64,000 nucleotides of DNA. Origin: Bacteroidia bacterium. Its GTDB lineage: Bacteria > Bacteroidota > Bacteroidia > Chitinophagales > JAUHXS01. The notes below the pieces were generated by a model that was given only the letters and a program-made list of their open reading frames with translations, was not told where the DNA came from and did no database searches. Positions 1-64,000 of the stretch are shown piece after piece; positions within the stretch are counted from its first letter, which is position 1; each line of letters starts with the position of its first letter. The stretch covers positions 124,001 to 188,000 of the forward strand of contig JAUHXS010000002.1 in NCBI GenBank assembly GCA_030426955.1, in the 5' to 3' direction. The translations under genes were made by a program, and so were the position numbers.

Positions 1-2270
1 TCTGTGATAGTTACAAACTGGGTAGCTTTAGATGTGCAAGAGTTGCCATCAGTATAAGTATACGTTACCTTAATTTGAGGAGGTGATGGTGAGAATAATC
101 CAGGATCAAAAATACTGTCAAAAATAATGTTAGACGAAAAGTCTCCTCCTGAAGGGATACCATGAATGGTATCAGGTGCATTATCCACTCTATAAACAGT
201 ATTTAGTCCAATAATATTTACCGCACTAGAATCATATACAATGACTTCAGCAGAGTCTTTTACAATACATCCTGAAAGATCTGTGTAAGTGTATCTTATA
301 ATATTGCTTGATCCTCCTATACTACTATTTGCATTGCTAGGAATAAAGGTACCATTGATATTGTTTCCTGTATTCGTAACAGCCGACACAGGGTTTCCTG
401 AAAAAATTGCTGTTCCTCCAGCAGGAGAAAAGGAGCCTGTCAAGGCAATGTTATTGCCATTAATACAAGCTTGTGTTGGAGAACTCGTGATAGATGCTGT
501 TGAGTTTGATATTTCTATCCGAATTGGATCTGTATATTGAGTTTGTCCTGCACTTTGAACTCTTCTTCTATACCACCTATCTGCAGTTAATGTTGCTGAG
601 GATGTATAGGTAGGGTCGTCACCAGATCCTCCTGAAATGTTGCTCCAGTTTAGTCCATTATTGTCAGAGTATTGCCATCTATAATTATACGAGCCGTTAC
701 CCCCTGTAGGTGAAATTAGTTCTAAGAAGGGGTCTGGAGTCTCTCCACTACAAATTGTATCACTATATCCTACACTTCCTGGATCTAAACAGTTCCCATC
801 ATCGATATTGACTGAGGCACTATCGATACAGCCATTATTATCTGTGATATAAGCAGTGTAATCACCAGCATACAGATTTGTAGCTACAGAATCATTCAGC
901 CCACCATCATGACTCCATGAGTAAGTATATGGTAATGTTCCTCCTGTACCATCTACCTCAGCACCACCTTCATCGGCGTTACAAGTAGAGACATCTGTGC
1001 TGTCAATCATTGTTGCCACTAACTGTGTTGGTTGGGTAATTAGGAAGGCTACTGTATCTCGGCATCCATTTCCATCTAATATATAGGCCTCATATGAAGC
1101 AGGGATCAAATTCTTTGCCGTATCGTTATTGAGCCCACCATTGTGACTCCATGAGTAGGTATATGGTCCATCTCCACCTGAAACACCCGTGATGGCTTGT
1201 CCATCTCCAACTCCAAAGCAAGAAACATCAATAGTGTCTATTGGTAAAAAAACTAAATTAGTTGAGGGCTCATTTATTGTAACAGAAGCACTATCAATAC
1301 AGCCATTATTATCAGTTACGTATGCTGTATAATTTCCTGCTGCTAGATTACTCGCTACAGTGTTATTTAAACCTCCGTTGTGACTCCACGAATAGGTATA
1401 TGGATTGGTGCCTCCTGTAGCACTTGAAATTTCAGCTGCTCCTGTATTATCATCCTTACAGGCAATATCTGTACTATCCAACATACTGATATTTAAAACA
1501 GCTATTGGTTGGGAAATATTTACCATTATACTGGTATCCTTACATCCGCTATTATCAGTTACGTAAACCTCGTAGTTTCCTGTGGTTAAATTTTTAGCCG
1601 TATCGCTATTGAGTCCTCCGTTATGACTCCATGAATAGGTATATGGTGCGTCTCCTCCTGTTGGAGTGGCTACAATTTGACCATCACTTCCATTAAAACA
1701 AGACACATCTATACTATCAGATATCGTTGCAACAGGATCAAATGAGGACAATGCTCCATGGCTCACCATATCTACAGGCCAATCTCCAATGATAAAATTT
1801 CCTGATGTTAGTAATATATTTCCTGTTGCAGGTCCTGAGATAGCTTTTATTTGAAGACCACTAATCGTAATAGAATCAAACTGTGAATTCGTATTTTCGA
1901 TTCTGTACCTTAATACAATAGAGTCTTGATACACATATACATAAGATGAATCTGCTTGGGTGTCAAAATTACCATTTAATAAAAGACCAATGCTTCCTAA
2001 TCCATAGCTAGAATCTGGCTTGAATTGAAATTGAGCAGGAGCTTTAAATGTAATGTAAGCACTTCCTGTAGTATCGTCAGTTGTTTCACCGACTCTGATA
2101 TCATTTATACCTGCTGCTGTGCCATCTTCAAAAATTTGGATATCTCCTAGCGTTACAAAGTCATTACCTACACATAGCCCTGTTCCATTAGTGGCTGGAA
2201 AAACATCTACAGAATCTGCGTACAGTAAATGGGTAAGAAGGGATAATATTAAAAGTGAAAAGTATCTCAT
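1..2270 (-). CDS. SprB-repeat surface protein, 3' end outside the window
   Basis: An open frame runs from an ATG at 2270 off the left edge (756 codons visible, no stop). It begins with a signal peptide (MRYFSLLILSLLTHLLYA). A roughly 150-residue region follows with the look of an adhesin-type beta domain. Then come four tandem copies of the SprB repeat, each about 80 residues, with the hallmarks DVSCFNGSDG, PYTYSWSHNGGLN, NLxxGNYxxYVTDNxGC. After them is Ig-like material (YRWQYSDNNGLNWS). This is the architecture of T9SS-exported, cell-surface gliding or adhesion proteins of Bacteroidota. A C-terminal sorting domain would be expected outside the window, so export by T9SS is inference. A good TAnnTTTG promoter lies just upstream, so the gene is probably transcribed separately from the operon at 2339-12827. 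Confidence 0.85.
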   Translation of the reverse strand, partial: MRYFSLLILSLLTHLLYADSVDVFPATNGTGLCVGNDFVTLGDIQIFEDGTAAGINDIRVGETTDDTTGSAYITFKAPAQFQFKPDSSYGLGSIGLLLNGNFDTQADSSYVYVYQDSIVLRYRIENTNSQFDSITISGLQIKAISGPATGNILLTSGNFIIGDWPVDMVSHGALSSFDPVATISDSIDVSCFNGSDGQIVATPTGGDAPYTYSWSHNGGLNSDTAKNLTTGNYEVYVTDNSGCKDTSIMVNISQPIAVLNISMLDSTDIACKDDNTGAAEISSATGGTNPYTYSWSHNGGLNNTVASNLAAGNYTAYVTDNNGCIDSASVTINEPSTNLVFLPIDTIDVSCFGVGDGQAITGVSGGDGPYTYSWSHNGGLNNDTAKNLIPASYEAYILDGNGCRDTVAFLITQPTQLVATMIDSTDVSTCNADEGGAEVDGTGGTLPYTYSWSHDGGLNDSVATNLYAGDYTAYITDNNGCIDSASVNIDDGNCLDPGSVGYSDTICSGETPDPFLELISPTGGNGSYNYRWQYSDNNGLNWSNISGGSGDDPTYTSSATLTADRWYRRRVQSAGQTQYTDPIRIEISNSTASITSSPTQACINGNNIALTGSFSPAGGTAIFSGNPVSAVTNTGNNINGTFIPSNANSSIGGSSNIIRYTYTDLSGCIVKDSAEVIVYDSSAVNIIGLNTVYRVDNAPDTIHGIPSGGDFSSNIIFDSIFDPGLFSPSPPQIKVTYTYTDGNSCTSKATQFVTIT
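790..1735 (-). repeat. four tandem SprB-type coding repeats
   Basis: Within the surface-protein gene, four units of about 240 bases encode successive SprB repeats. Each has a Cys-containing start (DVSC, DIAC, DVSC, DVST), a PYTYSWSH core and a DNNGC or similar end. The core is similar even at DNA level (forms of atgactccatgagtaggtat recur four times on the + strand). The fourth unit has lost the first Cys (DVSTCN). Such repeats extend stalk length and are prone to recombination. Confidence 0.8.
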
Positions 2271-2290
2271 TATCAATAATTAATATTGGT

Positions 2291-2298
2291 CAAATTTA
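2291..2298 (-). promoter_or_regulatory. TAAATTTG -7 promoter element
   Basis: Read on the minus strand this is a perfect Bacteroidota -7 element (TAnnTTTG), 21 bases before the ATG of the SprB-repeat gene. A -33 box is not clear. Confidence 0.5.
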
Positions 2299-2338
2299 TA
2301 ACAAAAAGCAACGCAAGTCAATTTTTTGTGCTTGTAGT

Positions 2339-3571
2339 CTAATTGTTTATTAAAAGTGTTCCATTTGCATCTACTTTATAAATGCAAATTTGTGAATTGC
2401 CTCCAAACTCAGAAGTTCCAACAACTACAAAGCCTCCATCGCTAGTTTGTTCTACTGCTCTAGCAATATCATCTCCTTCTCCTCCAAAACGAAGAGGCTC
2501 TCCGATGACGTTAAGATTTTCATCAATAAATACCATAATAATGTCATCATCTTCTTGATTCGTCGGTCTTTGAGCACCAACTACAACGTATCCATTTGAG
2601 GTTGTAGAAAGGGATTGTACGACTTCGTTGGCTGAGGTTTCTATTATTTTTCCTTGTTGTGCCGCTGCAAATTCGTCTAGTTTTACAATGTAAATATTAC
2701 CAGTCGTGCTTTCTGTCTCATCAGAAACATCTGATGTACCAATTATGGTATATCCCGTACTGGTGCTAATAATATCTGCAGCAGTTAAGTTGGATAGGTT
2801 ATCTTTTATTTCTACTCCCTGAAAGTTCTGTCCTCCAAATTCATGATAACCAAAAGGCTGAATTTGCTTTTTGTTGTTTGTACTGTTTAAGAAAATAGTA
2901 CCCAAGTAAACCAGATCACCATTATTACTAATGGCAATGGCATTGGATATATCAGCAGCATCAGGTTTACCCTGAGGTGAGGATAGTCCGATTAGTGTAC
3001 CATCAGAACCAATTTTACCAAAGATCTGATCTGTTGTGTTCAAAATGTCTCCTGTCACCGACACGTTTTCTGTTGTACCCACAAAAATGTAATCGCCAGA
3101 AAGATTTTCTTTAATATCTACACCATAATCCCTATAGCCTGTTGCACCAATATCTTTGTGATCCCAAATAATACTGCCGTCAGCCTTGCTTATTTTCAGT
3201 ATATAAATATTAGAAAAGCCTTGATCACTTTCTTCAATGGAACCAATGATAACGAAGTTACCATCAGATGATAGAATAACCTTTTTTGCATCATCTGTAC
3301 CTACCCCGCCGTAAACCTCATCCCATTCTTTATTACCATTCTTATCCGTTTTGATGACAAATATATTTTGATCAAAACTGCCATCAGGAATGGTTGTGCC
3401 CACAATTACATATCCACCATCTTCGGTTTGTTTTACATCAAATCCATCTTCTTGCCCATCTCCTCCAAAATATTTGATAAATGCCCCAGGGTGATCAACT
3501 TGATTGTCTTTTTTACAACCTAGTATAATTGTGAGAATCAAAAAAAGACAAATATTTATCTTTGCGTTCAT
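2339..3571 (-). CDS. secreted lipoprotein with propeller-like repeats
   Basis: The N-terminus is a lipoprotein signal (hydrophobic stretch followed by LGC then KKD), so it is probably lipid-anchored at Cys19 and may be surface exposed. The rest, about 390 residues, is built from repeats of about 50-60 residues of the form DGGYVIVGTT, DGNFVIIGS, NGYVVVGA, DGGFVVVGTSE. Each is followed by a strand pair (IFVIKTDKNGNKEWD), as in predicted beta-propeller proteins of Bacteroidota. No catalytic motif is visible. Its ATG overlaps the stop codon of the upstream outer-membrane gene by four bases, which indicates translational coupling. It is the last gene of the nSTAND/SpoIIE operon. A role as an extracellular sensor or ligand-binding partner of that barrel is inference. 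Confidence 0.75.
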   Translation of the reverse strand: MNAKINICLFLILTIILGCKKDNQVDHPGAFIKYFGGDGQEDGFDVKQTEDGGYVIVGTTIPDGSFDQNIFVIKTDKNGNKEWDEVYGGVGTDDAKKVILSSDGNFVIIGSIEESDQGFSNIYILKISKADGSIIWDHKDIGATGYRDYGVDIKENLSGDYIFVGTTENVSVTGDILNTTDQIFGKIGSDGTLIGLSSPQGKPDAADISNAIAISNNGDLVYLGTIFLNSTNNKKQIQPFGYHEFGGQNFQGVEIKDNLSNLTAADIISTSTGYTIIGTSDVSDETESTTGNIYIVKLDEFAAAQQGKIIETSANEVVQSLSTTSNGYVVVGAQRPTNQEDDDIIMVFIDENLNVIGEPLRFGGEGDDIARAVEQTSDGGFVVVGTSEFGGNSQICIYKVDANGTLLINN

Positions 3572-4614
3572 TTTACTCTTTTAGCTTTGTAAAATTCCCT
3601 TATATAACCTACTGATAAAGAATAATTTTGCATCGTAAAATCGTTGTCTATATATTGAATAGATTCTAGCTCTGGTACTTGATAAAATGTTTTTGCTGTA
3701 GCCATATCGCTAAATCCCATATTATACCTTATACCTGCGAAAATAAAATTGGCTGTATTCAATTTGTATCTGGCTCCTAATTCTAGTAGGAGTGATGGGT
3801 AAAAGTTCTTCCTAATACTTTTTACATCAACAGATGCTAGTTCGACTTCTTGTGCAGACTCAGACTTTAAGTTTCCCGAGATTATTGTTGATGTAAGCAA
3901 TATATTAGCGGTTCCTCCCACCGCACCATATGGACGGAGCTTGAAATCATTAGATTTGAAAAAATACTTGAAATAAATAGGTAACTCTAGCCAAAATTGT
4001 GACTCTGTAAAGCTTTGAGTAAAAGTTTCTTGTAAGTTGTCGTCAGCATAATTATATAATCTTATCGACGCTAATCCTTGGAAGCCAATTCTAGCTCTTT
4101 CAAAAGGATATATTTCAGCCGTGATGCCTCCTTGTAAACCTAGAGGATAGGTGTAATTCGCCTGTTTTTCATCTCTAGATGATTGAGTAGAAATATTATC
4201 GGTGCTGTTATAGAATAGAATATTTAAATAAGATCGGTTGAAGCCTCCACTTGCTCCAAGAGATAGAACAGGAATGGTTTTGAAAGTGGAAAACTTTACA
4301 ACATATTCTTTAGGATCAGCTTCTGGATCAGATTTTTGATCCGGGTCTTCTCCTAAAATCTTTAAAACAATGGTATCAGCATCGGCCTGTCTATCTAGAT
4401 AAATATATGTTTTTGCTAATAGCTTATAAGCCCTGATTTTTTGATCTTTTGTAAAACCATTCTCTAAACACTTGGAAAGGATAGGTTCTACTTTCCTTAT
4501 CCTTCCTTCATCAAAACTTTGTTGAGCTTGTTTGAGTTTTTCCTCACAGTTTTGAGCCTGTGTTCCTAGCAATAAGCCAAACAGTAAAAGAGATAGAATT
4601 AATGACCTAAACAT
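3568..4614 (-). CDS. outer-membrane beta-barrel protein with TPR-like N-terminus
   Basis: I chose the ATG at 4614 because it begins a clean signal peptide (MFRSLILSLLLFGLLLGTQAQ); an upstream in-frame start would overlap the preceding gene. The mature protein starts with a helical repeat region of about 80 residues (CEEKLKQAQQSFDEGRIRK...LAKTYIYLDRQADAD). A PorT/OMP_b-brl-like barrel follows, with alternating aromatic strands (IGFQGLASIRLYNY, FWLELPIYFKYFF, LRPYGAVGGTANILL, FIFAGIRYNMGF). The last strand is YSLSVGYIREFY. The helical part probably sits on the periplasmic side. The gene lies 20 bases after the nSTAND gene and overlaps the lipoprotein gene, so the three are likely made together. 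I do not recognise a named gene. Confidence 0.75.
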   Translation of the reverse strand: MFRSLILSLLLFGLLLGTQAQNCEEKLKQAQQSFDEGRIRKVEPILSKCLENGFTKDQKIRAYKLLAKTYIYLDRQADADTIVLKILGEDPDQKSDPEADPKEYVVKFSTFKTIPVLSLGASGGFNRSYLNILFYNSTDNISTQSSRDEKQANYTYPLGLQGGITAEIYPFERARIGFQGLASIRLYNYADDNLQETFTQSFTESQFWLELPIYFKYFFKSNDFKLRPYGAVGGTANILLTSTIISGNLKSESAQEVELASVDVKSIRKNFYPSLLLELGARYKLNTANFIFAGIRYNMGFSDMATAKTFYQVPELESIQYIDNDFTMQNYSLSVGYIREFYKAKRVK

Positions 4615-4634
4615 AATTTTATATTTGCTTTCAG

Positions 4635-7600
4635 CTAGTTTGTCTCTCCAGCGGGAAGATTGGAGCAAGTTTTTTCATATTTAACGTCTGGGGCAATATA
4701 CTGTTCCCATTCTTTAGGCGTAAAATTTCGTGTGACAAATTCACATATTCTATCAGCCATCAAATCTGTTTTAATAGGATATATTTCTATATTACTTTGT
4801 TTGTCTCCTGTTAGCAGGTAGTTGCCATCATTGCTAAATGCCATAGATAAAATCCAAGAGCTTTCATCTTTTAAAACAACTGGCAAGTCTTCTGGTACAT
4901 TGATGTTCCAAAGTCTTACACTTCCATCTCTACTGGCAGATGCTAATAAGTTGCCATCTGGACTAAAACGGATTTCCATGATCTCAGCTAACTGCCCCGT
5001 AAAGTTGATACTATTATTGGTGTTTTCTAGATCGATTAATTTTACATTACCCTCAACATTTCCGACGGCGAGTTTTCCACCATCTTTACTAAATCGAACT
5101 GCTTGTATATTCTCATTTTGAGGATCTTCGTAAAATACTTCCTGATCGTAATTGTTCTCTCTTTCCCATATTAGGACTTTCCCATCTGATGATCCTCCAG
5201 CTACTAATGTGCCAGCCTGGTTGATAGATAGTGAGTTAATCCACGCGTTTGATGAATTATAAATGGTTCTGTTTTGTTTTGTTTTGATATCCCAAGCCAG
5301 AACCTTTTTGTCTTCACCTGCTGAAATAAGCTCTTTGTTATCTGGAGTGAAGACCAAAGCCCATACTATTCCAGTATGTCCAGATAATAATATTGGTTCA
5401 GCATTTGGTGTTTCTAGATTGTATAAGGCAATATTACTACCTTCATCACCGCAAGCTAGCCACTTCCCATCTTTGCTGATGCTGAGTGTTCTATTAATAA
5501 ATTCGTTTTCTGCAAGCTTAACGGTATAATTTTCAGTGTTATTGATATCCCAGCCTAAAATTTGGCTGTTTGCTCCAGTAGAATATAGTGTATTGTCCGT
5601 AGGACTAAAGACCAAACTTCTTACAGATTCTACGTGTCCTTTCAATTTATTATACCCTTCTTTTTCTAGTGTTTTTAGGGCAAAAAACAGCGCATTATAA
5701 ACATCTGGATCATATTCTTTACCGCCAAATTCAGTATTACTAGTATGTGCTTGCTTTGCCAGTAAAGCTTTAACCTGAGGATCATCTTTGATCTGGTATG
5801 ATTTGATTGCATTTGATTTAGCAATTGTCAACCTTCGTAAAGCTTCTGCTTTATCTCGTTCATTTACAGCAATAGCTCTTTGTTTGTTTGCTTCTTTCGC
5901 ATTCTTTCTTGCAATAAAAGACTGTTCCTCGGCAATTCTTTGCTGCGCCAATGCATTAGCAGCTTCTCTCTCAGCTCTGTCTGCTTCTGCATCTGCAATC
6001 TCTTTCTGCTGTCTCGCATTTTCAGCTTCTTCTTCAGCTCTTTGGGCTGCTGCTACGGCAAGTTGCTCTTGTTCCTTTGCTATTTGCGATTGACGCTCAG
6101 CTTCTTCTGCATTGGCAACGGCTAGTAGCTTTTGCTTTTCTGCTTTTTGTTGTAAATCAAATGCATATACCATAATGATTAAAGAAATAATAGCAGCCGT
6201 TCCCAATATAATCTGTACTACCCTTGCTCTTCTAAGTGCTCGTTTTTGTAACAAAACCCTTTTTTCCTCTTCCGCAGTGTATTCCTTGTAGCTAGTATCA
6301 AGAAACACCATTGCTCTCTCAAATGATGGATTGTGAGGGGTTGCCCAACCAAGTGTTGGCTTTTGTTGTTCTTTCCAGTTGAGTGCTAATTGTAAATCTG
6401 GTGGTCGCCACAATTCGGCATCACCTGTCTGGTATAATGCAGCGGCAGATGAAAGCCTTAAATACAATTGTACTGCTCTGAATTCATCATTTGCCCAATC
6501 ATTCAGGCGATTCCAGTTGTTTAATACAATCTCATTTTGGACGTCAATGACTGTTTTTACACTTATACTTACCTCTTCTGAGGGGTTGATAAAGTTGTTA
6601 CCCTTTTTTCTATATACATCAATAACTGGTTTGACCTGCTCTGCTTCACATTCTAGCCGTGTAACTATTTCACCAAATGCTCTGGGGGTTCTCGAGCTAC
6701 CTTTTGCTCCAGACTTATCTACTATCGTTTTGAAAAGCTTTTCACAAAGTACTTGCTGATCTTCGTTGAAACTATCATAAATTTCATCAGCGTGCGAAGA
6801 AATAGACTTTTCTATACCACCGACAGCCTCATAATGTTTTAACTCTATAGCCCCTGATTGATCTGTTAGATCAGACCAATAATCCCATGTTCGCATCAAA
6901 GCGTGCTGAGCAAGTGGTAATTTTTCTGGGTTCTGTTCTAGTTCTTTCTTTAATAAGTTGGCTAAGTCAGTTGCTAGTTCAACTTTACAAAGTTTTAGTG
7001 GCTCTGTTATGGTTGATGCAATTATGCCACTACTTATTTGAGAAAGGAGGTAGAAACTATTATTAATCAGACCTGCTAATCCATCAAATTGTGCAGCTTC
7101 TCCCATATGTGCTGCTCTCATTGATATAATGAGGCTAATATTGCTAGATTTATCGGCAACGACCTCTATTAAAGAGGCTACAAAAACTTCTTTTTCTTTA
7201 GTATTGATGTCATATTTGAAAACTTCTTCAAACTGATCAATATAAATTAAAACTTTACCATTGCTGACCTGATCTGAGCAGAGTTTACTTAAAGAAATCT
7301 CTTTGTTAAGCAGTTTTTTATAATTGCTTTCAGCTGTCTTTGTATCTATTGCACTGCATAAGTTTTTGAGTGGATCACCGCCTGGTTGTGTTTTGAAAAT
7401 AGACCACCCAGAAGTATACTCCGATATAACGGAACAATTTACTAAAGATGATTTTCCAACAGAGTTATCCCCAAGAACAGCTACAAATCTATTTGTATTT
7501 AGTTTTGAAATAATCTCTTTTCCTTGTCCATCTCTTCCAAAAAATAATTTTGATTCTTGGGATTCAAATGCTCGTAACCCTGGGAAAGGATTACTTAATA

Positions 7601-7652
7601 CATTTCCTTTTGAAACTTTTTTATCTGTTGTAATGGTATTTGTATCTGACAT
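4635..7652 (-). CDS. membrane-anchored nSTAND NTPase with C-terminal WD40 propeller
   Basis: 1005 residues. The N-terminus carries the nSTAND1 signature NPFPGLRAFE followed by FFGRD (residues 21-41). A Walker A GDNSVGKSS (61-69) and a Walker B IYIDQFEE (136-143) follow. The helical ATPase-associated region is complete. A predicted transmembrane helix lies at about 478-499. A long Ala/Glu/Gln-rich coiled coil runs from about 500 to 620, and about seven WD40 repeats fill about 665-985 (GHVESVRSLVFSP, GHTGIVWALVFTPDNKELISAG, MEIRFSPDGNLLASAS). STAND proteins act as ATP-driven switches or oligomerising scaffolds; here the NTPase and propeller lie on either side of one membrane helix. It is preceded by a SpoIIE phosphatase and followed by an outer-membrane barrel in one operon. 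Topology is inferred: cytoplasmic NTPase and periplasmic propeller is the simplest reading, which would span the inner membrane. Confidence 0.85.
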   Translation of the reverse strand: MSDTNTITTDKKVSKGNVLSNPFPGLRAFESQESKLFFGRDGQGKEIISKLNTNRFVAVLGDNSVGKSSLVNCSVISEYTSGWSIFKTQPGGDPLKNLCSAIDTKTAESNYKKLLNKEISLSKLCSDQVSNGKVLIYIDQFEEVFKYDINTKEKEVFVASLIEVVADKSSNISLIISMRAAHMGEAAQFDGLAGLINNSFYLLSQISSGIIASTITEPLKLCKVELATDLANLLKKELEQNPEKLPLAQHALMRTWDYWSDLTDQSGAIELKHYEAVGGIEKSISSHADEIYDSFNEDQQVLCEKLFKTIVDKSGAKGSSRTPRAFGEIVTRLECEAEQVKPVIDVYRKKGNNFINPSEEVSISVKTVIDVQNEIVLNNWNRLNDWANDEFRAVQLYLRLSSAAALYQTGDAELWRPPDLQLALNWKEQQKPTLGWATPHNPSFERAMVFLDTSYKEYTAEEEKRVLLQKRALRRARVVQIILGTAAIISLIIMVYAFDLQQKAEKQKLLAVANAEEAERQSQIAKEQEQLAVAAAQRAEEEAENARQQKEIADAEADRAEREAANALAQQRIAEEQSFIARKNAKEANKQRAIAVNERDKAEALRRLTIAKSNAIKSYQIKDDPQVKALLAKQAHTSNTEFGGKEYDPDVYNALFFALKTLEKEGYNKLKGHVESVRSLVFSPTDNTLYSTGANSQILGWDINNTENYTVKLAENEFINRTLSISKDGKWLACGDEGSNIALYNLETPNAEPILLSGHTGIVWALVFTPDNKELISAGEDKKVLAWDIKTKQNRTIYNSSNAWINSLSINQAGTLVAGGSSDGKVLIWERENNYDQEVFYEDPQNENIQAVRFSKDGGKLAVGNVEGNVKLIDLENTNNSINFTGQLAEIMEIRFSPDGNLLASASRDGSVRLWNINVPEDLPVVLKDESSWILSMAFSNDGNYLLTGDKQSNIEIYPIKTDLMADRICEFVTRNFTPKEWEQYIAPDVKYEKTCSNLPAGETN

Positions 7653-7662
7653 AAGGATGTTT

Positions 7663-9663
7663 TTAATTAAATCTTATTCCTATTACCAATATATCGTCTA
7701 TTTGTCGAATAGAACCTCTCCACTTCTTAATGGTTTCTTTTAAAACTTTCTTTTGTTCATTAAGCGTTTTTTCTTGAATGTCTAGTAACAAGTTTTTAAA
7801 TCTTTTGGTCATAAACTTTTTACTATTCTCCCCACCAAATTGATCGGCATAGCCATCAGAGAAGATATAGAACGTATCTCCTTTGCTAATTTTCAATTCA
7901 TGATTTGTGAAATCACTAGAGTGTGTGATTTCCTGTCCGCCGATGGCAAATTTATTTCCTTTAGTTTCAACAATTTCATTATCTCTTACCAGATATAGAG
8001 GCCTGTAGGCACCAGAATATTCTAGGTGCTTTTTCTTATTGTTTATTTTACACAGAGCTAAATCCATCCCATCTCTACTTTCTGAATCTTCCATATCTTG
8101 CTTTAAAGCTTTTCGAACACCTGAATGCAATTCATCCAGTATTTTAGAAGGTTCAGTGATGCCCTTTTCATTAACTATTTGGTTTAATAAATTATAACCG
8201 ATCATAGACATAAATGCTCCTGGTACGCCATGACCAGTACAGTCTACGGCAGCTATATAGGTGTCCTCTCCTCGATTTGCCATCCAATAGAAGTCACCAC
8301 TAACAATATCCTTAGGTTCGTATAGTACAAATGATTCGGGAAGGCTGTTATCTATTAATTGGTCTGGAGGTAAAATAGCCTCTTGAATTCTTTTTGCATA
8401 TTTGATACTATCCGTTATATCCTGATTCTTTTGCTCTAATTCTAGCTTTTGACCTTCTATTTGTTCTTTTTGCTTATAAATCTCAGCGGTTCTTTCAATA
8501 ACCCTTTGTTCTAGTTCATTATGAGATTTTTCTAATTCATTGATCATTGTGTTGAAGTTCTGAGCTAGTTTTGCAATTTCGTAATTGCCCTCTACTTCTG
8601 CTCTTTCATTCAGATTTCCTTTAGTAATTCGGTCTACTTTTTTTAATAACTTTTCAATAGGGTTGCTGATAAGCTTAGCATTATTAAAAGTTAATATTAA
8701 TAATGCCAATATGGTTACACCAAAAATGATGGAGAATTTTATTAATTCCTGTCTCAAAAGCGCATCTATTTCACTTCTGTCAGATACTACTTGAATAACA
8801 GCGCTATCATATAATTGAGAATTATTTCTATCCATAAAGATGTAATCATAGTGCTTTTTGATACCATCTTCAATCTCTTCAATATAATTGCTTTTTCTCT
8901 CGGTAAAAGTTTTAGCCATTATAGCCTTATGACTTTCTGGGACGTGTGCATCTTGATTGTAAGAAAACTCATTTTCTGCACCTGACCCGATGAAAAGTTC
9001 TACTGATAAGATACTAGCCTGCCTGGCAGAAATATTGTTTAATCGTTTTTTAATAATATCTAGAATGTCATTAGCCTTTTCAGAGTATAAGCCTAACTCA
9101 ATAATGTGTTTTTCATCATTGGTTGGTTGGTAAGAATATTTTTTAAGCTTTTTTGTCTTGTCTTCTATTGAAAATCTCTCTGCAATGAATTTCCCCTCGT
9201 GTAAAATCCCCTTTAAATATTGTTCGTAGCTACTTCCAAACTTAAAAAGGTTTAAGTTTAAGTCTTTCTCAAATGTTGTATTGACAACGATTCCATTCTC
9301 ATTAATGACATAAATATCTTCTAGTGTGGAGTCCATTGATAGTTCCCTTCTCACTTGATCTAAATCTATGCTTTTTACATTAGCCTCAGCGATAAAATAT
9401 TCGTTTGCCAACTTATTACTTAAAGCTTGCATACGTTCGTCAAGCCTTGACTCTATAATTTCTAGTCCAAAATCTTGAAACTGTAGAATACCTTTAATTC
9501 TATCTGATATTATTTCATTTTTTTCTTTCAGATGTTCAACTAAAGCCTGCTTATTATTATGATAATTTATAAACGCCAAAGCAAGCAGTGCGACAATTAC
9601 AGGTAAGATAATGCTGAGCATCAACTGTCTAAATATGGTTGTATTTCTTACCTTTTTTGCCAT
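7663..9663 (-). CDS. HAMP-SpoIIE serine phosphatase (sensor)
   Basis: I start it at the ATG at 9663, which shares one base with the TAA of the upstream gene (TAATG coupling); this gives 666 residues. Order: transmembrane helix about 14-34; an extracytoplasmic sensor of about 270 residues resembling a Cache-type fold; second helix about 307-326; HAMP domain; coiled coil; then a SpoIIE/PP2C catalytic domain from about 455 to the end. The metal-binding acidic residues are intact in VSGDFYW, AAVDCTGHGVPGAFMS, IFSDGYADQFGG and DDILVIGI. It should dephosphorylate a Ser/Thr-phosphorylated partner in response to a periplasmic cue. The natural partners, STAS-type anti-sigma antagonists, are not encoded next to it. 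Operon position suggests it acts with the nSTAND protein 10 bases downstream, but that is inference. Confidence 0.85.
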   Translation of the reverse strand: MAKKVRNTTIFRQLMLSIILPVIVALLALAFINYHNNKQALVEHLKEKNEIISDRIKGILQFQDFGLEIIESRLDERMQALSNKLANEYFIAEANVKSIDLDQVRRELSMDSTLEDIYVINENGIVVNTTFEKDLNLNLFKFGSSYEQYLKGILHEGKFIAERFSIEDKTKKLKKYSYQPTNDEKHIIELGLYSEKANDILDIIKKRLNNISARQASILSVELFIGSGAENEFSYNQDAHVPESHKAIMAKTFTERKSNYIEEIEDGIKKHYDYIFMDRNNSQLYDSAVIQVVSDRSEIDALLRQELIKFSIIFGVTILALLILTFNNAKLISNPIEKLLKKVDRITKGNLNERAEVEGNYEIAKLAQNFNTMINELEKSHNELEQRVIERTAEIYKQKEQIEGQKLELEQKNQDITDSIKYAKRIQEAILPPDQLIDNSLPESFVLYEPKDIVSGDFYWMANRGEDTYIAAVDCTGHGVPGAFMSMIGYNLLNQIVNEKGITEPSKILDELHSGVRKALKQDMEDSESRDGMDLALCKINNKKKHLEYSGAYRPLYLVRDNEIVETKGNKFAIGGQEITHSSDFTNHELKISKGDTFYIFSDGYADQFGGENSKKFMTKRFKNLLLDIQEKTLNEQKKVLKETIKKWRGSIRQIDDILVIGIRFN

Positions 9664-12600
9664 TATACTAACGCTTCTTTTGAAATGTCCTGAGAAAGTG
9701 CTTTTGATAAGTTGTCTATGATATCTGGGCAATCATAAATTATATCATAAAAAATATCTTTGGGTACAGTATATAACTCACTTTTTTCTTTAGCTATGAT
9801 CTGGGTACCGATATGATGGTTAGTTGATGTTAATTCTGAGATCATATCGCCTTCTGATAGTAAGCTTTCTGAGTTGCTTTCCTTTTGTATGATCGCTCCA
9901 TTTATTATGAAATAAACTAATTTTGAACTTTGTACAGTCAACTCTTTTGATTGCTCTAGCGTGATTACCTCGATATGTTTTCCCATAACATATGTTTTTG
10001 CATGAGGTATCTTGTCGAAGATATTTGCTTTCAATAAGTTAGTCAACTTAGACATGATTAATTTTTTTTCATAATCATCATTTGAAAAAAGATTTTTTAA
10101 ATGAGTTGCTCTCTCAGTATCTACTCGTTCTAAAAGTGTATTAAGAACTGTTTGGTCAAAATTTAAAATGTGCCAAGCTGCTATTTCGGATAGCATAAGA
10201 TCTGTATTAAAAACTTGAGACGAAACATTATTTAATTCTTCATCTGACGTTACTGTTAAATTATACAAGGCACAAGCTCTTGTCCATTGACTAATACTAA
10301 AGAAGTCTCGGTTTACTAAATAGTTAAGCGCCTCTCTATGATTGAGACGTTTCCTAGTGAAAATATTTTCCAGTTTGCTCAGGCGCTCATTGATGGAAGT
10401 GTCATCTAGTACTGGAAATACAATAGGTTTTAGCTCTTCAGCCATAAAAACATCTAGCAATTCAATAGCATACCCAATTCCCTCAGATGTTCCAGTTCGA
10501 ATGTTTTCTGCAACCAGTTCAATAGAATTTTTGTCATAAATAAGAGATAATAAAATAAATATCCTGTCTACTCCGGTCTGTGTCTCATTCTGTAGCGCAT
10601 CAATTAACAATGTGCTGTCAAGCTTATCTGAATCGAGCTCATCTATAATGGCCATATTGTCAATGAGGCTTTTTACTTCCCATTCTAATTGTAAACTTAC
10701 TTTATCAAAAATTTGCTCTTGGTATGCTTTGGTATTTATCTTACCTAGCTCTTGGTATGCTTTTGATACAACCTTTCTGCTAGGATGATTAATTTTATCA
10801 ATCACTAGGTGGGTCGACTTTTCAGTATTAATCATCGCATATGTTTTCAAGATATTGCTAAGTGTAATAAATGTTTGATTGGATTTCCTAAATGCCTTTT
10901 CCAATTCATCTAATACGTTATCCCCATATTCAGATAAAAGTTTGGTAAGTTGATGGGTATATTTGTTTTCTGATAATTGTTTGATTAAAATAGGATATAA
11001 TCTAGGGTCATTTAATTCAGACGCTGTAATATAAGCAGCTACCCTTACTTTTAGACTGTTGTCACATAATAGCTTTCCTAATAGCTCTAACGATTTTAGT
11101 GATGTTTCTTTTATGATTGCTCTTGCAGCATCAATTCTATCCGTTTCTTTTTCTGACGATATCAAGCTATTTATTTTTTGAATAGAAACTTTCTTGACTA
11201 CCTCAGCTTCTTTTTTTCCAATTGCTTTTTCTGCTTGTTTTAATAAGTCGTAGCGTTTTTCATCATCGGCTTTTTTACTAGCTATTTCTCGATATGTAAG
11301 TATTTTTAGGTCATTTAGCCGTTGGGTAACATACTGCTTTGCATTTTCAGAGCCATCTTTAGCCATTTTGAGTAGAGATAACTCTAAGGCACCTACGTCA
11401 AATGATTCTAAAAGCTTAAGACCTAAAACATTCTCCTTTATATCTTGGCTGTTGATCTTTTGAGATAATTTAGCCAGAAGTGCATGATTATCTGTAGCAC
11501 TAACTTCTTTTTTAGAGGTTAGAGAGTTTTTTAAAGTACCTCGATATTGTTGATATAATTTGAAAACTACTAATAACCAAACAGATATAATTCCAAATTG
11601 TATGGTGTTAACATGAATGATTTCAAAGAAAGTCAATGCACTTAATCCAGCTAAGGCAATTCCGGCAAGGGAGGCAGAAACTTCATTTACCACTCCATCA
11701 ATTTTGGTTTGTACATCATATCTGATTGAAATAGGGAGCGGTTGATAAAAGACTTTAAACGCAGGTACTTCAAACGCTTCTTTCAATGACTGTGCAAAGA
11801 GCTTGCAAACTGCTATTCCTAAAAAGAATAATCCAAACTCTTCTGTACCAGGGGTGTAAGAGAAAAGATAACCAATGCCGACAACAGCTAGTGTAAAAAA
11901 GCCTAACAGAATTGGTGTGACTAAAAGCATGAAACGAACGCCATACATACCCATCAACCTACTGTATACAAATGTCTTGATACCTAAACTGAAAATCATT
12001 ATAGCGGCTGAGAAGAGCGCAAAGAAAGCAGCAAAGTCTTCTTCTTTGGGGTATTGGGCATCAGATGCAATCATAAAAGAGTAGTGAACAAAGAATGCTA
12101 CAAACATGGATAACATGACGAATAAGCTCATGAAAAGCACATATCTATTTTTAAAAAAATAGCTAAGTCCCACACTTTTTTGAGTTGCTTTATTATCGGA
12201 GTCATCTTTCGATGTTTCATTGATATCTTTTGAATATTTCTTGAAAATAGAGGCAAGGGTAAAGCCTGCGAGCAGAAGGCTTGATGAGCATATGAATAAA
12301 ATATCTGATGTAGATGAAAATAACTTTAACAATGTGGGTACGGTAAAACAGGCTAAAACGGCTGCAAAAATTCTACCTGCATCAATTAAGCCGAATAACC
12401 TTTTGCCTTGACGTAAAGTAAATAACCTGGTCATTGTGCCCCAAAAACCTACAATACACAATACGTTAAATGGACCTAATGCAATGAATAAGATATAAGA
12501 TAAAGTTGCACTATCGTAATAAGTATATGAGAGTTTGATTAAGCCAACCAATGTTGCGATAATAATGAGTGCACCAGTTGCTAGTTTAGGAAAAGAGATC

Positions 12601-12827
12601 CATTGTTGTAATTGGGAGTAGATAGTCGTTAAGATTATACCTAAAAGCCCTGAAATCATTAGTGCATTTGCAATATCGTGTTCTCCGTAGGTGGATAGAA
12701 AAAGGGTTGTTGCAGATACATCAAAAATTGCAATGAATATTCCTAGAAAAAAAGAATAAAGCAATAAAAGACTCACTTTTGAGCCTTCTCCCTCGACAAT
12801 ATTTAATGCTTTTAGAATTGCTTTCAT
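9663..12827 (-). CDS. Npt1/Npt2-like (ATP/ADP antiporter-related) membrane protein fused to HEAT repeats and a cyclic-nucleotide-binding domain
   Basis: 1054 residues. The first about 430 form 10-12 hydrophobic helices of the major-facilitator superfamily type. They are similar in style to the nucleotide transporter (Npt1/Npt2) group: it starts with a short helix, LKALNIVEGEGSK, and helix-rich LLLYSFFLGIFIAIFDVSATTLFL. Residues about 460-900 are HEAT-like helical repeats (ARAIIKETSLKSLELLGKLLCDNSLKVRVAA). Residues about 920-1040 look like a cyclic-nucleotide-binding domain (YFIINGAIIQKES, LLSEGDMISELT, AKEKSELYTVPKDIF). The canonical phosphate-binding Arg of CNB pockets is not obvious, so ligand binding is uncertain. 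Transport of nucleotides is family-based; in free-living bacteria this architecture may instead be a sensor. It is the first gene of the operon. Confidence 0.75.
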   Translation of the reverse strand: MKAILKALNIVEGEGSKVSLLLLYSFFLGIFIAIFDVSATTLFLSTYGEHDIANALMISGLLGIILTTIYSQLQQWISFPKLATGALIIIATLVGLIKLSYTYYDSATLSYILFIALGPFNVLCIVGFWGTMTRLFTLRQGKRLFGLIDAGRIFAAVLACFTVPTLLKLFSSTSDILFICSSSLLLAGFTLASIFKKYSKDINETSKDDSDNKATQKSVGLSYFFKNRYVLFMSLFVMLSMFVAFFVHYSFMIASDAQYPKEEDFAAFFALFSAAIMIFSLGIKTFVYSRLMGMYGVRFMLLVTPILLGFFTLAVVGIGYLFSYTPGTEEFGLFFLGIAVCKLFAQSLKEAFEVPAFKVFYQPLPISIRYDVQTKIDGVVNEVSASLAGIALAGLSALTFFEIIHVNTIQFGIISVWLLVVFKLYQQYRGTLKNSLTSKKEVSATDNHALLAKLSQKINSQDIKENVLGLKLLESFDVGALELSLLKMAKDGSENAKQYVTQRLNDLKILTYREIASKKADDEKRYDLLKQAEKAIGKKEAEVVKKVSIQKINSLISSEKETDRIDAARAIIKETSLKSLELLGKLLCDNSLKVRVAAYITASELNDPRLYPILIKQLSENKYTHQLTKLLSEYGDNVLDELEKAFRKSNQTFITLSNILKTYAMINTEKSTHLVIDKINHPSRKVVSKAYQELGKINTKAYQEQIFDKVSLQLEWEVKSLIDNMAIIDELDSDKLDSTLLIDALQNETQTGVDRIFILLSLIYDKNSIELVAENIRTGTSEGIGYAIELLDVFMAEELKPIVFPVLDDTSINERLSKLENIFTRKRLNHREALNYLVNRDFFSISQWTRACALYNLTVTSDEELNNVSSQVFNTDLMLSEIAAWHILNFDQTVLNTLLERVDTERATHLKNLFSNDDYEKKLIMSKLTNLLKANIFDKIPHAKTYVMGKHIEVITLEQSKELTVQSSKLVYFIINGAIIQKESNSESLLSEGDMISELTSTNHHIGTQIIAKEKSELYTVPKDIFYDIIYDCPDIIDNLSKALSQDISKEALV

Positions 12828-12985
12828 CTAATCAATTGATGATGAGTTTTTCAACTGGCTAAGATAGTATATTTGCTTCAAAATCTGAATATTAAGCATA
12901 TTAACTTTTTGTTTGTGACAAAAAGCAAGATTATCCTTAAATACAAAATGCCTATCCTTAGGGGCGGCTCTTATAAAAGTGCTGA

Positions 12986-13014
12986 AATTCTTTGAATTTT
13001 CCCCACAAAGAATT
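12986..13014. promoter_or_regulatory. 9-bp perfect inverted repeat between divergent genes
   Basis: AATTCTTTG and CAAAGAATT are separated by 11 bases. It lies between the start of the Npt-like operon and asd, so it cannot be a terminator for either; it may be an operator or a hairpin in a leader. The rest of the 249-base gap shows no gene. Confidence 0.3.
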
Positions 13015-13047
13015 ATTACTATAAATGGTATTGATAAAATATCTTTT

Positions 13048-13055
13048 TATTTTTG
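13048..13055 (+). promoter_or_regulatory. TATTTTTG -7 promoter element for asd
   Basis: Perfect TAnnTTTG 21 bases before the asd ATG. A TTG-containing -33-like box is only loosely placed (about 13031). Confidence 0.5.
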
Positions 13056-13076
13056 CCTACCCAAAATAATAAATAG

Positions 13077-14066
13077 ATGAAAGTAGCAGTAGTCGGCGCA
13101 ACCGGTATGGTTGGAAGTGTTATGTTGAAAGTTTTAGAAGAGCGTAACTTTAACATCACGGAATTAATTCCAGTTGCTTCAGAAAAATCTCTTGGCAAGA
13201 AAATAACTTTTAAAGGAAATGACTATGAGGTAGTTACACTGCAAATGGCATTAGATAAAAAGCCCAACCTTGCCATATTTTCTGCAGGAGGAACTACTTC
13301 TAAAGAGTGGGCGCCAAAATTTGCCTCAGTAGGATGTAAAGTGATAGATAACTCTTCTGCGTGGAGAATGGATTCGGATAAGCACTTAGTAGTGCCAGAA
13401 ATTAATGCCAATGAACTCACAAAAGAGGATATGATTATTGCAAATCCTAATTGCTCTACGATCCAAATGGTAGTTGCTTTAGCACCTTTGCATAAAGAAT
13501 ATAAAATCAAAAGGCTTGTGATTTCTACATATCAGTCTGTAACAGGGACAGGAGTGTCGGCTGTACAACAGTTAAATGACGAAAGGGCTGGAGTTGAAGG
13601 GGCGAAGGCATACCCACATGTGATTGATCAAAACTGTTTGCCTCATGGTGGAGATTTTATGGAAGATGGATATACTACTGAAGAGATTAAGTTGGTGAAT
13701 GAAACTCGAAAAATTTTAGGAGATAATAGTATTAATACAACTGCAACAGTTGTAAGAGTACCAGTAGTTGGAGGTCATTCGGAGAGTGTCAATATTGAGT
13801 TTGAAAAAGATTTTGATTTAGAAGAAGTGAAAAATATTCTTCAGAATGCTCCAGGGATAACCCTTCAAGACGATCCAAGTCAAAACCTCTATCCAATGCC
13901 AATCAATGCACATAATAAAGATGATGTGTTTGTAGGAAGATTACGACGTGACTATTCACAGCCTAATAGCTTAAATATGTGGATCGTTTCTGATAACCTA
14001 CGAAAAGGTGCAGCAACGAATGCGGTACAAATTGCAGAATATTTAGTTGAAAAAGGTCTTGTATAG
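13077..14066 (+). CDS. asd: aspartate-semialdehyde dehydrogenase
   Basis: Reduces aspartyl phosphate to aspartate semialdehyde with NADPH, the branch point for lysine/diaminopimelate, threonine and methionine. The N-terminal NADP motif GATGMVGSVML is intact. The active-site Cys lies in NPNCSTIQ, the substrate Arg/Glu region is in YQSVTGTG, and the second active-site region VPVVGGHSESV contains the catalytic His. At 329 residues it has the normal length. It has its own promoter and is followed by bioA after 39 bases; a short AT-rich inverted repeat (14077-14098) lies in that gap. Confidence 0.95.
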   Translation: MKVAVVGATGMVGSVMLKVLEERNFNITELIPVASEKSLGKKITFKGNDYEVVTLQMALDKKPNLAIFSAGGTTSKEWAPKFASVGCKVIDNSSAWRMDSDKHLVVPEINANELTKEDMIIANPNCSTIQMVVALAPLHKEYKIKRLVISTYQSVTGTGVSAVQQLNDERAGVEGAKAYPHVIDQNCLPHGGDFMEDGYTTEEIKLVNETRKILGDNSINTTATVVRVPVVGGHSESVNIEFEKDFDLEEVKNILQNAPGITLQDDPSQNLYPMPINAHNKDDVFVGRLRRDYSQPNSLNMWIVSDNLRKGAATNAVQIAEYLVEKGLV

Positions 14067-14105
14067 ACCATGATTTAATAATAGTATTGGCTATTATTGG
14101 ATAAT

Positions 14106-15383
14106 ATGGACTCGTTTCAATTTGACAAAGAACATCTTTGGCATCCTTATGCATCATTTGAAACCTCAATAAATAATTATAAGGTTTTATCTGCAAAAGG
14201 TGTTGAGCTTGAATTATCAAATGGACAAAAGATCATTGATGGAATGTCTAGTTGGTGGTCTGTCATTCATGGATATAATCATCCTGAAATAAATAAAGCC
14301 GCAAAAGACCAGATTGATAAGATGTCCCATGTCATGTTTGGAGGACTTACACATGAGCCAGCAATCACGCTTGGTAAGCAGTTATTAGAGATATTACCCA
14401 ACGGACTTGAAAAGATCTTTTACTGTGATAGTGGGTCTGTATCAGTAGAAGTAGCTATGAAGATGGCTATCCAGTATCAATATGCTAGGGGGCATTATAA
14501 AAAAAGTAAACTAATGACCTTTAGAGGTGGGTATCATGGTGATACGACTGGAGCCATGTCTGTATGTGATCCTGAAAATGGTATGCATCATTTATTTGCT
14601 AACTTTTTGCCTAAACACTTTTTTTCAAATTCACCTGAGCTAGGTTTTGACAGAGAATTGACAAATGAACAAGTTCAAGAGCTAGAGCATTTCTTTATCA
14701 CACATTCAAAGGAATCCGCTGCTTTCATTTTAGAGCCTATTGTGCAGGGGGCAGGAGGAATGCGTATTTATAGTCCGCAATACCTCAAAATTATTCGTTC
14801 TCTTTGTGATCAATATGATGTGTTGCTTATTGCTGATGAGATTGCGACAGGATTTGGTAGAACAGGTGAGTTGTTCGCGGTAAACCATGCTAATGTGATT
14901 CCTGATATAATATGTATTGGCAAGGCATTAACAGGAGGATATTTATCTATGGCTGCAACGATATGTACATTAGAAATAGCAACGGTCATATCTAAGGATG
15001 GGGGCGTATTAATGCATGGGCCAACCTTTATGGCAAATCCATTATCATGTGCGGTGGCCAGTAAAAGTATTGAGCTTTTGTTGAGATCTGAATGGAGAAA
15101 TAACATTAAAACTATTGAATCCATTTTGTCTGAAAAACTATTTCCACTTAAGAAGTTAGATGCCGTTAAAGATGTTAGAGTGATTGGTACAATTGGCGTG
15201 GTCGAAATGAATGCCTCAGTTGACGTAGCAAAAGTTCAAAGGTTTTTAGTTGAGCAAGGTGTTTGGCTAAGGCCATTTAGAAATCTTATTTACACGATGC
15301 CCCCATATACGATAAAAAAGGAAGAGATGCGCAAGGTTTGTAGTGTAATAACATCTCTTTTTAATGAGAATGTTTTCACTTAA
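14106..15383 (+). CDS. bioA: adenosylmethionine-8-amino-7-oxononanoate aminotransferase
   Basis: Biotin synthesis step making 7,8-diaminopelargonate from KAPA with SAM as amino donor. Motifs that separate it from other class-III aminotransferases are HLWHPYASF near the N-terminus, SSWWSVIHGYNHPEI and HVMFGGLTHEP. The PLP-binding region is LLIADEIATGFGRTG, and the Schiff-base Lys is in CIGKALTGGYL. I use the ATG at 14106; a TTG three codons upstream is possible but sits inside an inverted repeat. No other biotin gene is adjacent (the oxoamine synthase at 41144 is probably not BioF). Confidence 0.92.
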   Translation: MDSFQFDKEHLWHPYASFETSINNYKVLSAKGVELELSNGQKIIDGMSSWWSVIHGYNHPEINKAAKDQIDKMSHVMFGGLTHEPAITLGKQLLEILPNGLEKIFYCDSGSVSVEVAMKMAIQYQYARGHYKKSKLMTFRGGYHGDTTGAMSVCDPENGMHHLFANFLPKHFFSNSPELGFDRELTNEQVQELEHFFITHSKESAAFILEPIVQGAGGMRIYSPQYLKIIRSLCDQYDVLLIADEIATGFGRTGELFAVNHANVIPDIICIGKALTGGYLSMAATICTLEIATVISKDGGVLMHGPTFMANPLSCAVASKSIELLLRSEWRNNIKTIESILSEKLFPLKKLDAVKDVRVIGTIGVVEMNASVDVAKVQRFLVEQGVWLRPFRNLIYTMPPYTIKKEEMRKVCSVITSLFNENVFT

Positions 15384-15415
15384 TCCTTGTCTTGAATTTA
15401 GTATAAACCCATTAT

Positions 15416-15444
15416 AGGCTTTTTTGACTAGCCTTTGTTTTTTG
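15416..15444 (+). terminator. weak candidate terminator after bioA
   Basis: AGGCT and AGCCT can pair across a 9-base loop and are followed by TTGTTTTTTG. The stem is only five base pairs, so this is tentative. The remaining bases up to 15662 hold no gene that I can see. Confidence 0.35.
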
Positions 15445-15662
15445 TGATTATTATTTTGATAATCATAATTTTATATGTGTTATTCATTGTTGTGGATATT
15501 GTCGATAACCTGAATTTTTGGTGTTTTTCTATAATTGAAATTATAATAGTCATTTAAAAAAAATTAGATTGATCCTTTTTATATAGCTATTATACTGAAT
15601 CCTGAAATTTTTGGTCTTGCCCCATTTAATATTAAAGTTAACAACAAGGAAGAAAAGTCAAA

Positions 15663-18600
15663 ATGAAAACTAAGGTTACATTATTAATTGCATATTGTTC
15701 TATATTTATTCTTGTTAAAACATTTGCTCAGCCATTACCTTGTGCTAATCCAACATGGCCAAACTTTGGATCAGGTCAAGGAATTACAAATGTGACATTG
15801 AATGCGTTAAATAATACAACGCCAATTTCGGAAGGTTTTACAGTAGAGTATGATTCTGGAGCAATAGTTGTTGATATATTAGCATGTAGTCAATTTATGA
15901 TGACAGTTACGGGAGGAGGAGGAGGATTGGTGTCTATTGACTGGAATACAAATGGTGCTTTTGACTTGCCTCAAGAACGTTATTATCCTATAGCTAGTGG
16001 CTCTATAGATACATTTGTTATAGATGTACCATCAAGCGCAACTTTAGGTAATAAAATAGTGCGAGTAATGAAAGGAACTGGTGGGGCGGAATGTGGTAGT
16101 TTTTTTATAGGTGGAGATGTTGAGGATTACAAAATCAACATTACTGATCAAGACATGGCTGTGGATTCTGTTCTAGTGAATCAAGTTTCTACTTGCTATC
16201 AACCAGGCGAGTTATGCAATCCAATTTTACAAATAGAGTTATATACTAGCGGCTCTTTTAATCCTGTTACTATCACCAGTTTTGATTTAACAACAAGTGG
16301 AACTACAAATAATACAGATATAGATCAATCTAAAATAGCATATGCACCAGCATTTTCTCCAAGTTCATCTTGTGAAACACCATTTGGATCAATATTCTCT
16401 CCAAGTGGGGCATATAGCATCAATGGGGCTAAAACTTTAACACCAAGTGGTACCTGTAATAGCGTTCATTATTTTTATTTAACATATGATATTAGTTCTA
16501 GTGCAACTAATGGGAGATTTTTAGATGCTACATGTACCAATGTATCATATTTGCAAGGAGGTACCCCTATGAGCATCGTGCCTTCCAACCCTAGTCCAAT
16601 TGGAAAAGGAGAAATTGTTAATAATGTTGAAATATGTGATAATGGAATCGATGATGACTGTGATGGCTTGGTAGACTGTTTTGATCCAGATTGTTCTGAT
16701 TTTTCGTTTTGCAGTTCTTCGTCTTCGACTTTTTTTTATGGTTTGCCCTTAGATACTTGTACCGTAGTTCCCATTGATTCACCAAAAAGCATTAAAATAA
16801 AAAAGGAATGGGAGTTTAATATTGCTTCGAACTCACATAGATTTTCTGTAATGGGAGACCTGGATAACGATGGATTTTCAGAAGTAGTTGTTCAATCGTC
16901 AAACACTATGCTAAGCGTTTTGGATGGAAGGGATGGAACCGTAAAAAAGACTTTTAATATTCCAGGTTCTTTTTTCAATGTTGGAGCCATTGCAGATGTG
17001 GATGGTAATGGTTCGGGTGAAATATATTGGAAGTCTGGCACTAGTCGTATGATTTGTATTGATTACGTTACGGGAGTTACTTTATGGAATAAAGTTTATT
17101 CTCAGCCAATAGGGGGGGAGATGTCAATAGTAGATTTTAATGGAGATGGGAAAAGTGAGATTTTATTTGGAAGTTCAATATACAATGCGGAAAGTGGAGA
17201 TTATATGGGGGGCTTCATTCCGCCATCGACTGGATATTTCTTGGGCCCGAGTATCTTAGCCGTTGATGTCTTGCCAGATTATGTTTGTGCAGATTGCTCT
17301 GGTCTAGAGCTAGTTGAAGGCACAGATGTTTATACTGTAGATATTAACGTCCTATCAGCAGACATTAAGGAGTATAGTTCGTTTAAAAATGATCCAATAT
17401 TACAGTCATTTCCAGAGAACTATTTAAGAAGATACTCTTCTGCTGCAGATTTTGACAACGACGGATTACTTGATATTGCAACAGTTCAAAAAGGTAGAGC
17501 CTTTATTTGGAATCCAAGAACATTAGAGATTTTAGATTCTGTTTCATTTGCAAGTATACCTCAGATACCCGATAATGATCATTCTTATTTTGTTGCTCCA
17601 ACTGTTGATGATCTTGACGGTAATGGTGATCTCGATATTGTTTTTTCTGTCGTAAGCTCACCTACAGATGAGGCGCAAAATAGAATATTATTAGCTTTGA
17701 ATGGTAATTTGGATTTTATGTGGTTACGACAAGGAATTGCAGATGTAAACTTTTCTCCACCCATATCTTTTGACTTAAATGATGATGGTAATAAAGAATT
17801 GATTTTTAGGAGTGAAGGGTTTAATGTGATGAATAGTAGGAACTTGCACATCTTAGATGCTAAAACTGGAATAAGTTTAGATTCTATGCCCTGTAAAAAT
17901 ATCACCTTCCCTCATGATGGTGCTACGATGATTGCTGATATTGACGGAGATGCAGAAGCTGAAATAGTATGTGGTTGTGAAGATAGTTCTAATACTTTTT
18001 CGTTTATAGCAATTGGCAGTAACTCTGATAATTGGATTTGCTCTAGAACTATGTGGAATCAATATCGATACCATCCTGCTTTTGTCAATGATGACCTCAC
18101 TATTCCTAGAGTACAACAAAATCATGGAAGGATAAAGCAATTAAATTCGTGGGGTATTCAGAGCAGTTTTAGGGACACTCTTGGGAACCTTGCATGTCCA
18201 CTTCCAGATTTAGAAGTTAAAATAGATAGTTTTAATTACGTATCATGTGATTCTATTAATGCGTTCATAGAGGTATGTAACAATGGTCTTAAGCCAATTC
18301 AGCCTGCTGGTAAAAAAGTCACGAAGTATATTAGCATTTATAATGGTGATCCTTTGTTAGAAGGAGTCTTGATAAAAACAGATACATTATTATCATTGCT
18401 TGATTCAGTAGGTTCATGCGTTAAGTACAATACAGGCGTGTATTGTGCAGATTTTCCTTTTGAGTTGTATGTAGTTGTAAACGATAGCGGATTAGAAGCA
18501 CTAAATGCACCTCAATTGAAATTTTCAGAATGCAATTTGAATAACAACATTAATTATGTTGTTATTCCCAAACAAGTCATTGCTGGAATCGAAACGATGC

Positions 18601-19067
18601 AGAGTGAGGCATGCATAGGAACAAGTATTTCATTGAATGCAACAGGAGATGGGACATATCAATGGAGTACTGGTTCTAATATGAATGTAATTAGTTTTGT
18701 CCCGACGGAGGATACAACAATACAACTAATTGTAACCTCGGACTTGGGATGTCAAGACACCTCATATCAAAAAATTAGTACGGGTAGACGAGAATTGTTT
18801 ATTCCTAATGCAATTTCAATTAATGGAGACGGGACAAATGATAAAATATGTATTGGGGAAAATAATAGTTGCGTACACTCAGCATCATTAACTGTTTATG
18901 ACAAATTTGGGAAAAGAATACATTTTATGGAGGGCCGTTCACCTTGCTGGGATGATATATCTAATAACTCCAGCGTAGGTGCTGGGGTATACATGGTACA
19001 TTATGAAGCAATCTTGAATGACGGTAGTTTGTTAAGGGAGATAAAAAATGTATCACTATTAAAGTAG
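15663..19067 (+). CDS. T9SS type-B secreted protein with FG-GAP-like repeats
   Basis: 1134 residues. Signal peptide (MKTKVTLLIAYCSIFILVKTFAQ). The N-terminal part is a GEVED-like domain (VSIDWNTNGAFD...GGDVEDYKINI). A Cys/Asp-rich motif CDNGIDDDCDGLVDC looks like a calcium-binding MopE/thrombospondin-type element. It is followed by at least seven FG-GAP/VCBS-like blades with Asp-rich loops (DLDNDGFSEVV, DVDGNGSGEIY, DFNGDGKSEIL, DFDNDGLLDIA, DLDGNGDLDIV, DLNDDGNKELI, DIDGDAEAEIV). The end is a gliding-type (CHU_C, type B) sorting domain: FIPNAISINGDGTNDK...LTVYDKFGKRI...GAGVYMVHYEA. It should be exported by T9SS and shown on the cell surface, probably as an adhesin. Function beyond that is not recognisable. 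Confidence 0.85.
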   Translation: MKTKVTLLIAYCSIFILVKTFAQPLPCANPTWPNFGSGQGITNVTLNALNNTTPISEGFTVEYDSGAIVVDILACSQFMMTVTGGGGGLVSIDWNTNGAFDLPQERYYPIASGSIDTFVIDVPSSATLGNKIVRVMKGTGGAECGSFFIGGDVEDYKINITDQDMAVDSVLVNQVSTCYQPGELCNPILQIELYTSGSFNPVTITSFDLTTSGTTNNTDIDQSKIAYAPAFSPSSSCETPFGSIFSPSGAYSINGAKTLTPSGTCNSVHYFYLTYDISSSATNGRFLDATCTNVSYLQGGTPMSIVPSNPSPIGKGEIVNNVEICDNGIDDDCDGLVDCFDPDCSDFSFCSSSSSTFFYGLPLDTCTVVPIDSPKSIKIKKEWEFNIASNSHRFSVMGDLDNDGFSEVVVQSSNTMLSVLDGRDGTVKKTFNIPGSFFNVGAIADVDGNGSGEIYWKSGTSRMICIDYVTGVTLWNKVYSQPIGGEMSIVDFNGDGKSEILFGSSIYNAESGDYMGGFIPPSTGYFLGPSILAVDVLPDYVCADCSGLELVEGTDVYTVDINVLSADIKEYSSFKNDPILQSFPENYLRRYSSAADFDNDGLLDIATVQKGRAFIWNPRTLEILDSVSFASIPQIPDNDHSYFVAPTVDDLDGNGDLDIVFSVVSSPTDEAQNRILLALNGNLDFMWLRQGIADVNFSPPISFDLNDDGNKELIFRSEGFNVMNSRNLHILDAKTGISLDSMPCKNITFPHDGATMIADIDGDAEAEIVCGCEDSSNTFSFIAIGSNSDNWICSRTMWNQYRYHPAFVNDDLTIPRVQQNHGRIKQLNSWGIQSSFRDTLGNLACPLPDLEVKIDSFNYVSCDSINAFIEVCNNGLKPIQPAGKKVTKYISIYNGDPLLEGVLIKTDTLLSLLDSVGSCVKYNTGVYCADFPFELYVVVNDSGLEALNAPQLKFSECNLNNNINYVVIPKQVIAGIETMQSEACIGTSISLNATGDGTYQWSTGSNMNVISFVPTEDTTIQLIVTSDLGCQDTSYQKISTGRRELFIPNAISINGDGTNDKICIGENNSCVHSASLTVYDKFGKRIHFMEGRSPCWDDISNNSSVGAGVYMVHYEAILNDGSLLREIKNVSLLK

Positions 19068-19412
19068 TAGTATAGCTAAAACAGAATAATTTGACACTAT
19101 GAAATCCACTTCAAATAACGCATAGATTCCCCTCAATAGGTACTTTATTTGTAAATGCCTATCACTTCATAGTTTTTCTTTAAATTCACTTACTTAGTAG
19201 AAAGTCATGCGAGAAGGAATTTTGCAATAAGCTAAATCAGTAGGTGTAAATACATCTTTAAATAAAAGATAGCATTTGTATGTAAAAGGCTTAGTACAAA
19301 TCTTTCAAATCAGTTAGAGGTTGAAGAGGAAAGGAAGTCGAAGAAGTGACTCCTAAGATAATGGAATAAATTAAGGAAATGTTTAAGGTAAGTTTTTAAT
19401 AGTAAATTAAGT
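19068..19412. other. 345-base gap, no gene; possible decayed remnant
   Basis: No intact reading frame. The part at about 19200-19390 gives fragmentary helical-looking peptides in different frames, broken by stops, which could be the wreck of a small gene. I cannot assign a family. No clear terminator or promoter is seen. Confidence 0.3.
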
Positions 19413-19853
19413 ATGGAGATATTTTCACACGAGTATTTTATGAAAGAGGCCATTAAAGAGGCAAGAGTTGCTTTGGATCAGGGTGAAGTCCCAATAGGAG
19501 CGATAGTCGTAGCAAATAAGCGAATAATAGCCAAAGGGCATAATGGAATAGAGAAGTTGAAAGATGCAACTGCACATGCGGAGATGGTGGCAATTACTTC
19601 AGCAATGAGTGCTATTGGAGCTAAGTATTTAAATGGGTGCTCATTATATGTTACACTAGAGCCTTGTATAATGTGTGCTGGAGCTTTGGGTTGGTCAAAA
19701 CTAGATAAGCTTATATTTGGAGCAAGAGATCTGAATAATGGATATCAGAAAGGGTCAGTTGCATTGCACCCTAAAACAACAGTTGTTCAAGGCATAATGG
19801 AGGCAGAGTGTCAGGAATTATTAAATGATTTTTTTAAGTCGAAGAGAAGCTAA
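19413..19853 (+). CDS. tadA: tRNA-specific adenosine deaminase
   Basis: Converts A34 to inosine in tRNA-Arg(ACG). The zinc deaminase motifs are present: HAEMV (zinc His and catalytic Glu) and PCIMCAGAL (two zinc Cys). GEVPIGAIVV at the N-terminus and NNGYQKGS near the C-terminus are typical of TadA rather than cytosine deaminases. Length of 146 residues is normal. Stands alone, 92 bases before the superoxide dismutase gene. Confidence 0.93.
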   Translation: MEIFSHEYFMKEAIKEARVALDQGEVPIGAIVVANKRIIAKGHNGIEKLKDATAHAEMVAITSAMSAIGAKYLNGCSLYVTLEPCIMCAGALGWSKLDKLIFGARDLNNGYQKGSVALHPKTTVVQGIMEAECQELLNDFFKSKRS

Positions 19854-19945
19854 GCTAAAGCTGATGACATCTTGCATTTATTAATTGCAAATTACTTTTC
19901 TTAACTTTAATCTTAAATATTTTTAAATCAAAAAAGATAACTAAA

Positions 19946-20551
19946 ATGGCTTTTGAATTACCAAGTTTACCCTATGCCAAAGATGCGTTAGAGCCGCATA
20001 TAGATGCAAAAACAATGGAAATACATCACGGCAAACATCATGCTGGATACACAAGTAAATTGAATGATGCTATTGGTGGAACAGATATGGAGGGCAAATC
20101 CATTGAAGACATATTGGCCAATGTTGGTAGCAATGCAGCAGTTAGAAACAACGGCGGAGGATATTATAATCATTGCTTATTTTGGGAAGTGATGTCTCCA
20201 AATGGAGGAGGCGAGCCAACAGGAGCTATGGCTGATGCGATCAATGAGGCATATGGATCATTCGCTAGCTTTAAAGAGCAATTTAGCAATGCCGCTGCAA
20301 CGAGATTTGGATCAGGCTGGGCATGGCTTTGTGTGCACTCTGGAGGTAAAGTAGAAGTTTGTTCTTCGCCGAATCAAGATAACCCATTGATGTCAGGTGT
20401 TGGTTGTGGAGGAACGCCTATCTTAGGCCTAGATGTATGGGAACATGCGTATTACCTAAATTATCAAAACCGAAGACCAGATTACATTAATGCTTTCTTC
20501 AATGTTGTCAATTGGGAAGAAGTTGCTAGAAGGTACGAAGCTGGGAAGTAA
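19946..20551 (+). CDS. sodA: superoxide dismutase, Mn-type (Fe/Mn family)
   Basis: Disproportionates superoxide to peroxide and oxygen in the cytoplasm. 201 residues. The four metal ligands are present: His in MEIHHGKHH, His in YNHCLFW, and Asp and His in LDVWEHAYY. The second-sphere residues point to manganese: the NNGGGYYNH segment has Gly where Fe enzymes have Gln, and the Gln is instead in PNQDNPL. Metal choice from sequence is probable, not certain, as cambialistic forms exist. A strong terminator follows eight bases or so after the stop. Confidence 0.93.
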
Positions 20552-20560
20552 ATAGACTTT

Positions 20561-20619
20561 TCCTACCATAAACTAAAAAGCCGAAGTTAAAGACTTCGGC
20601 TTTTTAGTTTATGGTAGGA
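20561..20619. terminator. bidirectional terminator with 26-bp perfect stem
   Basis: Arms 20561-20586 and 20594-20619 are exact reverse complements around a 7-base loop. The core GCCGAAG/CTTCGGC is flanked by CTAAAAA and TTTTTAG, so each strand has a U-tract after the GC-rich hairpin. It sits between the convergent sodA and the type-A sorting-domain gene and serves both. Confidence 0.9.
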
Positions 20620-20626
20620 TTTTGTG

Positions 20627-21646
20627 TTACAATACTTGAATGTTTTTAACGACAGTTTTTTGTTCTTTGTCCGTAATCATTATCCAATAAGCTCCTGCAT
20701 CAATTTGATCTATATTGATGACATCAACAGCTTTAGAATTATATATCGTTTGTCCAAATACGTTAGTAATTTTAATATTAGATATAGTTGCAACGTCTCC
20801 TTTTAAAAATACCTGACCTCTTGCTGGATTTGGATATATAGAGATATTGTTTTGTATTACGCTTCCAACAGAAGTAGGGTAATTTGTCACTAGGCTATAT
20901 CTAGTCTTTGTAGTGTTGATCGTTTCAGGAGCTCCTGTATCTTCTACTACTATTTCGATAAAACTTTGCCCCTTGGCTGAGTTTAGTGTAAACTGAGCAG
21001 AAATTTCTGCACTATCCATCGGCATTAATGTGAGTATTCCAGAAGTAGTGCCAACTCCTTCACAATTTCCATCAATACATATTTCTGGATCACCCGCAGT
21101 AGCATCAAAGTCTGTTCTAGTCCAACGAAGTGTTAAGGTATCAGAACCATAATTGGTAATAGTGCTTACGCTACTACTTGTCGTTTCATTGGTAAATGCT
21201 TGAGCAAAGCTAGGAAAGGTTAATGCGATAGGAGATAGTGTTGCCGTAATGTAGGCAGTTACAACACTCGGTAAACTGTCTGATGGATCAAATACTGCTA
21301 CCTCTATTTTTGAGGTGTCCTCATTATAGGCATCAGCATAAAAATGCACATCCATGGTGCCATTTGTACCTCCGCCATCTATATTAAACTCTGCAAAATC
21401 AGTCGTTTCACTATGGCATACATTTAGATCACATATTGCCGATGTTCCAGACTGCAAATCGTTTACCATACGTCTCCATTTTAGTCCTAATTCTGAAGCG
21501 TTGTCATTTACTATAAATCCATGGGCAACATCATCCTTGCCAACATGTGCAATGATATGCATTGTATCCTCAACAAATGATAGCTGTGAGAATGTATTCT
21601 GATGGAGTAGAACTGTTAAAAAGGCAAATAAAATAATCTTTTTCAT
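20627..21646 (-). CDS. T9SS type-A sorting-domain protein
   Basis: 339 residues. Signal peptide (MKKIILFAFLTVLLHQNTFSQ). The middle is two Ig-like or abnormal-spindle-like beta domains (LGLKWRRMVNDLQSG, DTLTLRWTRTDFD, MDSAEISAQFTL). The last about 75 residues are a type-A T9SS sorting domain: SIYPNPARGQVFLKG, ITNVFGQTIYNS, DAGAYWIMI, KTVVKNIQVL. The protein should be secreted, with cleavage of this domain and attachment to the surface. It lies 47 bases downstream of the Omp28-like lipoprotein gene and may share its transcript. No enzyme motif is visible. Confidence 0.82.
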   Translation of the reverse strand: MKKIILFAFLTVLLHQNTFSQLSFVEDTMHIIAHVGKDDVAHGFIVNDNASELGLKWRRMVNDLQSGTSAICDLNVCHSETTDFAEFNIDGGGTNGTMDVHFYADAYNEDTSKIEVAVFDPSDSLPSVVTAYITATLSPIALTFPSFAQAFTNETTSSSVSTITNYGSDTLTLRWTRTDFDATAGDPEICIDGNCEGVGTTSGILTLMPMDSAEISAQFTLNSAKGQSFIEIVVEDTGAPETINTTKTRYSLVTNYPTSVGSVIQNNISIYPNPARGQVFLKGDVATISNIKITNVFGQTIYNSKAVDVINIDQIDAGAYWIMITDKEQKTVVKNIQVL

Positions 21647-21693
21647 AAATTTTGTTTTTATCTAGAGTAAATAAGGATACAATATCACATTGA

Positions 21694-22656
21694 TTATTCA
21701 ATAACTGCTGTCTTAATTGCAGTATACACATGTTCTTTATGCTTTGTTGTAAAAACTAAGATATCACAGTTGTTAATATCAAAATCATTATCAACCGTTA
21801 ATGTATAGCTTCTTTGTAATCTATTTCCTTGAACGGTAAGATCAGAGGTTACCTCATCGCCCCATTGACCAGTAAGGAGCTCTCTTAAGACATGGTCGTG
21901 TACGTAGTCAATGTCCCAGTAGGGGTTGGGTATTAGCTCATAATCTTGTTGAGGGAATGTAATATTGTTTTCAAGTAGTGCTACATTAATGTAGTTAGAT
22001 TCGGTCTCTGTACTAGTGTAATAAAGCTCTACTTTAATTGAAAGCTCTCTTGTGCTTTCATCCCAAGTGATTTCATTTCCGATGTTCATTGGTGAGTTTG
22101 AATTTAAAATACCATCTGCAACAGATTTCCAAGAATTTCCTGTAAGTGTATATGTTTTAGGGTTTGTTGTCCTACCAATACTTGCAGCAGGATATCCAGC
22201 AGGCTGAAAATAGGAAACAAAGGTCTGCCCATACTGTGTTATCATAGTATTAGGCTCTCCTGATGGACCAGGTCCTGCATAGCTTCCAGATTGGATTGCA
22301 ATAAGATACGCCTTTCCACCTACAGCTGTATTATAGTTCTCTGCATTACGCGCCCCTCGAGGACACCATCCACATCTAACACCAGTCAAATCTTCAATAA
22401 CGACTCTTCTCTTCTTTGTTTCCGTAGATGCTAAATATTCGCAAGAGCCATCATTTTCTTCAGCATTCGCATCATAGTTGGTTGCCATCTCATCATTACA
22501 ACCCTTTACTGGATATACACAAGAGCCATCATCAACTTCTGCTTCAGCACTATAATTTTTTGCTGTTTCATCTATACAGCCTTCTTTTTTACAAGAAACA
22601 AGAAAAAAAGTGACTGATAATATGATTGAAAATATTTGTAAATACTGCTTTTTCAT
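21694..22656 (-). CDS. Omp28-related lipoprotein
   Basis: 320 residues. Lipoprotein signal with lipobox FLVSC. Two copies of the Bacteroidota extracellular repeat G-C-x-D-E-x-A-x-N-Y-x-A-x-A-E-x-x-D-G-S-C follow (residues about 26-75). The rest is an Omp28-like domain beginning VVIEDLTGVRCGWCPRGA; the CGWC resembles a thioredoxin-type CxxC, as usual in this family. The function of the family is unknown; it is surface or outer-membrane associated. The two Cys-rich repeats before the domain are probably stabilised by calcium or disulfides. Confidence 0.8.
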   Translation of the reverse strand: MKKQYLQIFSIILSVTFFLVSCKKEGCIDETAKNYSAEAEVDDGSCVYPVKGCNDEMATNYDANAEENDGSCEYLASTETKKRRVVIEDLTGVRCGWCPRGARNAENYNTAVGGKAYLIAIQSGSYAGPGPSGEPNTMITQYGQTFVSYFQPAGYPAASIGRTTNPKTYTLTGNSWKSVADGILNSNSPMNIGNEITWDESTRELSIKVELYYTSTETESNYINVALLENNITFPQQDYELIPNPYWDIDYVHDHVLRELLTGQWGDEVTSDLTVQGNRLQRSYTLTVDNDFDINNCDILVFTTKHKEHVYTAIKTAVIE

Positions 22657-22905
22657 TGTTTTAATATTTTGTGTGCTTTGTAAATATATAACGTTAATTG
22701 ATCTAAAATAGTTTTATTTATTTTCAATTTCGCTTACACTAAATTTGATTTGTGAGCAAAACGCAATCTTTGTTCCATATGTAAAGTAAGCTAAAAAGTA
22801 CACACTATAAAACTTATTTTTTCTTTAATATAATGTTTCTAATTGTATTTTTACTTTTGCAAGATGCTTTAAACCAATGTCTTGTTTTTGTTTCGTAATG
22901 TGTTT

Positions 22906-23607
22906 TTAAATCTTTGAATGATCGCTAAAACTATAAAATTTTTGATCTGCGAGAATAAGATGATCTAACAAGTGTATATCAAAAAAACTACAAGCTTCCT
23001 TTATTTTTTGAGTTATTAATAAGTCTTGTTTACTGGGAGATAGATTTCCTGATGGATGGTTGTGGCTGATTATAATTCCAGTGGCAAGTCTTTCTAGAGC
23101 TATCTTGGTAATTATACGAATATCTGCTACAGTGCCTGTTATGCCGCCAATACTAACTCTTTCGGTTCCAATTACCTTATTGGCTTGGTTTAATAAAATG
23201 ATCCAGAATTCTTCATGAGGCAAGTCTGAAAGCATTGGATATAATACTTCAAAAGCATCATTGCTATTTCCGATCTTGATCTTTTTACTGAGCTCTGAAC
23301 TTTGTCTTCTTTTTCCAAGCTCCAATGCTGCAATAATACTTATTGCTTTTGCTGTACCTATGCCATTAAACTTTTCTAATTCTTGAATAGTTAGCTTTCC
23401 TAGGTCGTTTAAATTGTTATCGACGCTATTTAAGATTCTTTTACTTAGCTCTACCGCAGTTTCTGTCTTGTTTCCAGAGCCAATTAATATCGCAATCAGC
23501 TCAGCATTGCTAAGAATTCTAGAGCCTTGTTTAGCAAGCTTCTCCCTTGGGCGGTCATCTTCCGACCACTGTTTGATAGAAATATTTTTTTTGTATTCTT
23601 TTGCCAT
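22906..23607 (-). CDS. radC: RadC-family JAB domain protein
   Basis: 234 residues from the ATG at 23607; a longer frame from a TTG at 23628 runs through the rpsT terminator and is unlikely. N-terminal helix-hairpin-helix part (RPREKLAKQGSRILSNAELIAILIGSG, LEKFNGIGTAKAISI). The C-terminal JAB/MPN metalloprotease-like domain has the zinc motif ISHNHPSGNLSPSKQD and the upstream Glu in ERVSIGG. Historically called a DNA-repair protein, but the real activity of RadC is not established. Probably read through from rpsT or from its own weak promoter. Confidence 0.9.
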   Translation of the reverse strand: MAKEYKKNISIKQWSEDDRPREKLAKQGSRILSNAELIAILIGSGNKTETAVELSKRILNSVDNNLNDLGKLTIQELEKFNGIGTAKAISIIAALELGKRRQSSELSKKIKIGNSNDAFEVLYPMLSDLPHEEFWIILLNQANKVIGTERVSIGGITGTVADIRIITKIALERLATGIIISHNHPSGNLSPSKQDLLITQKIKEACSFFDIHLLDHLILADQKFYSFSDHSKI

Positions 23608-23610
23608 AAA

Positions 23611-23646
23611 CGAAAAAAGCTCGTTCAACTATTGCTAAACGAGCTC
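23611..23646 (-). terminator. intrinsic terminator after rpsT
   Basis: On the minus strand AGCTCGTT and AACGAGCT pair across a 12-base loop and are followed by six T. It lies between rpsT and radC, directly before the radC ATG. Confidence 0.7.
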
Positions 23647-23671
23647 TTAAATTTCTTTAAATGCTACTTCT

Positions 23672-23944
23672 TTAGTTTTTCTTGCTTTTTGAAGCTGTCT
23701 TTTCGTTTATAAGTATGGTTAGCTTAGATTTTAAATGAGCTGCATTGTTTTTGTGAATTTGATTTTTCTTAACCAACTTATCAATCATTCCAATAACTTT
23801 TGGGAAAAGCTCCTTAGCCTCTTTTGTATCAGCTTCCTGCAATTTTTGAATTGCATTTCTAGTTGTCTTCTTGTAATATCTATTATGAAGCCTTCTTTTT
23901 CTTATTTGTCTAATTCTCTTTTCAGCAGACTTGTGATTCGCCAT
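23672..23944 (-). CDS. rpsT: 30S ribosomal protein S20
   Basis: 90 residues, rich in Lys and Arg. Begins MANHKSAEKRIRQIRKRR, the conserved S20 opening, and contains NAAHLKSKLT near the C-terminus. Binds 16S rRNA at the base of the 30S body. Single-gene unit with a clear -7 promoter upstream and a hairpin terminator downstream. Confidence 0.95.
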   Translation of the reverse strand: MANHKSAEKRIRQIRKRRLHNRYYKKTTRNAIQKLQEADTKEAKELFPKVIGMIDKLVKKNQIHKNNAAHLKSKLTILINEKTASKSKKN

Positions 23945-23991
23945 ATTGTTTGTTTTTCTTCTCCTTTTCTGAGTTTAGAATAAAAGGGAGG

Positions 23992-23999
23992 CAAATATA
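23992..23999 (-). promoter_or_regulatory. TATATTTG -7 promoter element for rpsT
   Basis: Perfect TAnnTTTG on the minus strand, 47 bases before the ATG, with an ATTG -33-like box about 20 bases further upstream. The sequence between gives the leader. Confidence 0.55.
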
Positions 24000-24125
24000 C
24001 AGTTAAAAAAATATTTAAGCAATTTTTAGCGAAAATAAATCAAGGCAATATTGAAGGGATCTGATGTTTTTGAATAATTCTCTAAAATCAGAACGCTATA
24101 AAGTTCAAGTTTTCGATTAGGTTAC

Positions 24126-24133
24126 TATATTTG
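24126..24133 (+). promoter_or_regulatory. TATATTTG -7 promoter element for the sucAB-lpd operon
   Basis: Perfect TAnnTTTG, 28 bases before the sucA ATG. The -33 region (about 24103, GTTC) is a poor match. Confidence 0.5.
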
Positions 24134-24161
24134 TATAAGAACCTAAGCTGAAATTAAATTC

Positions 24162-26891
24162 ATGGACAATTACTCTTTCATTTCAAATGCGCACCCCAAC
24201 TATATAGATTCTCTTTATACTGAATATAAAAAAGAACCTACCAGCATTGATATAGAGTGGCGAAAATTTTTTGATGGCTTTGAATTTGCATTAAAAGACT
24301 ATTCTTCGAACGGTTCTGCGAGTTCAGTATCACCAAGGGAACTCAAGGTTTGGAATTTAATTTATGATTACAGAAAGAAGGGACACTTAATTGCCGATAC
24401 AAATCCAGTTAGGCAAAGAAGAGATAGAAATGCTCGATTAAATCTTGCTGATTTAGGCCTTTCAGAAGCTGACCTTGAGCAGCCGTTTCATGCTGGCGAA
24501 GAGTTAGGACTTGGAAAAGCGAAGCTAAAAGACATTATTGCTCATCTTAGGCAAGTTTACTGTCAGTCTATAGGTACTGAATATACTTACATTAACAACC
24601 CTGATATAAAGGAGTGGATTAAGAATAAAATCGAGAAAGAGGGGCAAAAAATAGACTTTCCAAAGGATAAGAAGATAAGAATCTTGAACAAACTCAATGA
24701 AACTGTTGTTTTAGAGGAGTTCTTGAGTAAGAAATATGTAGGTCAAAAGCGATTTTCTTTGGAAGGGGGTGAGACGACGATTCCAGCTTTAGATGCTATT
24801 ATTAATAAAGCGGCGGAATTGGGTACAGAAGAAGTTGTTATTGGGATGGCACACAGAGGAAGGCTAAATGTATTAGCTAATATTCTCGGCAAAACATACG
24901 AACAACTCTTCAATGAATTTGAAGGTAATGCCATTCCTGAGGATTTTACGATGGGAGATGGAGACGTCAAATATCATTTAGGTTTTTCATCAATTGTAGA
25001 TACTCCTTCTGGTAATAAAGTTAATTTACAACTTGCTCCTAATCCTTCTCATCTTGAGGCGGTAGATCCAGTAGTGCAAGGTTATACAAGGGCAAAGTTG
25101 GATGTGCTCTATAAGTCGGATAGTAATAAAGTATTGCCTATCGTAATTCATGGAGATTCAGCAGTTGCTGGTCAAGGAGTTGTTTATGAAATGGTACAAA
25201 TGGGACAATTGCCTGGTTATAATGTAGGAGGAATTATTCATTTTGTCATCAATAATCAAGTTGGGTTTACAACGGATTTTGACGATGCGAGATCTTCCAA
25301 TTATTGCACAAGTGTTGCTGCAACAACTGAGTCTCCAGTATTACATGTAAATGGAGATGACCCTGAAGCAGTGGTGTTTGCAGTAGAGTTGGCAGTAGAA
25401 TATCGCAATAAGTTTAAAAAAGACATTTTCGTTGATATGGTTTGTTATCGTAAGCATGGTCATAACGAAAGTGATGATCCTAAGTTTACACAACCTCATT
25501 TGTATGACCTAATCAGCAAGCATGATAATCCTCGGAAAATATATGTCAACAAGCTATTGGAGAATGGTTCTATAGATAACAAGCTGGCTGACGAAATGGA
25601 GTCGGAGTTTAGAAACTTGCTTCAAGATAGGCTAGATATGGTAAAAGAAAAGCCATTGCCATATAAGCCACAATCGTCTGAAATACTTTGGAAGGCTTTG
25701 AGAAAAGCTACGCCAAAAGACTTTGAGAAGTCCCCTCATACCGCTATTTCGCAGAAGCAGGTGGATGTAGTAGTAGATGGAATTACTAAAATTCCTGATG
25801 GCTTTTCACCATTGCGTAAGGTTGCTAAAATGCTTGCCAATCGAAAAGAAACTTTTTTCGATAAAGGTAAATTAGATTGGGCATCAGCGGAGTTATTGGC
25901 ATATGGTTCAATCTTAACTGATGGACACAACATAAGGATGAGCGGTCAGGATGTCAAAAGGGGAACTTTTTCTCACAGACATGCTATGGTATATGATGAA
26001 AAGACTAATGAAGAATACAACCGTTTAAATGATCTGTCTAGCGGTCAAGGAAGATTTATGATCTATAATTCATTGCTTTCTGAGTTTGCCGTTTTAGGTT
26101 TTGAGTTTGGCTATTCGATAGCCACTCCAGCGGCATTAACCATTTGGGAAGCTCAGTTTGGAGATTTTTCTAATGGAGCACAAACCATGATCGACCAGTT
26201 TATCGCTTGCTCAGAAAGTAAGTGGAATAGAAATAGTGGTTTGGTAATGTTATTGCCACATGGTTATGAAGGCCAAGGTCCAGAACACTCTAGTGCTAGG
26301 CTAGAGAGATACCTGCAATTATGTGGAGATTATAATATGACGGTGGCAAACATCACATCACCAGCTAACTTTTTCCATGCGTTGAGAAGACAGTTGGAAA
26401 GGCCTTTTAGGAAACCATTGATTGTAATGTCGCCAAAATCTTTACTACGTCATCCTAAATGTGTTGCGGATATTGAGGAGATTAAAAAAGGAGGGTTTAA
26501 AGAAATTTATATAGATACTTTTGGACAGAAAGATGCAAAAAAGGTCAAGAGGGTGTTGTTTTGTAGTGGAAAGATATATTATGACTTATTAGCAAAACAG
26601 GAAGAGTTAAAGTCAAAAGACACTGTTATTGTGAGATTAGAGCAATTATACCCATTACCTTTAAAGCAGCTCAAAAAAGTTTTTGATACTTATAAAGGTG
26701 CAGAATTGAGATGGGTGCAAGAAGAACCCCAAAATATGGGTGGATGGAGCTATGTATTGAGCTACTTAAGGTATTTAGAAGGAATACAAATGGATGTGAT
26801 TTCAAGAAGATCGGCTGCTTCTCCAGCAACTGGGTTCTTCAAAGTACACGAAAAAGAACAAAACGACATTGTTAACAAAGCTTTTAGCTAG
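24162..26891 (+). CDS. sucA: 2-oxoglutarate dehydrogenase E1 component
   Basis: 909 residues, thiamine-diphosphate-dependent decarboxylase of the TCA-cycle complex. N-terminal E2-binding segment (FISNAHPNYIDSLYTEYKKEP). Core motifs: GMAHRGRLNVLANILGK, LAPNPSHLEAVDPVV, IHGDSAVAGQGVVYE, GFTTDFDDARSSNYCTSVA. The C-terminal half has the transketolase-like pyrimidine domain (WEAQFGDFSNGAQTMIDQF, LLPHGYEGQGPEHSSARLER). Length is normal. It is followed after 58 bases by sucB and then lpdA, so all three subunits are in one operon. Confidence 0.96.
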   Translation: MDNYSFISNAHPNYIDSLYTEYKKEPTSIDIEWRKFFDGFEFALKDYSSNGSASSVSPRELKVWNLIYDYRKKGHLIADTNPVRQRRDRNARLNLADLGLSEADLEQPFHAGEELGLGKAKLKDIIAHLRQVYCQSIGTEYTYINNPDIKEWIKNKIEKEGQKIDFPKDKKIRILNKLNETVVLEEFLSKKYVGQKRFSLEGGETTIPALDAIINKAAELGTEEVVIGMAHRGRLNVLANILGKTYEQLFNEFEGNAIPEDFTMGDGDVKYHLGFSSIVDTPSGNKVNLQLAPNPSHLEAVDPVVQGYTRAKLDVLYKSDSNKVLPIVIHGDSAVAGQGVVYEMVQMGQLPGYNVGGIIHFVINNQVGFTTDFDDARSSNYCTSVAATTESPVLHVNGDDPEAVVFAVELAVEYRNKFKKDIFVDMVCYRKHGHNESDDPKFTQPHLYDLISKHDNPRKIYVNKLLENGSIDNKLADEMESEFRNLLQDRLDMVKEKPLPYKPQSSEILWKALRKATPKDFEKSPHTAISQKQVDVVVDGITKIPDGFSPLRKVAKMLANRKETFFDKGKLDWASAELLAYGSILTDGHNIRMSGQDVKRGTFSHRHAMVYDEKTNEEYNRLNDLSSGQGRFMIYNSLLSEFAVLGFEFGYSIATPAALTIWEAQFGDFSNGAQTMIDQFIACSESKWNRNSGLVMLLPHGYEGQGPEHSSARLERYLQLCGDYNMTVANITSPANFFHALRRQLERPFRKPLIVMSPKSLLRHPKCVADIEEIKKGGFKEIYIDTFGQKDAKKVKRVLFCSGKIYYDLLAKQEELKSKDTVIVRLEQLYPLPLKQLKKVFDTYKGAELRWVQEEPQNMGGWSYVLSYLRYLEGIQMDVISRRSAASPATGFFKVHEKEQNDIVNKAFS

Positions 26892-26904
26892 TTAATAGTT
26901 GTAA

Positions 26905-26943
26905 AGTTTATAATTCATAATTATAAACTAAAAATTATAAACT
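26905..26943 (+). repeat. AT-rich hairpin plus direct repeat between sucA and sucB
   Basis: AGTTTATAATT and AATTATAAACT form a perfect 11-bp inverted repeat with a 3-base loop (26905-26929). AATTATAAACT occurs again at 26933-26943. The same 11-mer lies between hemL and hemE (56989-56999). It may be an intercistronic RNA hairpin or a degenerate dispersed repeat. Confidence 0.55.
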
Positions 26944-26949
26944 AATACG

Positions 26950-28212
26950 ATGGCAATAGAAATAAAAATACCAAGTTTAGGAGAATCGGTTTCAGAGGCG
27001 ACAATATCTAAGTGGCTGAAGCAAACAGGAGATTATGTAGAGTTAGACGAATCGCTTTGCGAGCTAGAGTCGGACAAGGCTACTATGGAGTTGCCTGCGG
27101 AAAAGGCAGGTGTGCTAGAAATCTTGGTAGAAGAGGGAGAAGACGTGGAGATTGGTCAAGTGGTCTGTAAAATAGATACAGATGCAAAAGCTCCCGAAAA
27201 GAAAGAAGCACCGAAGGAGGATCTGCCTGCCGAACAGGCAGGGAAAAAAGAGGAAGTAAAAGAAAAGGCAGTAGACAGTAAGCAACATACAGCAGAGAAA
27301 GAAGCGACTTCAGCTCCTGCTACAAATAGCAAAAAAGATGTTGCTTCTCCTGCGGCATCTAAGATGATGGCCGAGAACAATATTCAATCTAGTCAGGTAA
27401 ATGGAACTGGAAAAGATGGCAGAATTACAAAGCAGGACATTTTAGCCTTACTAGAAGGAGGGGGAGCAAGCAGAAAATCGTTTAGCAGAGACACTAGCTC
27501 TGAAAAAATGTCTCGTTTGAGAAGGACTATTGCTTCAAGGTTAGTAAAAGCGAAGAATGAGACAGCCATGTTGACGACTTTTAATGAAGTTGATATGGGG
27601 CCTGTAATGGAGCTGAGAAAACAGTACAAGGAAAAGTTTAAGGAGACTCACGGCGTGAATCTAGGTTTCATGTCTTTCTTTACGAAAGCTTGTTGTAATG
27701 CTTTAATGGAGTTTCCTGCCGTGAATTCTATTATTGATGGGGATAACATGATTTCTCATGACTATTGCGATATATCGATAGCCGTCTCCACTCCCAAGGG
27801 ATTAGTCGTTCCTGTCATAAGAAATGCAGAGTCCTTGACAATGGCAGGTATAGAGCAGGAGGTAATTAGGTTAGCGAAAAAAGGTCGTGATGGAAACATC
27901 GAGTTAGAAGAAATGGAAGGAGGAACATTTACTATTACCAATGGAGGTGTTTTTGGATCATTAATGTCTACACCAATTATTAATCAGCCGCAATCTGCAA
28001 TATTAGGTATGCATAAAATTGAAGAGCGTCCGATGGCTGTAAATGGTCAAGTTATTATTAAACCAATGATGTATTTGGCGTTATCCTATGATCACCGCAT
28101 TATTGATGGTAAAGAGTCTGTCTCTTTCTTGGTAAGGGTAAAAGAGCAGTTAGAGAATCCAGCTCAACTATTGGTTGGAAAAGACCCAGTGAAGATATTA
28201 TTAGATTTATAA
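26950..28212 (+). CDS. sucB: 2-oxoglutarate dehydrogenase E2, dihydrolipoamide succinyltransferase
   Basis: 420 residues. Lipoyl domain residues 1-75 with the lipoyl Lys in [12 protein letters not shown] Lys/Glu/Ala linker follows (about 78-135). The E1/E3-binding domain ([14 protein letters not shown]...[13 protein letters not shown]) comes next, then the catalytic acyltransferase domain with [11 protein letters not shown] at the C-terminus (His and Asp of the active site). Transfers succinyl from lipoyl to CoA. The linker holds a palindromic DNA insertion at 27223-27241 read in frame as LPAEQAG (see repeat). Operon member between sucA and lpdA. Confidence 0.95.
27223..27241. repeat. palindromic mini-repeat inside the sucB linker
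   Basis: CTGCCTG and CAGGCAG pair across a 5-base loop. A related palindrome (cctgccttgccgtcaggcag) lies in the intergenic region at 36824. The copy in sucB keeps the frame and adds LPAEQAG to the flexible linker, where an insertion is tolerated. Confidence 0.5.
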
Positions 28213-28230
28213 AAGAGAACACAAGCAAAG

Positions 28231-29637
28231 ATGAGTAAATACGATGTAACAGTTATAGGTTCAGGTCCAGGAGGGTATGTAGCCGCAATAAGATGTGCAC
28301 AACTAGGTATGAAAACAGCTTTGATAGAGAAGTATGATACACTTGGTGGAACTTGTTTGAACGTTGGTTGTATTCCATCAAAAGCATTATTGGATTCTTC
28401 AGAACACTATCACAATGCAGAAAAGAAGTTTCAAACCCATGGTATCAATTTAAAGGACTTAAAGGTTGATTTCAAACAAATGATTCAACGTAAGTCAGAT
28501 GTAGTAAAGCAAACTTGCGATGGAATTGATTTTTTAATGAAAAAGAATAAAATCGATGTACATCATGGAATGGGCTCGTTTATTGATAAAAACACCATAG
28601 AAATTAAACCAGCTAAGGGTAAGTCTACTAAAATTGAAACTGATAAAGTGATTATCGCTACTGGTTCTAAACCATCTTCATTACCTGGTATTGAGATTGA
28701 TAAAAAGAGAATTATAACTTCTACTGAGGCGTTAGCGCTAAAAGAAGTTCCTAAAACGATGATCGTAATAGGAGGCGGAGTTATTGGGTTAGAGTTAGGC
28801 TCTGTTTATGCTAGACTGGGTACAAAAGTACAGGTTATTGAGTACGCAGATGCCATCATTCCTACGATGGATCAGGACCTTGGAAAAGAACTTAAACGTA
28901 ATTTGAAAAAGGAGTTAGGCTTTGAGTTTTTCATGAGTCATAAAGTTACGGGAGCAAAAGCAACTACAAAGCTAGTAACCGTTACAGCAGAGGACAAAAA
29001 TGGGAAAAAGGCAGAGTTTAAGGCAGACTATTGCTTGGTTTCAGTAGGCAGAAGACCTTACACAGAAAGCCTAAACCCCGATAAAGCAGCCGTAAAAGTG
29101 GACGATAGAGGAAGAATAGAGGTAAGCGATCATTTGGAAACCTCTACTCCTGGCATTTATGCCATTGGCGATGTGGTAAAAGGAGCTATGTTAGCCCACA
29201 AAGCAGAAGAAGAAGGCGTTTATGTTGCCGAGTTGATGGCAGGGCAAAAGCCGCACTTAAATTATCTTTTGATTCCTGGAGTGGTATATACATGGCCTGA
29301 AGTAGCTGCCGTAGGCTATACAGAGCAACAATTGAAGGAACAGGGCGTGGAATATAAATCTGGCAGCTTTCCATTTAAAGCAAGTGGCAGAGCGAGAGCT
29401 AGCATGGACACGGATGGCTTGATAAAAGTGTTAGCTGATAAAAAAACAGATGAGATACTTGGCGTGCATATGATTGGTCCAAGAGCTGCAGATATGATTG
29501 CGGAGGCGGTAGTAGCTATGGAATATAAAGCGACTGCTGAGGATATTGCACGAATATGTCATGCGCATCCAACATTTACAGAGTCTTTTAAAGAAGCCGC
29601 ATTAGCTGCAACGGATAATAGAGCATTACATATCTAA
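28231..29637 (+). CDS. lpdA: dihydrolipoyl dehydrogenase (E3)
   Basis: 468 residues. FAD motif GSGPGGYVAAI at the N-terminus. Redox-active disulfide in GGTCLNVGCIPSKALL. NAD motif GGGVIGLELGSVYARLG. C-terminal dimer interface with the catalytic His/Glu in HAHPTFTESFKEA. Reoxidises the dihydrolipoyl group of SucB with NAD. Last of the sucAB-lpdA genes, 18 bases after sucB; four bases separate it from the next membrane-protein gene, so transcription probably continues. Confidence 0.96.
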   Translation: MSKYDVTVIGSGPGGYVAAIRCAQLGMKTALIEKYDTLGGTCLNVGCIPSKALLDSSEHYHNAEKKFQTHGINLKDLKVDFKQMIQRKSDVVKQTCDGIDFLMKKNKIDVHHGMGSFIDKNTIEIKPAKGKSTKIETDKVIIATGSKPSSLPGIEIDKKRIITSTEALALKEVPKTMIVIGGGVIGLELGSVYARLGTKVQVIEYADAIIPTMDQDLGKELKRNLKKELGFEFFMSHKVTGAKATTKLVTVTAEDKNGKKAEFKADYCLVSVGRRPYTESLNPDKAAVKVDDRGRIEVSDHLETSTPGIYAIGDVVKGAMLAHKAEEEGVYVAELMAGQKPHLNYLLIPGVVYTWPEVAAVGYTEQQLKEQGVEYKSGSFPFKASGRARASMDTDGLIKVLADKKTDEILGVHMIGPRAADMIAEAVVAMEYKATAEDIARICHAHPTFTESFKEAALAATDNRALHI

Positions 29638-29641
29638 GGCA

Positions 29642-30337
29642 ATGGCTCACCAGCCATCTATTTATATTGGTCAGTTAAGAGTTGATGAGCCCATCACAAC
29701 GCTAACAGATTTAATTATTACAGCAGTATGCTGGTATGCTTTTGCAAAACTGAAAAATCGAAACGAGTCAGGGGAAATTAACCATTTACTTCAATGCTAT
29801 TTTTTATCAATGGGGTTAGCGACTGCCTTAGGTGGATTGGTTGGGCATGCTTTTTTATATATGTTTAATGATCATGGTTTAACAGTATCTCCTTGGAAAT
29901 TGCCAGGATGGGTTGTAAGTATGCTCTCTATTACCCTAATAGAAAGGGCTTCAATAAAGTATGCAAAGCCTTTGATTACGCCATGGTATGAAAAAATATT
30001 CTCATGGATAAACGTTATAGAGTTGATCGTGTTTGTAATAATAACCTTTGTTACGCTCAATTTCTTTTTTGTTGAAATTCATAGTGCTTATGGACTATTA
30101 TTTGTAGTCGCAGGTTTTCATGGCTATGTTTATTGGAAAGTTCAGAGTAAAGCAAGTGCTAATATGCTAATTGCGGTATTGTGGTCAAGTCTTGCAGCAC
30201 TTGTTTTTATGAATAAGCTTGGTATTTCTAAATGGCTTAATCATTTTGATATTAGTCACTTATTAATGGCAGTCAGTGCCTACTATTTTTATTTAGGAGC
30301 GAGAAATATGAGTAACCCAATAAAGCAGGCTGCATGA
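29642..30337 (+). CDS. integral membrane protein of unknown function (DUF6962-like)
   Basis: 231 residues with about seven hydrophobic helices (LTDLIITAVCWYAFAKL, FLSMGLATALGGLVGHAFLYM, VIELIVFVIITFVTLNFFFV, AYGLLFVVAGFHGYVYW, LIAVLWSSLAALVFM, LLMAVSAYYFYLGA). No signal peptide and no catalytic motif that I recognise. Length and pattern match a family common in Bacteroidota; the DUF number is from memory and uncertain. Starts four bases after lpdA and overlaps the next gene by four bases, so it is part of a longer transcript. Confidence 0.65.
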   Translation: MAHQPSIYIGQLRVDEPITTLTDLIITAVCWYAFAKLKNRNESGEINHLLQCYFLSMGLATALGGLVGHAFLYMFNDHGLTVSPWKLPGWVVSMLSITLIERASIKYAKPLITPWYEKIFSWINVIELIVFVIITFVTLNFFFVEIHSAYGLLFVVAGFHGYVYWKVQSKASANMLIAVLWSSLAALVFMNKLGISKWLNHFDISHLLMAVSAYYFYLGARNMSNPIKQAA

Positions 30338-30693
30338 AAAAAACACTTGTTCTTGGAGCATCAACAAATCCTGAAAGATATTCCTACAAGGCAATAATTT
30401 TTTTGAAAGAAAGAGGTCACAATGTAATTGCTATAGGTAATAAAAAAGGCAATGTAGCGGGGGTTAATATAGCAGAAGATTTTAAAAATTATGATAATAT
30501 AGATACTATAACATTGTACTTAAATCCCCAGAGGCAAGAGCAATACTATGAAAAAATTCTTCAATTGCAACCTAGGAGAATTATATTTAATCCAGGGACT
30601 GAGAATGTGGAGCTGAATCAGCTTGCAGAAGCAAATGGTATAGAGACTTTGGAAGCCTGTACATTAGTTTTGCTAAGTACCGATCAATACTGA
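30334..30693 (+). CDS. CoA-binding domain protein (YccU-like)
   Basis: 119 residues forming a single Rossmann-type CoA-binding domain. The glycine-containing first strand TLVLGASTNPERYSYKAI and the later IFNPGTENVELNQLAEANGIETLEACTLVLL match the CoA_binding_2 family. The substrate or partner is unknown. The ATG overlaps the previous stop codon by four bases (ATGA). Confidence 0.8.
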   Translation: MKKTLVLGASTNPERYSYKAIIFLKERGHNVIAIGNKKGNVAGVNIAEDFKNYDNIDTITLYLNPQRQEQYYEKILQLQPRRIIFNPGTENVELNQLAEANGIETLEACTLVLLSTDQY

Positions 30694-30777
30694 TGAAACT
30701 TGACAGATAGCTCTTAATAGTGTATATTCGGCTATAAGATAAACTATTGTTTGTTAGTTAATAAATAATCGCATATC

Positions 30778-31065
30778 ATGACAAAAGCAATATGGAACGA
30801 TAAGGTTGTTGCAGAGAGCGACGAAACTATAGTAATTGAGGGGAATCATTATTTTCCTCACAATACAGTTAAAAAGGAGTTTTTCAAGGAAAGTAATACA
30901 CATACGATTTGCCCATGGAAGGGACAAGCAAGTTATTACAACCTAGATGTTGATGGTAAAATAAATGAAGATGCTGCATGGTATTATCCGAAAGCTAGTG
31001 AAATGGCTAAAAACTTTGAAAACTATGTTGCTTTTTGGAAAGGTGTTGAGATAATCCAAGAATAA
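30778..31065 (+). CDS. DUF427 domain protein
   Basis: 95 residues. Typical DUF427 motifs: AIWNDKVVAESDETIVIEGNHYFP near the start, then TICPWKGQASYYNL and AAWYYPKAS. A small single-domain beta-rich protein, probably cytoplasmic; function unknown. It is 84 bases after the CoA-binding gene and four bases before zapA. Confidence 0.85.
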   Translation: MTKAIWNDKVVAESDETIVIEGNHYFPHNTVKKEFFKESNTHTICPWKGQASYYNLDVDGKINEDAAWYYPKASEMAKNFENYVAFWKGVEIIQE

Positions 31066-31069
31066 TTCA

Positions 31070-31366
31070 ATGGAAGATACAATTAATATTAATCTGCTCA
31101 TCGCAGACCGAACCTATCCACTTCGAGTAAGACCAGAGGAGGAAGAAGGTGTGAGAAATGCTGCTAAACTTATCAATGAAAAGATAAGGGAGTTTCAAAA
31201 TTTATATGAGGGTAAAGATAAGCAAGACTATCTAGCAATGGCCATTTTGGTTTTTGCAGTAGAAACGCTAAATAAACAGAATGCTTCCCCAAATACTGAA
31301 AGTAGTATAGAAGAAAGCTTATTGCAAGGGGTAAAGCAGTTGGAGCAGATGTTGCTAGATGTATAG
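31070..31366 (+). CDS. zapA: cell division protein ZapA
   Basis: 98 residues. N-terminal beta-alpha part INLLIADRTYPLRVRPEEEEGVRNAAKLINEKI and a C-terminal coiled coil (LAMAILVFAVETLNKQ...LLQGVKQLEQMLL), the arrangement of ZapA, which cross-links FtsZ filaments. Slightly shorter than the E. coli protein, as usual for Bacteroidota. Its partner gene for a Zap-like regulator is not here. Confidence 0.85.
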   Translation: MEDTININLLIADRTYPLRVRPEEEEGVRNAAKLINEKIREFQNLYEGKDKQDYLAMAILVFAVETLNKQNASPNTESSIEESLLQGVKQLEQMLLDV

Positions 31367-31447
31367 CCACTAAATATTGGGAGAAAAGATACGTTTACTT
31401 AAAAAACTTCATTATGCATCTTAATGTAAATAGTATTAACTTACTAT

Positions 31448-34264
31448 ATGGTTTTTAAGTATATAAGATTTTTTATATTACTTGCTTTAATTAATATATC
31501 TACGTTTTTGTATGGTCAACCAAATGCCAATATAGGTTGGGTGCCCAATACTACTCTTTGCCCTAATGGTAGTGTAGAACTAGATATTTTTGGGACAGTA
31601 GGAGATGATAGTATCATAATTGTTTGGGGAAATGGAGACCCATATAAATGGTTGGATACTGTCGAGCCAATGTCTTACATGCATACGTATGAGGATGCTG
31701 GAGTCTTTACGCTTGAAGTAATTGCATACGACGATCCAATAACAGATACAGCAAGAGTTCAGATTACAGTAATTGATTTTAGTGCCGACTTTACAAAAGA
31801 CGTACAAGATTCTATATGTTGGAATATTAATGGAAACCTTGTGAATGTAACTGATCAAACAGATGATCTAGGTATGCAATATAGTCGAGCTTGGCACTTT
31901 GGAGATGGAGCTATAGACACTTTCCCCGACATGAGTTATAACTATCTTCAATCAGGCAGGCACGATCTAACACTTATTGCATCTGTGCTAGATAATTCTT
32001 CTTGGCCTTGGCTAGAATGCTATGATACCATTACTAAACCAATTACGATATATCAAAATTCTAATCTAATACAAGAGATGCAATGGACTGAAGGCTGTCC
32101 TTGCAATATGTTGGAATTTCAAGCAAGTGGCAATGCTATTGAGTGGCAATGGGAAATGGGGGATCAAGAAGCAAGTCATACAGGCTCTTCTATTACACAT
32201 TTTTTTTCGGAGCCAGGTTCTTTCACAGTAGTATTAACTGCTCAGGATGCCGAAGGTTGCTCTGCGCGAAAGTATCTTAATATCGATGTTTGTAATGCGG
32301 ATACAACTTTTGCTTCTAAAGCTGATGCCAATTGGTATTTTGGAGCATCGGATGGGGACTGTCCAAATACAAATAACTTTTCATCCATTAGCTTTGAGGA
32401 AATTTCAGGAGGGTTTCAGGCTACCGCAAGCACATCCAAAGGGCAAATGCATTCGTCGGAAGCTGCATCAACAGTATCGCATCCAGAGACGGGAGAAGTA
32501 TTGTTTTATACGAACGGAGTTGAGGTTTTTGATACAACTGGAGCAGTTATGAGTAACGGCAGTGGTCTCATGGGGAATAAGTCTGCAGCACATGGAACAA
32601 TGATTGTACCTAAACCAGGAGACCTAAATCAGTATTATATTTTTACTGCAAATGGTTTTTCTGGGAGTGCATGTACACCAGCTAGAACAGGTTATTACTA
32701 TCATATTGTTGATATGAGTCAAAACGGTGGGCTCGGAAGCGTCACGTCCAAAAATCATCCATTATTTACTGGAGTATGTCCAGATGCAATTCCTTGGGGA
32801 GGTAGTGTAATACAAGAAGCAATGAGCGGTACAGTGAAATCACCTGGTACTTGTATTGAGTCGGCAGAATATTGGGTAATTATCCCAACGTGCGAAGATT
32901 CATTTAGGTCATACCTAATTGATGAAAGCGGTATTAATGATCCTATTATTTCTGTTCACCCTTCTGCAATTGATGGAGCAGTGAACTGTTGGTCGGAAGC
33001 TGCGGTTTCTCGAAATGGCAAGCTGTATGCTATTAGTGAGTTTGTATCATTGGGTCCACCTGTAGTTAGGGTTTTTGATTTTGATAAAAATACAGGAGAG
33101 TTATTAAAACCAAGAGTAATAAATATTCATAGAGATGAACAGGCTACTGGATTAGAGTTTTCTCCTAATAATAGATTCCTATATACTTGTTCAGGGTTTT
33201 ATATTGATCAATATGATCTTCAGGCAGAAGATATAAATGCTTCAAAAGTTAGAATAAAAACTACAACCTTTCCTGGAAAGGTGTATACCATGTCTTTGGG
33301 AGTAGATGACAAAATTTATGTGACGCATCATGATACATCAAGCTTAGATATAATTGAAAACCCCAATTTGAAAGGAGTTAGCTGTAATTACAATGAATGG
33401 GGAATGCCATTCCCTTACAAAGAAGAACGTGTTGGTCTGCAAAATATAGTTCCAATGTCTAGGCTTGCGTATGATACTATGAACTTTAATATAGGCTTGA
33501 CTGTAGAAATAGATTCTTGTAATGGATTAGTTACTTTTTCTGATAATGAATGTCACTTTATTGCAGATAGCACATTAGCCATTTGGGATTACGGAGATGG
33601 AGCTATAGATACCTTTGATTTTTTCGAATTCCCAGATCATATTTACGAAAGTAGCGGCGAATACTATGTATCACTTTCTTTATCAAAAGACTGTTACAAT
33701 AGTAAAAGTGTAAAAGATACTATTGATGTATTTGTGCCCAATAAGATACCTGGAATATTTACAATGGGAGACTCTATAGCATTTGGTAATCAACCAATTC
33801 TAATAGAGGCTGATAAAGAAGGGGTAAGCTATCAATGGGCAGGAAATGGTGACTTTTCATGTGATACTTGCTTTGTAACTACTTTCCTGCCAGTTGGTGA
33901 TGATGATTTTGTCTTTGTTGATATAATAGATTCGGGAGGTTGTAGCTATAAAGACTCTATATTCGTTTATAGAATAGATACAACTCAGAAAGTAACTATT
34001 TTTATTCCCAATGCATTTACACCAAACCAGAAAGGAATTAATGAGCAGTTTAAGATTCTCAATGATATATCTGGTTTTTATGAGGTATCTATTTATGATA
34101 GACGAGGTAATCTCGTTTTTATAGATGAAGGCACAAGCTTATCTTGGAATGGACTTACCAAGAAAGGTAAAGTTGCAGCTGAAGGAGTTTATATTTACAA
34201 AATACAAGGAGTAATAAATAATAAAAACATTTTGCAAACTGGTAGTGTTGAGGTTATAAGATAA
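31448..34264 (+). CDS. T9SS type-B secreted protein with PKD domains
   Basis: 938 residues. Signal peptide (MVFKYIRFFILLALINISTFLYGQ). PKD-like domains follow (VTDQTDDLGMQYSRAWHFGDGAIDTFP, ASGNAIEWQWEMGD). From about residue 293 there is a propeller-like block of about 350 residues starting ANWYFGASDG. It contains FYTNGVEVFDTTG, HGTMIVPKPGDLNQYYIFTAN and the YTxSLGVDDKIYVTHHD style. Another PKD domain (LAIWDYGDGAIDTF) precedes a C-terminal type-B sorting domain (IFIPNAFTPNQKGINEQFKI, VSIYDRRGNLVFI, EGVYIYKIQG). The NWYFG block is also present in the convergent gene at 34280-36706. Confidence 0.85.
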   Translation: MVFKYIRFFILLALINISTFLYGQPNANIGWVPNTTLCPNGSVELDIFGTVGDDSIIIVWGNGDPYKWLDTVEPMSYMHTYEDAGVFTLEVIAYDDPITDTARVQITVIDFSADFTKDVQDSICWNINGNLVNVTDQTDDLGMQYSRAWHFGDGAIDTFPDMSYNYLQSGRHDLTLIASVLDNSSWPWLECYDTITKPITIYQNSNLIQEMQWTEGCPCNMLEFQASGNAIEWQWEMGDQEASHTGSSITHFFSEPGSFTVVLTAQDAEGCSARKYLNIDVCNADTTFASKADANWYFGASDGDCPNTNNFSSISFEEISGGFQATASTSKGQMHSSEAASTVSHPETGEVLFYTNGVEVFDTTGAVMSNGSGLMGNKSAAHGTMIVPKPGDLNQYYIFTANGFSGSACTPARTGYYYHIVDMSQNGGLGSVTSKNHPLFTGVCPDAIPWGGSVIQEAMSGTVKSPGTCIESAEYWVIIPTCEDSFRSYLIDESGINDPIISVHPSAIDGAVNCWSEAAVSRNGKLYAISEFVSLGPPVVRVFDFDKNTGELLKPRVINIHRDEQATGLEFSPNNRFLYTCSGFYIDQYDLQAEDINASKVRIKTTTFPGKVYTMSLGVDDKIYVTHHDTSSLDIIENPNLKGVSCNYNEWGMPFPYKEERVGLQNIVPMSRLAYDTMNFNIGLTVEIDSCNGLVTFSDNECHFIADSTLAIWDYGDGAIDTFDFFEFPDHIYESSGEYYVSLSLSKDCYNSKSVKDTIDVFVPNKIPGIFTMGDSIAFGNQPILIEADKEGVSYQWAGNGDFSCDTCFVTTFLPVGDDDFVFVDIIDSGGCSYKDSIFVYRIDTTQKVTIFIPNAFTPNQKGINEQFKILNDISGFYEVSIYDRRGNLVFIDEGTSLSWNGLTKKGKVAAEGVYIYKIQGVINNKNILQTGSVEVIR

Positions 34265-34279
34265 ATGGTTTTAAGTAGT

Positions 34280-36706
34280 TTATCTTGCTAATATTAGGTT
34301 ACCGTGTTTATTAATCTTTTCTCCATTTTGGCTAGTAGCTTCAAGCTCATATAAGTAAACTCCAATATCCTTAGGGATTCCTGACTGCTCGCCATTCCAT
34401 CCGACATTACGATCGTTAGATTCAAAAACTAAATTTCCCCATCTATCAAAGATTTTAAAGTAGTCTAAGGAGCCATTACCTTCAAATATTGGAAGGAATA
34501 CATCATTCAATCCATCGTTATTTGGAGTGAAAATGGTATTTGGCGTAACAATAAGCTCACAATCAATGAGTGAAATTCGAATAGAGTCGTAAAAATCACA
34601 ACCCATAAGGGATACTGTGACAATATAGTTCCCAGAATCAGATGCAATTATTTGTCTAGCCATAGAACCATCAGACCAGAGATAGCTATCTCCAATACTA
34701 CCTGCGTCAAGTGTTATTGAATCAATGTTACATATAAATGTGTCGAGACCAATGTCAAAATTATGATTGATTGAGCTAATAAAAATACTATCGTCTGCAA
34801 AACAATTTAGAGAGTCTTTTACACTTAAAGTATAATTGCCAAATTGTGTATATATACTAGGGGTAGTATCTCCAGTGCTCCAGTTGTATGAAGAAAAAGT
34901 ATGATTCGCTTCAATGACCATACTGTCGTAAACACAGATAGCAGTATCGTTACCAATAAACAAATTTATAGATTGTAAATTGAGGTTCATAGAATCGCTT
35001 GCCATACAGCTTTGATAGGTTATTTGCAAGATATATTCACCTGAATCTTGAACTGTTATTATTGCATTTGTATCGCCATTTGACCATAAGTACTTATCAC
35101 CTGAAAAACTACTAGATAGTTGTATGGAGTCATAATCACAGATAGTTGTATCATTACCAATAGAGAACTCCAATGCGGGTTGTATGTAAATATCTTTTAC
35201 TACAGTATCACTTACACATGGTCCTTCAACAATGAATGTTATTGTGAAATTACCTGTATCTGAATACAAATGTTTTGTGATTTCTACTGTATCAGCGTTG
35301 GACATCCCGCTTCCAGGGTCGCCAAAGTTCCAACGATAGGTCACACTATCATTGGTATTATCTAATCCTAAGAAGTATATGGTATCTCCTAAACATTCTT
35401 GTGTTGTCATAATAGAGCTTTTTGACGGCATATTTTCTGCTGTTTGTATAAAGTCAGGATCAGGGATGAAAAAACTTTCAACAAAGTTAGGCAGGCCTAC
35501 ACCACTGGGTTTCCCTAATAAGTTTACAGCATCTTTTTCATAATCACACCAAGTGCCTAATAAAGATGGATTATTGATAGCGCCAAGAAAGGTGCTTGCA
35601 TGGTTGACATAAATCTTGCCATTTGGACCATTTTGGAGTGCAGCAACAGGTGTGCTTCCAAAATTAGTATTCGGTACATTAACAATAGTTTTGGTCGCGA
35701 TAATCGTATTAATATCATCACTTGTAACGTCATACTGAATGAGCTCATCAATAGGAGTAAGGAAAAGGCCATTGGGTATTCCATACCTAGTAACATATAG
35801 CTTAGAATTATCAGCTGAGAATGAAACACCGTAGCTCCAGTTGCCAGCGTCTAAAAGTTTATTATTGGAAATATTTCCAGTCTGATTATCAAAATCAAAC
35901 ATCTCAACGCTATTGTGAATACTGTCATAAATAGCAAGTGCGAGTTTGCTACCATCTGGAGAGGCTTTTAAATAGCCTATGGTTCCGACACCTTCTCCAC
36001 CAGATGCCGAATCATGGTCTTCATGGACCATGCCTATCTTTTGATATAAAGTATCTTCAATTCCATTCTCTGTAATAAGGAATACGTAGAAGGAGTCATC
36101 TTCCCAACCGTGTGTAATGAGCCAAAAATCAATTCCATTACAATGCCTTACAGATGTTAACTTTTCTGTGGTTGGTGTAATCAAGGAGGTGTTTTTTGTG
36201 CTATCAACTACGTCCCCAAGTCCTCCATCTAGACGCATATCAACAATAGAATAAGATAGGCCACCATGTCCCCCTGAAGCAGGGAACCCTGGTTGAGTCA
36301 GACCTGCTTGTGCGTCAACAGTGAAAACAAAATATAGAGAGTCTCTGCCAGGGTATTTCATTGCTACTCCAGATTGTGTAGAAGAAAAGCTTCCCTGAAG
36401 GCTATCGCCATTAGGCATGGTATCATGCATGGCATTGTATACAATTCTTCCATCGGTATAAAAAAGAAGATTCCCTGCAGTGTCTGATATTGTTGCTACT
36501 CCCTCAAATGTGATTTGTGCTCCATCGGTCAATGCAGTTGGAGGAGTTGTGGAGAAGGTCATGCCTGCTCCTGGAGCTAATGGAAATCCTCCTGGAGCTA
36601 ATTGTCCTCCGAAATACCAGTTATTAGCCTCTTTTTGTGCAAATAGTGAAAAAATGGTAAAAATAATGAGACCTAATAATAACTTTATTGTTAGCCAACC
36701 TTTCAT
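34280..36706 (-). CDS. T9SS type-B secreted protein, NWYFG propeller and Ig/PKD repeats
   Basis: 808 residues. After a signal peptide (WLTIKLLLGLIIFTIFSLFAQ) the mature protein begins directly with the NWYFG block (NNWYFGGQLAPGG, LFYTDGRIVYNAMHD, GRDSLYFVFTVDAQ, LKASPDGSKLALAIYDS), about 390 residues. One PKD domain (RWNFGDPGSGMSNADTVEITKHLY) and three Ig-like repeats with IGNDTTICDYDSI, IGNDTAICVYDSM and IGLDTFICNIDSI follow. The end is a type-B sorting domain (TPNTIFTPNNDGLNDVFLPIF, FKIFDRWGNLVFES, DIGVYLYELEA). Convergent with, and only 15 bases from, the related gene to the left; the two probably arose by duplication and inversion or share domains by shuffling. Confidence 0.85.
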   Translation of the reverse strand: MKGWLTIKLLLGLIIFTIFSLFAQKEANNWYFGGQLAPGGFPLAPGAGMTFSTTPPTALTDGAQITFEGVATISDTAGNLLFYTDGRIVYNAMHDTMPNGDSLQGSFSSTQSGVAMKYPGRDSLYFVFTVDAQAGLTQPGFPASGGHGGLSYSIVDMRLDGGLGDVVDSTKNTSLITPTTEKLTSVRHCNGIDFWLITHGWEDDSFYVFLITENGIEDTLYQKIGMVHEDHDSASGGEGVGTIGYLKASPDGSKLALAIYDSIHNSVEMFDFDNQTGNISNNKLLDAGNWSYGVSFSADNSKLYVTRYGIPNGLFLTPIDELIQYDVTSDDINTIIATKTIVNVPNTNFGSTPVAALQNGPNGKIYVNHASTFLGAINNPSLLGTWCDYEKDAVNLLGKPSGVGLPNFVESFFIPDPDFIQTAENMPSKSSIMTTQECLGDTIYFLGLDNTNDSVTYRWNFGDPGSGMSNADTVEITKHLYSDTGNFTITFIVEGPCVSDTVVKDIYIQPALEFSIGNDTTICDYDSIQLSSSFSGDKYLWSNGDTNAIITVQDSGEYILQITYQSCMASDSMNLNLQSINLFIGNDTAICVYDSMVIEANHTFSSYNWSTGDTTPSIYTQFGNYTLSVKDSLNCFADDSIFISSINHNFDIGLDTFICNIDSITLDAGSIGDSYLWSDGSMARQIIASDSGNYIVTVSLMGCDFYDSIRISLIDCELIVTPNTIFTPNNDGLNDVFLPIFEGNGSLDYFKIFDRWGNLVFESNDRNVGWNGEQSGIPKDIGVYLYELEATSQNGEKINKHGNLILAR

Positions 36707-37010
36707 ATTGTGTGTTGTTTTGAAGTATTCGTTAAAACTTGAATCTTGCTATAGAATACATTTTTGCTTTCATAAATTTTATATAGTAGAGAAACCTAAC
36801 TTTGAGTTTTGTTTAAGGGTTAACCTGCCTTGCCGTCAGGCAGATTTTCCATCCACTAGTTAGCGGATGAAAAATGACAAAAAGGTTTTTTCTCTTAGTT
36901 TTCAAGGTCTTAATTTATGAATAAATTAGCCACTTTAAACAACTATAATTTTAACGTTTTTTTAATGTATATTTTTTATTCAAAAAAAACTAGCCAAATT
37001 GTCTATAAAA
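36707..37010. other. 304-base gap between oppositely facing transcription units
   Basis: No gene seen. It holds the upstream region of the secreted-protein gene, two palindromic repeat elements (36824-36874) and an AT-rich stretch up to the end of the MnmC-like gene. No clear -7 element is present on the minus strand. Confidence 0.5.
36824..36874. repeat. two adjacent palindromic repeat elements
   Basis: CCTGCCTTGCCGTCAGGCAG (36824-36843) is a near-perfect palindrome of the same family as the one in sucB. It is followed at once by an imperfect palindrome (ttttccatccac, then gcggatgaaaa). They have the look of dispersed intergenic repeat elements. Confidence 0.5.
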
Positions 37011-38729
37011 TTAGGTTTCTAATAACTTAGTTGCCCTTATCATCTCTCTCTTACCTGGAGGCCCAGGTATGGCCTCAACTATAAACCCTACTGACTTTAG
37101 AGTTCTTTTAACAGAACCTTTAGCACAATAAGTAACTAACGTTCCGTTATTAGGCATTGAATCAAATATTTTTTGAAAAATATTTTCGGTCCACATTTCT
37201 GCTTGTTTGTTAGGTGCAAAGGCATCGAAAAAAATGAGATCGTAATTGTAGGGTTGATTAAATTTATATTGTATTAGATCATCTCTTATTTTTTTCAGTT
37301 GAAAGTTAGGATGAATTTGATGGTCGATATTCCAAACAAGCTTGTGGATTTTATTAAAAAGTTTCTTTGAAATGGTATTTGAAAAGTTTAGCTTATCTAA
37401 GATGGAATTGTTCAATGGGTATTTTTCTATTGTATCATATCTAATATTAAGCTGCCTTTTTTGAGATTCAATAAATGTTAAACATGCATTCAAACCCGTT
37501 CCGAATCCTACTTCAAAAATGTTTAGTTCTTTTTTGTTGATATACTCTAGTCCAGATTTTATAAAAACATGTTGAGCTTCTCTGACCGACCCATGAATCG
37601 AGTGGTAGGTCTCGTTTAAACTATGATCCCTTATTGTATGAGAGCCATCCTTAGTTTTAATGATTTGCAGATTAATGTCAATATCCCCTTTTGACCCAAA
37701 TCTATTAATGTCTACCTCCGAGTCTAATGGTGTTTGGTTTTCTAAATGATGGTATAAAGCATTTGCAAAGTATGGAGCTACAAAAACACCCTTAGTTCCT
37801 AGACCATTAAAAACTGCTAGTTGTTTGTGTTCCGGGTGTATGCCAAGAAGTGGTCTTCTGTCTCGAACGGTTGGTCTAATGCCAGCATCTTGCTTAATTA
37901 TTTTATATGAAGACTTTATTAACCTTTCAAGTTTTTCAGCTAAAGTCCGTTTCCCTTTTTCTGTTGCCTGTTCGTTAAGTTTTTCCCATTCATAAGTTGC
38001 GCCAACCAGATATTGGTTGTTACCTTTTGGAAGTAAAAAAATATCTTTAGAATAAAGGTTATTTAGTTTTAAATCTTTAGATTCTATTGTAATCGTCTCA
38101 CCTTTTGTAAGCTTCATTGGAAGCCATTTGAAGTACGGATTATGGATGACGTGATAGCCTTCGCAAAAAATAACTTTATCTGCCAATATATTTTGATATT
38201 GAATCTTGCCATCTTGAAATACCATTTTGCTAAAATCGAAATTGTCTTTTATAATTAGTTGCTTCTTCTTTAAATAATCAGAATGTGCATCAAGAAGCTT
38301 AGTCAAATCAATATATCCTGAATAGTTTACCTTTGCGGTTTGATAGCCAACGATTTTTTCTGGAGCTTCACTTTGATCACCTAGAAATGGAGCACATGAC
38401 TTTTCGTCAATACGTTGTTGCCAAATTTTACTGTCACTTTCGCTTTTGAGTACCTTGTAAATGGGAGAGGTGTGAAAAGTGCTCTTGCCTAAAAAAGTCT
38501 CTAGCTCTGGGTAAAACTTTAGGTTGAAATTAATCAGCTCATCTGCTCTCCAACTTTTGACTAGTCGTTTAAAAACTATAGGGTTGAATATTCCCGCTGC
38601 TACTTTTGATGCTGGCTTTTTTTCGGGATTTGCAACAACAATAATGTCTTTGTTATTTTTAAGAAGAGTATATGATAATATAGTGCCAGCAATTCCATTG
38701 CCGACGATGATATAGTCTTTAGAAACCAT
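37011..38729 (-). CDS. MnmC-like fusion: FAD oxidoreductase then tRNA methyltransferase (reversed order)
   Basis: 572 residues. The first about 340 are a DAO-type FAD oxidoreductase. They show YIIVGNGIAGTILSY, KVAAGIFNPIV, a substrate-loop QDAGIRPTVRDRRPLLG and a final FAD-binding FNGLGTKGVFVAPYFANAL. The last about 210 are a DUF752/MnmD-type methyltransferase with the SAM motif FEVGFGTGLNACLTF (about residue 403) and FFDAFAPNKQAEMW, GTLVTYCAKGSVKRTL, PGPPGKREM. In E. coli MnmC the same two activities make mnm5s2U34 from cmnm5s2U34 in tRNA, but the methyltransferase is N-terminal. The order here is swapped. Biochemical role inferred from both domains. Confidence 0.82.
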   Translation of the reverse strand: MVSKDYIIVGNGIAGTILSYTLLKNNKDIIVVANPEKKPASKVAAGIFNPIVFKRLVKSWRADELINFNLKFYPELETFLGKSTFHTSPIYKVLKSESDSKIWQQRIDEKSCAPFLGDQSEAPEKIVGYQTAKVNYSGYIDLTKLLDAHSDYLKKKQLIIKDNFDFSKMVFQDGKIQYQNILADKVIFCEGYHVIHNPYFKWLPMKLTKGETITIESKDLKLNNLYSKDIFLLPKGNNQYLVGATYEWEKLNEQATEKGKRTLAEKLERLIKSSYKIIKQDAGIRPTVRDRRPLLGIHPEHKQLAVFNGLGTKGVFVAPYFANALYHHLENQTPLDSEVDINRFGSKGDIDINLQIIKTKDGSHTIRDHSLNETYHSIHGSVREAQHVFIKSGLEYINKKELNIFEVGFGTGLNACLTFIESQKRQLNIRYDTIEKYPLNNSILDKLNFSNTISKKLFNKIHKLVWNIDHQIHPNFQLKKIRDDLIQYKFNQPYNYDLIFFDAFAPNKQAEMWTENIFQKIFDSMPNNGTLVTYCAKGSVKRTLKSVGFIVEAIPGPPGKREMIRATKLLET

Positions 38730-38742
38730 TTAGTCTAAATGG

Positions 38743-39399
38743 CTAATCTAGAGGATGTTCTAGTGCATATCGGATCAGTGCAGCTGTATTTTTTACCTGT
38801 AATTTATTGATGATATTTTGACGGTGAGCGTCGACAGTTCTTTTACTCAGAAAGTACTTTTCTGCAATTTCTTCATTTGTAAGCCCTTGTGCAATATGTT
38901 TTAAAATTTGCTTCTCACGTTTTGTCAATGCTTCTTTTCTTGCATTTAATGAAGTAGTTGATGGAGTGCTTTCTTCGTAAGACTCAATTAGCCTTACAGC
39001 CACCTCGTTGCTAAAGTATCTTCCACCATCAACGATAGTTTCAATTGCAGTTCGCAACTCATCAGGTCCTGTATTCTTTAGTAAATAACCTTTTGCACCA
39101 GCCTTTACCATGTTTTTTATTTCATAGCTTTCGTTATACATAGATAATGCGATGACCTTTGCTTTTTTATTATTTGAAGTGATCTTTTTGGTAGCTTCTA
39201 TGCCATTGGTTTCAGGCATATTGATATCCATTAGAATAATATCATATTTACGAGAACGTGCTAAACTCACAGCTTCACTGCCGTTTGTTGCTTCGTCAAC
39301 TTTGTTAACAATGTCTTTATATTGAGATGTTAGTGTATATTTTATACCATCTCGGACAAGTTTATGATCATCTGCAATTAGAAACTTCAATTTTCTCAT
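38743..39399 (-). CDS. NarL/LuxR-family response regulator
   Basis: 218 residues. Receiver domain 1-120 with the acidic pair (ADDH), phospho-acceptor Asp58 in IILMDINMPETNG, and conserved Thr/Lys positions (ALSMYNE, KGYLLKN). C-terminal LuxR-type helix-turn-helix 150-215 (LTKREKQILKHIAQGLTNEEIAEKYFLSKRTVDAHRQN). Its ATG overlaps the TGA of the histidine kinase by four bases, so they form a cognate pair. Likely targets are unknown; the operon is divergent from the oxoamine-synthase gene, with a symmetric site in between. Confidence 0.93.
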   Translation of the reverse strand: MRKLKFLIADDHKLVRDGIKYTLTSQYKDIVNKVDEATNGSEAVSLARSRKYDIILMDINMPETNGIEATKKITSNNKKAKVIALSMYNESYEIKNMVKAGAKGYLLKNTGPDELRTAIETIVDGGRYFSNEVAVRLIESYEESTPSTTSLNARKEALTKREKQILKHIAQGLTNEEIAEKYFLSKRTVDAHRQNIINKLQVKNTAALIRYALEHPLD

Positions 39400-40565
39400 A
39401 TTTGTTTTTTTGTTGGTAATCTCAAATCTAAACGGGTTCCCTCATTTATCTTACTACTCAACTTGAATTTACCATTAAATGCTAAAATTCTAGACTTCAT
39501 GTTGTTGAGACCTCTTCCGTCATGTTTTAGGTCAAGGCTCTTGGTGTCGAACCCCTTGCCATTATCTTTAATCAGTATACGTATGTAATTGTCTTTAGTT
39601 TCAAAAAACTCAATATTAACTTCTTTCGCTTCTGAATGTTTGATAGTATTGTTAATAAACTCCTGAATAACTCGAAATGAGACTATCTCGATATCTGAAT
39701 CTAGTCTAGGTATATTCTCAATTGCTTTAAAATTAAATGTAATTAATTTTTGTCTGTTAAGTGTATTGATCAATTCTTCTAGTGCTAAATAAAGTCCTCC
39801 TTTAATCAGAACGCTAGGCATAAGGTCAAAGCAAATACTTCTGAGTTGTTTTATCGAACTGTCTAAGATGTCTTTGCATGTTTTTACAAGGTGGATGTGA
39901 TCCTCATTTTCTATTTTGAGACTCTCAAGGTTCGAAATCATCAACTTAGCCATTGATAACTCCTGTCCTAATGAATCATGTAGGTCGTCAGCAACTCTTT
40001 TTTGTTCTTTTTGCTGAGTGGAGACAACAGTCTGTAAAATAAGCTTTTCTGTTTGCTTTTGCTGGGTAATATCCTTTACACTAATCAAATAACCCTTAAA
40101 ACTCCCATAGCGATCTATTATCTTGGATGAGGTAATTAGCACTAGTATTGCTTCTTTATTTTTGCTTAGTAGTGTTTTTTCAAGAGAATACGATTTTTGG
40201 TTTTTCTGATCTAGTCTATCTTTTATTTTTTTGAAAATATCCTTGTCTTTGAAAACAATGGAAAGTTGGTTTTTTACAAGTTCATCAGGGGAAAATTTCA
40301 GTAAGTCTGTAACAGCTTGGTTTATTTCCTTGACAGAGCCATCAAGGTCGACAATAAAAACTAAGTCAGTAACTGCATTGTAAATACTGCTGAAATAATC
40401 TCGGGATACGTTTGTTGACTCCAATTCTTCTCCAAGCATATTAATGCCTGATATAATCATATCGATTTCGTCAACCTCTTCGGAAATTTTACCCTTTACA
40501 GTATAATCGCCTGCTGAATAAGCCAGCAGCAGATCGTTTATCTCTTTTATTTGTTCCTCTTTCAT
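39396..40565 (-). CDS. soluble PAS histidine kinase (HisKA_3 family)
   Basis: 389 residues from the ATG at 40565; a TTG two codons upstream is less likely. No membrane helix. A HAMP-like helical N-terminus (about 1-55) is followed by a PAS domain (about 57-165, IYNAVTDLVFIVDLDGSVKEINQAV with a PAC end GYLISVKDITQQK). The HisKA_3 dimerisation helix carries the phospho-acceptor His196 in VADDLHDSLGQELSMAKL. An HATPase domain follows (FINNTIKHSEAKEV, IKDNGKGFD, GRGLNNMKSRI). Partner of the downstream NarL-type regulator. The signal is cytoplasmic, possibly through the STAS-like protein encoded two bases upstream. Confidence 0.93.
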   Translation of the reverse strand: MKEEQIKEINDLLLAYSAGDYTVKGKISEEVDEIDMIISGINMLGEELESTNVSRDYFSSIYNAVTDLVFIVDLDGSVKEINQAVTDLLKFSPDELVKNQLSIVFKDKDIFKKIKDRLDQKNQKSYSLEKTLLSKNKEAILVLITSSKIIDRYGSFKGYLISVKDITQQKQTEKLILQTVVSTQQKEQKRVADDLHDSLGQELSMAKLMISNLESLKIENEDHIHLVKTCKDILDSSIKQLRSICFDLMPSVLIKGGLYLALEELINTLNRQKLITFNFKAIENIPRLDSDIEIVSFRVIQEFINNTIKHSEAKEVNIEFFETKDNYIRILIKDNGKGFDTKSLDLKHDGRGLNNMKSRILAFNGKFKLSSKINEGTRLDLRLPTKKQI

Positions 40566-40567
40566 GA

Positions 40568-40957
40568 TCAAACAAAATCAATCAACCACTTTCTGGCCTC
40601 ACTCTCATCTTTAAAAACTCTGGCAGGCATCTTTGGTTTGTAAAACGAGATTTTTAAAAAAAAATTTGCAAGGTAAGCGCTAAATACTGACTTTGAGACA
40701 AGCGCGGCTGCAGAAATACCTTTTATGCCTTCATCTGAAGATAAGTAATCTCGGGCATCTTTTTCGATACCTTTAAATCCGATATCATCTATTATGACTG
40801 GTATTGCTTTTTTATTGGTCAGTTGCAGCCTTTTCTGTACTATAGTTTTTGCATTATCTAGGTTGATTGTGGCACCAGCCTTATAGGTTAGTCTCATGAT
40901 TCCATTTTCAATTTCCAGGATCACAAAATCATTCTCAAATCTACTCGGCACTTCCAT
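40568..40957 (-). CDS. small STAS/SpoIIAA-like protein
   Basis: 129 residues, no signal or membrane helix. Alternating strands and helices (FVILEIENGIMRLTYKAG, DNAKTIVQKRLQLTNKKAIPVIIDDIGF, SVFSAYLANFFLKI, ARVFKDESEARKWL) resemble SpoIIAA/STAS-like proteins found before histidine kinases in Bacteroidota. No clear phosphorylatable Ser/Thr motif is identified. It is first in a three-gene operon with the kinase and response regulator; a role in modulating the kinase is inference. Confidence 0.6.
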   Translation of the reverse strand: MEVPSRFENDFVILEIENGIMRLTYKAGATINLDNAKTIVQKRLQLTNKKAIPVIIDDIGFKGIEKDARDYLSSDEGIKGISAAALVSKSVFSAYLANFFLKISFYKPKMPARVFKDESEARKWLIDFV

Positions 40958-41028
40958 AAGGGTATATAAATATATTGTTTTTTTATGATTCTTATTTTGC
41001 TAATAAATTAAAAGACACAAAATGGTTG

Positions 41029-41054
41029 ATACCTAGGTGTTAATACCTAGGTAT
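41029..41054. promoter_or_regulatory. tandem palindromic site, two ACCTAGGT boxes
   Basis: ATACCTAGGT occurs twice, with the palindromic cores ACCTAGGT centred 14 bases apart, in the 186-base divergent region between the STAS/kinase/regulator operon and the oxoamine-synthase gene. It has the form of an operator for a dimeric regulator; the NarL-type protein encoded next door is an obvious candidate, but this is not shown. Confidence 0.45.
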
Positions 41055-41143
41055 TTTACTTATGTGTAGAATGATAAAATAGGTGTTTTTACGGTTGTGC
41101 CTCGTTTTTTTAAATAGGACTTTTGTGCCAAAATAAATTAAAA

Positions 41144-43609
41144 ATGAGTAAAAATTCCGTAATAGAAACAGTAGATCAAATTGCAACTTATGCAAAAGAG
41201 AAAGGGATCGTCCATTTAAGCACTCAAGATGATGCATTGAATGGGAATATTATTAGGATAGACAACAAAGAGGTTGTTAATTATGGTTCGTGTAGCTATC
41301 TGGGGCTAGAGTTTCATCCAAAAATTAATAAAGCTGCAAAAAAAGCAATAGATGATTATGGAACACAGTTTTCAGCTTCTAGGGCTTATATCTCACCTAA
41401 GTATTATGACGAATTGGAGGAAAAGATGGATGAAATTTTTAATGCTAAAACAATAGTTACTCCAACAACAACATTGGGACATATTGCAGCAATCCCAGTT
41501 TTGGTTGCTCCAGATGATGCCGTTATTTTGGATCATCAAGTTCATAACTCGGTGCAAACAGCAGTACAATTAGTGAAAGCTAAGGGAACTCATGTTGAGA
41601 TGATTCGACATAATAGAATGGATATGTTGGAAGAGCGTGTTAGAAAGCTTAAAGAGAAACACAGTAAAATATGGTACATGGCAGATGGGATATATTCTAT
41701 GTATGGAGACCTTACCCCTGTAGATGAAGTGTATGAACTGATGAACAAACATAAAGAGTTGTACTACTACGTCGATGATGCACATGGTATGAGCTGCTAT
41801 GGTAAAAATGGTAGAGGGTATGTATTGGGAAACAGAGAGATTCACAAGAAAATGATCTTAGCAACTTCATTTGCCAAAGCATTTGCTACAGGGGGAGGCT
41901 TATTAGTTTTTCCTACTAAGGAGCTAGCTCAAAAGGTTAGAAATTGTGGAGGGCCGTTACTGTCTTCTGGTCCAATGCAACCAAGTGCCTTAGGTGCTGC
42001 AGTAGCTATGGCAGATATGCACCTTTCAGGAGAAATTAAGGAGTATCAAGAAAAATTGCACGAGAATATAAAGTATACTAATTTATTGTTGAAGAAATAT
42101 GGCCTGCCAAACATGGGGGAGCCAATATCTCCAATTTTCTTTGTAGCGGTTAGTCTTCCAAAAGTGGGATATAATTTGATTGAGCGGTTGTTAAACGATG
42201 GATATTATTTGAATATTGGCATTTTTCCTACTGTGCCAATTAAAAATACTGGAGTGAGGTTTACAATAACAGGCTTGCATACCTTTGAACAAATTGCGTC
42301 TATGGTAAAAGCTATGGCATATCATTATCCAATTGCCCTTGAAGAAGAAGGATTTACGCTTGAGCAAGTATATAAAGCGTTTAAACTAGGAATTCCTGAG
42401 GGTACAATTGGTTTGCCAGAGGAAGAGAAGAGTACTAATGGTCTGGATGTGCTTCACGCCAAAACAATCTTAGATGTGAATAGAGAGGAATGGGATAGTT
42501 TACTGGGAGATCGCGGAACTTATGATTGGAATGGACTGAATGTTCTTGAAAACTCTTTTACTGGCAATGATATTCCAGAGCAAAATTGGGACTTTGATTA
42601 CATTGTTATAAAAGATGATTCAGGAAAGCCAGTATTGGCAACATTCTTGACGGCAGCTATTGCTAAAGATGATATGTTAATGCCTGAAGATATTTCGATC
42701 GAGGTCGAGGAAAAGCGAAAAGAAGACCCTTATTATTTGACTTCAAAAACACTGGCAGTAGGATCTTTTTTAACAGAAGGCTACCATCTTTATTTAGATC
42801 GAACATCTAAATACTGGCAAAAAGCGATGCAGATCTTGATAAATAAAATATCTGAGTTGCAAGATAAGTATCAAGCCACAACGCTCATGATTAGAGATTT
42901 GGATAATTCAGATGACGTAATGGATAACTTTATGGTCGATAATGGTCTCTTTAAAGTGCCATCTCCTGAGAATAACTCCATCAATAAGATTAGCTGGACC
43001 AATGATGAGGAATTCTTGGCTTCGCTTTCAAAAAGATCTAAAAAACACTTTAAACAAGATGTTTTAAGGCACAAAGATAAGTTTGAAGTTGATGTAAGAA
43101 GCGATTTGTCAGAAGCTGAACTAAAGCACTGCTATGATTTATACATGAATGTAAAAAACAACAGTTATGGTTTGAATACTTTTGCCATACCGTTTAAGTT
43201 TTTCAAAGTCATTGCAAATAATCCTAATTGGGAGATAATTACCCTTAAATTGAAAGGGGCTTACGATAGCCGAAAAAACAGAAAACCAGTTGCGGTAACG
43301 TTCAGCCATAAAGGAGCAAGCCAATATAGCTTTCTCTTGGTAGGGATTGATTATAAGTATAATAATGACCATAATTCATATAGACAAGCGATGTATCGAG
43401 TGATATCTAGGGCGCAAAAGGCGGGGTATGACAAAGTAGCTTTGGGTTATGCTGCAACAACAGAAAAGAGAAAATTTGGAGCGACTCAGGCAGATGCTTG
43501 TACGTATATGCAAGTGAAGGATAACTTTAGTTTAGAAGCGCTAAATTCAATGTCGACTAATAAGAAAAGTAAAAAAGAGGTGCATGGAACTGACAAAGGA
43601 AGAGTTTAG
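41144..43609 (+). CDS. PLP oxoamine synthase fused to a GNAT/FemAB-like acyltransferase
   Basis: 821 residues from the ATG at 41144 (a TTG at 41123 is weaker). Residues 1-400 are an alpha-oxoamine synthase: NYGSCSYLGLEFHP, SRAYISPKYYDELE, VILDHQVHNSVQ, YYVDDAHGMSCYG, Schiff-base Lys245 in TSFAKAFATGGG. It lacks the GTHxxHxxLE form of BioF and Kbl, and looks closer to serine palmitoyltransferase and cysteate acyltransferase types. After a linker, residues about 450-815 form a second domain with GNAT/FemAB-like features (SKRSKKHFKQDVLRHKDKFEV, FKFFKVIAN, SYRQAMYRVISRAQKAGYDKVALGYAATTEKRKFG). It probably makes a long-chain amino lipid (sphingoid or capnine/sulfonolipid type). The substrate is inference, as is N-acylation by the second domain. 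Confidence 0.8.
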   Translation: MSKNSVIETVDQIATYAKEKGIVHLSTQDDALNGNIIRIDNKEVVNYGSCSYLGLEFHPKINKAAKKAIDDYGTQFSASRAYISPKYYDELEEKMDEIFNAKTIVTPTTTLGHIAAIPVLVAPDDAVILDHQVHNSVQTAVQLVKAKGTHVEMIRHNRMDMLEERVRKLKEKHSKIWYMADGIYSMYGDLTPVDEVYELMNKHKELYYYVDDAHGMSCYGKNGRGYVLGNREIHKKMILATSFAKAFATGGGLLVFPTKELAQKVRNCGGPLLSSGPMQPSALGAAVAMADMHLSGEIKEYQEKLHENIKYTNLLLKKYGLPNMGEPISPIFFVAVSLPKVGYNLIERLLNDGYYLNIGIFPTVPIKNTGVRFTITGLHTFEQIASMVKAMAYHYPIALEEEGFTLEQVYKAFKLGIPEGTIGLPEEEKSTNGLDVLHAKTILDVNREEWDSLLGDRGTYDWNGLNVLENSFTGNDIPEQNWDFDYIVIKDDSGKPVLATFLTAAIAKDDMLMPEDISIEVEEKRKEDPYYLTSKTLAVGSFLTEGYHLYLDRTSKYWQKAMQILINKISELQDKYQATTLMIRDLDNSDDVMDNFMVDNGLFKVPSPENNSINKISWTNDEEFLASLSKRSKKHFKQDVLRHKDKFEVDVRSDLSEAELKHCYDLYMNVKNNSYGLNTFAIPFKFFKVIANNPNWEIITLKLKGAYDSRKNRKPVAVTFSHKGASQYSFLLVGIDYKYNNDHNSYRQAMYRVISRAQKAGYDKVALGYAATTEKRKFGATQADACTYMQVKDNFSLEALNSMSTNKKSKKEVHGTDKGRV

Positions 43610-43814
43610 CGTATTTAGTTTAAAGTCGAAATGGCAACTGTTGAAGAAAGATGGATGCTTGATCAAAAGTAGAGTTAGTAAAGTTGAAGATAAACTTATT
43701 GCCCTCTACAAAGTATATCAATTTTATATAGAAGTTATATTCGATCTAGATGATATGAAGCCTATTAATATTATTCCAGTAATAAATCCTGATATAGTGA
43801 GGCTTTATGGATAG
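43584..43814 (+). CDS. small conserved-looking protein
   Basis: 76 residues, start ATG at 43584, overlapping the end of the synthase gene by 26 bases in a different frame. The preceding AAAGAGG is a good ribosome-binding site for this genome. The sequence (MELTKEEFSVFSLKSKWQLLKKDG...KLIALYKVYQFYIEVIFDL) has a helix followed by strands and looks like a real small protein family of Cytophagales. Function unknown. Followed by a hairpin terminator. Confidence 0.6.
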   Translation: MELTKEEFSVFSLKSKWQLLKKDGCLIKSRVSKVEDKLIALYKVYQFYIEVIFDLDDMKPINIIPVINPDIVRLYG

Positions 43815-43848
43815 ACTATAGCTTTATAATAAGCTGAATAAAGATAAG

Positions 43849-43883
43849 TCATGCTCGATAATAAATTGAGCATGATTTATTTT
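43849..43883 (+). terminator. terminator after the synthase and small gene
   Basis: TCATGCTC and GAGCATGA pair across an 11-base loop and are followed by TTTATTTT. Confidence 0.6.
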
Positions 43884-43895
43884 GTGAGAGTTGGA

Positions 43896-43903
43896 TAAAT
43901 TTG
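43896..43903 (+). promoter_or_regulatory. TAAATTTG -7 promoter element for rplU-rpmA
   Basis: Perfect TAnnTTTG, 34 bases before the rplU ATG and just after the previous terminator. It is followed by TATCTTCGC, a frequent start region in Bacteroidota ribosomal operons. Confidence 0.6.
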
Positions 43904-43929
43904 TATCTTCGCAATCCAAATTTTTGACC

Positions 43930-44343
43930 ATGTATGCAATAGTAGAAATCGCAGGCCAACAAATGAAAGTGTCAAAAGACACAAACGTGTTTGTTCACAG
44001 GCTTGAAGGTAAAGAAGGAGATAAAGTAAGCTTTGATAAAGTGATGCTTGTTGATAACGGTGGGAAGGTGTCTTTAGGAACTCCAACTGTAAGCGGAGTT
44101 CAAATAAAAGCTGAAATCGTTAAGCATCTAAAAGGCGATAAAGTAACCGTCTTCAAGAAAAAGAGAAGAAAAGGTTATAAAGTTAAAAATGGTCATAGAC
44201 AAGCTTTGACAGAAATTAAGATTTCCGACATTTCGGGAGCGGGTTCAGCAAAAGCTTCAACAAAGAAAGCAGAAGAACCTAAAGCAAAGAAAGAAGCACC
44301 TGCTAAAAAAGCAGCCCCTAAAAAAACTGAAGAAAAAAAATAA
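43930..44343 (+). CDS. rplU: 50S ribosomal protein L21 with Lys/Ala-rich tail
   Basis: 137 residues from the ATG at 43930 (MYAIVEIAGQQMKV, the usual L21 start); a longer frame begins inside the promoter. The L21 domain is residues 1-103 (DKVMLVDNGGKVSLGTP, TVFKKKRRKGYKVKNGHRQ). About 30 extra C-terminal residues are repeats of [21 protein letters not shown] style. Such tails occur in Bacteroidota L21. Binds 23S rRNA. Three bases separate it from rpmA. Confidence 0.95.
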   Translation: MYAIVEIAGQQMKVSKDTNVFVHRLEGKEGDKVSFDKVMLVDNGGKVSLGTPTVSGVQIKAEIVKHLKGDKVTVFKKKRRKGYKVKNGHRQALTEIKISDISGAGSAKASTKKAEEPKAKKEAPAKKAAPKKTEEKK

Positions 44344-44346
44344 GCT

Positions 44347-44853
44347 ATGGCACATAAAAAAGGAGCCGGAAGTACTGATAATGGAAGAGATTCCAAGAGT
44401 AAGCGGTTAGGTGTTAAAATTTATGGTGGACAAGTTGCAAATGCTGGAAACATCATTGTAAGGCAACGTGGAACTAAGTTTCATCCTGACAAGAATGTTG
44501 GAATGGGGAAGGACCATACTATTTTTGCATTGATTGACGGCGAAGTAGTTTTTACAAGAAAGAAAAATAACAAATCGTATATCTCTGTAGTTGCAGCTGG
44601 CGGAGATGATAAGTCAAAAGCAAAGTCTAATATGACTGCTAAGAAGCCAGAGGCTAAATCAACTACGAAAAAGGAGACTACACCTAAGGCGGAGACTAAG
44701 GACGCTGCTCCTAAGACAGAAAAAAAACCAGCAGCTAAAAAGATTACAACTGCAAAGAAAGCAGCATCACCTAAAGCGGAAGCAAAGAAGCCAGCAGCTA
44801 AAAAGGCTCCAGCTAAGAAAGCTGCACCGAAGAAGAAAGACGAAGAAAAGTAA
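44347..44853 (+). CDS. rpmA: 50S ribosomal protein L27 with long Lys/Ala-rich tail
   Basis: 168 residues; the L27 domain ends at about 85 ([43 protein letters not shown]). The other about 80 residues are low-complexity Lys/Ala/Pro ([17 protein letters not shown] type), twice the family length. The tail resembles histone-H1-like Bacteroidota tails and may bind rRNA or DNA. The N-terminal Met-Ala start lacks the extra N-terminal cleavage extension of Firmicutes L27. Terminator follows directly. Confidence 0.95.
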
Positions 44854-44872
44854 ATTAAAAGATTAACTTTTG

Positions 44873-44909
44873 AAAGGGTAATTGACAACCACTCAATTAC
44901 CCTTTTTTT
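44873..44909 (+). terminator. intrinsic terminator after rpmA
   Basis: AAAGGGTAATTGA and its exact reverse complement pair as a 13-bp stem with a 7-base loop, followed by seven T. Confidence 0.85.
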
Positions 44910-44924
44910 ATATCCTGAATTTGT

Positions 44925-45779
44925 ATGAAACGGTATTTATCATTAATAAAGTTCAGCCACACTATCTTCGCCCTCCCTTTTGCCTTAATAGGTTTCTTTT
45001 TAGCCACACTAAAGCATGGATATACATTTGAATGGGCTAAGTTAGTGCTGGTTATTCTGTGTATGGTGTTTGCGAGAAGTGCTGCAATGGCATTCAATCG
45101 GTATGCCGATCGTAAAATAGATGCAGATAATGAAAGAACTAAGGTTAGGGAAATTCCAGCAGGAAAAATAAAGGCAAGTTCTGTATTAACTTTTGTGATT
45201 ATTAATTCTATTGCTTTTTGTATAACTGCATACTTTATCAATCGCATTTGTTTTTTTCTTTCACCAGTCGCCTTACTAGTAGTTTTAGGTTATAGCTATA
45301 CTAAGCGATTTACTTCACTAGCCCATTTTGTACTAGGCTTGGGATTGTCGTTGGCGCCTATTGGCGCCTATTTAGCAGTGTCTGCCGAATTTAACTTGTT
45401 GCCAATACTATTTTCTTGTGCCGTGTTCTTTTGGGTAGGTGGCTTTGATATTATTTATGCACTTCAAGATGAAGTTTTTGACAAACAGCACAATCTTTTC
45501 TCCATTCCGTCATGGTTAGGAAAGAGAAAAGCATTAGTTTTTTCGATGCTTGTTCATTTATTTGTTGCTGTGATTGTATTACTCATAGGAGTTTATGGTA
45601 ATTTTCAATGGTTCTATCTTGCTGGAGCAATAATATTTATAGGCTTATTAGTCTATCAGCATACTTTGGTAAAACCTAATGATTTAAGTAAAGTAAATTT
45701 AGCTTTCTTTACGACAAATGGCATCGCTAGTGTTGTATTTGCAACCTTTGTTTTAACAGATATGTTGCTATTACACTAA
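44925..45779 (+). CDS. mqnP: UbiA-family prenyltransferase (menaquinone, MqnP-like)
   Basis: 284 residues with about eight to nine membrane helices. The two Asp-rich Mg-prenyl-diphosphate motifs are NRYADRKIDADN and ALQDEVFDKQHN. Annotated in most genomes as 4-hydroxybenzoate polyprenyltransferase. In Bacteroidota without ubiquinone it more likely prenylates the futalosine-pathway naphthoate (MqnP). That assignment is by taxon and family, not from a visible diagnostic residue. Its last four bases overlap the convergent GroES-like gene. Confidence 0.8.
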   Translation: MKRYLSLIKFSHTIFALPFALIGFFLATLKHGYTFEWAKLVLVILCMVFARSAAMAFNRYADRKIDADNERTKVREIPAGKIKASSVLTFVIINSIAFCITAYFINRICFFLSPVALLVVLGYSYTKRFTSLAHFVLGLGLSLAPIGAYLAVSAEFNLLPILFSCAVFFWVGGFDIIYALQDEVFDKQHNLFSIPSWLGKRKALVFSMLVHLFVAVIVLLIGVYGNFQWFYLAGAIIFIGLLVYQHTLVKPNDLSKVNLAFFTTNGIASVVFATFVLTDMLLLH

Positions 45780-46156
45780 TTGAACATTCCTTCGTCTCTT
45801 ATGACCATCAAAATGGCAGCTTGAGGTACTATGACGTACTTTTCTTTGTTAAACTCAATTTCGTGTGCACTATTTTGCAAGTATATTGCCAAATCTCCTT
45901 CTTCGGTTTGCAATGGTATGTACTTAGTCGTTTCTGCCTTGTCTTTCCAAAAGTCTTCATTTTCTGGAGGAATCGGTATCGGGTAGCCTGGACCCATTTT
46001 TATGATGTACCCACTTTGGATCCTTTCTTTTTCTTGAACTCCAGGGGGGAGATATAGTCCTGATTTCGTTCTAGAATTAATAGTTTTGGGTTTGATCAAT
46101 ATGCGATCTCCAATGACAATAAATTTACTGAAATCTTCTACTTCAATATTATTCAT
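45776..46156 (-). CDS. GroES-like (Cpn10) co-chaperonin paralogue
   Basis: 126 residues. The Cpn10 fold is visible: VIGDRILIKPKTINSRTKSGLYLPPGVQEKERIQSGYIIKMGPG at the N-terminal half and AHEIEFNKEKYVIVPQAAILMVI at the end. A loop of about 30 extra residues (YPIPIPPENEDFWKDKAETT...) replaces the usual central region, and no groEL is adjacent. It is therefore a paralogue rather than the main groES. Function inferred from the fold only. Confidence 0.8.
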   Translation of the reverse strand: MNNIEVEDFSKFIVIGDRILIKPKTINSRTKSGLYLPPGVQEKERIQSGYIIKMGPGYPIPIPPENEDFWKDKAETTKYIPLQTEEGDLAIYLQNSAHEIEFNKEKYVIVPQAAILMVIRDEGMFN

Positions 46157-46173
46157 TAATTTATAATTTGATG

Positions 46174-46181
46174 CAAAAATA
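46174..46181 (-). promoter_or_regulatory. TATTTTTG -7 promoter element for the GroES-like gene
   Basis: Perfect TAnnTTTG on the minus strand, 18 bases before the ATG. The further gap to 46425 shows no gene or hairpin that I can support. Confidence 0.5.
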
Positions 46182-46425
46182 AAAATATCAGATAAAAGAG
46201 TTTAGATTAACGTGAATTACAGATTCTAATTATATTAAGCTCCTTTCCTTAAATTGCGAATAGTTAAAAGCTAAGCATTTGTTAAAACATCTCCGTTACC
46301 TCTTGTAATAGATTGCTTGTTGCAATTTTCCGATCTGTATTAGCTATAATATTAAGTGAGCAGTAATTTTTGTAGCTAAACGATTTCTAGTCTCCTATTT
46401 CTTGTTTCTAAAGTTTTATGCTCTT

Positions 46426-47196
46426 TTACTTTGCTTCATTTAGTTTCCAACTATAATCTAGGTAATCAATAGCTACATCAGCATTCATTTTTGTGTTGGC
46501 GTATTGATTAATAAATTCAATCAAAGACATATCTGCGGTGAAATCTCCTTTGTACCAGTCAAATAGCTTTGATAGTTGCGCTTTGCTTGGAGTTATCTTA
46601 TTATATTTATCTTGATTAATAAAGTACTTTGTTTGATCCGTTAATTGAGCGTTTAGTTTTTCAGCAGTATAGGCCTCATTTCTGAGCTTTGGACATGATT
46701 CAGAAGCGCAGTTCACCGCAAAGTGAATGCGAGGCTCGTCAAACTGTCTTCTTATTTTGGCGTGCTCAATATTATTTAAATCATACGTTTGGTCTTCTAT
46801 TTGGATAAACTTGATATCCCAAGTGGTATTTACTTTATATATTGATCCGCCTAACTCTTTGATGCTATTTATTGGATAGTTCTTAGCGATTAACTTAACT
46901 GTGAAAGCGTTGTAGGCATTAATCCAATATGCTAATCGTTCATTTTTGCTCCAATATTTTTCATTCGGATGGTTATCGCTCATGAGTTTTAAGTATTCAT
47001 TCAGGTGGGTGCTATCCTTTACAAAGCCTTTGTAATTCACATCTCCTTGGGGTGAAACATATTTTTTCAAAAGCTCATTCCATATATCATGTTTTATCGG
47101 TTTTGAGGTATATTCCTTGCCCGTTATAACGGATACACAGCAGGAGAACAAAATAATTAAAAGTATGTTTGAGAAGACCAACTTCAACTTTTGCAT
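46426..47196 (-). CDS. DUF547 lipoprotein
   Basis: 256 residues. N-terminal lipoprotein-type signal (LVFSNILLIILFSCC). The DUF547 domain is recognised by LAYWINAYNAFTVKLIAKNYPINSIKELGG, LNNIEHAKIRRQFDEPRIHFAVNCASESCPKLRNEAYTAEKLNAQL. DUF547 is widespread in secreted bacterial proteins and of unknown function. It is divergent from a glycosyltransferase gene, 60 bases apart. Confidence 0.85.
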   Translation of the reverse strand: MQKLKLVFSNILLIILFSCCVSVITGKEYTSKPIKHDIWNELLKKYVSPQGDVNYKGFVKDSTHLNEYLKLMSDNHPNEKYWSKNERLAYWINAYNAFTVKLIAKNYPINSIKELGGSIYKVNTTWDIKFIQIEDQTYDLNNIEHAKIRRQFDEPRIHFAVNCASESCPKLRNEAYTAEKLNAQLTDQTKYFINQDKYNKITPSKAQLSKLFDWYKGDFTADMSLIEFINQYANTKMNADVAIDYLDYSWKLNEAK

Positions 47197-47207
47197 TGTA
47201 AATATTT

Positions 47208-47215
47208 TAACTTTG
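47208..47215 (+). promoter_or_regulatory. TAACTTTG -7 promoter element for the glycosyltransferase gene
   Basis: TAnnTTTG match, 42 bases before the ATG, in the short divergent region; a TTTG at 47190-47193 is closer than the ideal -33 spacing. Confidence 0.4.
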
Positions 47216-47256
47216 TCAACTTAACTGAGATACCAAGATAATAGTTCACAAAAACT

Positions 47257-47943
47257 ATGCCAATTAGCATTATTATTCCAACTTTTAACGAAGCAAGTCA
47301 GATACGAGAGGTTTTAGACTACTTGTATGCTAATGCGAATAAAAATGTTTGTGAGATTATTGTCGTTGATGGATTCAGTAATGATCGAACGGCAGAAATT
47401 GCTAAGGAAAAAGGGGCTAAAGTATTATTGGCTCCTCAAAAAGGTCGAGCTACTCAAATGAATTTTGCAGTCAAGCAATCGGTCGGGGATATTTTATATT
47501 TTGTTCATGCAGATTCACGTCCTCCTAAGACTTATGCTAGCGACATAAAAAAAGCCATAAATGAAGGCTATCAAATTGGAGGATATCGTTTTAAGTTTAG
47601 ATCTGAGAAAATGATGTTGAAGCTGAATTCTTTTATGACAAGGTTTAACTTTCTTTTCTGTCGAGGAGGAGACCAAACCATATTTATAACTAGAAAGTTG
47701 TTTGATAAACTAGGTGGGTATAATGATCAGGATCAGATCATGGAGGAGTATAATTTGATGAAAGCTGCTCGAAAAATCACAGCATATAAATTAATTCCTA
47801 AAAGTACTAGTGTCTCCGCAAGGAAGTATGAGGAGAATAGTTATTTGCGTGTAAACTTTGCCAACTTTATTGTCTTCAATATGTGGCGATTAGGTTTTGC
47901 ACAAGAAAAAATACATAAAATGTATAAATCAATCTTATATTAA
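47257..47943 (+). CDS. family-2 glycosyltransferase (TIGR04283-like)
   Basis: 228 residues with GT-A fold. SIIIPTFNEASQIREVLDYL at the N-terminus, EIIVVDGFSNDRTAEIA, a DxD-like HADSRPP and GRATQMNFAVKQSVGDILYFVHADSR are the features of the small GT2 group often called arsenosugar-biosynthesis-associated (TIGR04283). The true substrate is unknown. No membrane helix. An SDR gene begins 17 bases downstream. Confidence 0.82.
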   Translation: MPISIIIPTFNEASQIREVLDYLYANANKNVCEIIVVDGFSNDRTAEIAKEKGAKVLLAPQKGRATQMNFAVKQSVGDILYFVHADSRPPKTYASDIKKAINEGYQIGGYRFKFRSEKMMLKLNSFMTRFNFLFCRGGDQTIFITRKLFDKLGGYNDQDQIMEEYNLMKAARKITAYKLIPKSTSVSARKYEENSYLRVNFANFIVFNMWRLGFAQEKIHKMYKSILY

Positions 47944-47959
47944 ACAAGATAAACTATTT

Positions 47960-48754
47960 ATGAACTTTAATAACAAGACAGTTTGGATTACAGGGGCTTC
48001 ATCTGGAATTGGTAAGGCTTTAGCAATTGCATTTGCAAAGAAAAAGTCAAGTCTAATTATTTCTGCCAGAAGAGAAGATGAGTTGGAAAAAGTAAAGAAG
48101 GAGTGCCTTAAATATTGTGCTAATTGTGTTGTTATCCCTATAGATCTTAGCAAAAGGGAATCTGTTAATACTGCCTTTAGCATCTTTGAGGAGCATAATA
48201 AGACGATAGACATATTAATTAATAATGGAGGAATCAGTCAAAGGTCATTGGCTATAGAAACAGACCTGGAGGTGGATAAAAGGATAATGGAGGTGAATTA
48301 TTTTGGATCAATTCAGCTAACTAAGCTCGTGGCAAAAAAGATGGTTGAACAAAAGAGTGGCCATATTGTAGCGATTAGTAGTGTTGTTGGAAAATTTGGT
48401 TTTAAATTGAGAAGTGCGTACGCAGCGTCAAAACATGCATTGCATGGCTTTTTTGAATCTCTAAGGTTAGAGCTAAATGATTCTAAAGTGAACGTATTAT
48501 TGGTCTGTCCAGGAAGAATAAAAACGGACATTTCATTGCACGCACTTAAAGCTGATGGTAATGAAAATCGGAAAGAAGAAGCTTCCTTGCGAGAAGGAAT
48601 GGATGCTGAGGTCTGTGCCGAAAAGATAATTAGAGCTATAAAACAGAATAAGAAAGAGATCTATATTGGGGGTAAAGAGGTATTAATGGTTTGGTTTAAA
48701 AGGTTTTTTCCTTGGTTGTTTTATAAAATAGCTTTCAAGGCAAAAGCGAACTGA
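47960..48754 (+). CDS. short-chain dehydrogenase/reductase
   Basis: 264 residues from the ATG at 47960; an upstream in-frame start would overlap the glycosyltransferase gene and lacks SDR similarity. NAD(P) motif WITGASSGIGKALA, NNGG at the end of strand 4, catalytic Ser in ISSVVG and Tyr/Lys in YAASKHALHG. Long C-terminal part (KRFFPWLFYKIAFKAK) is membrane-affine, as in DHRS7/ketoreductase-like SDRs acting on lipids. Substrate unknown; a lipid ketone is plausible. Confidence 0.88.
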   Translation: MNFNNKTVWITGASSGIGKALAIAFAKKKSSLIISARREDELEKVKKECLKYCANCVVIPIDLSKRESVNTAFSIFEEHNKTIDILINNGGISQRSLAIETDLEVDKRIMEVNYFGSIQLTKLVAKKMVEQKSGHIVAISSVVGKFGFKLRSAYAASKHALHGFFESLRLELNDSKVNVLLVCPGRIKTDISLHALKADGNENRKEEASLREGMDAEVCAEKIIRAIKQNKKEIYIGGKEVLMVWFKRFFPWLFYKIAFKAKAN

Positions 48755-48800
48755 GAATTAGTTTGACAGTAATGATTAAAGACTTACTTTAGCGACAATT

Positions 48801-49859
48801 ATGGCAAAAACAATAGCAGGAATACAACAGATTGGCATCGGAGTCACAGATGCAAAAGCAGCTTTTAAATGGTATAGAAAGTATTTTGGAACTGATATTC
48901 AGATTTTTGCAGATGAGGCAGAAGCTAATCTGATGTTGAAATACACTGGTGGTAAACCTCATAAAAGATTAGCCATTCTTGCAATGAACTTACAAAGTGG
49001 AGGTGGTTTTGAAATATGGGAATATACTTCAAGGAAATCTCAACCAGCAAAATTTGATATACGGTTGGGCGATTATGGTATCTACGCGGTGAAAATAAAG
49101 TGTAAAAATGTAAAAGAAACATTTAAATACTTTTCACAAGAAGGGTTAAACATTTTGGGCGAGTTGAGTAAAAATCCTGTTGGGCAAGATCATTTCTTCA
49201 TAAAAGATCCTTACGGTAATGTATTTGAAATGGTGGAAGGGTACGGTTGGTTTAAAAATGAAAACAAAGGCACTGGAAGTAATTTTGGATGTGTTTTAGG
49301 TGTTTCTGATATCGAAAAATCAAGAAAACTATACTCTGATATATTCGGGTATGATACAGTGGTTTATGATGAAGAGGGTTCTTTTGATGATATAAGAGAC
49401 CTGCCTAGAAGGGGTAATAAGTATAGAAGGGTATTGTTAAAGCATAGTCAACCTAGACAAGGTGCGTTTACGAAGCTATTAGGTCCTAGTGAAATAGAGC
49501 TATTTCAATTAATTGAAGGTGCTCCGAAAAAAATGTATGAAGATCGATACTGGGGAGACCAAGGCTACATTCATCTTTGTTTTGATATTAGTGGTATGGA
49601 TGAGTTGAGAGAAGAGTGCAAAGAAAAAGGATTTCCTTTTACAGTAGATAGTAGTGACACATTTGATATGGGAGAAGCTGGTGGGCATTTTTCATATATT
49701 GAAGACCCTGATGGGACTTTAATAGAATTTGTGGAAACACATCGTGTGCCAGTAATGAAAAAGTTTGGTTGGTATTTAAATCTTAAAAAAAGAAACCCAA
49801 GGAAATCACTTCCAAACTGGATTGTGAAATCACTCGCTTTTAATAGGGTTAAAGATTAA
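48801..49859 (+). CDS. VOC-family protein with two glyoxalase-like domains
   Basis: 352 residues with two vicinal-oxygen-chelate modules. The first is QQIGIGVTDAKAAFKWYRKYFG ... DHFFIKDPYGNVFEMVEG; the second is GCVLGVSDIEKSRKLYSDIFGYD ... GHFSYIEDPDGTLIEFVETHRVPV. The His/Glu metal positions are partly present (Glu in each end motif, DP-GN/DG). The family includes glyoxalases and extradiol dioxygenases; the substrate cannot be told from the sequence. Confidence 0.8.
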   Translation: MAKTIAGIQQIGIGVTDAKAAFKWYRKYFGTDIQIFADEAEANLMLKYTGGKPHKRLAILAMNLQSGGGFEIWEYTSRKSQPAKFDIRLGDYGIYAVKIKCKNVKETFKYFSQEGLNILGELSKNPVGQDHFFIKDPYGNVFEMVEGYGWFKNENKGTGSNFGCVLGVSDIEKSRKLYSDIFGYDTVVYDEEGSFDDIRDLPRRGNKYRRVLLKHSQPRQGAFTKLLGPSEIELFQLIEGAPKKMYEDRYWGDQGYIHLCFDISGMDELREECKEKGFPFTVDSSDTFDMGEAGGHFSYIEDPDGTLIEFVETHRVPVMKKFGWYLNLKKRNPRKSLPNWIVKSLAFNRVKD

Positions 49860-49891
49860 ATTTAAAAGGAGGGATAAAGAAAAAACCGCAC

Positions 49892-50030
49892 AGACAATAC
49901 GTTTAGAAAAATTTCTAAACAGACATGGTTGGAGCTGCCGTTAAAATTCGGTAATCCCCTTGTCTCGTAATGAGAGTCACGCCTAAGGCGTAATTGAGGC
50001 CCGCCCTTGTCTTTCCGAGCTTCACTCCAA
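49892..50030. ncRNA. candidate structured RNA or repeat element (unassigned)
   Basis: A segment of about 140 bases is visibly richer in GC than its surroundings and has nested complementary stretches. TTGGAG (49929) pairs with CTCCAA (50025) as an outer stem. GCCG/CGGT (49937/49949), TCTC/GAGA (49963/49972) and ACGCC/GGCGT (49979/49987) form inner hairpins. AGACAA (49892) matches TTGTCT at 49960 and 50008. A perfect 9-bp hairpin lies at 49901-49920. No known RNA family is recognised. On the minus strand a frame of about 37 residues stays open, but with no start that is convincing. Confidence 0.35.
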
Positions 50031-50126
50031 ATTAATAAATGTTAAATTTTCAAACGTTTTACGTCCATGCGGATACTTTAAGTTAGAAAAAAACTTATAC
50101 TTCTTAAACTAATTAGCTTTAAATTT

Positions 50127-50276
50127 ATGTCCATGAAAAAACTTTTTAAAGTATTAGCAATTGTTAATAAAGTACTTCTCCCAAAAGTCAGCAATAAAGA
50201 TTTGACCAAGCTCTCAAAGATTGATCAGTTAATAGTTGCATATAGATATTGGGTGACAAAAAATAGTTTGAATTAG
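50127..50276 (+). CDS. small basic protein (49 residues), often labelled SsrA-binding-like
   Basis: ATG at 50127 (or 50133) to TAG at 50276. The sequence KKLFKVLAIVNKVLLPKVSN followed by DLTKLSKIDQLIVAYRYWVTKNSL matches from memory a small protein of Bacteroidota that annotators sometimes call SsrA-binding. It is rich in Lys, Leu and Val and probably folds as two helices. Real function unknown; tmRNA association is doubtful. It lies 62 bases before the DUF6089 gene. Confidence 0.55.
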   Translation: MSMKKLFKVLAIVNKVLLPKVSNKDLTKLSKIDQLIVAYRYWVTKNSLN

Positions 50277-50337
50277 CATTTAAACACCTTGAGTTGTAAC
50301 ATAATTTTATTTATCTTTATCTCTTAGAGAAATCAGT

Positions 50338-51387
50338 ATGTTCAGAAAGCTTATATTTTTGATGCTCATTGCAATGTTGCCTATCTTGGTTAATGCCCAA
50401 TATAGAAACAAAGGAAATAGGAAAGCACATAATAAAAGACATCTTAAAGTTTCAAAAGGAACATCTAGTAAAGTTGGGTATAGCTTTATATCTAAACTGA
50501 TTTACGGAAATATTGGTCAACAGGTAGGAGGCGGTATTGGTAGTGCTAACTTCTTAGGTGAACTAGGAGGTGCAAAAGGAGTGGGTAAAGGGTTCTTCTT
50601 TGATTATAAATTTAGAGAGACTAGACCTGCTTTAATTGCGTTTTATAGACTTAATTCGACTCCATGGTTTGCTGCTAGAGCAGACTTAAGTTTTGCTATG
50701 GTAGGTGGTAGCGATGCTAACATTAAAGTGGATCTTCCTACGACACCACAAGAAACTGTGACAGCCGAAGCTGGTTGGTATCGAAAATATAGAAACCTAA
50801 GTTTTCGATCACACATTCTAGAGTTGTCTGCTATGTTTGAGTTTAACTTACTTCGATATGAGTTTGGTAGGAGGAAGTATAGATATACTCCATACGTTTT
50901 TGGAGGGGTTGGTATATTCCATTTTATGCCTAAGGCTAAATACAATGGACAATGGGTCAATCTAAGAAAATTAGGAACAGAAGGACAGGATTTTGCAGCT
51001 TATCCAGATAGAAAGCGTTATTCTCAAATACAACCAACCATACCATTAGGTATCGGCTTTAAATATAATTTTACTAGGGAGATAAGCTTTTCTTTTGAAT
51101 ATGGATACAGAATAACATTTACAGATTACATAGATGATGTAAGCAAAACATATGTAGACCCTCAGGATATATTAGCAGAGTATCCCAATAATCCTGAAAC
51201 AGCACAAATGATTATTGATCTATCTCGAAGGTCAACTGAGCTTGACCCTGATGGAACGTTTGGATATGTTACACGACCTGGTGAACAACGTGGTGACCCA
51301 AGATCAAACGATACTTATTTCTTTACTGGCGTTATTAAAATGGCATATACCTTTGCTACAGGTCGTAGCCATGCTCCTAAGTTCTAA
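50338..51387 (+). CDS. DUF6089-type outer-membrane beta-barrel protein
   Basis: 349 residues. Signal peptide MFRKLIFLMLIAMLPILVNAQ, then a basic stretch (YRNKGNRKAHNKRHLK). Barrel strands: NFLGELGGAKGVG, LRYEFGRRKYRYTPYVFGGVGIFHF, QIQPTIPLGIGFKYNFTREISFSFEYGYRITFTDYIDDVSKTYV. The motif GYRITFTDYIDDVS and the C-terminal RGDPRSNDTYFFTGVIKMAYTF are shared with the next gene, so they are paralogues. Outer-membrane location by family; function unknown. Confidence 0.8.
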   Translation: MFRKLIFLMLIAMLPILVNAQYRNKGNRKAHNKRHLKVSKGTSSKVGYSFISKLIYGNIGQQVGGGIGSANFLGELGGAKGVGKGFFFDYKFRETRPALIAFYRLNSTPWFAARADLSFAMVGGSDANIKVDLPTTPQETVTAEAGWYRKYRNLSFRSHILELSAMFEFNLLRYEFGRRKYRYTPYVFGGVGIFHFMPKAKYNGQWVNLRKLGTEGQDFAAYPDRKRYSQIQPTIPLGIGFKYNFTREISFSFEYGYRITFTDYIDDVSKTYVDPQDILAEYPNNPETAQMIIDLSRRSTELDPDGTFGYVTRPGEQRGDPRSNDTYFFTGVIKMAYTFATGRSHAPKF

Positions 51388-51438
51388 TCTGATTTTACAC
51401 AACAAATTTTATATTTAATCCGTTATTTCAAATAAGAG

Positions 51439-52158
51439 ATGATTAGGTATTATCACTTTTTATTTGTTGTTGCATTGCTTGTTTCTAGTTTTAAGGTTAC
51501 ATATGCCCAAGAGTCTGAGGTGGGCTTATGGTTAGGCGGATTAACTTATTTCGGAGATTTAAACACATCATTTAATCCTTTGGGGCTTCGTCCTGGAGGA
51601 GGTTTGATGTTAAGAAGAAGCGTTTCTCCATATATATCATTTAAAGGCACCTTAGGCGGTGGCGGTCTAGCAGGAACTGATAATAGAACAAATAAAATAT
51701 ATCAGCAGACAAGAAACCTGAGTTTTAAGTCTGTATTGATAGAAGGAGCTTTTTTAATGGAGATTCATTTTCTAAAGTATTTAAAAAAAGATGAGAATCA
51801 TCATTTTACACCTTATTTAGTAGGTGGGGTAGCTGGGTTTTATAACAATCCTACTCCTATTCATACAGAAAAAAGGTATTCACTATTTCAAGGGGCTATC
51901 CCTTATGGGCTAGGTTTTAAATGGAATATAGAATATCATTGGAATTTTGGGATAGAAATAGCTAATCGAGTTACTTTTACTGATTATCTTGATGATGTAA
52001 GTGCGGTTTACAATACAGCAAATTCCTTTGGCACGCTAGACAAACAAAGGGGTGATACACAAAAAAATGATCAATATCTGGTGATAGCCTTGTCTATTAC
52101 CTACAATGTTAGGAAGGCGAAATGCCCTAATCCCTCGAGTAACTTGTATGACTTATAG
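51439..52158 (+). CDS. DUF6089-type outer-membrane beta-barrel protein
   Basis: 239 residues, signal peptide (RYYHFLFVVALLVSSFKVTYAQ). Same layout as the gene before it: GLWLGGLTYFGDLNTSF, LKYLKKDENHHFTPYLVGGVAGFYN, YSLFQGAIPYGLGFKWNIEYHWNFGIEIANRVTFTDYLDDVSAVY and RGDTQKNDQYLVIALSITY. It is shorter because it lacks the N-terminal basic extension and one long loop. Separated from its paralogue by 51 bases; tandem duplication is the simplest explanation. Confidence 0.82.
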   Translation: MIRYYHFLFVVALLVSSFKVTYAQESEVGLWLGGLTYFGDLNTSFNPLGLRPGGGLMLRRSVSPYISFKGTLGGGGLAGTDNRTNKIYQQTRNLSFKSVLIEGAFLMEIHFLKYLKKDENHHFTPYLVGGVAGFYNNPTPIHTEKRYSLFQGAIPYGLGFKWNIEYHWNFGIEIANRVTFTDYLDDVSAVYNTANSFGTLDKQRGDTQKNDQYLVIALSITYNVRKAKCPNPSSNLYDL

Positions 52159-52253
52159 CATTAGTTGAGCCTTTGTCACAGAAATGTAAAATATGCCTCC
52201 AGTTGCATTATTAATCATTTTATTGCCATAATTAATCACGATCTTTATTTAGC

Positions 52254-53489
52254 GTGAATCATATCTTTGGCATAGAACTTAATCATCAAAACGCTCCTTT
52301 AAAAATCAGGGAGAAAGTTGCTCTGGATAATGGGCAAATTGTCGCTGCATTACATATTCTTAAAAAGAGACATTCAGAAGTTGTAATCATTGGAACTTGT
52401 AATCGGTTATCCGTTTACGTGTATGCTCAAAATTCGGAATTGGTTATTGATTGGTTTAATCAGTTCGGAGATCTAAAAGAATATTTGGCAGTTTGCAAAA
52501 ATGAAATTGCTATTAAAAAGTTATTCTCAACTGCTGCAGGTATTGAATCACAGGCCATTGGTGAACATCAAATATTAGGACAAATTAGGCAGTCTTTTTT
52601 AATTGCTCAGGAAGAAAGCACAACAGGACCTATTTTTAATGGTTTGTTTCGCAGTGCTATTCATGTAGGCAAAAGAGTAAGGGGGGAGACTTCCATAGGG
52701 CAATATTCTACCTCCCTAGCTGCGGTGGCTTATGACTTAATGAAGCAAAAGTTTAAAGATCTATCTCAAGTAAATATGATGGTCATCGGTACAGGAGATA
52801 TTGCTCAACTTGTGCTGAAGATGATAGGGAAATCTGATGTAGGAAATTTATACGTAGCAAGCAGGGATAAGAGTAGAGCAGGAGAATTAGCCAATCAGTG
52901 GAATGGGAAGCCAATCATTTATGATGAAATTGAAGATCACCTTAATCAGGTTGATGTTATATTTGGTGGATCTGGAGTTAATACGGAAGTTCTAGAATAC
53001 CACGCTGTCCATGATATTTTGCAAAGTACGCTTTTGTTAATAGATCTTGGGTTGCCGAGAAATTTTGATACAAAACTCAAAGAGATAGATCAAATAACAT
53101 TGTTAGATCTTGACGACATAAAGTTCTACACACAAGAAAGCTTTCAAAAGAGAATGAATGAAATTCCTAAAGCAGAGGGCATCATTCATGAAGAGCTAGA
53201 AGAGTTTATTGCGTGGCTGAATATTAGAAAAAACGCCAGCCCTTTGATTTCTTCTTATTGGCAGCAATTAGAAGACATAAAACAAGAAGAGTTGAAATGG
53301 GCACTGCCTAAATTGGGTGAGCTTGGTGAACAACAAGAAAAGTTAATTGAGCGTCTTTTACATAGGGTTATCAGAAAAGTTTCTAAACAACCGATTGAGC
53401 AAATGCGTAACTATGCCCAATACGATGCACCTCATGAACATCCTGCAGAGACAATTAAAAAGGTGTTTGATATTACTTCAGGTAAATAG
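52254..53489 (+). CDS. hemA: glutamyl-tRNA reductase
   Basis: First enzyme of the C5 haem pathway: reduces glutamyl-tRNA to glutamate-1-semialdehyde. 411 residues, starting with GTG (GTGAATCATATC); no ATG precedes in frame. Motifs: active-site Cys in VIIGTCNRLSVY, EHQILGQIRQS, NADP motif MVIGTGDIAQLVLKMI, FGGSGVNTEVLE, and C-terminal dimerisation helix. First gene of the haem cluster; the next gene hemC starts 9 bases after its stop. The GTG start may lower its translation. Confidence 0.95.
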   Translation: MNHIFGIELNHQNAPLKIREKVALDNGQIVAALHILKKRHSEVVIIGTCNRLSVYVYAQNSELVIDWFNQFGDLKEYLAVCKNEIAIKKLFSTAAGIESQAIGEHQILGQIRQSFLIAQEESTTGPIFNGLFRSAIHVGKRVRGETSIGQYSTSLAAVAYDLMKQKFKDLSQVNMMVIGTGDIAQLVLKMIGKSDVGNLYVASRDKSRAGELANQWNGKPIIYDEIEDHLNQVDVIFGGSGVNTEVLEYHAVHDILQSTLLLIDLGLPRNFDTKLKEIDQITLLDLDDIKFYTQESFQKRMNEIPKAEGIIHEELEEFIAWLNIRKNASPLISSYWQQLEDIKQEELKWALPKLGELGEQQEKLIERLLHRVIRKVSKQPIEQMRNYAQYDAPHEHPAETIKKVFDITSGK

Positions 53490-53498
53490 AGGTTGAGG

Positions 53499-54371
53499 AT
53501 GAATTCCCAAAAAGTAATTGTTGGAACAAGGGGCAGTAAATTAGCATTAACGCAAACTAATCTGATTTTAGAAGAAATCAAGAGGCTTAATCCTGATGTG
53601 TCTTTTGAAATTAAAATTATAAAGACAAAAGGCGACGCAGGTCAAGTTAACAATGTAGGGGCATTTATTAAAGAAATAGAATTGGCTTTATTGAATAAAG
53701 AAATTGATATCGCTGTTCATAGTCTTAAAGATATGCCAACAGAAGAGCCAGAGGGATTGATTATTGCAGCAATTACAGAACGAGAAGATGTAAGAGATGT
53801 GCTTATTTCAAAAGATAATCTTTGTTTAAAAGATTTACCATCGGGTGCTGTCATTGGAACAGGAAGTCCAAGAAGAATTGCTCAGCTTAAAAAGATGCGC
53901 AATGATTTGAATATAAAATATATCCAGGGAAATGTAGATTCCCGTTTGCAGAAAATGAAAGATGGAGAATACGATGCTATTGTTTTAGCCGCGGCAGGGT
54001 TGTCCAGACTGAGTATGAAAAACGTTGTTACGGAATATCTATCAATTGATGATATGGTTCCAGCAGTTGGTCAGGGAGCTTTAGCCATTCAAATTAGGGA
54101 GGGGGAAGGTGAAATTAAAGATATAGTCGGAAAGGTTGATCATCAACCGACAAGAGAAGCAGTTTTACCAGAAAGATATATTCTTAGCAGTTTGGGAGGA
54201 GGTTGCAGAGCACCTATTGCAGCTTATGCAAAAGTTGAAGGAGATAAGATATCCATTCAAGGAATGTACGCCGATGAAAGCTATGGTAACCTTAAGAAGT
54301 CAAATGTCAATGGCGAAAAGAAGGAATCCATTGCTCTTGCAGAACAATTATCCAAACAATTAAGAGATTAG
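53499..54371 (+). CDS. hemC: hydroxymethylbilane synthase (porphobilinogen deaminase)
   Basis: 290 residues from the ATG at 53499, behind GAGGTTGAGG; a TTG two codons before is unlikely. Polymerises four porphobilinogens. Motifs: GTRGSKLALTQT, DIAVHSLKDMPTE, GSPRRIAQLKKMR, NVDSRLQKM, and the dipyrromethane cofactor Cys in LGGGCRAPIAA. Sits between hemA and hemD with overlaps of a few bases, so one transcript. Confidence 0.95.
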   Translation: MNSQKVIVGTRGSKLALTQTNLILEEIKRLNPDVSFEIKIIKTKGDAGQVNNVGAFIKEIELALLNKEIDIAVHSLKDMPTEEPEGLIIAAITEREDVRDVLISKDNLCLKDLPSGAVIGTGSPRRIAQLKKMRNDLNIKYIQGNVDSRLQKMKDGEYDAIVLAAAGLSRLSMKNVVTEYLSIDDMVPAVGQGALAIQIREGEGEIKDIVGKVDHQPTREAVLPERYILSSLGGGCRAPIAAYAKVEGDKISIQGMYADESYGNLKKSNVNGEKKESIALAEQLSKQLRD

Positions 54372-54377
54372 TTGCTG

Positions 54378-55127
54378 ATGCTTTCGAATAAAAATGTTTT
54401 AGTTACTAGACCTCAAAACCAATCTGAGTATATAGTTGATTTGTTTCAAGCAAAAGGCGCAGCGGTTGATTATATATCTACGATAGAAATAAAACCGGTT
54501 GATGACTATACATTGGTTGACAGAGCGATTAGCGTTTTAGATACATATGATTGGATCATTTTTACTAGTGCTAATAGCGCGTTTTATTTTTTACAGCGTT
54601 TGCAATACCTTGCCATTCCTATTTCAAAGTCAAAGATTGCTGCTGTTGGAAGGAAGACTGCCGAAAAAATTGAAAAGTTTGGCTATAAAGTAAACATCGT
54701 CCCTGATAAGTTTGTTAGTGATCAAATTTTGCAGGAGCTAGGAGATGTTAGTACCCAAAAGATATTATTGCCTCAAGGAAATATCGCTCGGCAAGAATTA
54801 AAAGAGAGTTTGATTAATGCTGGAGCAGTTGTAGATAATGTTATTGTTTACAACACAAATAATAAAGAGATAGATAAAAAGGATATTACTGAGATAATAG
54901 ATAATAAATATAACTACATTATTTTCATGAGCCCTTCAGCCGTGAGAAGCTTTTGTGAGAGTATAGGTGAGAAAGTTAGGCATTTAAATTCTACGATTGT
55001 CTGCATTGGACCGACAACGACAAATGAGGCAAGAGGCTTTGATTTTAAGTCTATTATTACGTCCAAAGAGCATACTTCAGATGGTATACTGAGCGAAGTT
55101 TTGTTAAATGAGAAGCATTTAGTTTGA
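54378..55127 (+). CDS. hemD: uroporphyrinogen-III synthase
   Basis: 249 residues from the ATG at 54378. Cyclises hydroxymethylbilane with inversion of ring D. The family is poorly conserved; recognisable parts are NVLVTRPQNQSEYIVDLFQAKGA, DWIIFTSANSAFYFLQRL, IAAVGRKTAEKIEKFGYKVNIVP, IFMSPSAVRSFCE and CIGPTTTNEARGF. Six bases separate it from hemC, which supports the call. Confidence 0.92.
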   Translation: MLSNKNVLVTRPQNQSEYIVDLFQAKGAAVDYISTIEIKPVDDYTLVDRAISVLDTYDWIIFTSANSAFYFLQRLQYLAIPISKSKIAAVGRKTAEKIEKFGYKVNIVPDKFVSDQILQELGDVSTQKILLPQGNIARQELKESLINAGAVVDNVIVYNTNNKEIDKKDITEIIDNKYNYIIFMSPSAVRSFCESIGEKVRHLNSTIVCIGPTTTNEARGFDFKSIITSKEHTSDGILSEVLLNEKHLV

Positions 55128-55129
55128 AG

Positions 55130-55666
55130 ATGAAAAAGAAGATAGCAATACTGCGAGGTATAAATGTAAGTGGTCAGAAAAAGATATTGATGGCAGATCT
55201 CAAAGTACTATTTGAAGAGATGGGCTTTATAAATGTGATTACCTATATTCAAAGTGGGAATATCATTTTCAGTTCTAAAATTGATGATGATCTGGAATGT
55301 GCCAGTATCATTGAAGGGGGAATTAAAAAACAATATTCTTTTGAAGTGCCAACCATTGTGATTTCACGAGATGAGTTGAATAAAGCAATTGATAATAACC
55401 CTTATTCAAAGGATATTGAAAGTTCGCTTGATAAAATATACTTGACCTTCTTGAAGGAATCGCCAACTAAGGAACGTGTTGAGAATTTGCAAGGTGATTT
55501 TGGTGGGGATGAGTTTGAAGTGATAGGCAAAAACATATTTGTAAAGTATGCTGAAAAATATAGCAAGTCCAAGCTTACAAATAATTTTTTTGAAAGTAAA
55601 CTTAAAGTACCAGCTACTACGAGAAATTGGAAGACAACATTGAAATTGCAAGAGTTATCAAAGTAA
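55130..55666 (+). CDS. DUF1697 protein
   Basis: 178 residues from the ATG at 55130. DUF1697 is shown by KKIAILRGINVSGQKKILMADLKVLFEEMGFINVITYIQSGNIIFSS and the C-terminal SKLTNNFFESKLKVPATTRNWKTTLKL. Function unknown. It is wedged between hemD and hemL with gaps of 2 and 12 bases, so it is co-transcribed with haem genes; such a link is not known to me. Confidence 0.85.
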   Translation: MKKKIAILRGINVSGQKKILMADLKVLFEEMGFINVITYIQSGNIIFSSKIDDDLECASIIEGGIKKQYSFEVPTIVISRDELNKAIDNNPYSKDIESSLDKIYLTFLKESPTKERVENLQGDFGGDEFEVIGKNIFVKYAEKYSKSKLTNNFFESKLKVPATTRNWKTTLKLQELSK

Positions 55667-55678
55667 ATAATTATTAGA

Positions 55679-56980
55679 ATGCAACTAGTGAAAAAGGAGT
55701 ATAGCCAATCCAAAAAGCTTTATGAGACTTCTCAGAACTATTTGGTGGGTGGAGTAAATAGCCCAGTTAGGGCTTATAAATCAGTTGGAGGAGATCCACT
55801 TTTTATCAAGAAGGGAAAGGGTTCTAAAATACATGATGTAGATAACAATGAATATATTGATCTTGTTGGTTCCTATGGACCCCTGATTTTAGGGCATGCA
55901 AATGAGGTGGTGGTTGATGCTGTAAAGAGAGCAAGCGAAAAAGGATTTAGCTTTGGAGCAACAGGAGAAAAAGAGCTGGAACTTGCAGAATTAATCTGTG
56001 GCGCATTTTCGGGAATGGACAAAATTCGGTTTGTGAATTCGGGAACGGAAGCTACTATGAGTGCTATAAGATTGGCCAGAGCTTTTACCAAGAAAAATAA
56101 AGTAATAAAGTTTGCAGGTTGCTATCATGGGCATGAAGATAACTTGTTGGTCGCGGCAGGTTCTGGAATAGTAACTCTAGGGTTGCCAGGAAGCGAGGGT
56201 GTGCCAGAGGATGTTGTAAAAGATACTTTAGTTGCGCTATATAATAACATAGAAAGCGTCGAATCTTTAATTGATCAATTTTCTGGTGAGATTGGAGCAA
56301 TAATTATAGAACCTATTGCAGGTAATATGGGGGTAGTGATTCCAGAAGATGGCTTCCTGAAATATTTACGAAAACTGGCTACGGATAATGGCATTGTTCT
56401 AATCGTTGATGAAGTTATGACGGGCTTTAGAGCTCATTTTGGTGGTACTCAAGAACTATTGGGTATAGAGGCTGACATTACTTGCTTAGGAAAAGTTATT
56501 GGTGGTGGTTTTCCAGTAGGCGCTTATGGTGGTAAAAAAGAAATCATGGATATGGTGGCTCCTCTCGGAGCAGTATATCAGGCAGGTACACTTTCCGGAA
56601 ATCCAATTGCAATGACAGCTGGCTTAGCAACTTTACGTGAATTAAGAAGATTGGATCCATATCAACAATTTAAAAATCAAACAGACAGTTTAAAAAATGC
56701 TTTCAATAGTAAGGCCCAAGCGTCTGGTATACCAATTCAAGTCAATTCATTCGGATCGATGATTAATGTATTCTTTACAGACCAGAATGTAGTTGACTTT
56801 GAATCAGCACAAACTAGTAATACAGAATTTTTCTCAAAATTCTTTTGGAATATGACAAATGAAGGTGTCTTTTTACCGCCATCCCAATTTGAAGCATGGT
56901 TTTTGTCTGCCGTTCATGATGATATGGATATCGAAAAAATTATTTCAGCTTTTGAACTAAGCTTGAACAATCTGAATTAG
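55679..56980 (+). CDS. hemL: glutamate-1-semialdehyde 2,1-aminomutase
   Basis: 433 residues. Makes 5-aminolevulinate from the HemA product. Features: VGGVNSPVRAYKSVGG, VNSGTEATMSAIRLARAFT, KFAGCYHGHEDNLL, LIVDEVMTGFRAHFGG, PLP Lys in CLGKVIGGGFPVGAYGG, and AGTLSGNPIAMTAGLATL. Class-III PLP enzyme, normal length. Precedes hemE by 26 bases, and the gap holds the 11-mer seen between sucA and sucB. Confidence 0.95.
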   Translation: MQLVKKEYSQSKKLYETSQNYLVGGVNSPVRAYKSVGGDPLFIKKGKGSKIHDVDNNEYIDLVGSYGPLILGHANEVVVDAVKRASEKGFSFGATGEKELELAELICGAFSGMDKIRFVNSGTEATMSAIRLARAFTKKNKVIKFAGCYHGHEDNLLVAAGSGIVTLGLPGSEGVPEDVVKDTLVALYNNIESVESLIDQFSGEIGAIIIEPIAGNMGVVIPEDGFLKYLRKLATDNGIVLIVDEVMTGFRAHFGGTQELLGIEADITCLGKVIGGGFPVGAYGGKKEIMDMVAPLGAVYQAGTLSGNPIAMTAGLATLRELRRLDPYQQFKNQTDSLKNAFNSKAQASGIPIQVNSFGSMINVFFTDQNVVDFESAQTSNTEFFSKFFWNMTNEGVFLPPSQFEAWFLSAVHDDMDIEKIISAFELSLNNLN

Positions 56981-56988
56981 AAACTAGA

Positions 56989-56999
56989 AATTATAAACT
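56989..56999 (+). repeat. AATTATAAACT 11-mer in the hemL-hemE gap
   Basis: Exact copy of the AT-rich 11-mer found twice in direct orientation (and once inverted) in the sucA-sucB gap. Could be chance in AT-rich DNA. Confidence 0.35.
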
Positions 57000-57006
57000 C
57001 AAACAT

Positions 57007-58425
57007 TTGAAATCATACAACGACAATTTTTTAAGAGCATGCAGAAAAGAGCCTGTGGATCATATTCCAGTTTGGTATATGAGACAGGCTGGTAGATATC
57101 AACCTGAATATAGGAAAATCAGGGAGAAGTACAGTTTGATGGAAATTGTTAAGCGCCCTGAGGTATGTACAGAAGTTACTTTGTTGCCGATACATCAACT
57201 CAATGTAGATGCGGCAATCTTGTTTTCTGATATTATGACTCCAATTGAGTCAATGGGAGTACCTAATGAAATCAAGCCTAACTTCGGTCCGTATATTCCT
57301 AACCCAGTAAGAAGTGCTAGTGATATTGACAAATTGATTGTACCTGATTTTGCTGAAACAATCCCATATGTTGGCGAAACTATTAAAATGTTGAGGGGTA
57401 AGCTTAACGTTCCTTTGATTGGGTTTTGTGGTGCCCCATTTACATTAGCTAGTTATATTATTGAGGGTGGTCCTTCAAAAAATTATGTCAATACAAAAAC
57501 GCTCATGTACTCTGATCCTGAATCATGGCATAAGTTGATTGGTAAGTTGGCTTTAGGTATGGTGAAGTATCTGACTTATCAAGTTGAGTCGGGAGCACAA
57601 GCTTTACAGGTTTTTGATAGTTGGATAGGTGCGCTCAGCCAGGAAGATTACTTGGAATATGTATTTCCGCACATGCAAATGTTATTTCATGAGCTGAGGC
57701 AAAACACAGATGTTCCAGTAATTCATTTTGGAGTAAATACAGGGCACCTGATTGAGCATTTGAAAGAAGCAGGAGGAGATGTGATTGGCTTTGATTGGAA
57801 AACTAACATTACAGAAGGCTGGAAACGACTGAACCATGAGGTTGCTATTCAGGGTAATCTAGATCCTGGAGCGTTGATTGCTCCTTGGGAGGTTATTGAG
57901 CAAAAGACAAAATTCATTTTAGACCAAGTAGATCGTGACGGCTTTATCTTTAATCTGGGTCATGGCATTACTCCAAACCTGAAGGTCGAGACGATGCAGA
58001 GACTAACAGAGTATATTCATAGTTATAGGGTTGATTATAATTCCCCTCCTCGAGGAGAGGTAAGGGGTGGTGATCCTCTGCACAACAAAAGTTATTTAAA
58101 AGAAAAGCGTCAGGATCTTAGAAATAATGCAACCCCAGCGGAGGCAACACTTTGGAATGCTTTAAAAAACAAACAACTAGAGGGGCGAAAGTTTAGACGA
58201 CAGCATAGTATTGGTAATTATATAGTAGATTTTTTCTGTGTTAGTGAAAGTTTGGTAATCGAGTTAGATGGAGAAACACATAATAATAGTTTTGCCGATG
58301 AAAATGATATGAAAAGGACTCAGTTCTTAAATGATCAAGGCGTTAAAGTAATTCGATTCGAAAATAAGGAGGTTTTCGAGAATATGGATTTGGTATTACA
58401 TAATATTAAGGAGAAGTTTGATTAA
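57007..58425 (+). CDS. hemE: uroporphyrinogen decarboxylase fused to a C-terminal DUF559 domain
   Basis: 472 residues, TTG start at 57007. Residues 1 to about 344 are a complete HemE: VWYMRQAGRYQPEYR, AAILFSDIMTPIESMG, GFCGAPFTLASYIIEGG, QVFDSWIGALS, VIHFGVNTGHL, FNLGHGITPNLKVETMQRLTEYIHSY. The linker (about 345-355, NSPPRGEVRGG) is encoded by a copy of the GC-rich repeat (58039-58072). Residues about 357-472 are a DUF559 domain, related to very-short-patch-repair endonucleases. Its marks are LRNNATPAEATLWNALKNK, GRKFRRQHSIGNYIVDFFC, SLVIELDGETHNN, and QGVKVIRFENKEVFEN. Standard HemE is about 340 residues, so about 130 residues were added by insertion of a repeat-bounded cassette. Both halves look intact. 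Confidence 0.93.
   Translation: MKSYNDNFLRACRKEPVDHIPVWYMRQAGRYQPEYRKIREKYSLMEIVKRPEVCTEVTLLPIHQLNVDAAILFSDIMTPIESMGVPNEIKPNFGPYIPNPVRSASDIDKLIVPDFAETIPYVGETIKMLRGKLNVPLIGFCGAPFTLASYIIEGGPSKNYVNTKTLMYSDPESWHKLIGKLALGMVKYLTYQVESGAQALQVFDSWIGALSQEDYLEYVFPHMQMLFHELRQNTDVPVIHFGVNTGHLIEHLKEAGGDVIGFDWKTNITEGWKRLNHEVAIQGNLDPGALIAPWEVIEQKTKFILDQVDRDGFIFNLGHGITPNLKVETMQRLTEYIHSYRVDYNSPPRGEVRGGDPLHNKSYLKEKRQDLRNNATPAEATLWNALKNKQLEGRKFRRQHSIGNYIVDFFCVSESLVIELDGETHNNSFADENDMKRTQFLNDQGVKVIRFENKEVFENMDLVLHNIKEKFD
58039..58072 (+). repeat. GC-rich palindromic repeat, copy A
   Basis: AATTCCCCTCC, loop, GGAGAGG, TAAGGGGTGGTG. Lies inside the hemE-DUF559 frame exactly at the domain junction. A near-identical copy (C) lies at 58543 in the same orientation. 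Confidence 0.8.
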
Positions 58426-58428
58426 AAG

Positions 58429-58460
58429 ACCACCCCTTCCCCCTCCTAAAAGGAGGGGAG
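58429..58460 (-). repeat. GC-rich palindromic repeat, copy B, inverted
   Basis: Begins four bases after the hemE-DUF559 stop codon. Read on the minus strand it is CTCCCCTCC, loop, GGAGGGGGAAGGGGTGGT. With copy A it makes an inverted pair bracketing the DUF559 coding region (58039-58460). The palindrome plus T-poor flank could also act as a transcript-end hairpin. Confidence 0.8.
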
Positions 58461-58542
58461 CCAAACCACCTTGGTTTGTACTGATATAAGGTTATGGAGA
58501 ATCAGAAATTACATTTTGTAAGAATGGTTAAAATATCTTGAT

Positions 58543-58577
58543 AATTCCCCTCCTTTTAGGAGGGGGAAGGGGTGGTG
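58543..58577 (+). repeat. GC-rich palindromic repeat, copy C
   Basis: AATTCCCCTCCTTTTAGGAG then GGGGAAGGGGTGGTG; ends 14 bases before the hemG start. Between copies B and C are 82 bases with a 6-bp hairpin (AAACCA/TGGTTT) and no gene. Confidence 0.8.
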
Positions 58578-58591
58578 AAAAAAGGTTATAA

Positions 58592-60004
58592 TTGAATAAG
58601 AACTTGAAACAAAGAGAAGTAAGAAAAAAAGTAGTAATCGTAGGAGGTGGCATATCTGGTCTGTCTTCTGCTTATTTCTTGCAGCAACTGAACAAGTTTG
58701 ATATTACACTCATTGAAGCAGGTGAGAAGTTTGGTGGGAAAATAGCGACCATCAATGAAGCTGGTTTTATTGTTGAGAAAGGCCCAGACTTGTTCTTGAA
58801 TCACAAACAAGAAACTAAAAGACTCTTGAAAAAAATGGGATATGGGCATAATATCATTAAGCCAAAGCAAACCCGTTTGTATTTATTGTTGAAGGGAAAG
58901 TTAAGAGTTGTTCCAGAGGAGTTTTTATTGATGAAACCGTTCTCGTGGAATGCTATTTTTAATAGTAGTTTATTTTCTCTCTATGGTAAGCTGAGAATTT
59001 TGTTAGAGCCCTATTTCCCCACAAAAAAAGGAAAGGCAGATGAATCAGCAGCATCCTTTTTCAAGAGGAGATTTGGAAAATCCTATGTAGATAATATAGT
59101 TGATCCAATTTTTGCTTCTTTGCATACTTCACAAGCTTCTAAAGTAAGTATGTTATCTAAGTTTTATCATTTCAGAAAGATGGAAAGTCAATATGGTAGT
59201 ATTCAAAAGGCGTTAAAGCATAAAATAGACACTGAAAGTGATAAAGCCGATAAAAGTACTTTTTTAAGCCTCAAAGGTGGTATGCACAAGCTAGCTGAAT
59301 ATATCGTGTACAAGCTTGGGTATGTAAATAAGAAAAACAATATTCTAGTCAATGACATAGAGACTTTGGGGCAACAATACACTTTGAAATTGTCGAATGG
59401 AGAGCATTTAACAACTGATTATGTCATTTTTGCTACACCTGCGTACATTACTTCTAGTATCGTGAATAGACTAAATCATAAAGCAGCGAAAAAACTCCAG
59501 TCTATTCCATTTGCCTCAATGGCAATAGTAACTTTGGCTATAAAAAAGGAGAATTTTAATCACAAACTAGATGGAATAGGTTTTGCCGTGCCCAACGGGG
59601 AAGGACTACAAATGACATCTTGTACATGGAGTTCTTCCAAGTGGGAATACCGTGCTCCTAAAGATTTTGTTTTAATCAGATGTTATTATGGGAGGTATAA
59701 AGAGGATCAAATAGTTGAGAAAACAGATGAAGAACTGACTAAGCTTGCAACCAAAGAATTAAAGAAAATAATTGACTGGGATGGTGAAGTTTACAAGAAT
59801 TGGGTGTTTAAGCTCAAAAACTCCATGCCTCAATATTTGGTTGGGCATCAGAGAAGAGTAAAGCAAATTGAAAAATCTATAAAAGAAACACCAAATATAC
59901 TTTTAACAGGAGCTTCTTATTATGGTGTTGGATTATCAGATTGCATTAAACAAGGACAGAGAGTGGCTAAGTTGCTTGGCTCATTAACCATATCTAAGCC
60001 TTGA
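58592..60004 (+). CDS. hemG: protoporphyrinogen/coproporphyrinogen oxidase (HemY type)
   Basis: 470 residues. FAD-binding KKVVIVGGGISGLSSAYFLQ and EAGEKFGGKIATINEAGFIVEKGPD at the N-terminus, YVDNIVDPIFASLHTSQASKVSML in the middle, and LTGASYYGVGLSDCIKQGQRVA at the end are diagnostic of the HemY/PgoX flavoenzyme family. It oxidises protoporphyrinogen or coproporphyrinogen with oxygen. The first possible start is a TTG at 58592; TAA stands just before it in frame, and no ATG exists before the FAD motif. Repeat copy C ends 14 bases upstream, so the original start region may have been replaced. Symbol hemG is used in the broad sense (hemY in some schemes). Confidence 0.9.
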   Translation: MNKNLKQREVRKKVVIVGGGISGLSSAYFLQQLNKFDITLIEAGEKFGGKIATINEAGFIVEKGPDLFLNHKQETKRLLKKMGYGHNIIKPKQTRLYLLLKGKLRVVPEEFLLMKPFSWNAIFNSSLFSLYGKLRILLEPYFPTKKGKADESAASFFKRRFGKSYVDNIVDPIFASLHTSQASKVSMLSKFYHFRKMESQYGSIQKALKHKIDTESDKADKSTFLSLKGGMHKLAEYIVYKLGYVNKKNNILVNDIETLGQQYTLKLSNGEHLTTDYVIFATPAYITSSIVNRLNHKAAKKLQSIPFASMAIVTLAIKKENFNHKLDGIGFAVPNGEGLQMTSCTWSSSKWEYRAPKDFVLIRCYYGRYKEDQIVEKTDEELTKLATKELKKIIDWDGEVYKNWVFKLKNSMPQYLVGHQRRVKQIEKSIKETPNILLTGASYYGVGLSDCIKQGQRVAKLLGSLTISKP

Positions 60005-60755
60005 ACAAGGTTTTTTTGTGTTTCAAGAAGACTCCATAACCAGATAGTAATGATATTCTAAAACCATAATAACCATCTAAAATTCCTAGTTTGAGAAAAT
60101 ACATAGAGAAGAATTTTACAATTGGACTAAAAATCAATTTTAGTGAAGACCCCCTTTTCCCTTCTTGTATGTTTTGTTTTGCTGCTAGATCAGTAAATAA
60201 TTTAATCTGTCTTAGGTGATCGCTGAGATTGTGGTAGCTATAATGCAAAAGATCTCCTTTCAATTTTGAAAAACTTGTATTGGCTTCAAAAACAATTGTT
60301 TCGTGAATTTGTCCTTCCCACTTGCCAAGATTTTTATTCCAAATTCTAGTTTTTTCATCAGGGTACCAACCACAGTGCTTAATCCATTGACCGCAATAGT
60401 TGGTTAGCCGATTCATCCTATAAGCATTGCTTTGAAAACCTTTTTGCTTCTCTATCAGGATAAACTGTTTTAGTTCTTCGGAAACAGCTTCATCTGCGTC
60501 GATAGAAAAAATATAATCATGTTTAGCTAAGGAGTTGGCATAGTTTTTTGTCTTTGAATACCCTTCCCATTTTCGCTCGATAAAATTGACTTTATATTTT
60601 TGACAAATTTCCTTTGTCTTGTCCGTTGAAAAAGAATCAACCACTATAATCTCATCGGCTATTGATTGAAGTGATTGAATACATCTTTCAATGTTTCTTT
60701 CTTCATTAAGCGTAATTATAGTTGCACTGAGCTTATGAATATTTACTTGATTCAT
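59994..60755 (-). CDS. WaaE/KdtX-like family-2 glycosyltransferase
   Basis: 253 residues. GT2 features: SATIITLNEERNIERCIQSLQSIADEIIVVDSFSTDKT, the DxD in FSIDADEAVSEELK, NRLTNYCGQWIKHCGWYPDEKTRIW and ETIVFEANTSFSKLKGDLLHYSYHNLSDHL. This pattern is that of lipopolysaccharide-core glucosyltransferases of the WaaE/KdtX type. It is membrane-associated at best (short hydrophobic segment near the C-terminus). The last 11 bases overlap the convergent hemG. Confidence 0.85.
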   Translation of the reverse strand: MNQVNIHKLSATIITLNEERNIERCIQSLQSIADEIIVVDSFSTDKTKEICQKYKVNFIERKWEGYSKTKNYANSLAKHDYIFSIDADEAVSEELKQFILIEKQKGFQSNAYRMNRLTNYCGQWIKHCGWYPDEKTRIWNKNLGKWEGQIHETIVFEANTSFSKLKGDLLHYSYHNLSDHLRQIKLFTDLAAKQNIQEGKRGSSLKLIFSPIVKFFSMYFLKLGILDGYYGFRISLLSGYGVFLKHKKTLFKA

Positions 60756-60764
60756 GGGCTAAAC

Positions 60765-60796
60765 TCCCCTCCTGCTAGGATGGGTTAGGGGTGGTG
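60765..60796 (+). repeat. GC-rich palindromic repeat, copy D
   Basis: TCCCCTCCTGCTAGGATGGG then TTAGGGGTGGTG. A more diverged copy, overlapping the 3' end of the inositol monophosphatase gene, where its bases encode the terminal residues. Confidence 0.7.
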
Positions 60797-61581
60797 AAAT
60801 TTTCTTGGAGCATATCAACAAGCTCTTTATTAACAGCATTATTGCCAGCAATGATTTCTCTGCCAAATACAAAATTATTCCCATTGGAAAAATCTGTTAC
60901 AATTCCACCAGCCTGTTGAACAATAAATGCTCCGCCAGCAACATCCCATGGGCTTAAGTTGTATTCAAAAAAACCGTCAAATCTCCCACAAGCAACATAT
61001 GCGAGATCTAAAGCGGCAGAACCGAGTCGCCTAACGCCTCTAGAATTTTTTATGACTCGATTTAATGTTCTTATATACGCATCTAGCTTTTCAAAGTATT
61101 CATAAGGAAATCCTGTTGCAATAAGTGCCTCTGATAAAGAAGGACAGCTTGAAATGCATATTGGAGCGTCATTTAAAAAGGCTGGACTCCCTTCCCACGC
61201 ATAAAAACATTCTTTCCTATTGATTTCATAAACAATGCCTAAAACTAGTTTATCATTTTGAGTAAGCGCAATACTAATGGCGTAAAATGGAATCTGATGA
61301 ATGAAATTGGTTGTTCCATCTAAAGGATCAATAATCCACTGATAATATCCCTCCTGATCTTCTGTTTCTTCTTCCGTAATGAATCCAGCCTCGGGTAGTA
61401 GTTTATTTAATCCTTCAACTAATTTATTTTCGGCATTTTGATCAATGTATGTGACAAAGTTATTTTTGCCTTTAACGATAACTGATTCCGAAGATAGCTT
61501 TTGCGACTCCTCTTGAATGTAGTCGCCAACCTCCTTAATAAGATTTTGTGCTTTAAAGCAGATATTCTTTAGGTCATGCAT
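60775..61581 (-). CDS. inositol monophosphatase family protein
   Basis: 268 residues from the ATG at 61581. Mg-dependent phosphatase motifs: EEETEDQEGYYQWIIDPLDGTTNFIH (metal-binding Glu/Asp and DPLDGT) and WDVAGGAFIVQQAGG in the C-terminal half. Substrates may be inositol phosphate, or PAP as in CysQ; this cannot be told here. The last residues, ENFTTPNPS, are encoded within repeat copy D, so the natural C-terminus was probably altered. Its start overlaps the end of lnt by 8 bases. Confidence 0.9.
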   Translation of the reverse strand: MHDLKNICFKAQNLIKEVGDYIQEESQKLSSESVIVKGKNNFVTYIDQNAENKLVEGLNKLLPEAGFITEEETEDQEGYYQWIIDPLDGTTNFIHQIPFYAISIALTQNDKLVLGIVYEINRKECFYAWEGSPAFLNDAPICISSCPSLSEALIATGFPYEYFEKLDAYIRTLNRVIKNSRGVRRLGSAALDLAYVACGRFDGFFEYNLSPWDVAGGAFIVQQAGGIVTDFSNGNNFVFGREIIAGNNAVNKELVDMLQENFTTPNPS

Positions 61582-63205
61582 GAGGAATCTTTTTTTCCGT
61601 TTTAGTTCTGACAAAAAGTAATACAAGTATAATGACGGATAAGCAAGCAGCTATTCGACCAATAAAGTCTCCGTGCTCTGAATAAAAAGTAACGTCGTTA
61701 TTTAGATTGATAGTGCTTTTAATAACAGCATCTTTTTCGTATTCAGTAGCATTGATAATTTCTCCTTTTTGGTTGATAAAGCAAGAAATACCCGTGTTTG
61801 CAGATCGTGCAAAACTTCTTCGGTGTTCAATAGCTCGCAAGGAAGCATAATGCATATGTTGAACATGCCCCGGTGTATTTCCCCACCAAGCGTCGTTTGT
61901 AATAATAAATAGCAAGTTTGCTCCTTTCTGCACATATTCTCCAACGAACTCTCCAAAAACAGATTCATAACAAATTACGGGTCCAACATTTATTTCTTCT
62001 CCTTTAAATGCAATTCGTTCTTCTTGAGTAGCTAAACTACCTGATATGCCACCCATATCGATGGCCAGTGCATCTAAGAATTTAAAAAATTTAGGGTAGG
62101 GCATTCTTTCCACGCCAGGGACAAGTTTAGATTTATGATATATTTCGATGTCAGAGCTTAAACCTAATTGAATAGCTGTGTTATAAGCATCATAGTAACC
62201 TTTTCCTCTATGAAATTTTCTCGCAGTGGGTGTTGCTTCTTGCTCGTTATTATATTTTTTATATGCAGATATTCCTGTGACTAATTTCAATTTGGGATAG
62301 TCTTTCAAAAATTCCTTTACCATTTGAATGGACGGATCGTGTTCTATATTGGATATCCATATTCCAGAAGGAATAGCAGTTTCCGGCCAAACCAAATATT
62401 GTGTATTAGCATCGCAACCTTGTTTGGACAGTGAAATGATTTTCTCTAGTTGTTCTGGCGTGCTTAATCCAGAGAATTTTTCTGTATACGGATCTATATT
62501 AGGTTGTACAATGGTTACATGAACGGGGTTTTCTTGCTCCTTATAGTTATTGAAAATAGAAACAGATATAAAAATTGGGATTAACAGAAATGTTAATGGT
62601 TTAAAATTGATCAAAAAAGACCTTATCGGATGAGGCTTGATGTTGTTTGATATACAATATTGGCGATAACCTATCAGAGATTGAATAGATTCAAAAATCA
62701 AAATATTAACTAATAATATCCATAAGCTTCCCCCTAATACCCCTGTATATTCATACCATTGAATCCATGCTATTTTTTTTGCAAATACGTTACCTAGTGT
62801 TAACCATGGCCATGTCAATTCCCATCTTAGATGGATAAATTCAAAAGAAGTCCAAAGACAAATCAAGGCCAAGTACCCAGTTGATTTCCCCAGTTTACTC
62901 TTAACAAGGTGAAACAAATAAAGAGGTGTAGACATCAATAATGCATTACATATAATTGCCATGACTGCACCACCAGCAGAGGCATTCCATACCCACCACG
63001 TCGTACCAATATTCCATAGTAATAAACCTATGTAGCTATACATCCAAAACTTAGCCTTTTCGCTTTTTGCTTGAGTGGCTTTTTGTAGTTGTAATAATGG
63101 AATCCAGGCAAAAAAGATGAAGAAGCTAAAGTCAAAAGGAGGCCATGCAACACAAGATAGTATGGCAAAAAGTACAGATAAAAGCAAGTACTTAAGTGAT
63201 TTCAT
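61574..63205 (-). CDS. lnt: apolipoprotein N-acyltransferase
   Basis: 543 residues. N-acylates lipoproteins in the inner membrane. About seven membrane helices before residue 220, then a nitrilase-like domain with the Glu-Lys-Cys triad: Glu in LVWPETAIP, Lys in YHKSKLVPGVERMPY, Cys in GPVICYESVFGEF. One more helix near the C-terminus (IAACLSVIILVLLFV). Its start overlaps the end of rsmI by 14 bases. The Bacteroidota typical ISANDAWWGNTPGHVQHMHYA-like segment is present. Confidence 0.94.
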   Translation of the reverse strand: MKSLKYLLLSVLFAILSCVAWPPFDFSFFIFFAWIPLLQLQKATQAKSEKAKFWMYSYIGLLLWNIGTTWWVWNASAGGAVMAIICNALLMSTPLYLFHLVKSKLGKSTGYLALICLWTSFEFIHLRWELTWPWLTLGNVFAKKIAWIQWYEYTGVLGGSLWILLVNILIFESIQSLIGYRQYCISNNIKPHPIRSFLINFKPLTFLLIPIFISVSIFNNYKEQENPVHVTIVQPNIDPYTEKFSGLSTPEQLEKIISLSKQGCDANTQYLVWPETAIPSGIWISNIEHDPSIQMVKEFLKDYPKLKLVTGISAYKKYNNEQEATPTARKFHRGKGYYDAYNTAIQLGLSSDIEIYHKSKLVPGVERMPYPKFFKFLDALAIDMGGISGSLATQEERIAFKGEEINVGPVICYESVFGEFVGEYVQKGANLLFIITNDAWWGNTPGHVQHMHYASLRAIEHRRSFARSANTGISCFINQKGEIINATEYEKDAVIKSTINLNNDVTFYSEHGDFIGRIAACLSVIILVLLFVRTKTEKKIPHA

Positions 63206-63893
63206 ATTTCGATTTTCGCTTTTCTTTCTTTCCCTCGATAATTATAACTATTTCTCCTTTAGGTTTATTTTGTTCGAAATGATTTAAAACATCATTCAAC
63301 GTTCCTCTAATATTTTCTTCATGAATTTTAGTTAGCTCTCTTGAAACACAAACTTGTCTATCTGATCCTAGAAAGTCAATTAGATGTCCCAATGTCTTTA
63401 TTATCCTATGAGGAGACTCATATAATACAATTGTTCGGTCTTCTTCTGCAAGTACAGTGAGTCTGGTTTGTCTGCCCTTTTTATGAGGTAAAAAGCCTTC
63501 AAATATAAATCTATCGCATGGAATACCTGAGTTTACCAATGCAGGGACAAAAGCCGTGGCTCCAGGTAAACATTCAACAGAGACGTTTTCTTTAATACAT
63601 TCACGAACTAGTAAAAAACCTGGATCTGATATACCTGGAGTGCCTGCATCTGATACCAATGCATAAGTCTTTCCAGTTTTTATTTGTGCGATTAGTTTTT
63701 TAAGAGACTGATGTTCATTGTGTTGATGGTAAGACTGTAAAGGAGTTTGGACGTCGTAATGAGCAAAGAGCTTTTTTGTTTGTCTGGTATCTTCAGCCAG
63801 AACAATATCGACACTTTTAAGTGTATTTATCGCACGAAAAGTAATATCTTCTAAGTTGCCAATAGGAGTAGGAATAAGATACAACTTACCCAT
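63192..63893 (-). CDS. rsmI: 16S rRNA 2'-O-ribose methyltransferase C1402
   Basis: 233 residues. Tetrapyrrole-methylase fold: GKLYLIPTPIGNLEDITFRAINTLKSVDIVLAEDTRQTKKLF, SDAGTPGISDPGFLLVRECI, PSAL-like CLPGATAFVPALVNSGIP, FEGFLPHKKGRQTRL, YESPHRI. Complete, with a shorter C-terminus than E. coli. Overlaps lnt by 14 bases, and starts 14 bases after the purS stop codon. Confidence 0.95.
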   Translation of the reverse strand: MGKLYLIPTPIGNLEDITFRAINTLKSVDIVLAEDTRQTKKLFAHYDVQTPLQSYHQHNEHQSLKKLIAQIKTGKTYALVSDAGTPGISDPGFLLVRECIKENVSVECLPGATAFVPALVNSGIPCDRFIFEGFLPHKKGRQTRLTVLAEEDRTIVLYESPHRIIKTLGHLIDFLGSDRQVCVSRELTKIHEENIRGTLNDVLNHFEQNKPKGEIVIIIEGKKEKRKSKYEIT

Positions 63894-63907
63894 TGGTCGA
63901 TTGAGCC

Positions 63908-64000
63908 TTAAGCTTCCTCAAATAATTCAAATTCGTAATATTCCATTACTGGGTTGCTAAGCACTTTTTTACATGCTTCATCAACTTTTTGTTCCGCAAC
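63908..64000 (-). CDS. purS: PurS subunit of FGAM synthase, 3' end only
   Basis: The last 30 codons of a minus-strand frame entering from the right edge read VAEQKVDEACKKVLSNPVMEYYEFELFEEA. The part CKKVLSNPVMEYYEFEL is the conserved C-terminus of PurS, which forms the PurSQL complex converting FGAR to FGAM. Partial; the start lies beyond the window. Confidence 0.75.
   Translation of the reverse strand, partial: VAEQKVDEACKKVLSNPVMEYYEFELFEEA

Follow-up and report, generated by a model that had tools for sequence, protein, structure and literature searches.

In their known roles, STAND NTPases stand guard in the cytoplasm in immunity and cell death, and they act as one-shot switches rather than as cycling motors. 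Signalling from the outer membrane has been described for FecA-FecR and FoxA-FoxR, in which the outer-membrane receptor has an extra N-terminal periplasmic domain; this touches the C-terminal, periplasmic part of an inner-membrane protein that crosses the membrane once and has a cytoplasmic effector as its other half (PMC11637429). The nSTAND1 NTPases were named from conflict systems (PMC8195603). In Pseudomonas, aggregation is controlled by a partner switch in which the phosphatase SiaA removes the phosphate from SiaC (PMC7647112). The locus described here has features in common with each of these systems. To judge from sequence and predicted structures, many Bacteroidota seem to possess a surface protein connected through the outer membrane and a periplasmic rod to an Apaf-1-like cytoplasmic switch. 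The preferred reading, to which a probability of roughly 0.55 is given, is a sensing complex that spans the envelope and has a STAND switch at its core.

Organization and conservation of the operon

The operon lies in a stretch of 64,000 nucleotides from a Bacteroidia genome (hereafter the window), and all the genes described below lie on its minus strand, with coordinates counted along the window. Five open reading frames encode, in the direction of reading, an NTT-HEAT-cNBD protein of 1054 residues (9663-12827), a SiaA-like SpoIIE protein (7663-~9663), the nSTAND protein (4635-7652), an outer-membrane barrel protein (3568-~4614) and a lipoprotein (2339-3571). With ATG starts placed at 9663 and 4614, the gaps of -1, 10, 20 and -4 bases reported in the first-pass annotation were confirmed. 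Downstream, the gene of a giant T9SS surface protein of 1,893 residues starts at ~2276 and is cut by the window edge (1-2276), its end lying about 3.4 kb beyond the window (contig C11:120595). A TIR-like gene, usual between the SpoIIE and nSTAND genes in relatives, is missing here. A scan for promoter and terminator consensus sequences gave no useful signal, with 63 promoter-like sites versus 53 in shuffled sequences.

An alignment of six nSTAND proteins was used to scan 84,980 species genomes, yielding 80 loci that were chosen with their neighbours ignored. The gene directly 3' of nSTAND, mostly separated from it by a gap within about +/-25 bp, could be assessed in 74 loci and encodes a TPR-plus-8-strand barrel in 54 and a TonB-dependent receptor (TBDR) in 10 (64/74 altogether), the N-terminal TPR-like domain of those 10 receptors being homologous to that of the barrel protein. 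The propeller lipoprotein follows the barrel in 46 of the 48 barrel loci with room for it, and the NTT-HEAT gene is placed upstream in 43/49 of the barrel loci, whereas the TBDR loci have it downstream (9/9). A gene for a TIR-like protein precedes nSTAND in 41/71 loci. All seven genes in the window's order could be seen in five Bacteroidales MAGs (L015, L016, L038, L039 and L084). In the reverse search, with a barrel profile against 345 evenly drawn genomes, every full-length barrel (7/7, the window's own included) adjoins nSTAND in this operon, and all five TPR-TBDRs examined also adjoin nSTAND. The nSTAND gene is single-copy in the source genome and uncommon within its own order, with homologues in 6/229 genomes at E<=1e-50. 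The linkage is thus far beyond chance, since tens of other Bacteroidota have these families in an identical order, and the conservation of at least three of these genes, on which the earlier interpretation had been made to depend, is widespread.

The barrel is not needed in every unit, as three loci (L022, L032 and L059) keep NTT-HEAT and nSTAND but have no barrel, and no full-length barrel homologue was found in their genomes. Part of the function may therefore be independent of the outer-membrane parts.

Topology and predicted structure of the nSTAND protein

The nSTAND protein starts with an nSTAND1 NTPase domain (6423-7589; E=4.7e-71), in which the NTPase motifs, including Walker A and B, are intact, and the same domain search detected WD40 repeats. 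The winged-helix His found in 93/95 relatives is replaced by Asn in the window protein, which is placed on a very long branch of the NTPase tree; both features suggest that this copy may be altered.

The hydropathy profile revealed one transmembrane helix after the NTPase (6165-6221), positive-inside in 85/85 relatives with a detected helix; the mean content of Lys plus Arg per 15 residues is 5.8 before the helix vs 2.6 after it, and none of these relatives showed the opposite pattern. The helix, whose insertion was a critical point of the first-pass annotation, thus looks inserted with its N-terminal side in. The AlphaFold model (mean pLDDT 84, lower around the transmembrane helix and the proximal stalk; two rows from plasmid records were left out of the input alignment) shows a single helix spanning residues 444-620 followed by seven four-stranded blades. 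Beyond the membrane this helix continues for ~124 residues, equivalent to ~18 nm at 1.5 Å per residue, as a predicted periplasmic stalk (5793-6164) that leads to the 7-blade WD40 propeller (4776-5648) and to C-terminal helices with a conserved Cys pair (49/63). Among the 54 barrel-type loci, the segment containing the stalk mostly measures 202-204 residues and the other lengths fall near steps of seven; because related sequences are not independent, the statistic computed for these steps does not amount to a probability. Full-length Apaf-1 was ranked first by Foldseek for the whole model, with low overall TM-scores as a consequence of the flexible placement of the domains. This topology, an inner-membrane helix prolonged by a long helix and a 7-bladed propeller, supports a trans-envelope protein as modelled.

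Outer-membrane and surface components

The barrel protein carries a signal peptide and its match to OMP_b-brl is below the cut-off. The AlphaFold model (mean pLDDT 91) bears out the barrel with a helical periplasmic domain recognized earlier, with TPR-like helices at residues 57-126 (~4291-4554) and eight strands forming an OmpA-like barrel (~3577-4284), an architecture that makes a secretion pore unlikely. An N-terminal periplasmic extension on the outer-membrane receptor is therefore present, and it is TPR-like, not STN. The lipoprotein shows weak propeller-like repeats of the delta-60/DUF5122 type behind a lipobox-like Cys. The giant contains SprB repeats, PKD domains, an Omp28-like domain and a type-A CTD, with a T9SS sorting domain (Por_Secre_tail, E=2.5e-10), and its last 600-1200 residues are homologous to giants at the same place in other operons (E down to 1e-82). 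The SprB-repeat gene was correctly placed beside the operon by the first-pass annotation but is not a mere neighbour: on this homology the giant SprB-repeat T9SS protein is the sixth gene of the set.

Pairwise distances from 33 complete barrel-type loci were compared after regressing out the NTPase and NTT distances. The propeller covaries with the TPR domain (partial r 0.42), the barrel (0.43) and the lipoprotein (0.44), and the NTPase with HEAT (0.62, controlling for NTT); TPR and HEAT do not covary (0.07), but the propeller does so with HEAT as well (0.35). This pattern fits two modules, one in the envelope and one in the cytoplasm, that a single protein links, although the 33 loci are related and relaxed evolution common to the envelope proteins could mimic the signal.

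The constancy of the outer-membrane parts and the giant, which are the most constant partners of nSTAND while the cytoplasmic outputs vary (no output gene is constant across loci), would also fit an inside-out device, steered from the cytoplasm, in which the STAND NTPase and its partners would act on the outer-membrane parts (on whether the giant is retained or released, or on its mechanical state) instead of reading them; the stalk could carry motion in either direction. This reading is considered unlikely, since a one-shot switch, as known for the family, is not a cycling motor, and since the TBDR-type loci often contain a hybrid sensor kinase gene and sometimes STAS/HATPase genes, which are typical of input signalling.

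The TIR partner and the origin of the system

Two-gene TIR-nSTAND units predominate among the relatives from Cyanobacteria, Acidobacteriota, Verrucomicrobia and Desulfobacter. Of the TIR proteins from such pairs or from TBDR-type loci, 10/13 keep the motif SxWCxxE intact, vs 0/32 of those from barrel-type loci. The TIR gene is absent from the window, and for such a protein elsewhere in the genome the search answer was empty, a weak negative; the domain search found no effector domain in the window nSTAND protein. A quick tree of the NTPase, in which some branches are long (that of the window protein included), groups most barrel-type loci in a single clade of 66 rows, 60 of them with barrel. 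Since L009 and L080 are placed elsewhere in the tree, transfer of the barrel-lipoprotein cassette from one nSTAND lineage to another is a possibility.

These data bear on an anti-phage or abortive-infection role, in which surface or barrel parts would detect phage and the STAND protein would trigger death. The intact catalytic motif of the TIR-nSTAND units in other phyla and the conflict systems from which nSTAND1 takes its name speak for it. However, none of the 32 barrel-type loci has kept the motif and the window lacks the gene itself, so that active TIR immunity is rejected for this clade and an immune role becomes less likely there; the propeller is placed, by prediction, in the periplasm; and the PADLOC scan gave no match of a defence family as a system. 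Altogether this role is improbable, more so than an inside-out device.

In the simplest history, TIR activity decayed early, close to where the barrel clade begins, and the gene was later lost several times, the window included. The probable ancestor of the system is a two-gene TIR-nSTAND unit in which the TIR effector first decayed and then disappeared, and the best reading is that of an immune-type TIR-STAND unit rebuilt as an outer-membrane-to-cytoplasm switch.

The NTT-HEAT-cNBD protein and the SpoIIE phosphatase

A domain search of the 1054-residue protein detected HEAT repeats (~10248-11333) and weak MFS and cNBD matches. With a profile built from relatives, the membrane domain (NTT/MFS, ~11538-12827) matches solved ATP/ADP carriers (E=6e-21) and the tail matches cyclic-nucleotide-binding domains (~9738-9920). 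The transporter with nucleotide sensing proposed initially is therefore retained as to its NTT fold, HEAT and cNBD parts, but not as to canonical ATP/ADP exchange: E245 and K527 of the plant ATP/ADP carrier are important for exchange and ATP binding (PMC3306366), and the residues aligned with both are replaced in the window protein and in the relatives inspected (K155 could not be aligned). Canonical exchange is thus unlikely and, from these alignments, has probably been lost; a role as sensor or scaffold is possible for this domain.

An operon devoted to nucleotide handling, in which NTT would carry ATP, ADP or NAD through the inner membrane, with the remaining proteins regulating or using this transport, gains from the fold and from the HEAT and cNBD fusion shared with the known NTT-HEAT-cNBD family (PMC5381601). 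It is the least probable of the alternatives, a long way from the preferred sensing complex, given the replaced residues and the lack of a match between the Pfam ATP/ADP translocase model and the window protein.

The SpoIIE protein has two transmembrane helices, a periplasmic sensor (~8746-9567), a HAMP domain (8530-8679) and a SpoIIE/PP2C phosphatase domain (7669-8268) with all the PP2C metal-binding motifs intact. SiaA is the closest match (270.8 bits), and since the NCBIfam equivalog cut-off is 700 bits, the protein is SiaA-like, not SiaA. Four SiaC homologues are encoded elsewhere in the source genome and none in the operon; two of them adjoin SiaB-like genes with no adjacent SpoIIE gene. 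The phosphatase gene is an optional part, being present in 10/71 loci.

Proposed mechanism

In the sensing complex proposed here, the giant and the lipoprotein would be placed at the surface together with the small barrel, a localization predicted from their signals. The TPR-like domain of the barrel protein, or that of the TBDR in the sister subfamily, would dock onto the nSTAND propeller, predicted to be held near the outer membrane by the ~18-nm helix, whose base lies in the inner membrane. When something binds or pulls at the surface, the propeller would be released or rearranged, letting the cytoplasmic NTPase exchange its nucleotide and oligomerize as the Apaf-1-like STANDs do. The switched NTPase would act on the HEAT/cNBD part of the NTT-like protein, on the degenerate-TIR protein where present and, in the window, possibly on the SiaA-type phosphatase and, through it, on SiaC-like STAS proteins encoded elsewhere. 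The signalling chain of the first-pass annotation keeps its order from surface and lipoprotein through barrel, propeller and stalk to the NTPase, in line with the topology, the TPR-like domain found on two types of barrel and the covariation, and loses the SpoIIE protein as a regular part.

A further proposal, put forward tentatively and at slightly below even odds, is that these loci represent a new class of trans-envelope signalling with an Apaf-1-like STAND NTPase, instead of an anti-sigma factor or histidine kinase, as the inner-membrane transducer, with a helical stalk of conserved length, a periplasmic WD40 propeller and exchangeable outer-membrane receptors, derived from TIR-STAND units by loss of the death effector. 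If true, STAND NTPases would extend to envelope signalling, with a propeller across the periplasm, outer-membrane receptors and a giant surface protein; a route by which a TIR-STAND unit turns into something else would become visible; and the uncharacterized NTT-HEAT-cNBD proteins would gain a concrete partner.

Comparison with known systems

The gene combination has no prior description in the open-access literature searched, which agrees with the earlier failure to recognize a named system. The domain order of the NTT-HEAT-cNBD protein is identical to that of the fusion family of Major et al. 2017 (PMC5381601), the available text of which predicts nucleotide transport and contains no link to STAND proteins; the window protein differs in being without the canonical residues. 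Like SiaA in SiaABCD (PMC7647112), the window phosphatase is a HAMP-SpoIIE protein, and SiaC and SiaB homologues occur in the same genome; unlike SiaABCD, the operon itself contains neither SiaB nor SiaC and most related loci have no phosphatase. The giant shares with other T9SS surface proteins the sorting domain and the SprB/PKD repeats, but its conserved operon holds a STAND NTPase and not gliding genes.

With the Apaf-1-like, bacterial nSTAND1 and TIR-STAND conflict proteins, the nSTAND protein has in common the intact Walker A/B motifs, the WD40 propeller and relatives that adjoin a TIR protein. It differs from them in its membrane anchor, in a propeller predicted outside the cytoplasm, in its outer-membrane partners and in a TIR partner that is degenerate or absent; the system is related to, yet distinct from, TIR-STAND conflict systems.

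The closest parallel in design is with FecA-FecR and FoxA-FoxR, since here too the outer-membrane receptor has an extra N-terminal domain in the periplasm, and this would contact the C-terminal, periplasmic portion of an inner-membrane protein with one membrane pass and an effector half in the cytoplasm. The differences are that a STAND NTPase, with its propeller on a stalk, takes the place of that inner-membrane protein, that the periplasmic domain of the receptor is TPR-like (the two TBDRs scanned showed no STN domain) and that the receptor is usually an 8-strand barrel and not a TBDR. Pfam revealed neither a FecR/anti-sigma domain nor an ECF sigma factor among the five proteins of the operon and the ten genes that come next, and on these genes membership in classical cell-surface signalling is rejected. 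By this analogy, the best reading is a system that would work like FecA/FecR signalling without being a member of it.

Winged-helix substitution in the window nSTAND

Residue 373 of the window's STAND NTPase (codon at 6534–6536) is an asparagine, at a position occupied by the winged-helix histidine in 93 of the 95 relatives, and the branch leading to this protein is unusually long. Switching may be altered in this copy.

Genomic context of related units

Three NTT-HEAT/nSTAND units of the barrel clade, two on Persicobacter plasmids (loci L007 and L014) and one in a Sporocytophaga MAG (L017), adjoin genes of an extracellular contractile injection system encoding sheath, Pvc16_N, gp19 tube and GH18 proteins. 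A divergent gene of about 180 codons lies at the junction in all three. The units with a TonB-dependent receptor in place of the barrel at L008, L076 and L077, found on a Runella plasmid and on Dyadobacter and Mucilaginibacter contigs, are embedded in a larger conserved block that also encodes GlgX, STAS proteins and an RsbW-like ATPase, as well as an epimerase of the AGE family. At L022, L032 and L059 the NTT-HEAT and nSTAND genes stand alone, flanked by housekeeping genes, and no full-length barrel partner was found in these three genomes.

Some genomes hold two paralogous operons (L133–L138, and the genomes of L024 and L046); in the L133–L138 pairs the TIR-like gene is present in one operon and absent from the other.

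In the window's own genome, a SiaC-family gene (L149:4915-5316, contig C19) comes immediately after genes resembling ftsA and ftsZ; a SiaB-like gene and a PorP/SprF-like one lie close by.

Follow-up and report, generated by a model that had tools for sequence, protein, structure and literature searches.

A DUF559 nuclease cassette bounded by hairpin repeats and fused in frame to hemE in a Bacteroidia bacterium: a candidate for homing without splicing

Nuclease-linked repeat elements and homing genes are already known kinds of element. REPs are short palindromic sequences whose foot or tail is asymmetric; they occur singly, as doublets and around a nuclease gene, and some lie inside genes, according to the available parts of two accounts (PMC3733652, PMC6006769). 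The REP/RAYT systems (REPtrons and REPINs, with GTAG and CGTC REPs) have in common with the locus described here a hairpin, a tail and the solitary, doublet and around-nuclease layout. They differ in that their nuclease is an HUH tyrosine enzyme, whereas here the repeats enclose a PD-(D/E)XK/Vsr-like DUF559 gene, no HUH/Y1 transposase stands beside the repeats and no GTAG or CGTC tag is seen by inspection. CGTC REPs are said, in the available text, to be without a dedicated transposase (PMC3733652). The palindromic elements of Rickettsia (RPEs) sit in frame in protein-coding genes and add a peptide; the parts of the sources at hand name no mobilising enzyme for them (PMC10969869, PMC3733652), whereas the unit here carries a conserved nuclease gene. 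MITEs are alike in being short gene-less units with ends common to a gene-bearing unit, but the ends here are complex hairpins, not plain terminal inverted repeats. Free-standing homing endonucleases such as I-Bth0305I, which we take to belong to the EDxHD family, resemble DUF559 in their near fold, their patchy presence at one site of a housekeeping gene and their incongruent histories. The DUF559 cassettes differ from them in having hairpin-repeat bounds and in-frame insertion, with no intein domain found in the proteins scanned, and in that cutting is a prediction. Vsr/VsrA-type DUF559 repair nucleases have a related fold and belong to the same Pfam family as the hemE-fused domain; VsrA of Caulobacter differs in being read by its authors, in the text available, as a Vsr-like and likely mismatch-repair nuclease (PMC12907096), so that some DUF559 members may do host work. 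Pfam still labels DUF559 as of unknown function. The literature searched, with subscription journals mostly outside its scope, contained no description of DUF559 with repeats, and the combination of DUF559, these repeats and a splicing-free in-frame habit is apparently undescribed.

The locus lies inside a contig of 538 kb, in the 64,000-nt stretch that was analysed (the window). A single ORF of 472 aa (57007-58425, plus strand), open throughout, encodes a complete HemE and a DUF559 nuclease domain (Table 1). By Pfam, URO-D occupies residues 5-340 of the fusion (E 3.5e-124) and DUF559 residues 364-470 (E 8.6e-35). The NCBIfam hemE model is matched above its cut-off by residues 8-339 and reaches its last position (model 2-338 of 338), and the PF04480 model scores 119.4 bits against a curated cut-off of 20.6, making the domain a member of DUF559. 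Matches to NCBIfam NF007294 (81.6, cut-off 218) and to Pfam MTES_1575 fall below their cut-offs. Repeat A is translated in frame between the two domains as SPPRGEVRGG (about residues 346-356), and between A and B DUF559 stands alone, with no transposase of a known IS family. The fused copy is the one HemE match in the whole genome, and its HemE part is presumably still functional. The initial annotation had described a full HemE running in frame into a full DUF559, the junction falling on repeat A, an inverted copy B after the stop and a direct copy C downstream, and had read the whole as a captured, repeat-bracketed cassette. The hemE observation is real in each of these respects and the reading as a cassette is supported; two distances are corrected, B beginning 3 bases past the stop (not four) and C lying 86 nt after B (not 82).

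Table 1. The hemE-DUF559 locus and its repeats, in positions of the window.
Feature	Position	Strand	Basis
hemE (uroporphyrinogen decarboxylase), host gene up to repeat A	57007..58041	+	Pfam, NCBIfam
Repeat A: pyrimidine/purine hairpin and tail GGGGTGGT pointing into DUF559; in-frame linker	58042..58071	+	
DUF559 (Vsr-like PD-(D/E)XK) domain, in frame with HemE	58096..58416	+	Pfam, alignment, fold
Inferred mobile unit A-DUF559-B, 418 bp, tails-in	58042..58459	+	arrangement as in the 525-bp unit of G072
Repeat B: inverted copy, tail pointing into DUF559	58429..58459	-	
Repeat C: 31-nt perfect inverted partner of B	58546..58576	+	
Solitary copy: one stem mismatch, tail GGGGTGG; absent from the initial annotation	60763..60794	+	

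Within repeat A the hairpin CCCCTCCTCGAGGAGAGG lies at 58043-58060 and the tail at 58064-58071. B and C form a doublet, with 31-nt arms that are 100% complementary; A is 89% complementary to B over 19 nt and 90% identical to C over 21 nt. The repeat core AGGAGGGGNNAGGGGTGG has 12 copies in the 3.41 Mb genome and a longer pattern 14, against 0 for either when read backwards. Leaving B and C aside, the two patterns together list 13 distinct copies, and 11 of these lie outside any stop-to-stop frame of at least 100 codons, so that the repeat is dispersed away from the nuclease gene. By inspection, neither a GTAG nor a CGTC tag is seen at the hairpin foot of A-C and of the other own-genome copies printed, which carry a purine tail instead. 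The genome has two DUF559 genes, the hemE-fused one and a second (L001), which also ends in hairpin repeats, of a sequence unlike A, B and C; a pattern made for the L001 type found zero matches in the genome and missed its own site too.

Some match to the fusion protein is present in 77 of 119 genomes of the order. Among the 52 HemE-type matches listed, the source genome alone covers residues 1-472, and the remaining 51 stop at query residues 331-348. In the 29 of these whose C-termini were read, the protein always stops no more than about 15 residues from the IHSY equivalent, which agrees with the expectation that hemE of relatives would end near YIHSY; this comparison of the empty site is made at the protein level, with order-level genomes as the closest relatives. 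A fusion shared by relatives with no repeats elsewhere was thus not the pattern found in these 119 genomes.

In an alignment of 54 DUF559 proteins 13 columns are invariant, and the hemE-fused domain carries those residues. The invariant acidic and histidine positions (E17, D46, E57, H63 and D72) would, by analogy with Vsr, be catalytic. A model of the DUF559 domain (pLDDT 90.5) has as its nearest folds 3hrl (1.7e-8) and then the homing endonuclease I-Bth0305I (1.5e-4), with E. coli Vsr lower (0.13), after PvuRts1I, AbaSI and mitoribosomal proteins; a single-sequence fold of the whole fusion was unusable (pLDDT 35.9). The Vsr-like fold named in the initial annotation is supported by this fold comparison of the model.

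DUF559 genes as a class adjoin such repeats. A scan for DUF559 stretches gave 80 loci from several phyla, and 29 more were taken from a search of Bacteroidota genomes; 103 of the 109 were usable, three being dropped for lack of the motif and three for too little flank. Each was examined for a hairpin with a pyrimidine-rich 5′ arm (pyrimidine-first) within 250 bp of the DUF559 locus. Such hairpins were found upstream in 80 of the 103 loci, downstream in 87, on both sides in 67 and on neither in 3 (L062, L084 and L128, missed by the strict hairpin definition), that is, on at least one side in 100 loci, against 24 upstream, 27 downstream and 1 on both sides of 729 control windows from the same loci. 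For purine-first hairpins the enrichment is far weaker (9 and 14 of 103 loci vs 15 and 24 of 729 controls), and mixed-arm hairpins (66 and 80 of 103 vs 355 and 359 of 729) say little, since they are common everywhere. The flanks of other ORFs carry the hairpin in 1 and 1 of 82 cases. The identical test was replicated on 20 loci of the source order chosen by DUF559 similarity alone: 8 had the hairpin upstream, 16 downstream and 16 on either side (controls 2 and 0 of 177), and in the four misses (L215, L219, L229 and L230) long-loop or short-stem repeats are visible by eye. Of twelve loci hand-picked for spread from 40 listed matches in a plasmid collection (Cyanobacteria, Deinococcus and alpha-, beta- and gammaproteobacteria), 11 have it; the miss, L234, has a long-loop or short-stem repeat visible by eye, and the controls for these loci are higher in GC-rich genomes (9, 6 and 2 of 66). 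The link spans Bacteroidota, Cyanobacteria, Acidobacteria, Deinococcota and Proteobacteria, with a common architecture and differing repeat sequences across many phyla.

At the level of genomes, the palindrome pattern occurs in 36 of 296 Bacteroidota genomes and DUF559 in 170; a DUF559 match is present in 34 of the 36 palindrome genomes (the exceptions being G006 and G240) vs 136 of the other 260. The match is weak in palindrome-bearing G186, G284 and G270 (E 8e-5 to 1.5e-9), and in G192, G271 and G164 the gene lies exactly between two inverted copies. Shared ancestry inflates this co-occurrence comparison, and the local flank tests accordingly outweigh it. A palindrome confined to terminators and unconnected with DUF559 is not what these surveys found.

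The orientation of the repeats is not fixed. When the two flanks of a locus were compared with each other, an inverted repeat was shared in 32 of 80 loci and a direct one in 27 of 80 (controls 2 and 3 of 453). The nearest repeat pairs around DUF559 have their tails out in 14 loci, in in 9 and pointing the same way in 11, the other 69 of 103 being one-sided or of no clear orientation; tails-out pairs occur in RecG and Pontibacter, and the hemE pair is tails-in. The expectation that DUF559 genes always lie between inverted copies consequently holds as to the nearness of hairpins at most loci, and fails as to a constant inverted arrangement. Likewise, A and B had been proposed as the termini of a mobile unit of about 420 bp: the bracketed cassette (418 bp) stands, but one fixed terminal orientation is rejected, since tails-in and tails-out pairs both occur, which argues against a single fixed pair of transposon ends, and A and B need not be such ends.

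A parallel habit is seen at genes of another nuclease family. Among GIY-YIG genes of the same phylum (25 usable loci of 30, five being dropped at contig ends), 19 have repeats shared between the flanks (9 inverted, 17 direct), which are other repeats, vs 0 inverted and 1 direct in 157 control windows. A CGTC-like motif occurs in the flanks of 4 of the 25 only.

DUF559 is found in frame inside many other host proteins. Sixteen DUF559-bearing frames, hand-chosen from many of 700-1500 codons, were scanned with Pfam. The domain lies within UvrD-type helicases, RecG, LeuRS (at two places), HsdR and an Eco57I methylase, within MetH between the B12 domains, and within further LeuRS, a class I synthetase and proteins of MmeI, Eco57I, HsdM and ISP type. 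Four hosts score above the NCBIfam cut-off (IleRS, RecG, LeuRS and MetH). No splicing domain was found by Pfam at E 1e-8, at the protein level, in the 16 host proteins, and none in the HemE fusion. The suggestion that such elements land in essential genes is supported by these in-frame insertions.

RecG offers filled, empty and solo-repeat alleles of one site. Within one genus, a RecG match runs through the cassette in 6 of 121 genomes among the matches listed, one of them partial. Thirty junctions were read: 6 are filled, 22 empty (KLWKKNEIPPHVLV and similar), and in the remaining 2 a short stretch stays in frame, clearly a solo repeat in one and probably a remnant in the other. The repeats are translated on both sides of DUF559, for example as ASPNPSRRGE before it and LPSGEVGGA after it. 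On a tree of 33 RecG proteins with the insert removed, the cassette needs at least 5 changes. L186 is filled and its four close sisters are empty. By the tree L186 is nearer to L184 (RecG 88%) than to L187 (84%), and yet the insert most like its own is that of L187 (83% vs 71% for L184); L189, the sister of L187, has a partial RecG, and over its 346 residues the identity to L186 is 88%. The RecG relatives thus combine presence and absence of the cassette at one conserved site with a horizontal signal. A filled L186 among empty sisters, with an insert closest to that of another lineage, points to horizontal acquisition, as far as these sequences go; many losses in place of gains could also have given this distribution. 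The empty and filled junctions, read by eye for target-site duplication, are too diverged for a call.

Units with and without the gene occur side by side in G072, which has one 525-bp DUF559 unit and five units of 154-194 bp, both ends matching by eye and the tails pointing inward as in hemE. The intergenic slot of the 525-bp unit holds an aligned unit in 18 of 100 other genomes of the genus; among 20 other genomes read at this slot, G577, G524, G607, G582, G613 and G565 are empty, G604 and G546 have a solo hairpin, and others have other sequence. The repeats were also found, with a refined pattern, in L260-L278. Each such repeat consists of a hairpin, one arm rich in pyrimidines and the other in purines, sometimes with a second hairpin inside it, and a purine-rich tail. 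Among the copies found in the genus of G072 the outer arms and tail hardly vary, the outer arms having themselves been the search pattern. The inner hairpin is variable yet paired: among repeats with a 22-nt inner part, the set used for covariation, 165 of 168 cells pair (the highest of 500 shuffles reached 124), and in 7 of 8 pairs both partners have changed, over 21 distinct sequences. The nuclease is under purifying selection, with dN/dS of 0.05-0.12 in 8 syntenic pairs (dS under 1.5; DUF559 extracted from 8 of 19 syntenic loci) and of 0.09-0.18 among RecG inserts in pairs with dS under 1.5.

The explanation that we hold to be fairly probable is that of a mobile element which behaves like a homing gene, needs no splicing and has as its bounds the repeats of its own nuclease. 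A small selfish element, the DUF559 gene between repeats A and B, would have entered the 3′ end of hemE. Its nuclease would recognise the repeat, or a target site beside the repeat, and cut DNA without the element, and repair of the break would copy the repeat-bounded unit in, giving homing without an intron or intein. Insertions would survive between genes or where the reading frame is kept; in the latter case the repeats would serve as linker peptide and the host protein would include the nuclease. Repeats standing alone and short units without the gene would be relics, or would have been moved in trans. DNA cleavage at the repeat, and homing as the route, are what we infer from the predicted nuclease and the distribution of the cassettes. 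Cut-and-copy homing is favoured by the exact recurrence in RecG and by the homing-type fold, and accounts for the RecG pattern no less well than RAYT-type transposition would; solo and doublet copies scattered over the genome speak for some mobility of the repeats as such.

A REPtron-like working, of the kind proposed in the initial annotation, would give DUF559 the part that RAYT plays for GTAG REPs: it would cut the repeats as single-stranded hairpins and mobilise single repeats, doublets or the entire unit. Solitary copies and doublets without the gene, gene-bearing and gene-less units with common ends, and a covarying hairpin with a conserved tail are all consistent with it. We nevertheless consider it rather unlikely, though worth keeping in mind: the Vsr-type fold is that of a nuclease for which strand-transfer chemistry is not known, and the recurrence of RecG inserts at one exact site is better explained by homing.

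It is improbable that the repeats belong to another mobiliser, a RAYT or an IS200-type transposase, with DUF559 a frequent passenger or inserting into the repeats. The genome does have five Y1-transposase matches, three of them in frames of 183-187 aa that are RAYT-like by length. However, neither AGGAGGGG nor GGGGTGG occurs on either strand in the roughly 1.5-kb flanks of these three genes, and the small hairpins beside two of them are of other sequence; with the RAYT-like genes lacking the motif, RAYT as the owner of the repeats is rejected for the source genome. The repeats are also without a GTAG or CGTC tag by inspection, and the link with DUF559 is kept across many phyla despite very different repeat sequences.

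Still less probable, and very much so, is that DUF559 is a host repair or defence nuclease and that the hairpins serve its gene as terminators or for autoregulation. The Vsr-like reading of the Caulobacter protein, in the portion of that account available (PMC12907096), and the frequency of the hairpin downstream of the gene (87 of 103) would fit. But in RecG the repeats flank DUF559 inside a coding frame, where a terminator would harm, purine-first hairpins are much less enriched, and copies occur away from DUF559 genes. The insertions in frame in many host genes and the hairpins upstream of DUF559 (80 of 103) lead us to reject the terminator reading. Chance or an assembly artefact at hemE is scarcely credible: the fusion is found in 1 of 119 genomes of the order, but repeats enclose the junction, just as they do at other DUF559 loci, and the frame is open over 472 codons and lies inside the 538-kb contig.

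A homing-like element bounded by its own repeats would suggest a role for DUF559, a family found in 170 of 296 genomes of the phylum sample, and would explain its presence inside leuS, ileS, recG, metH and hemE. In-frame insertion of this kind shows how essential enzymes can acquire domains with no splicing involved. As empty, solo-repeat and filled alleles exist in nature, the proposal is open to direct test. It might also offer a model for repeat families without a mobiliser, such as CGTC REPs as described in the available text (PMC3733652). As a wider and tentative proposal, which we put forward as a possibility that may well prove wrong, bacteria would carry splicing-free homing elements as a general class: several unrelated small nucleases (DUF559 and, in parallel, GIY-YIG) would each own palindrome families, enter essential proteins in frame and seed orphan REP-like repeats, perhaps including the CGTC REPs and the Rickettsia palindromic elements, whose mobiliser has so far not been assigned.

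The slot that holds the DUF559 unit in genome G072 is occupied by a GIY-YIG gene instead in G545 and G166 (loci L305 and L307), where GTCATCCTGAGC-type repeats lie on both sides of that gene. In the phylum of the window, repeats also bracket GIY-YIG nuclease genes (L310-L339). Among the 25 usable loci, the two flanks share inverted repeats in 9, direct repeats in 17 and either kind in 19, compared with 0 inverted and 1 direct in 157 control windows. Some of the direct repeats may stem from tandem gene copies. Some of the flanking repeats resemble CGTC-type REPs (TGTCA..CTGAGCG.AGTCGAAG); a CGTC-like motif, as defined by our own pattern, is present in the flanks at only 4 of the 25 loci.

Long direct repeats common to both flanks, with scores of up to 326, are found at several DUF559 loci, including L028, L048 and L049. 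At L048 the repeated stretch is where the DUF559 gene begins a second time, so that gene and repeat stand in tandem arrays. A hairpin-bracketed DUF559 gene is also carried by two Deinococcus plasmids (L239 and L242), in both cases within the hpa (4-hydroxyphenylacetate) gene cluster, at differing positions.

Within the source genome, the second DUF559 gene lies a short way upstream of a gene that Pfam identifies as argininosuccinate synthase, and it terminates in a hairpin doublet (CAACCCTTCTCC..GGAGAAGGG and CCTCTC..GAGAGG..AGGAGAGGTG) unlike that at hemE. Small hairpins near two of the three RAYT-like Y1 genes have their own sequence, unrelated to the GGGGTGGT repeat. The solitary copy of the latter repeat in the window overlaps the end of the second of its neighbouring frames (59994-60755 and 60775-61626).

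Positions of the solitary repeat copy and of the genes named above in the source genome
Feature	Position	Remark
Additional solitary repeat copy	window 60763-60794	gap between two minus-strand reading frames
RAYT-like Y1 gene, L152	G000:C18:47915	
RAYT-like Y1 gene, L153	G000:C5:219742	
RAYT-like Y1 gene, L154	G000:C5:198071	
Second DUF559 gene	L001, 1251-2050	49% identical
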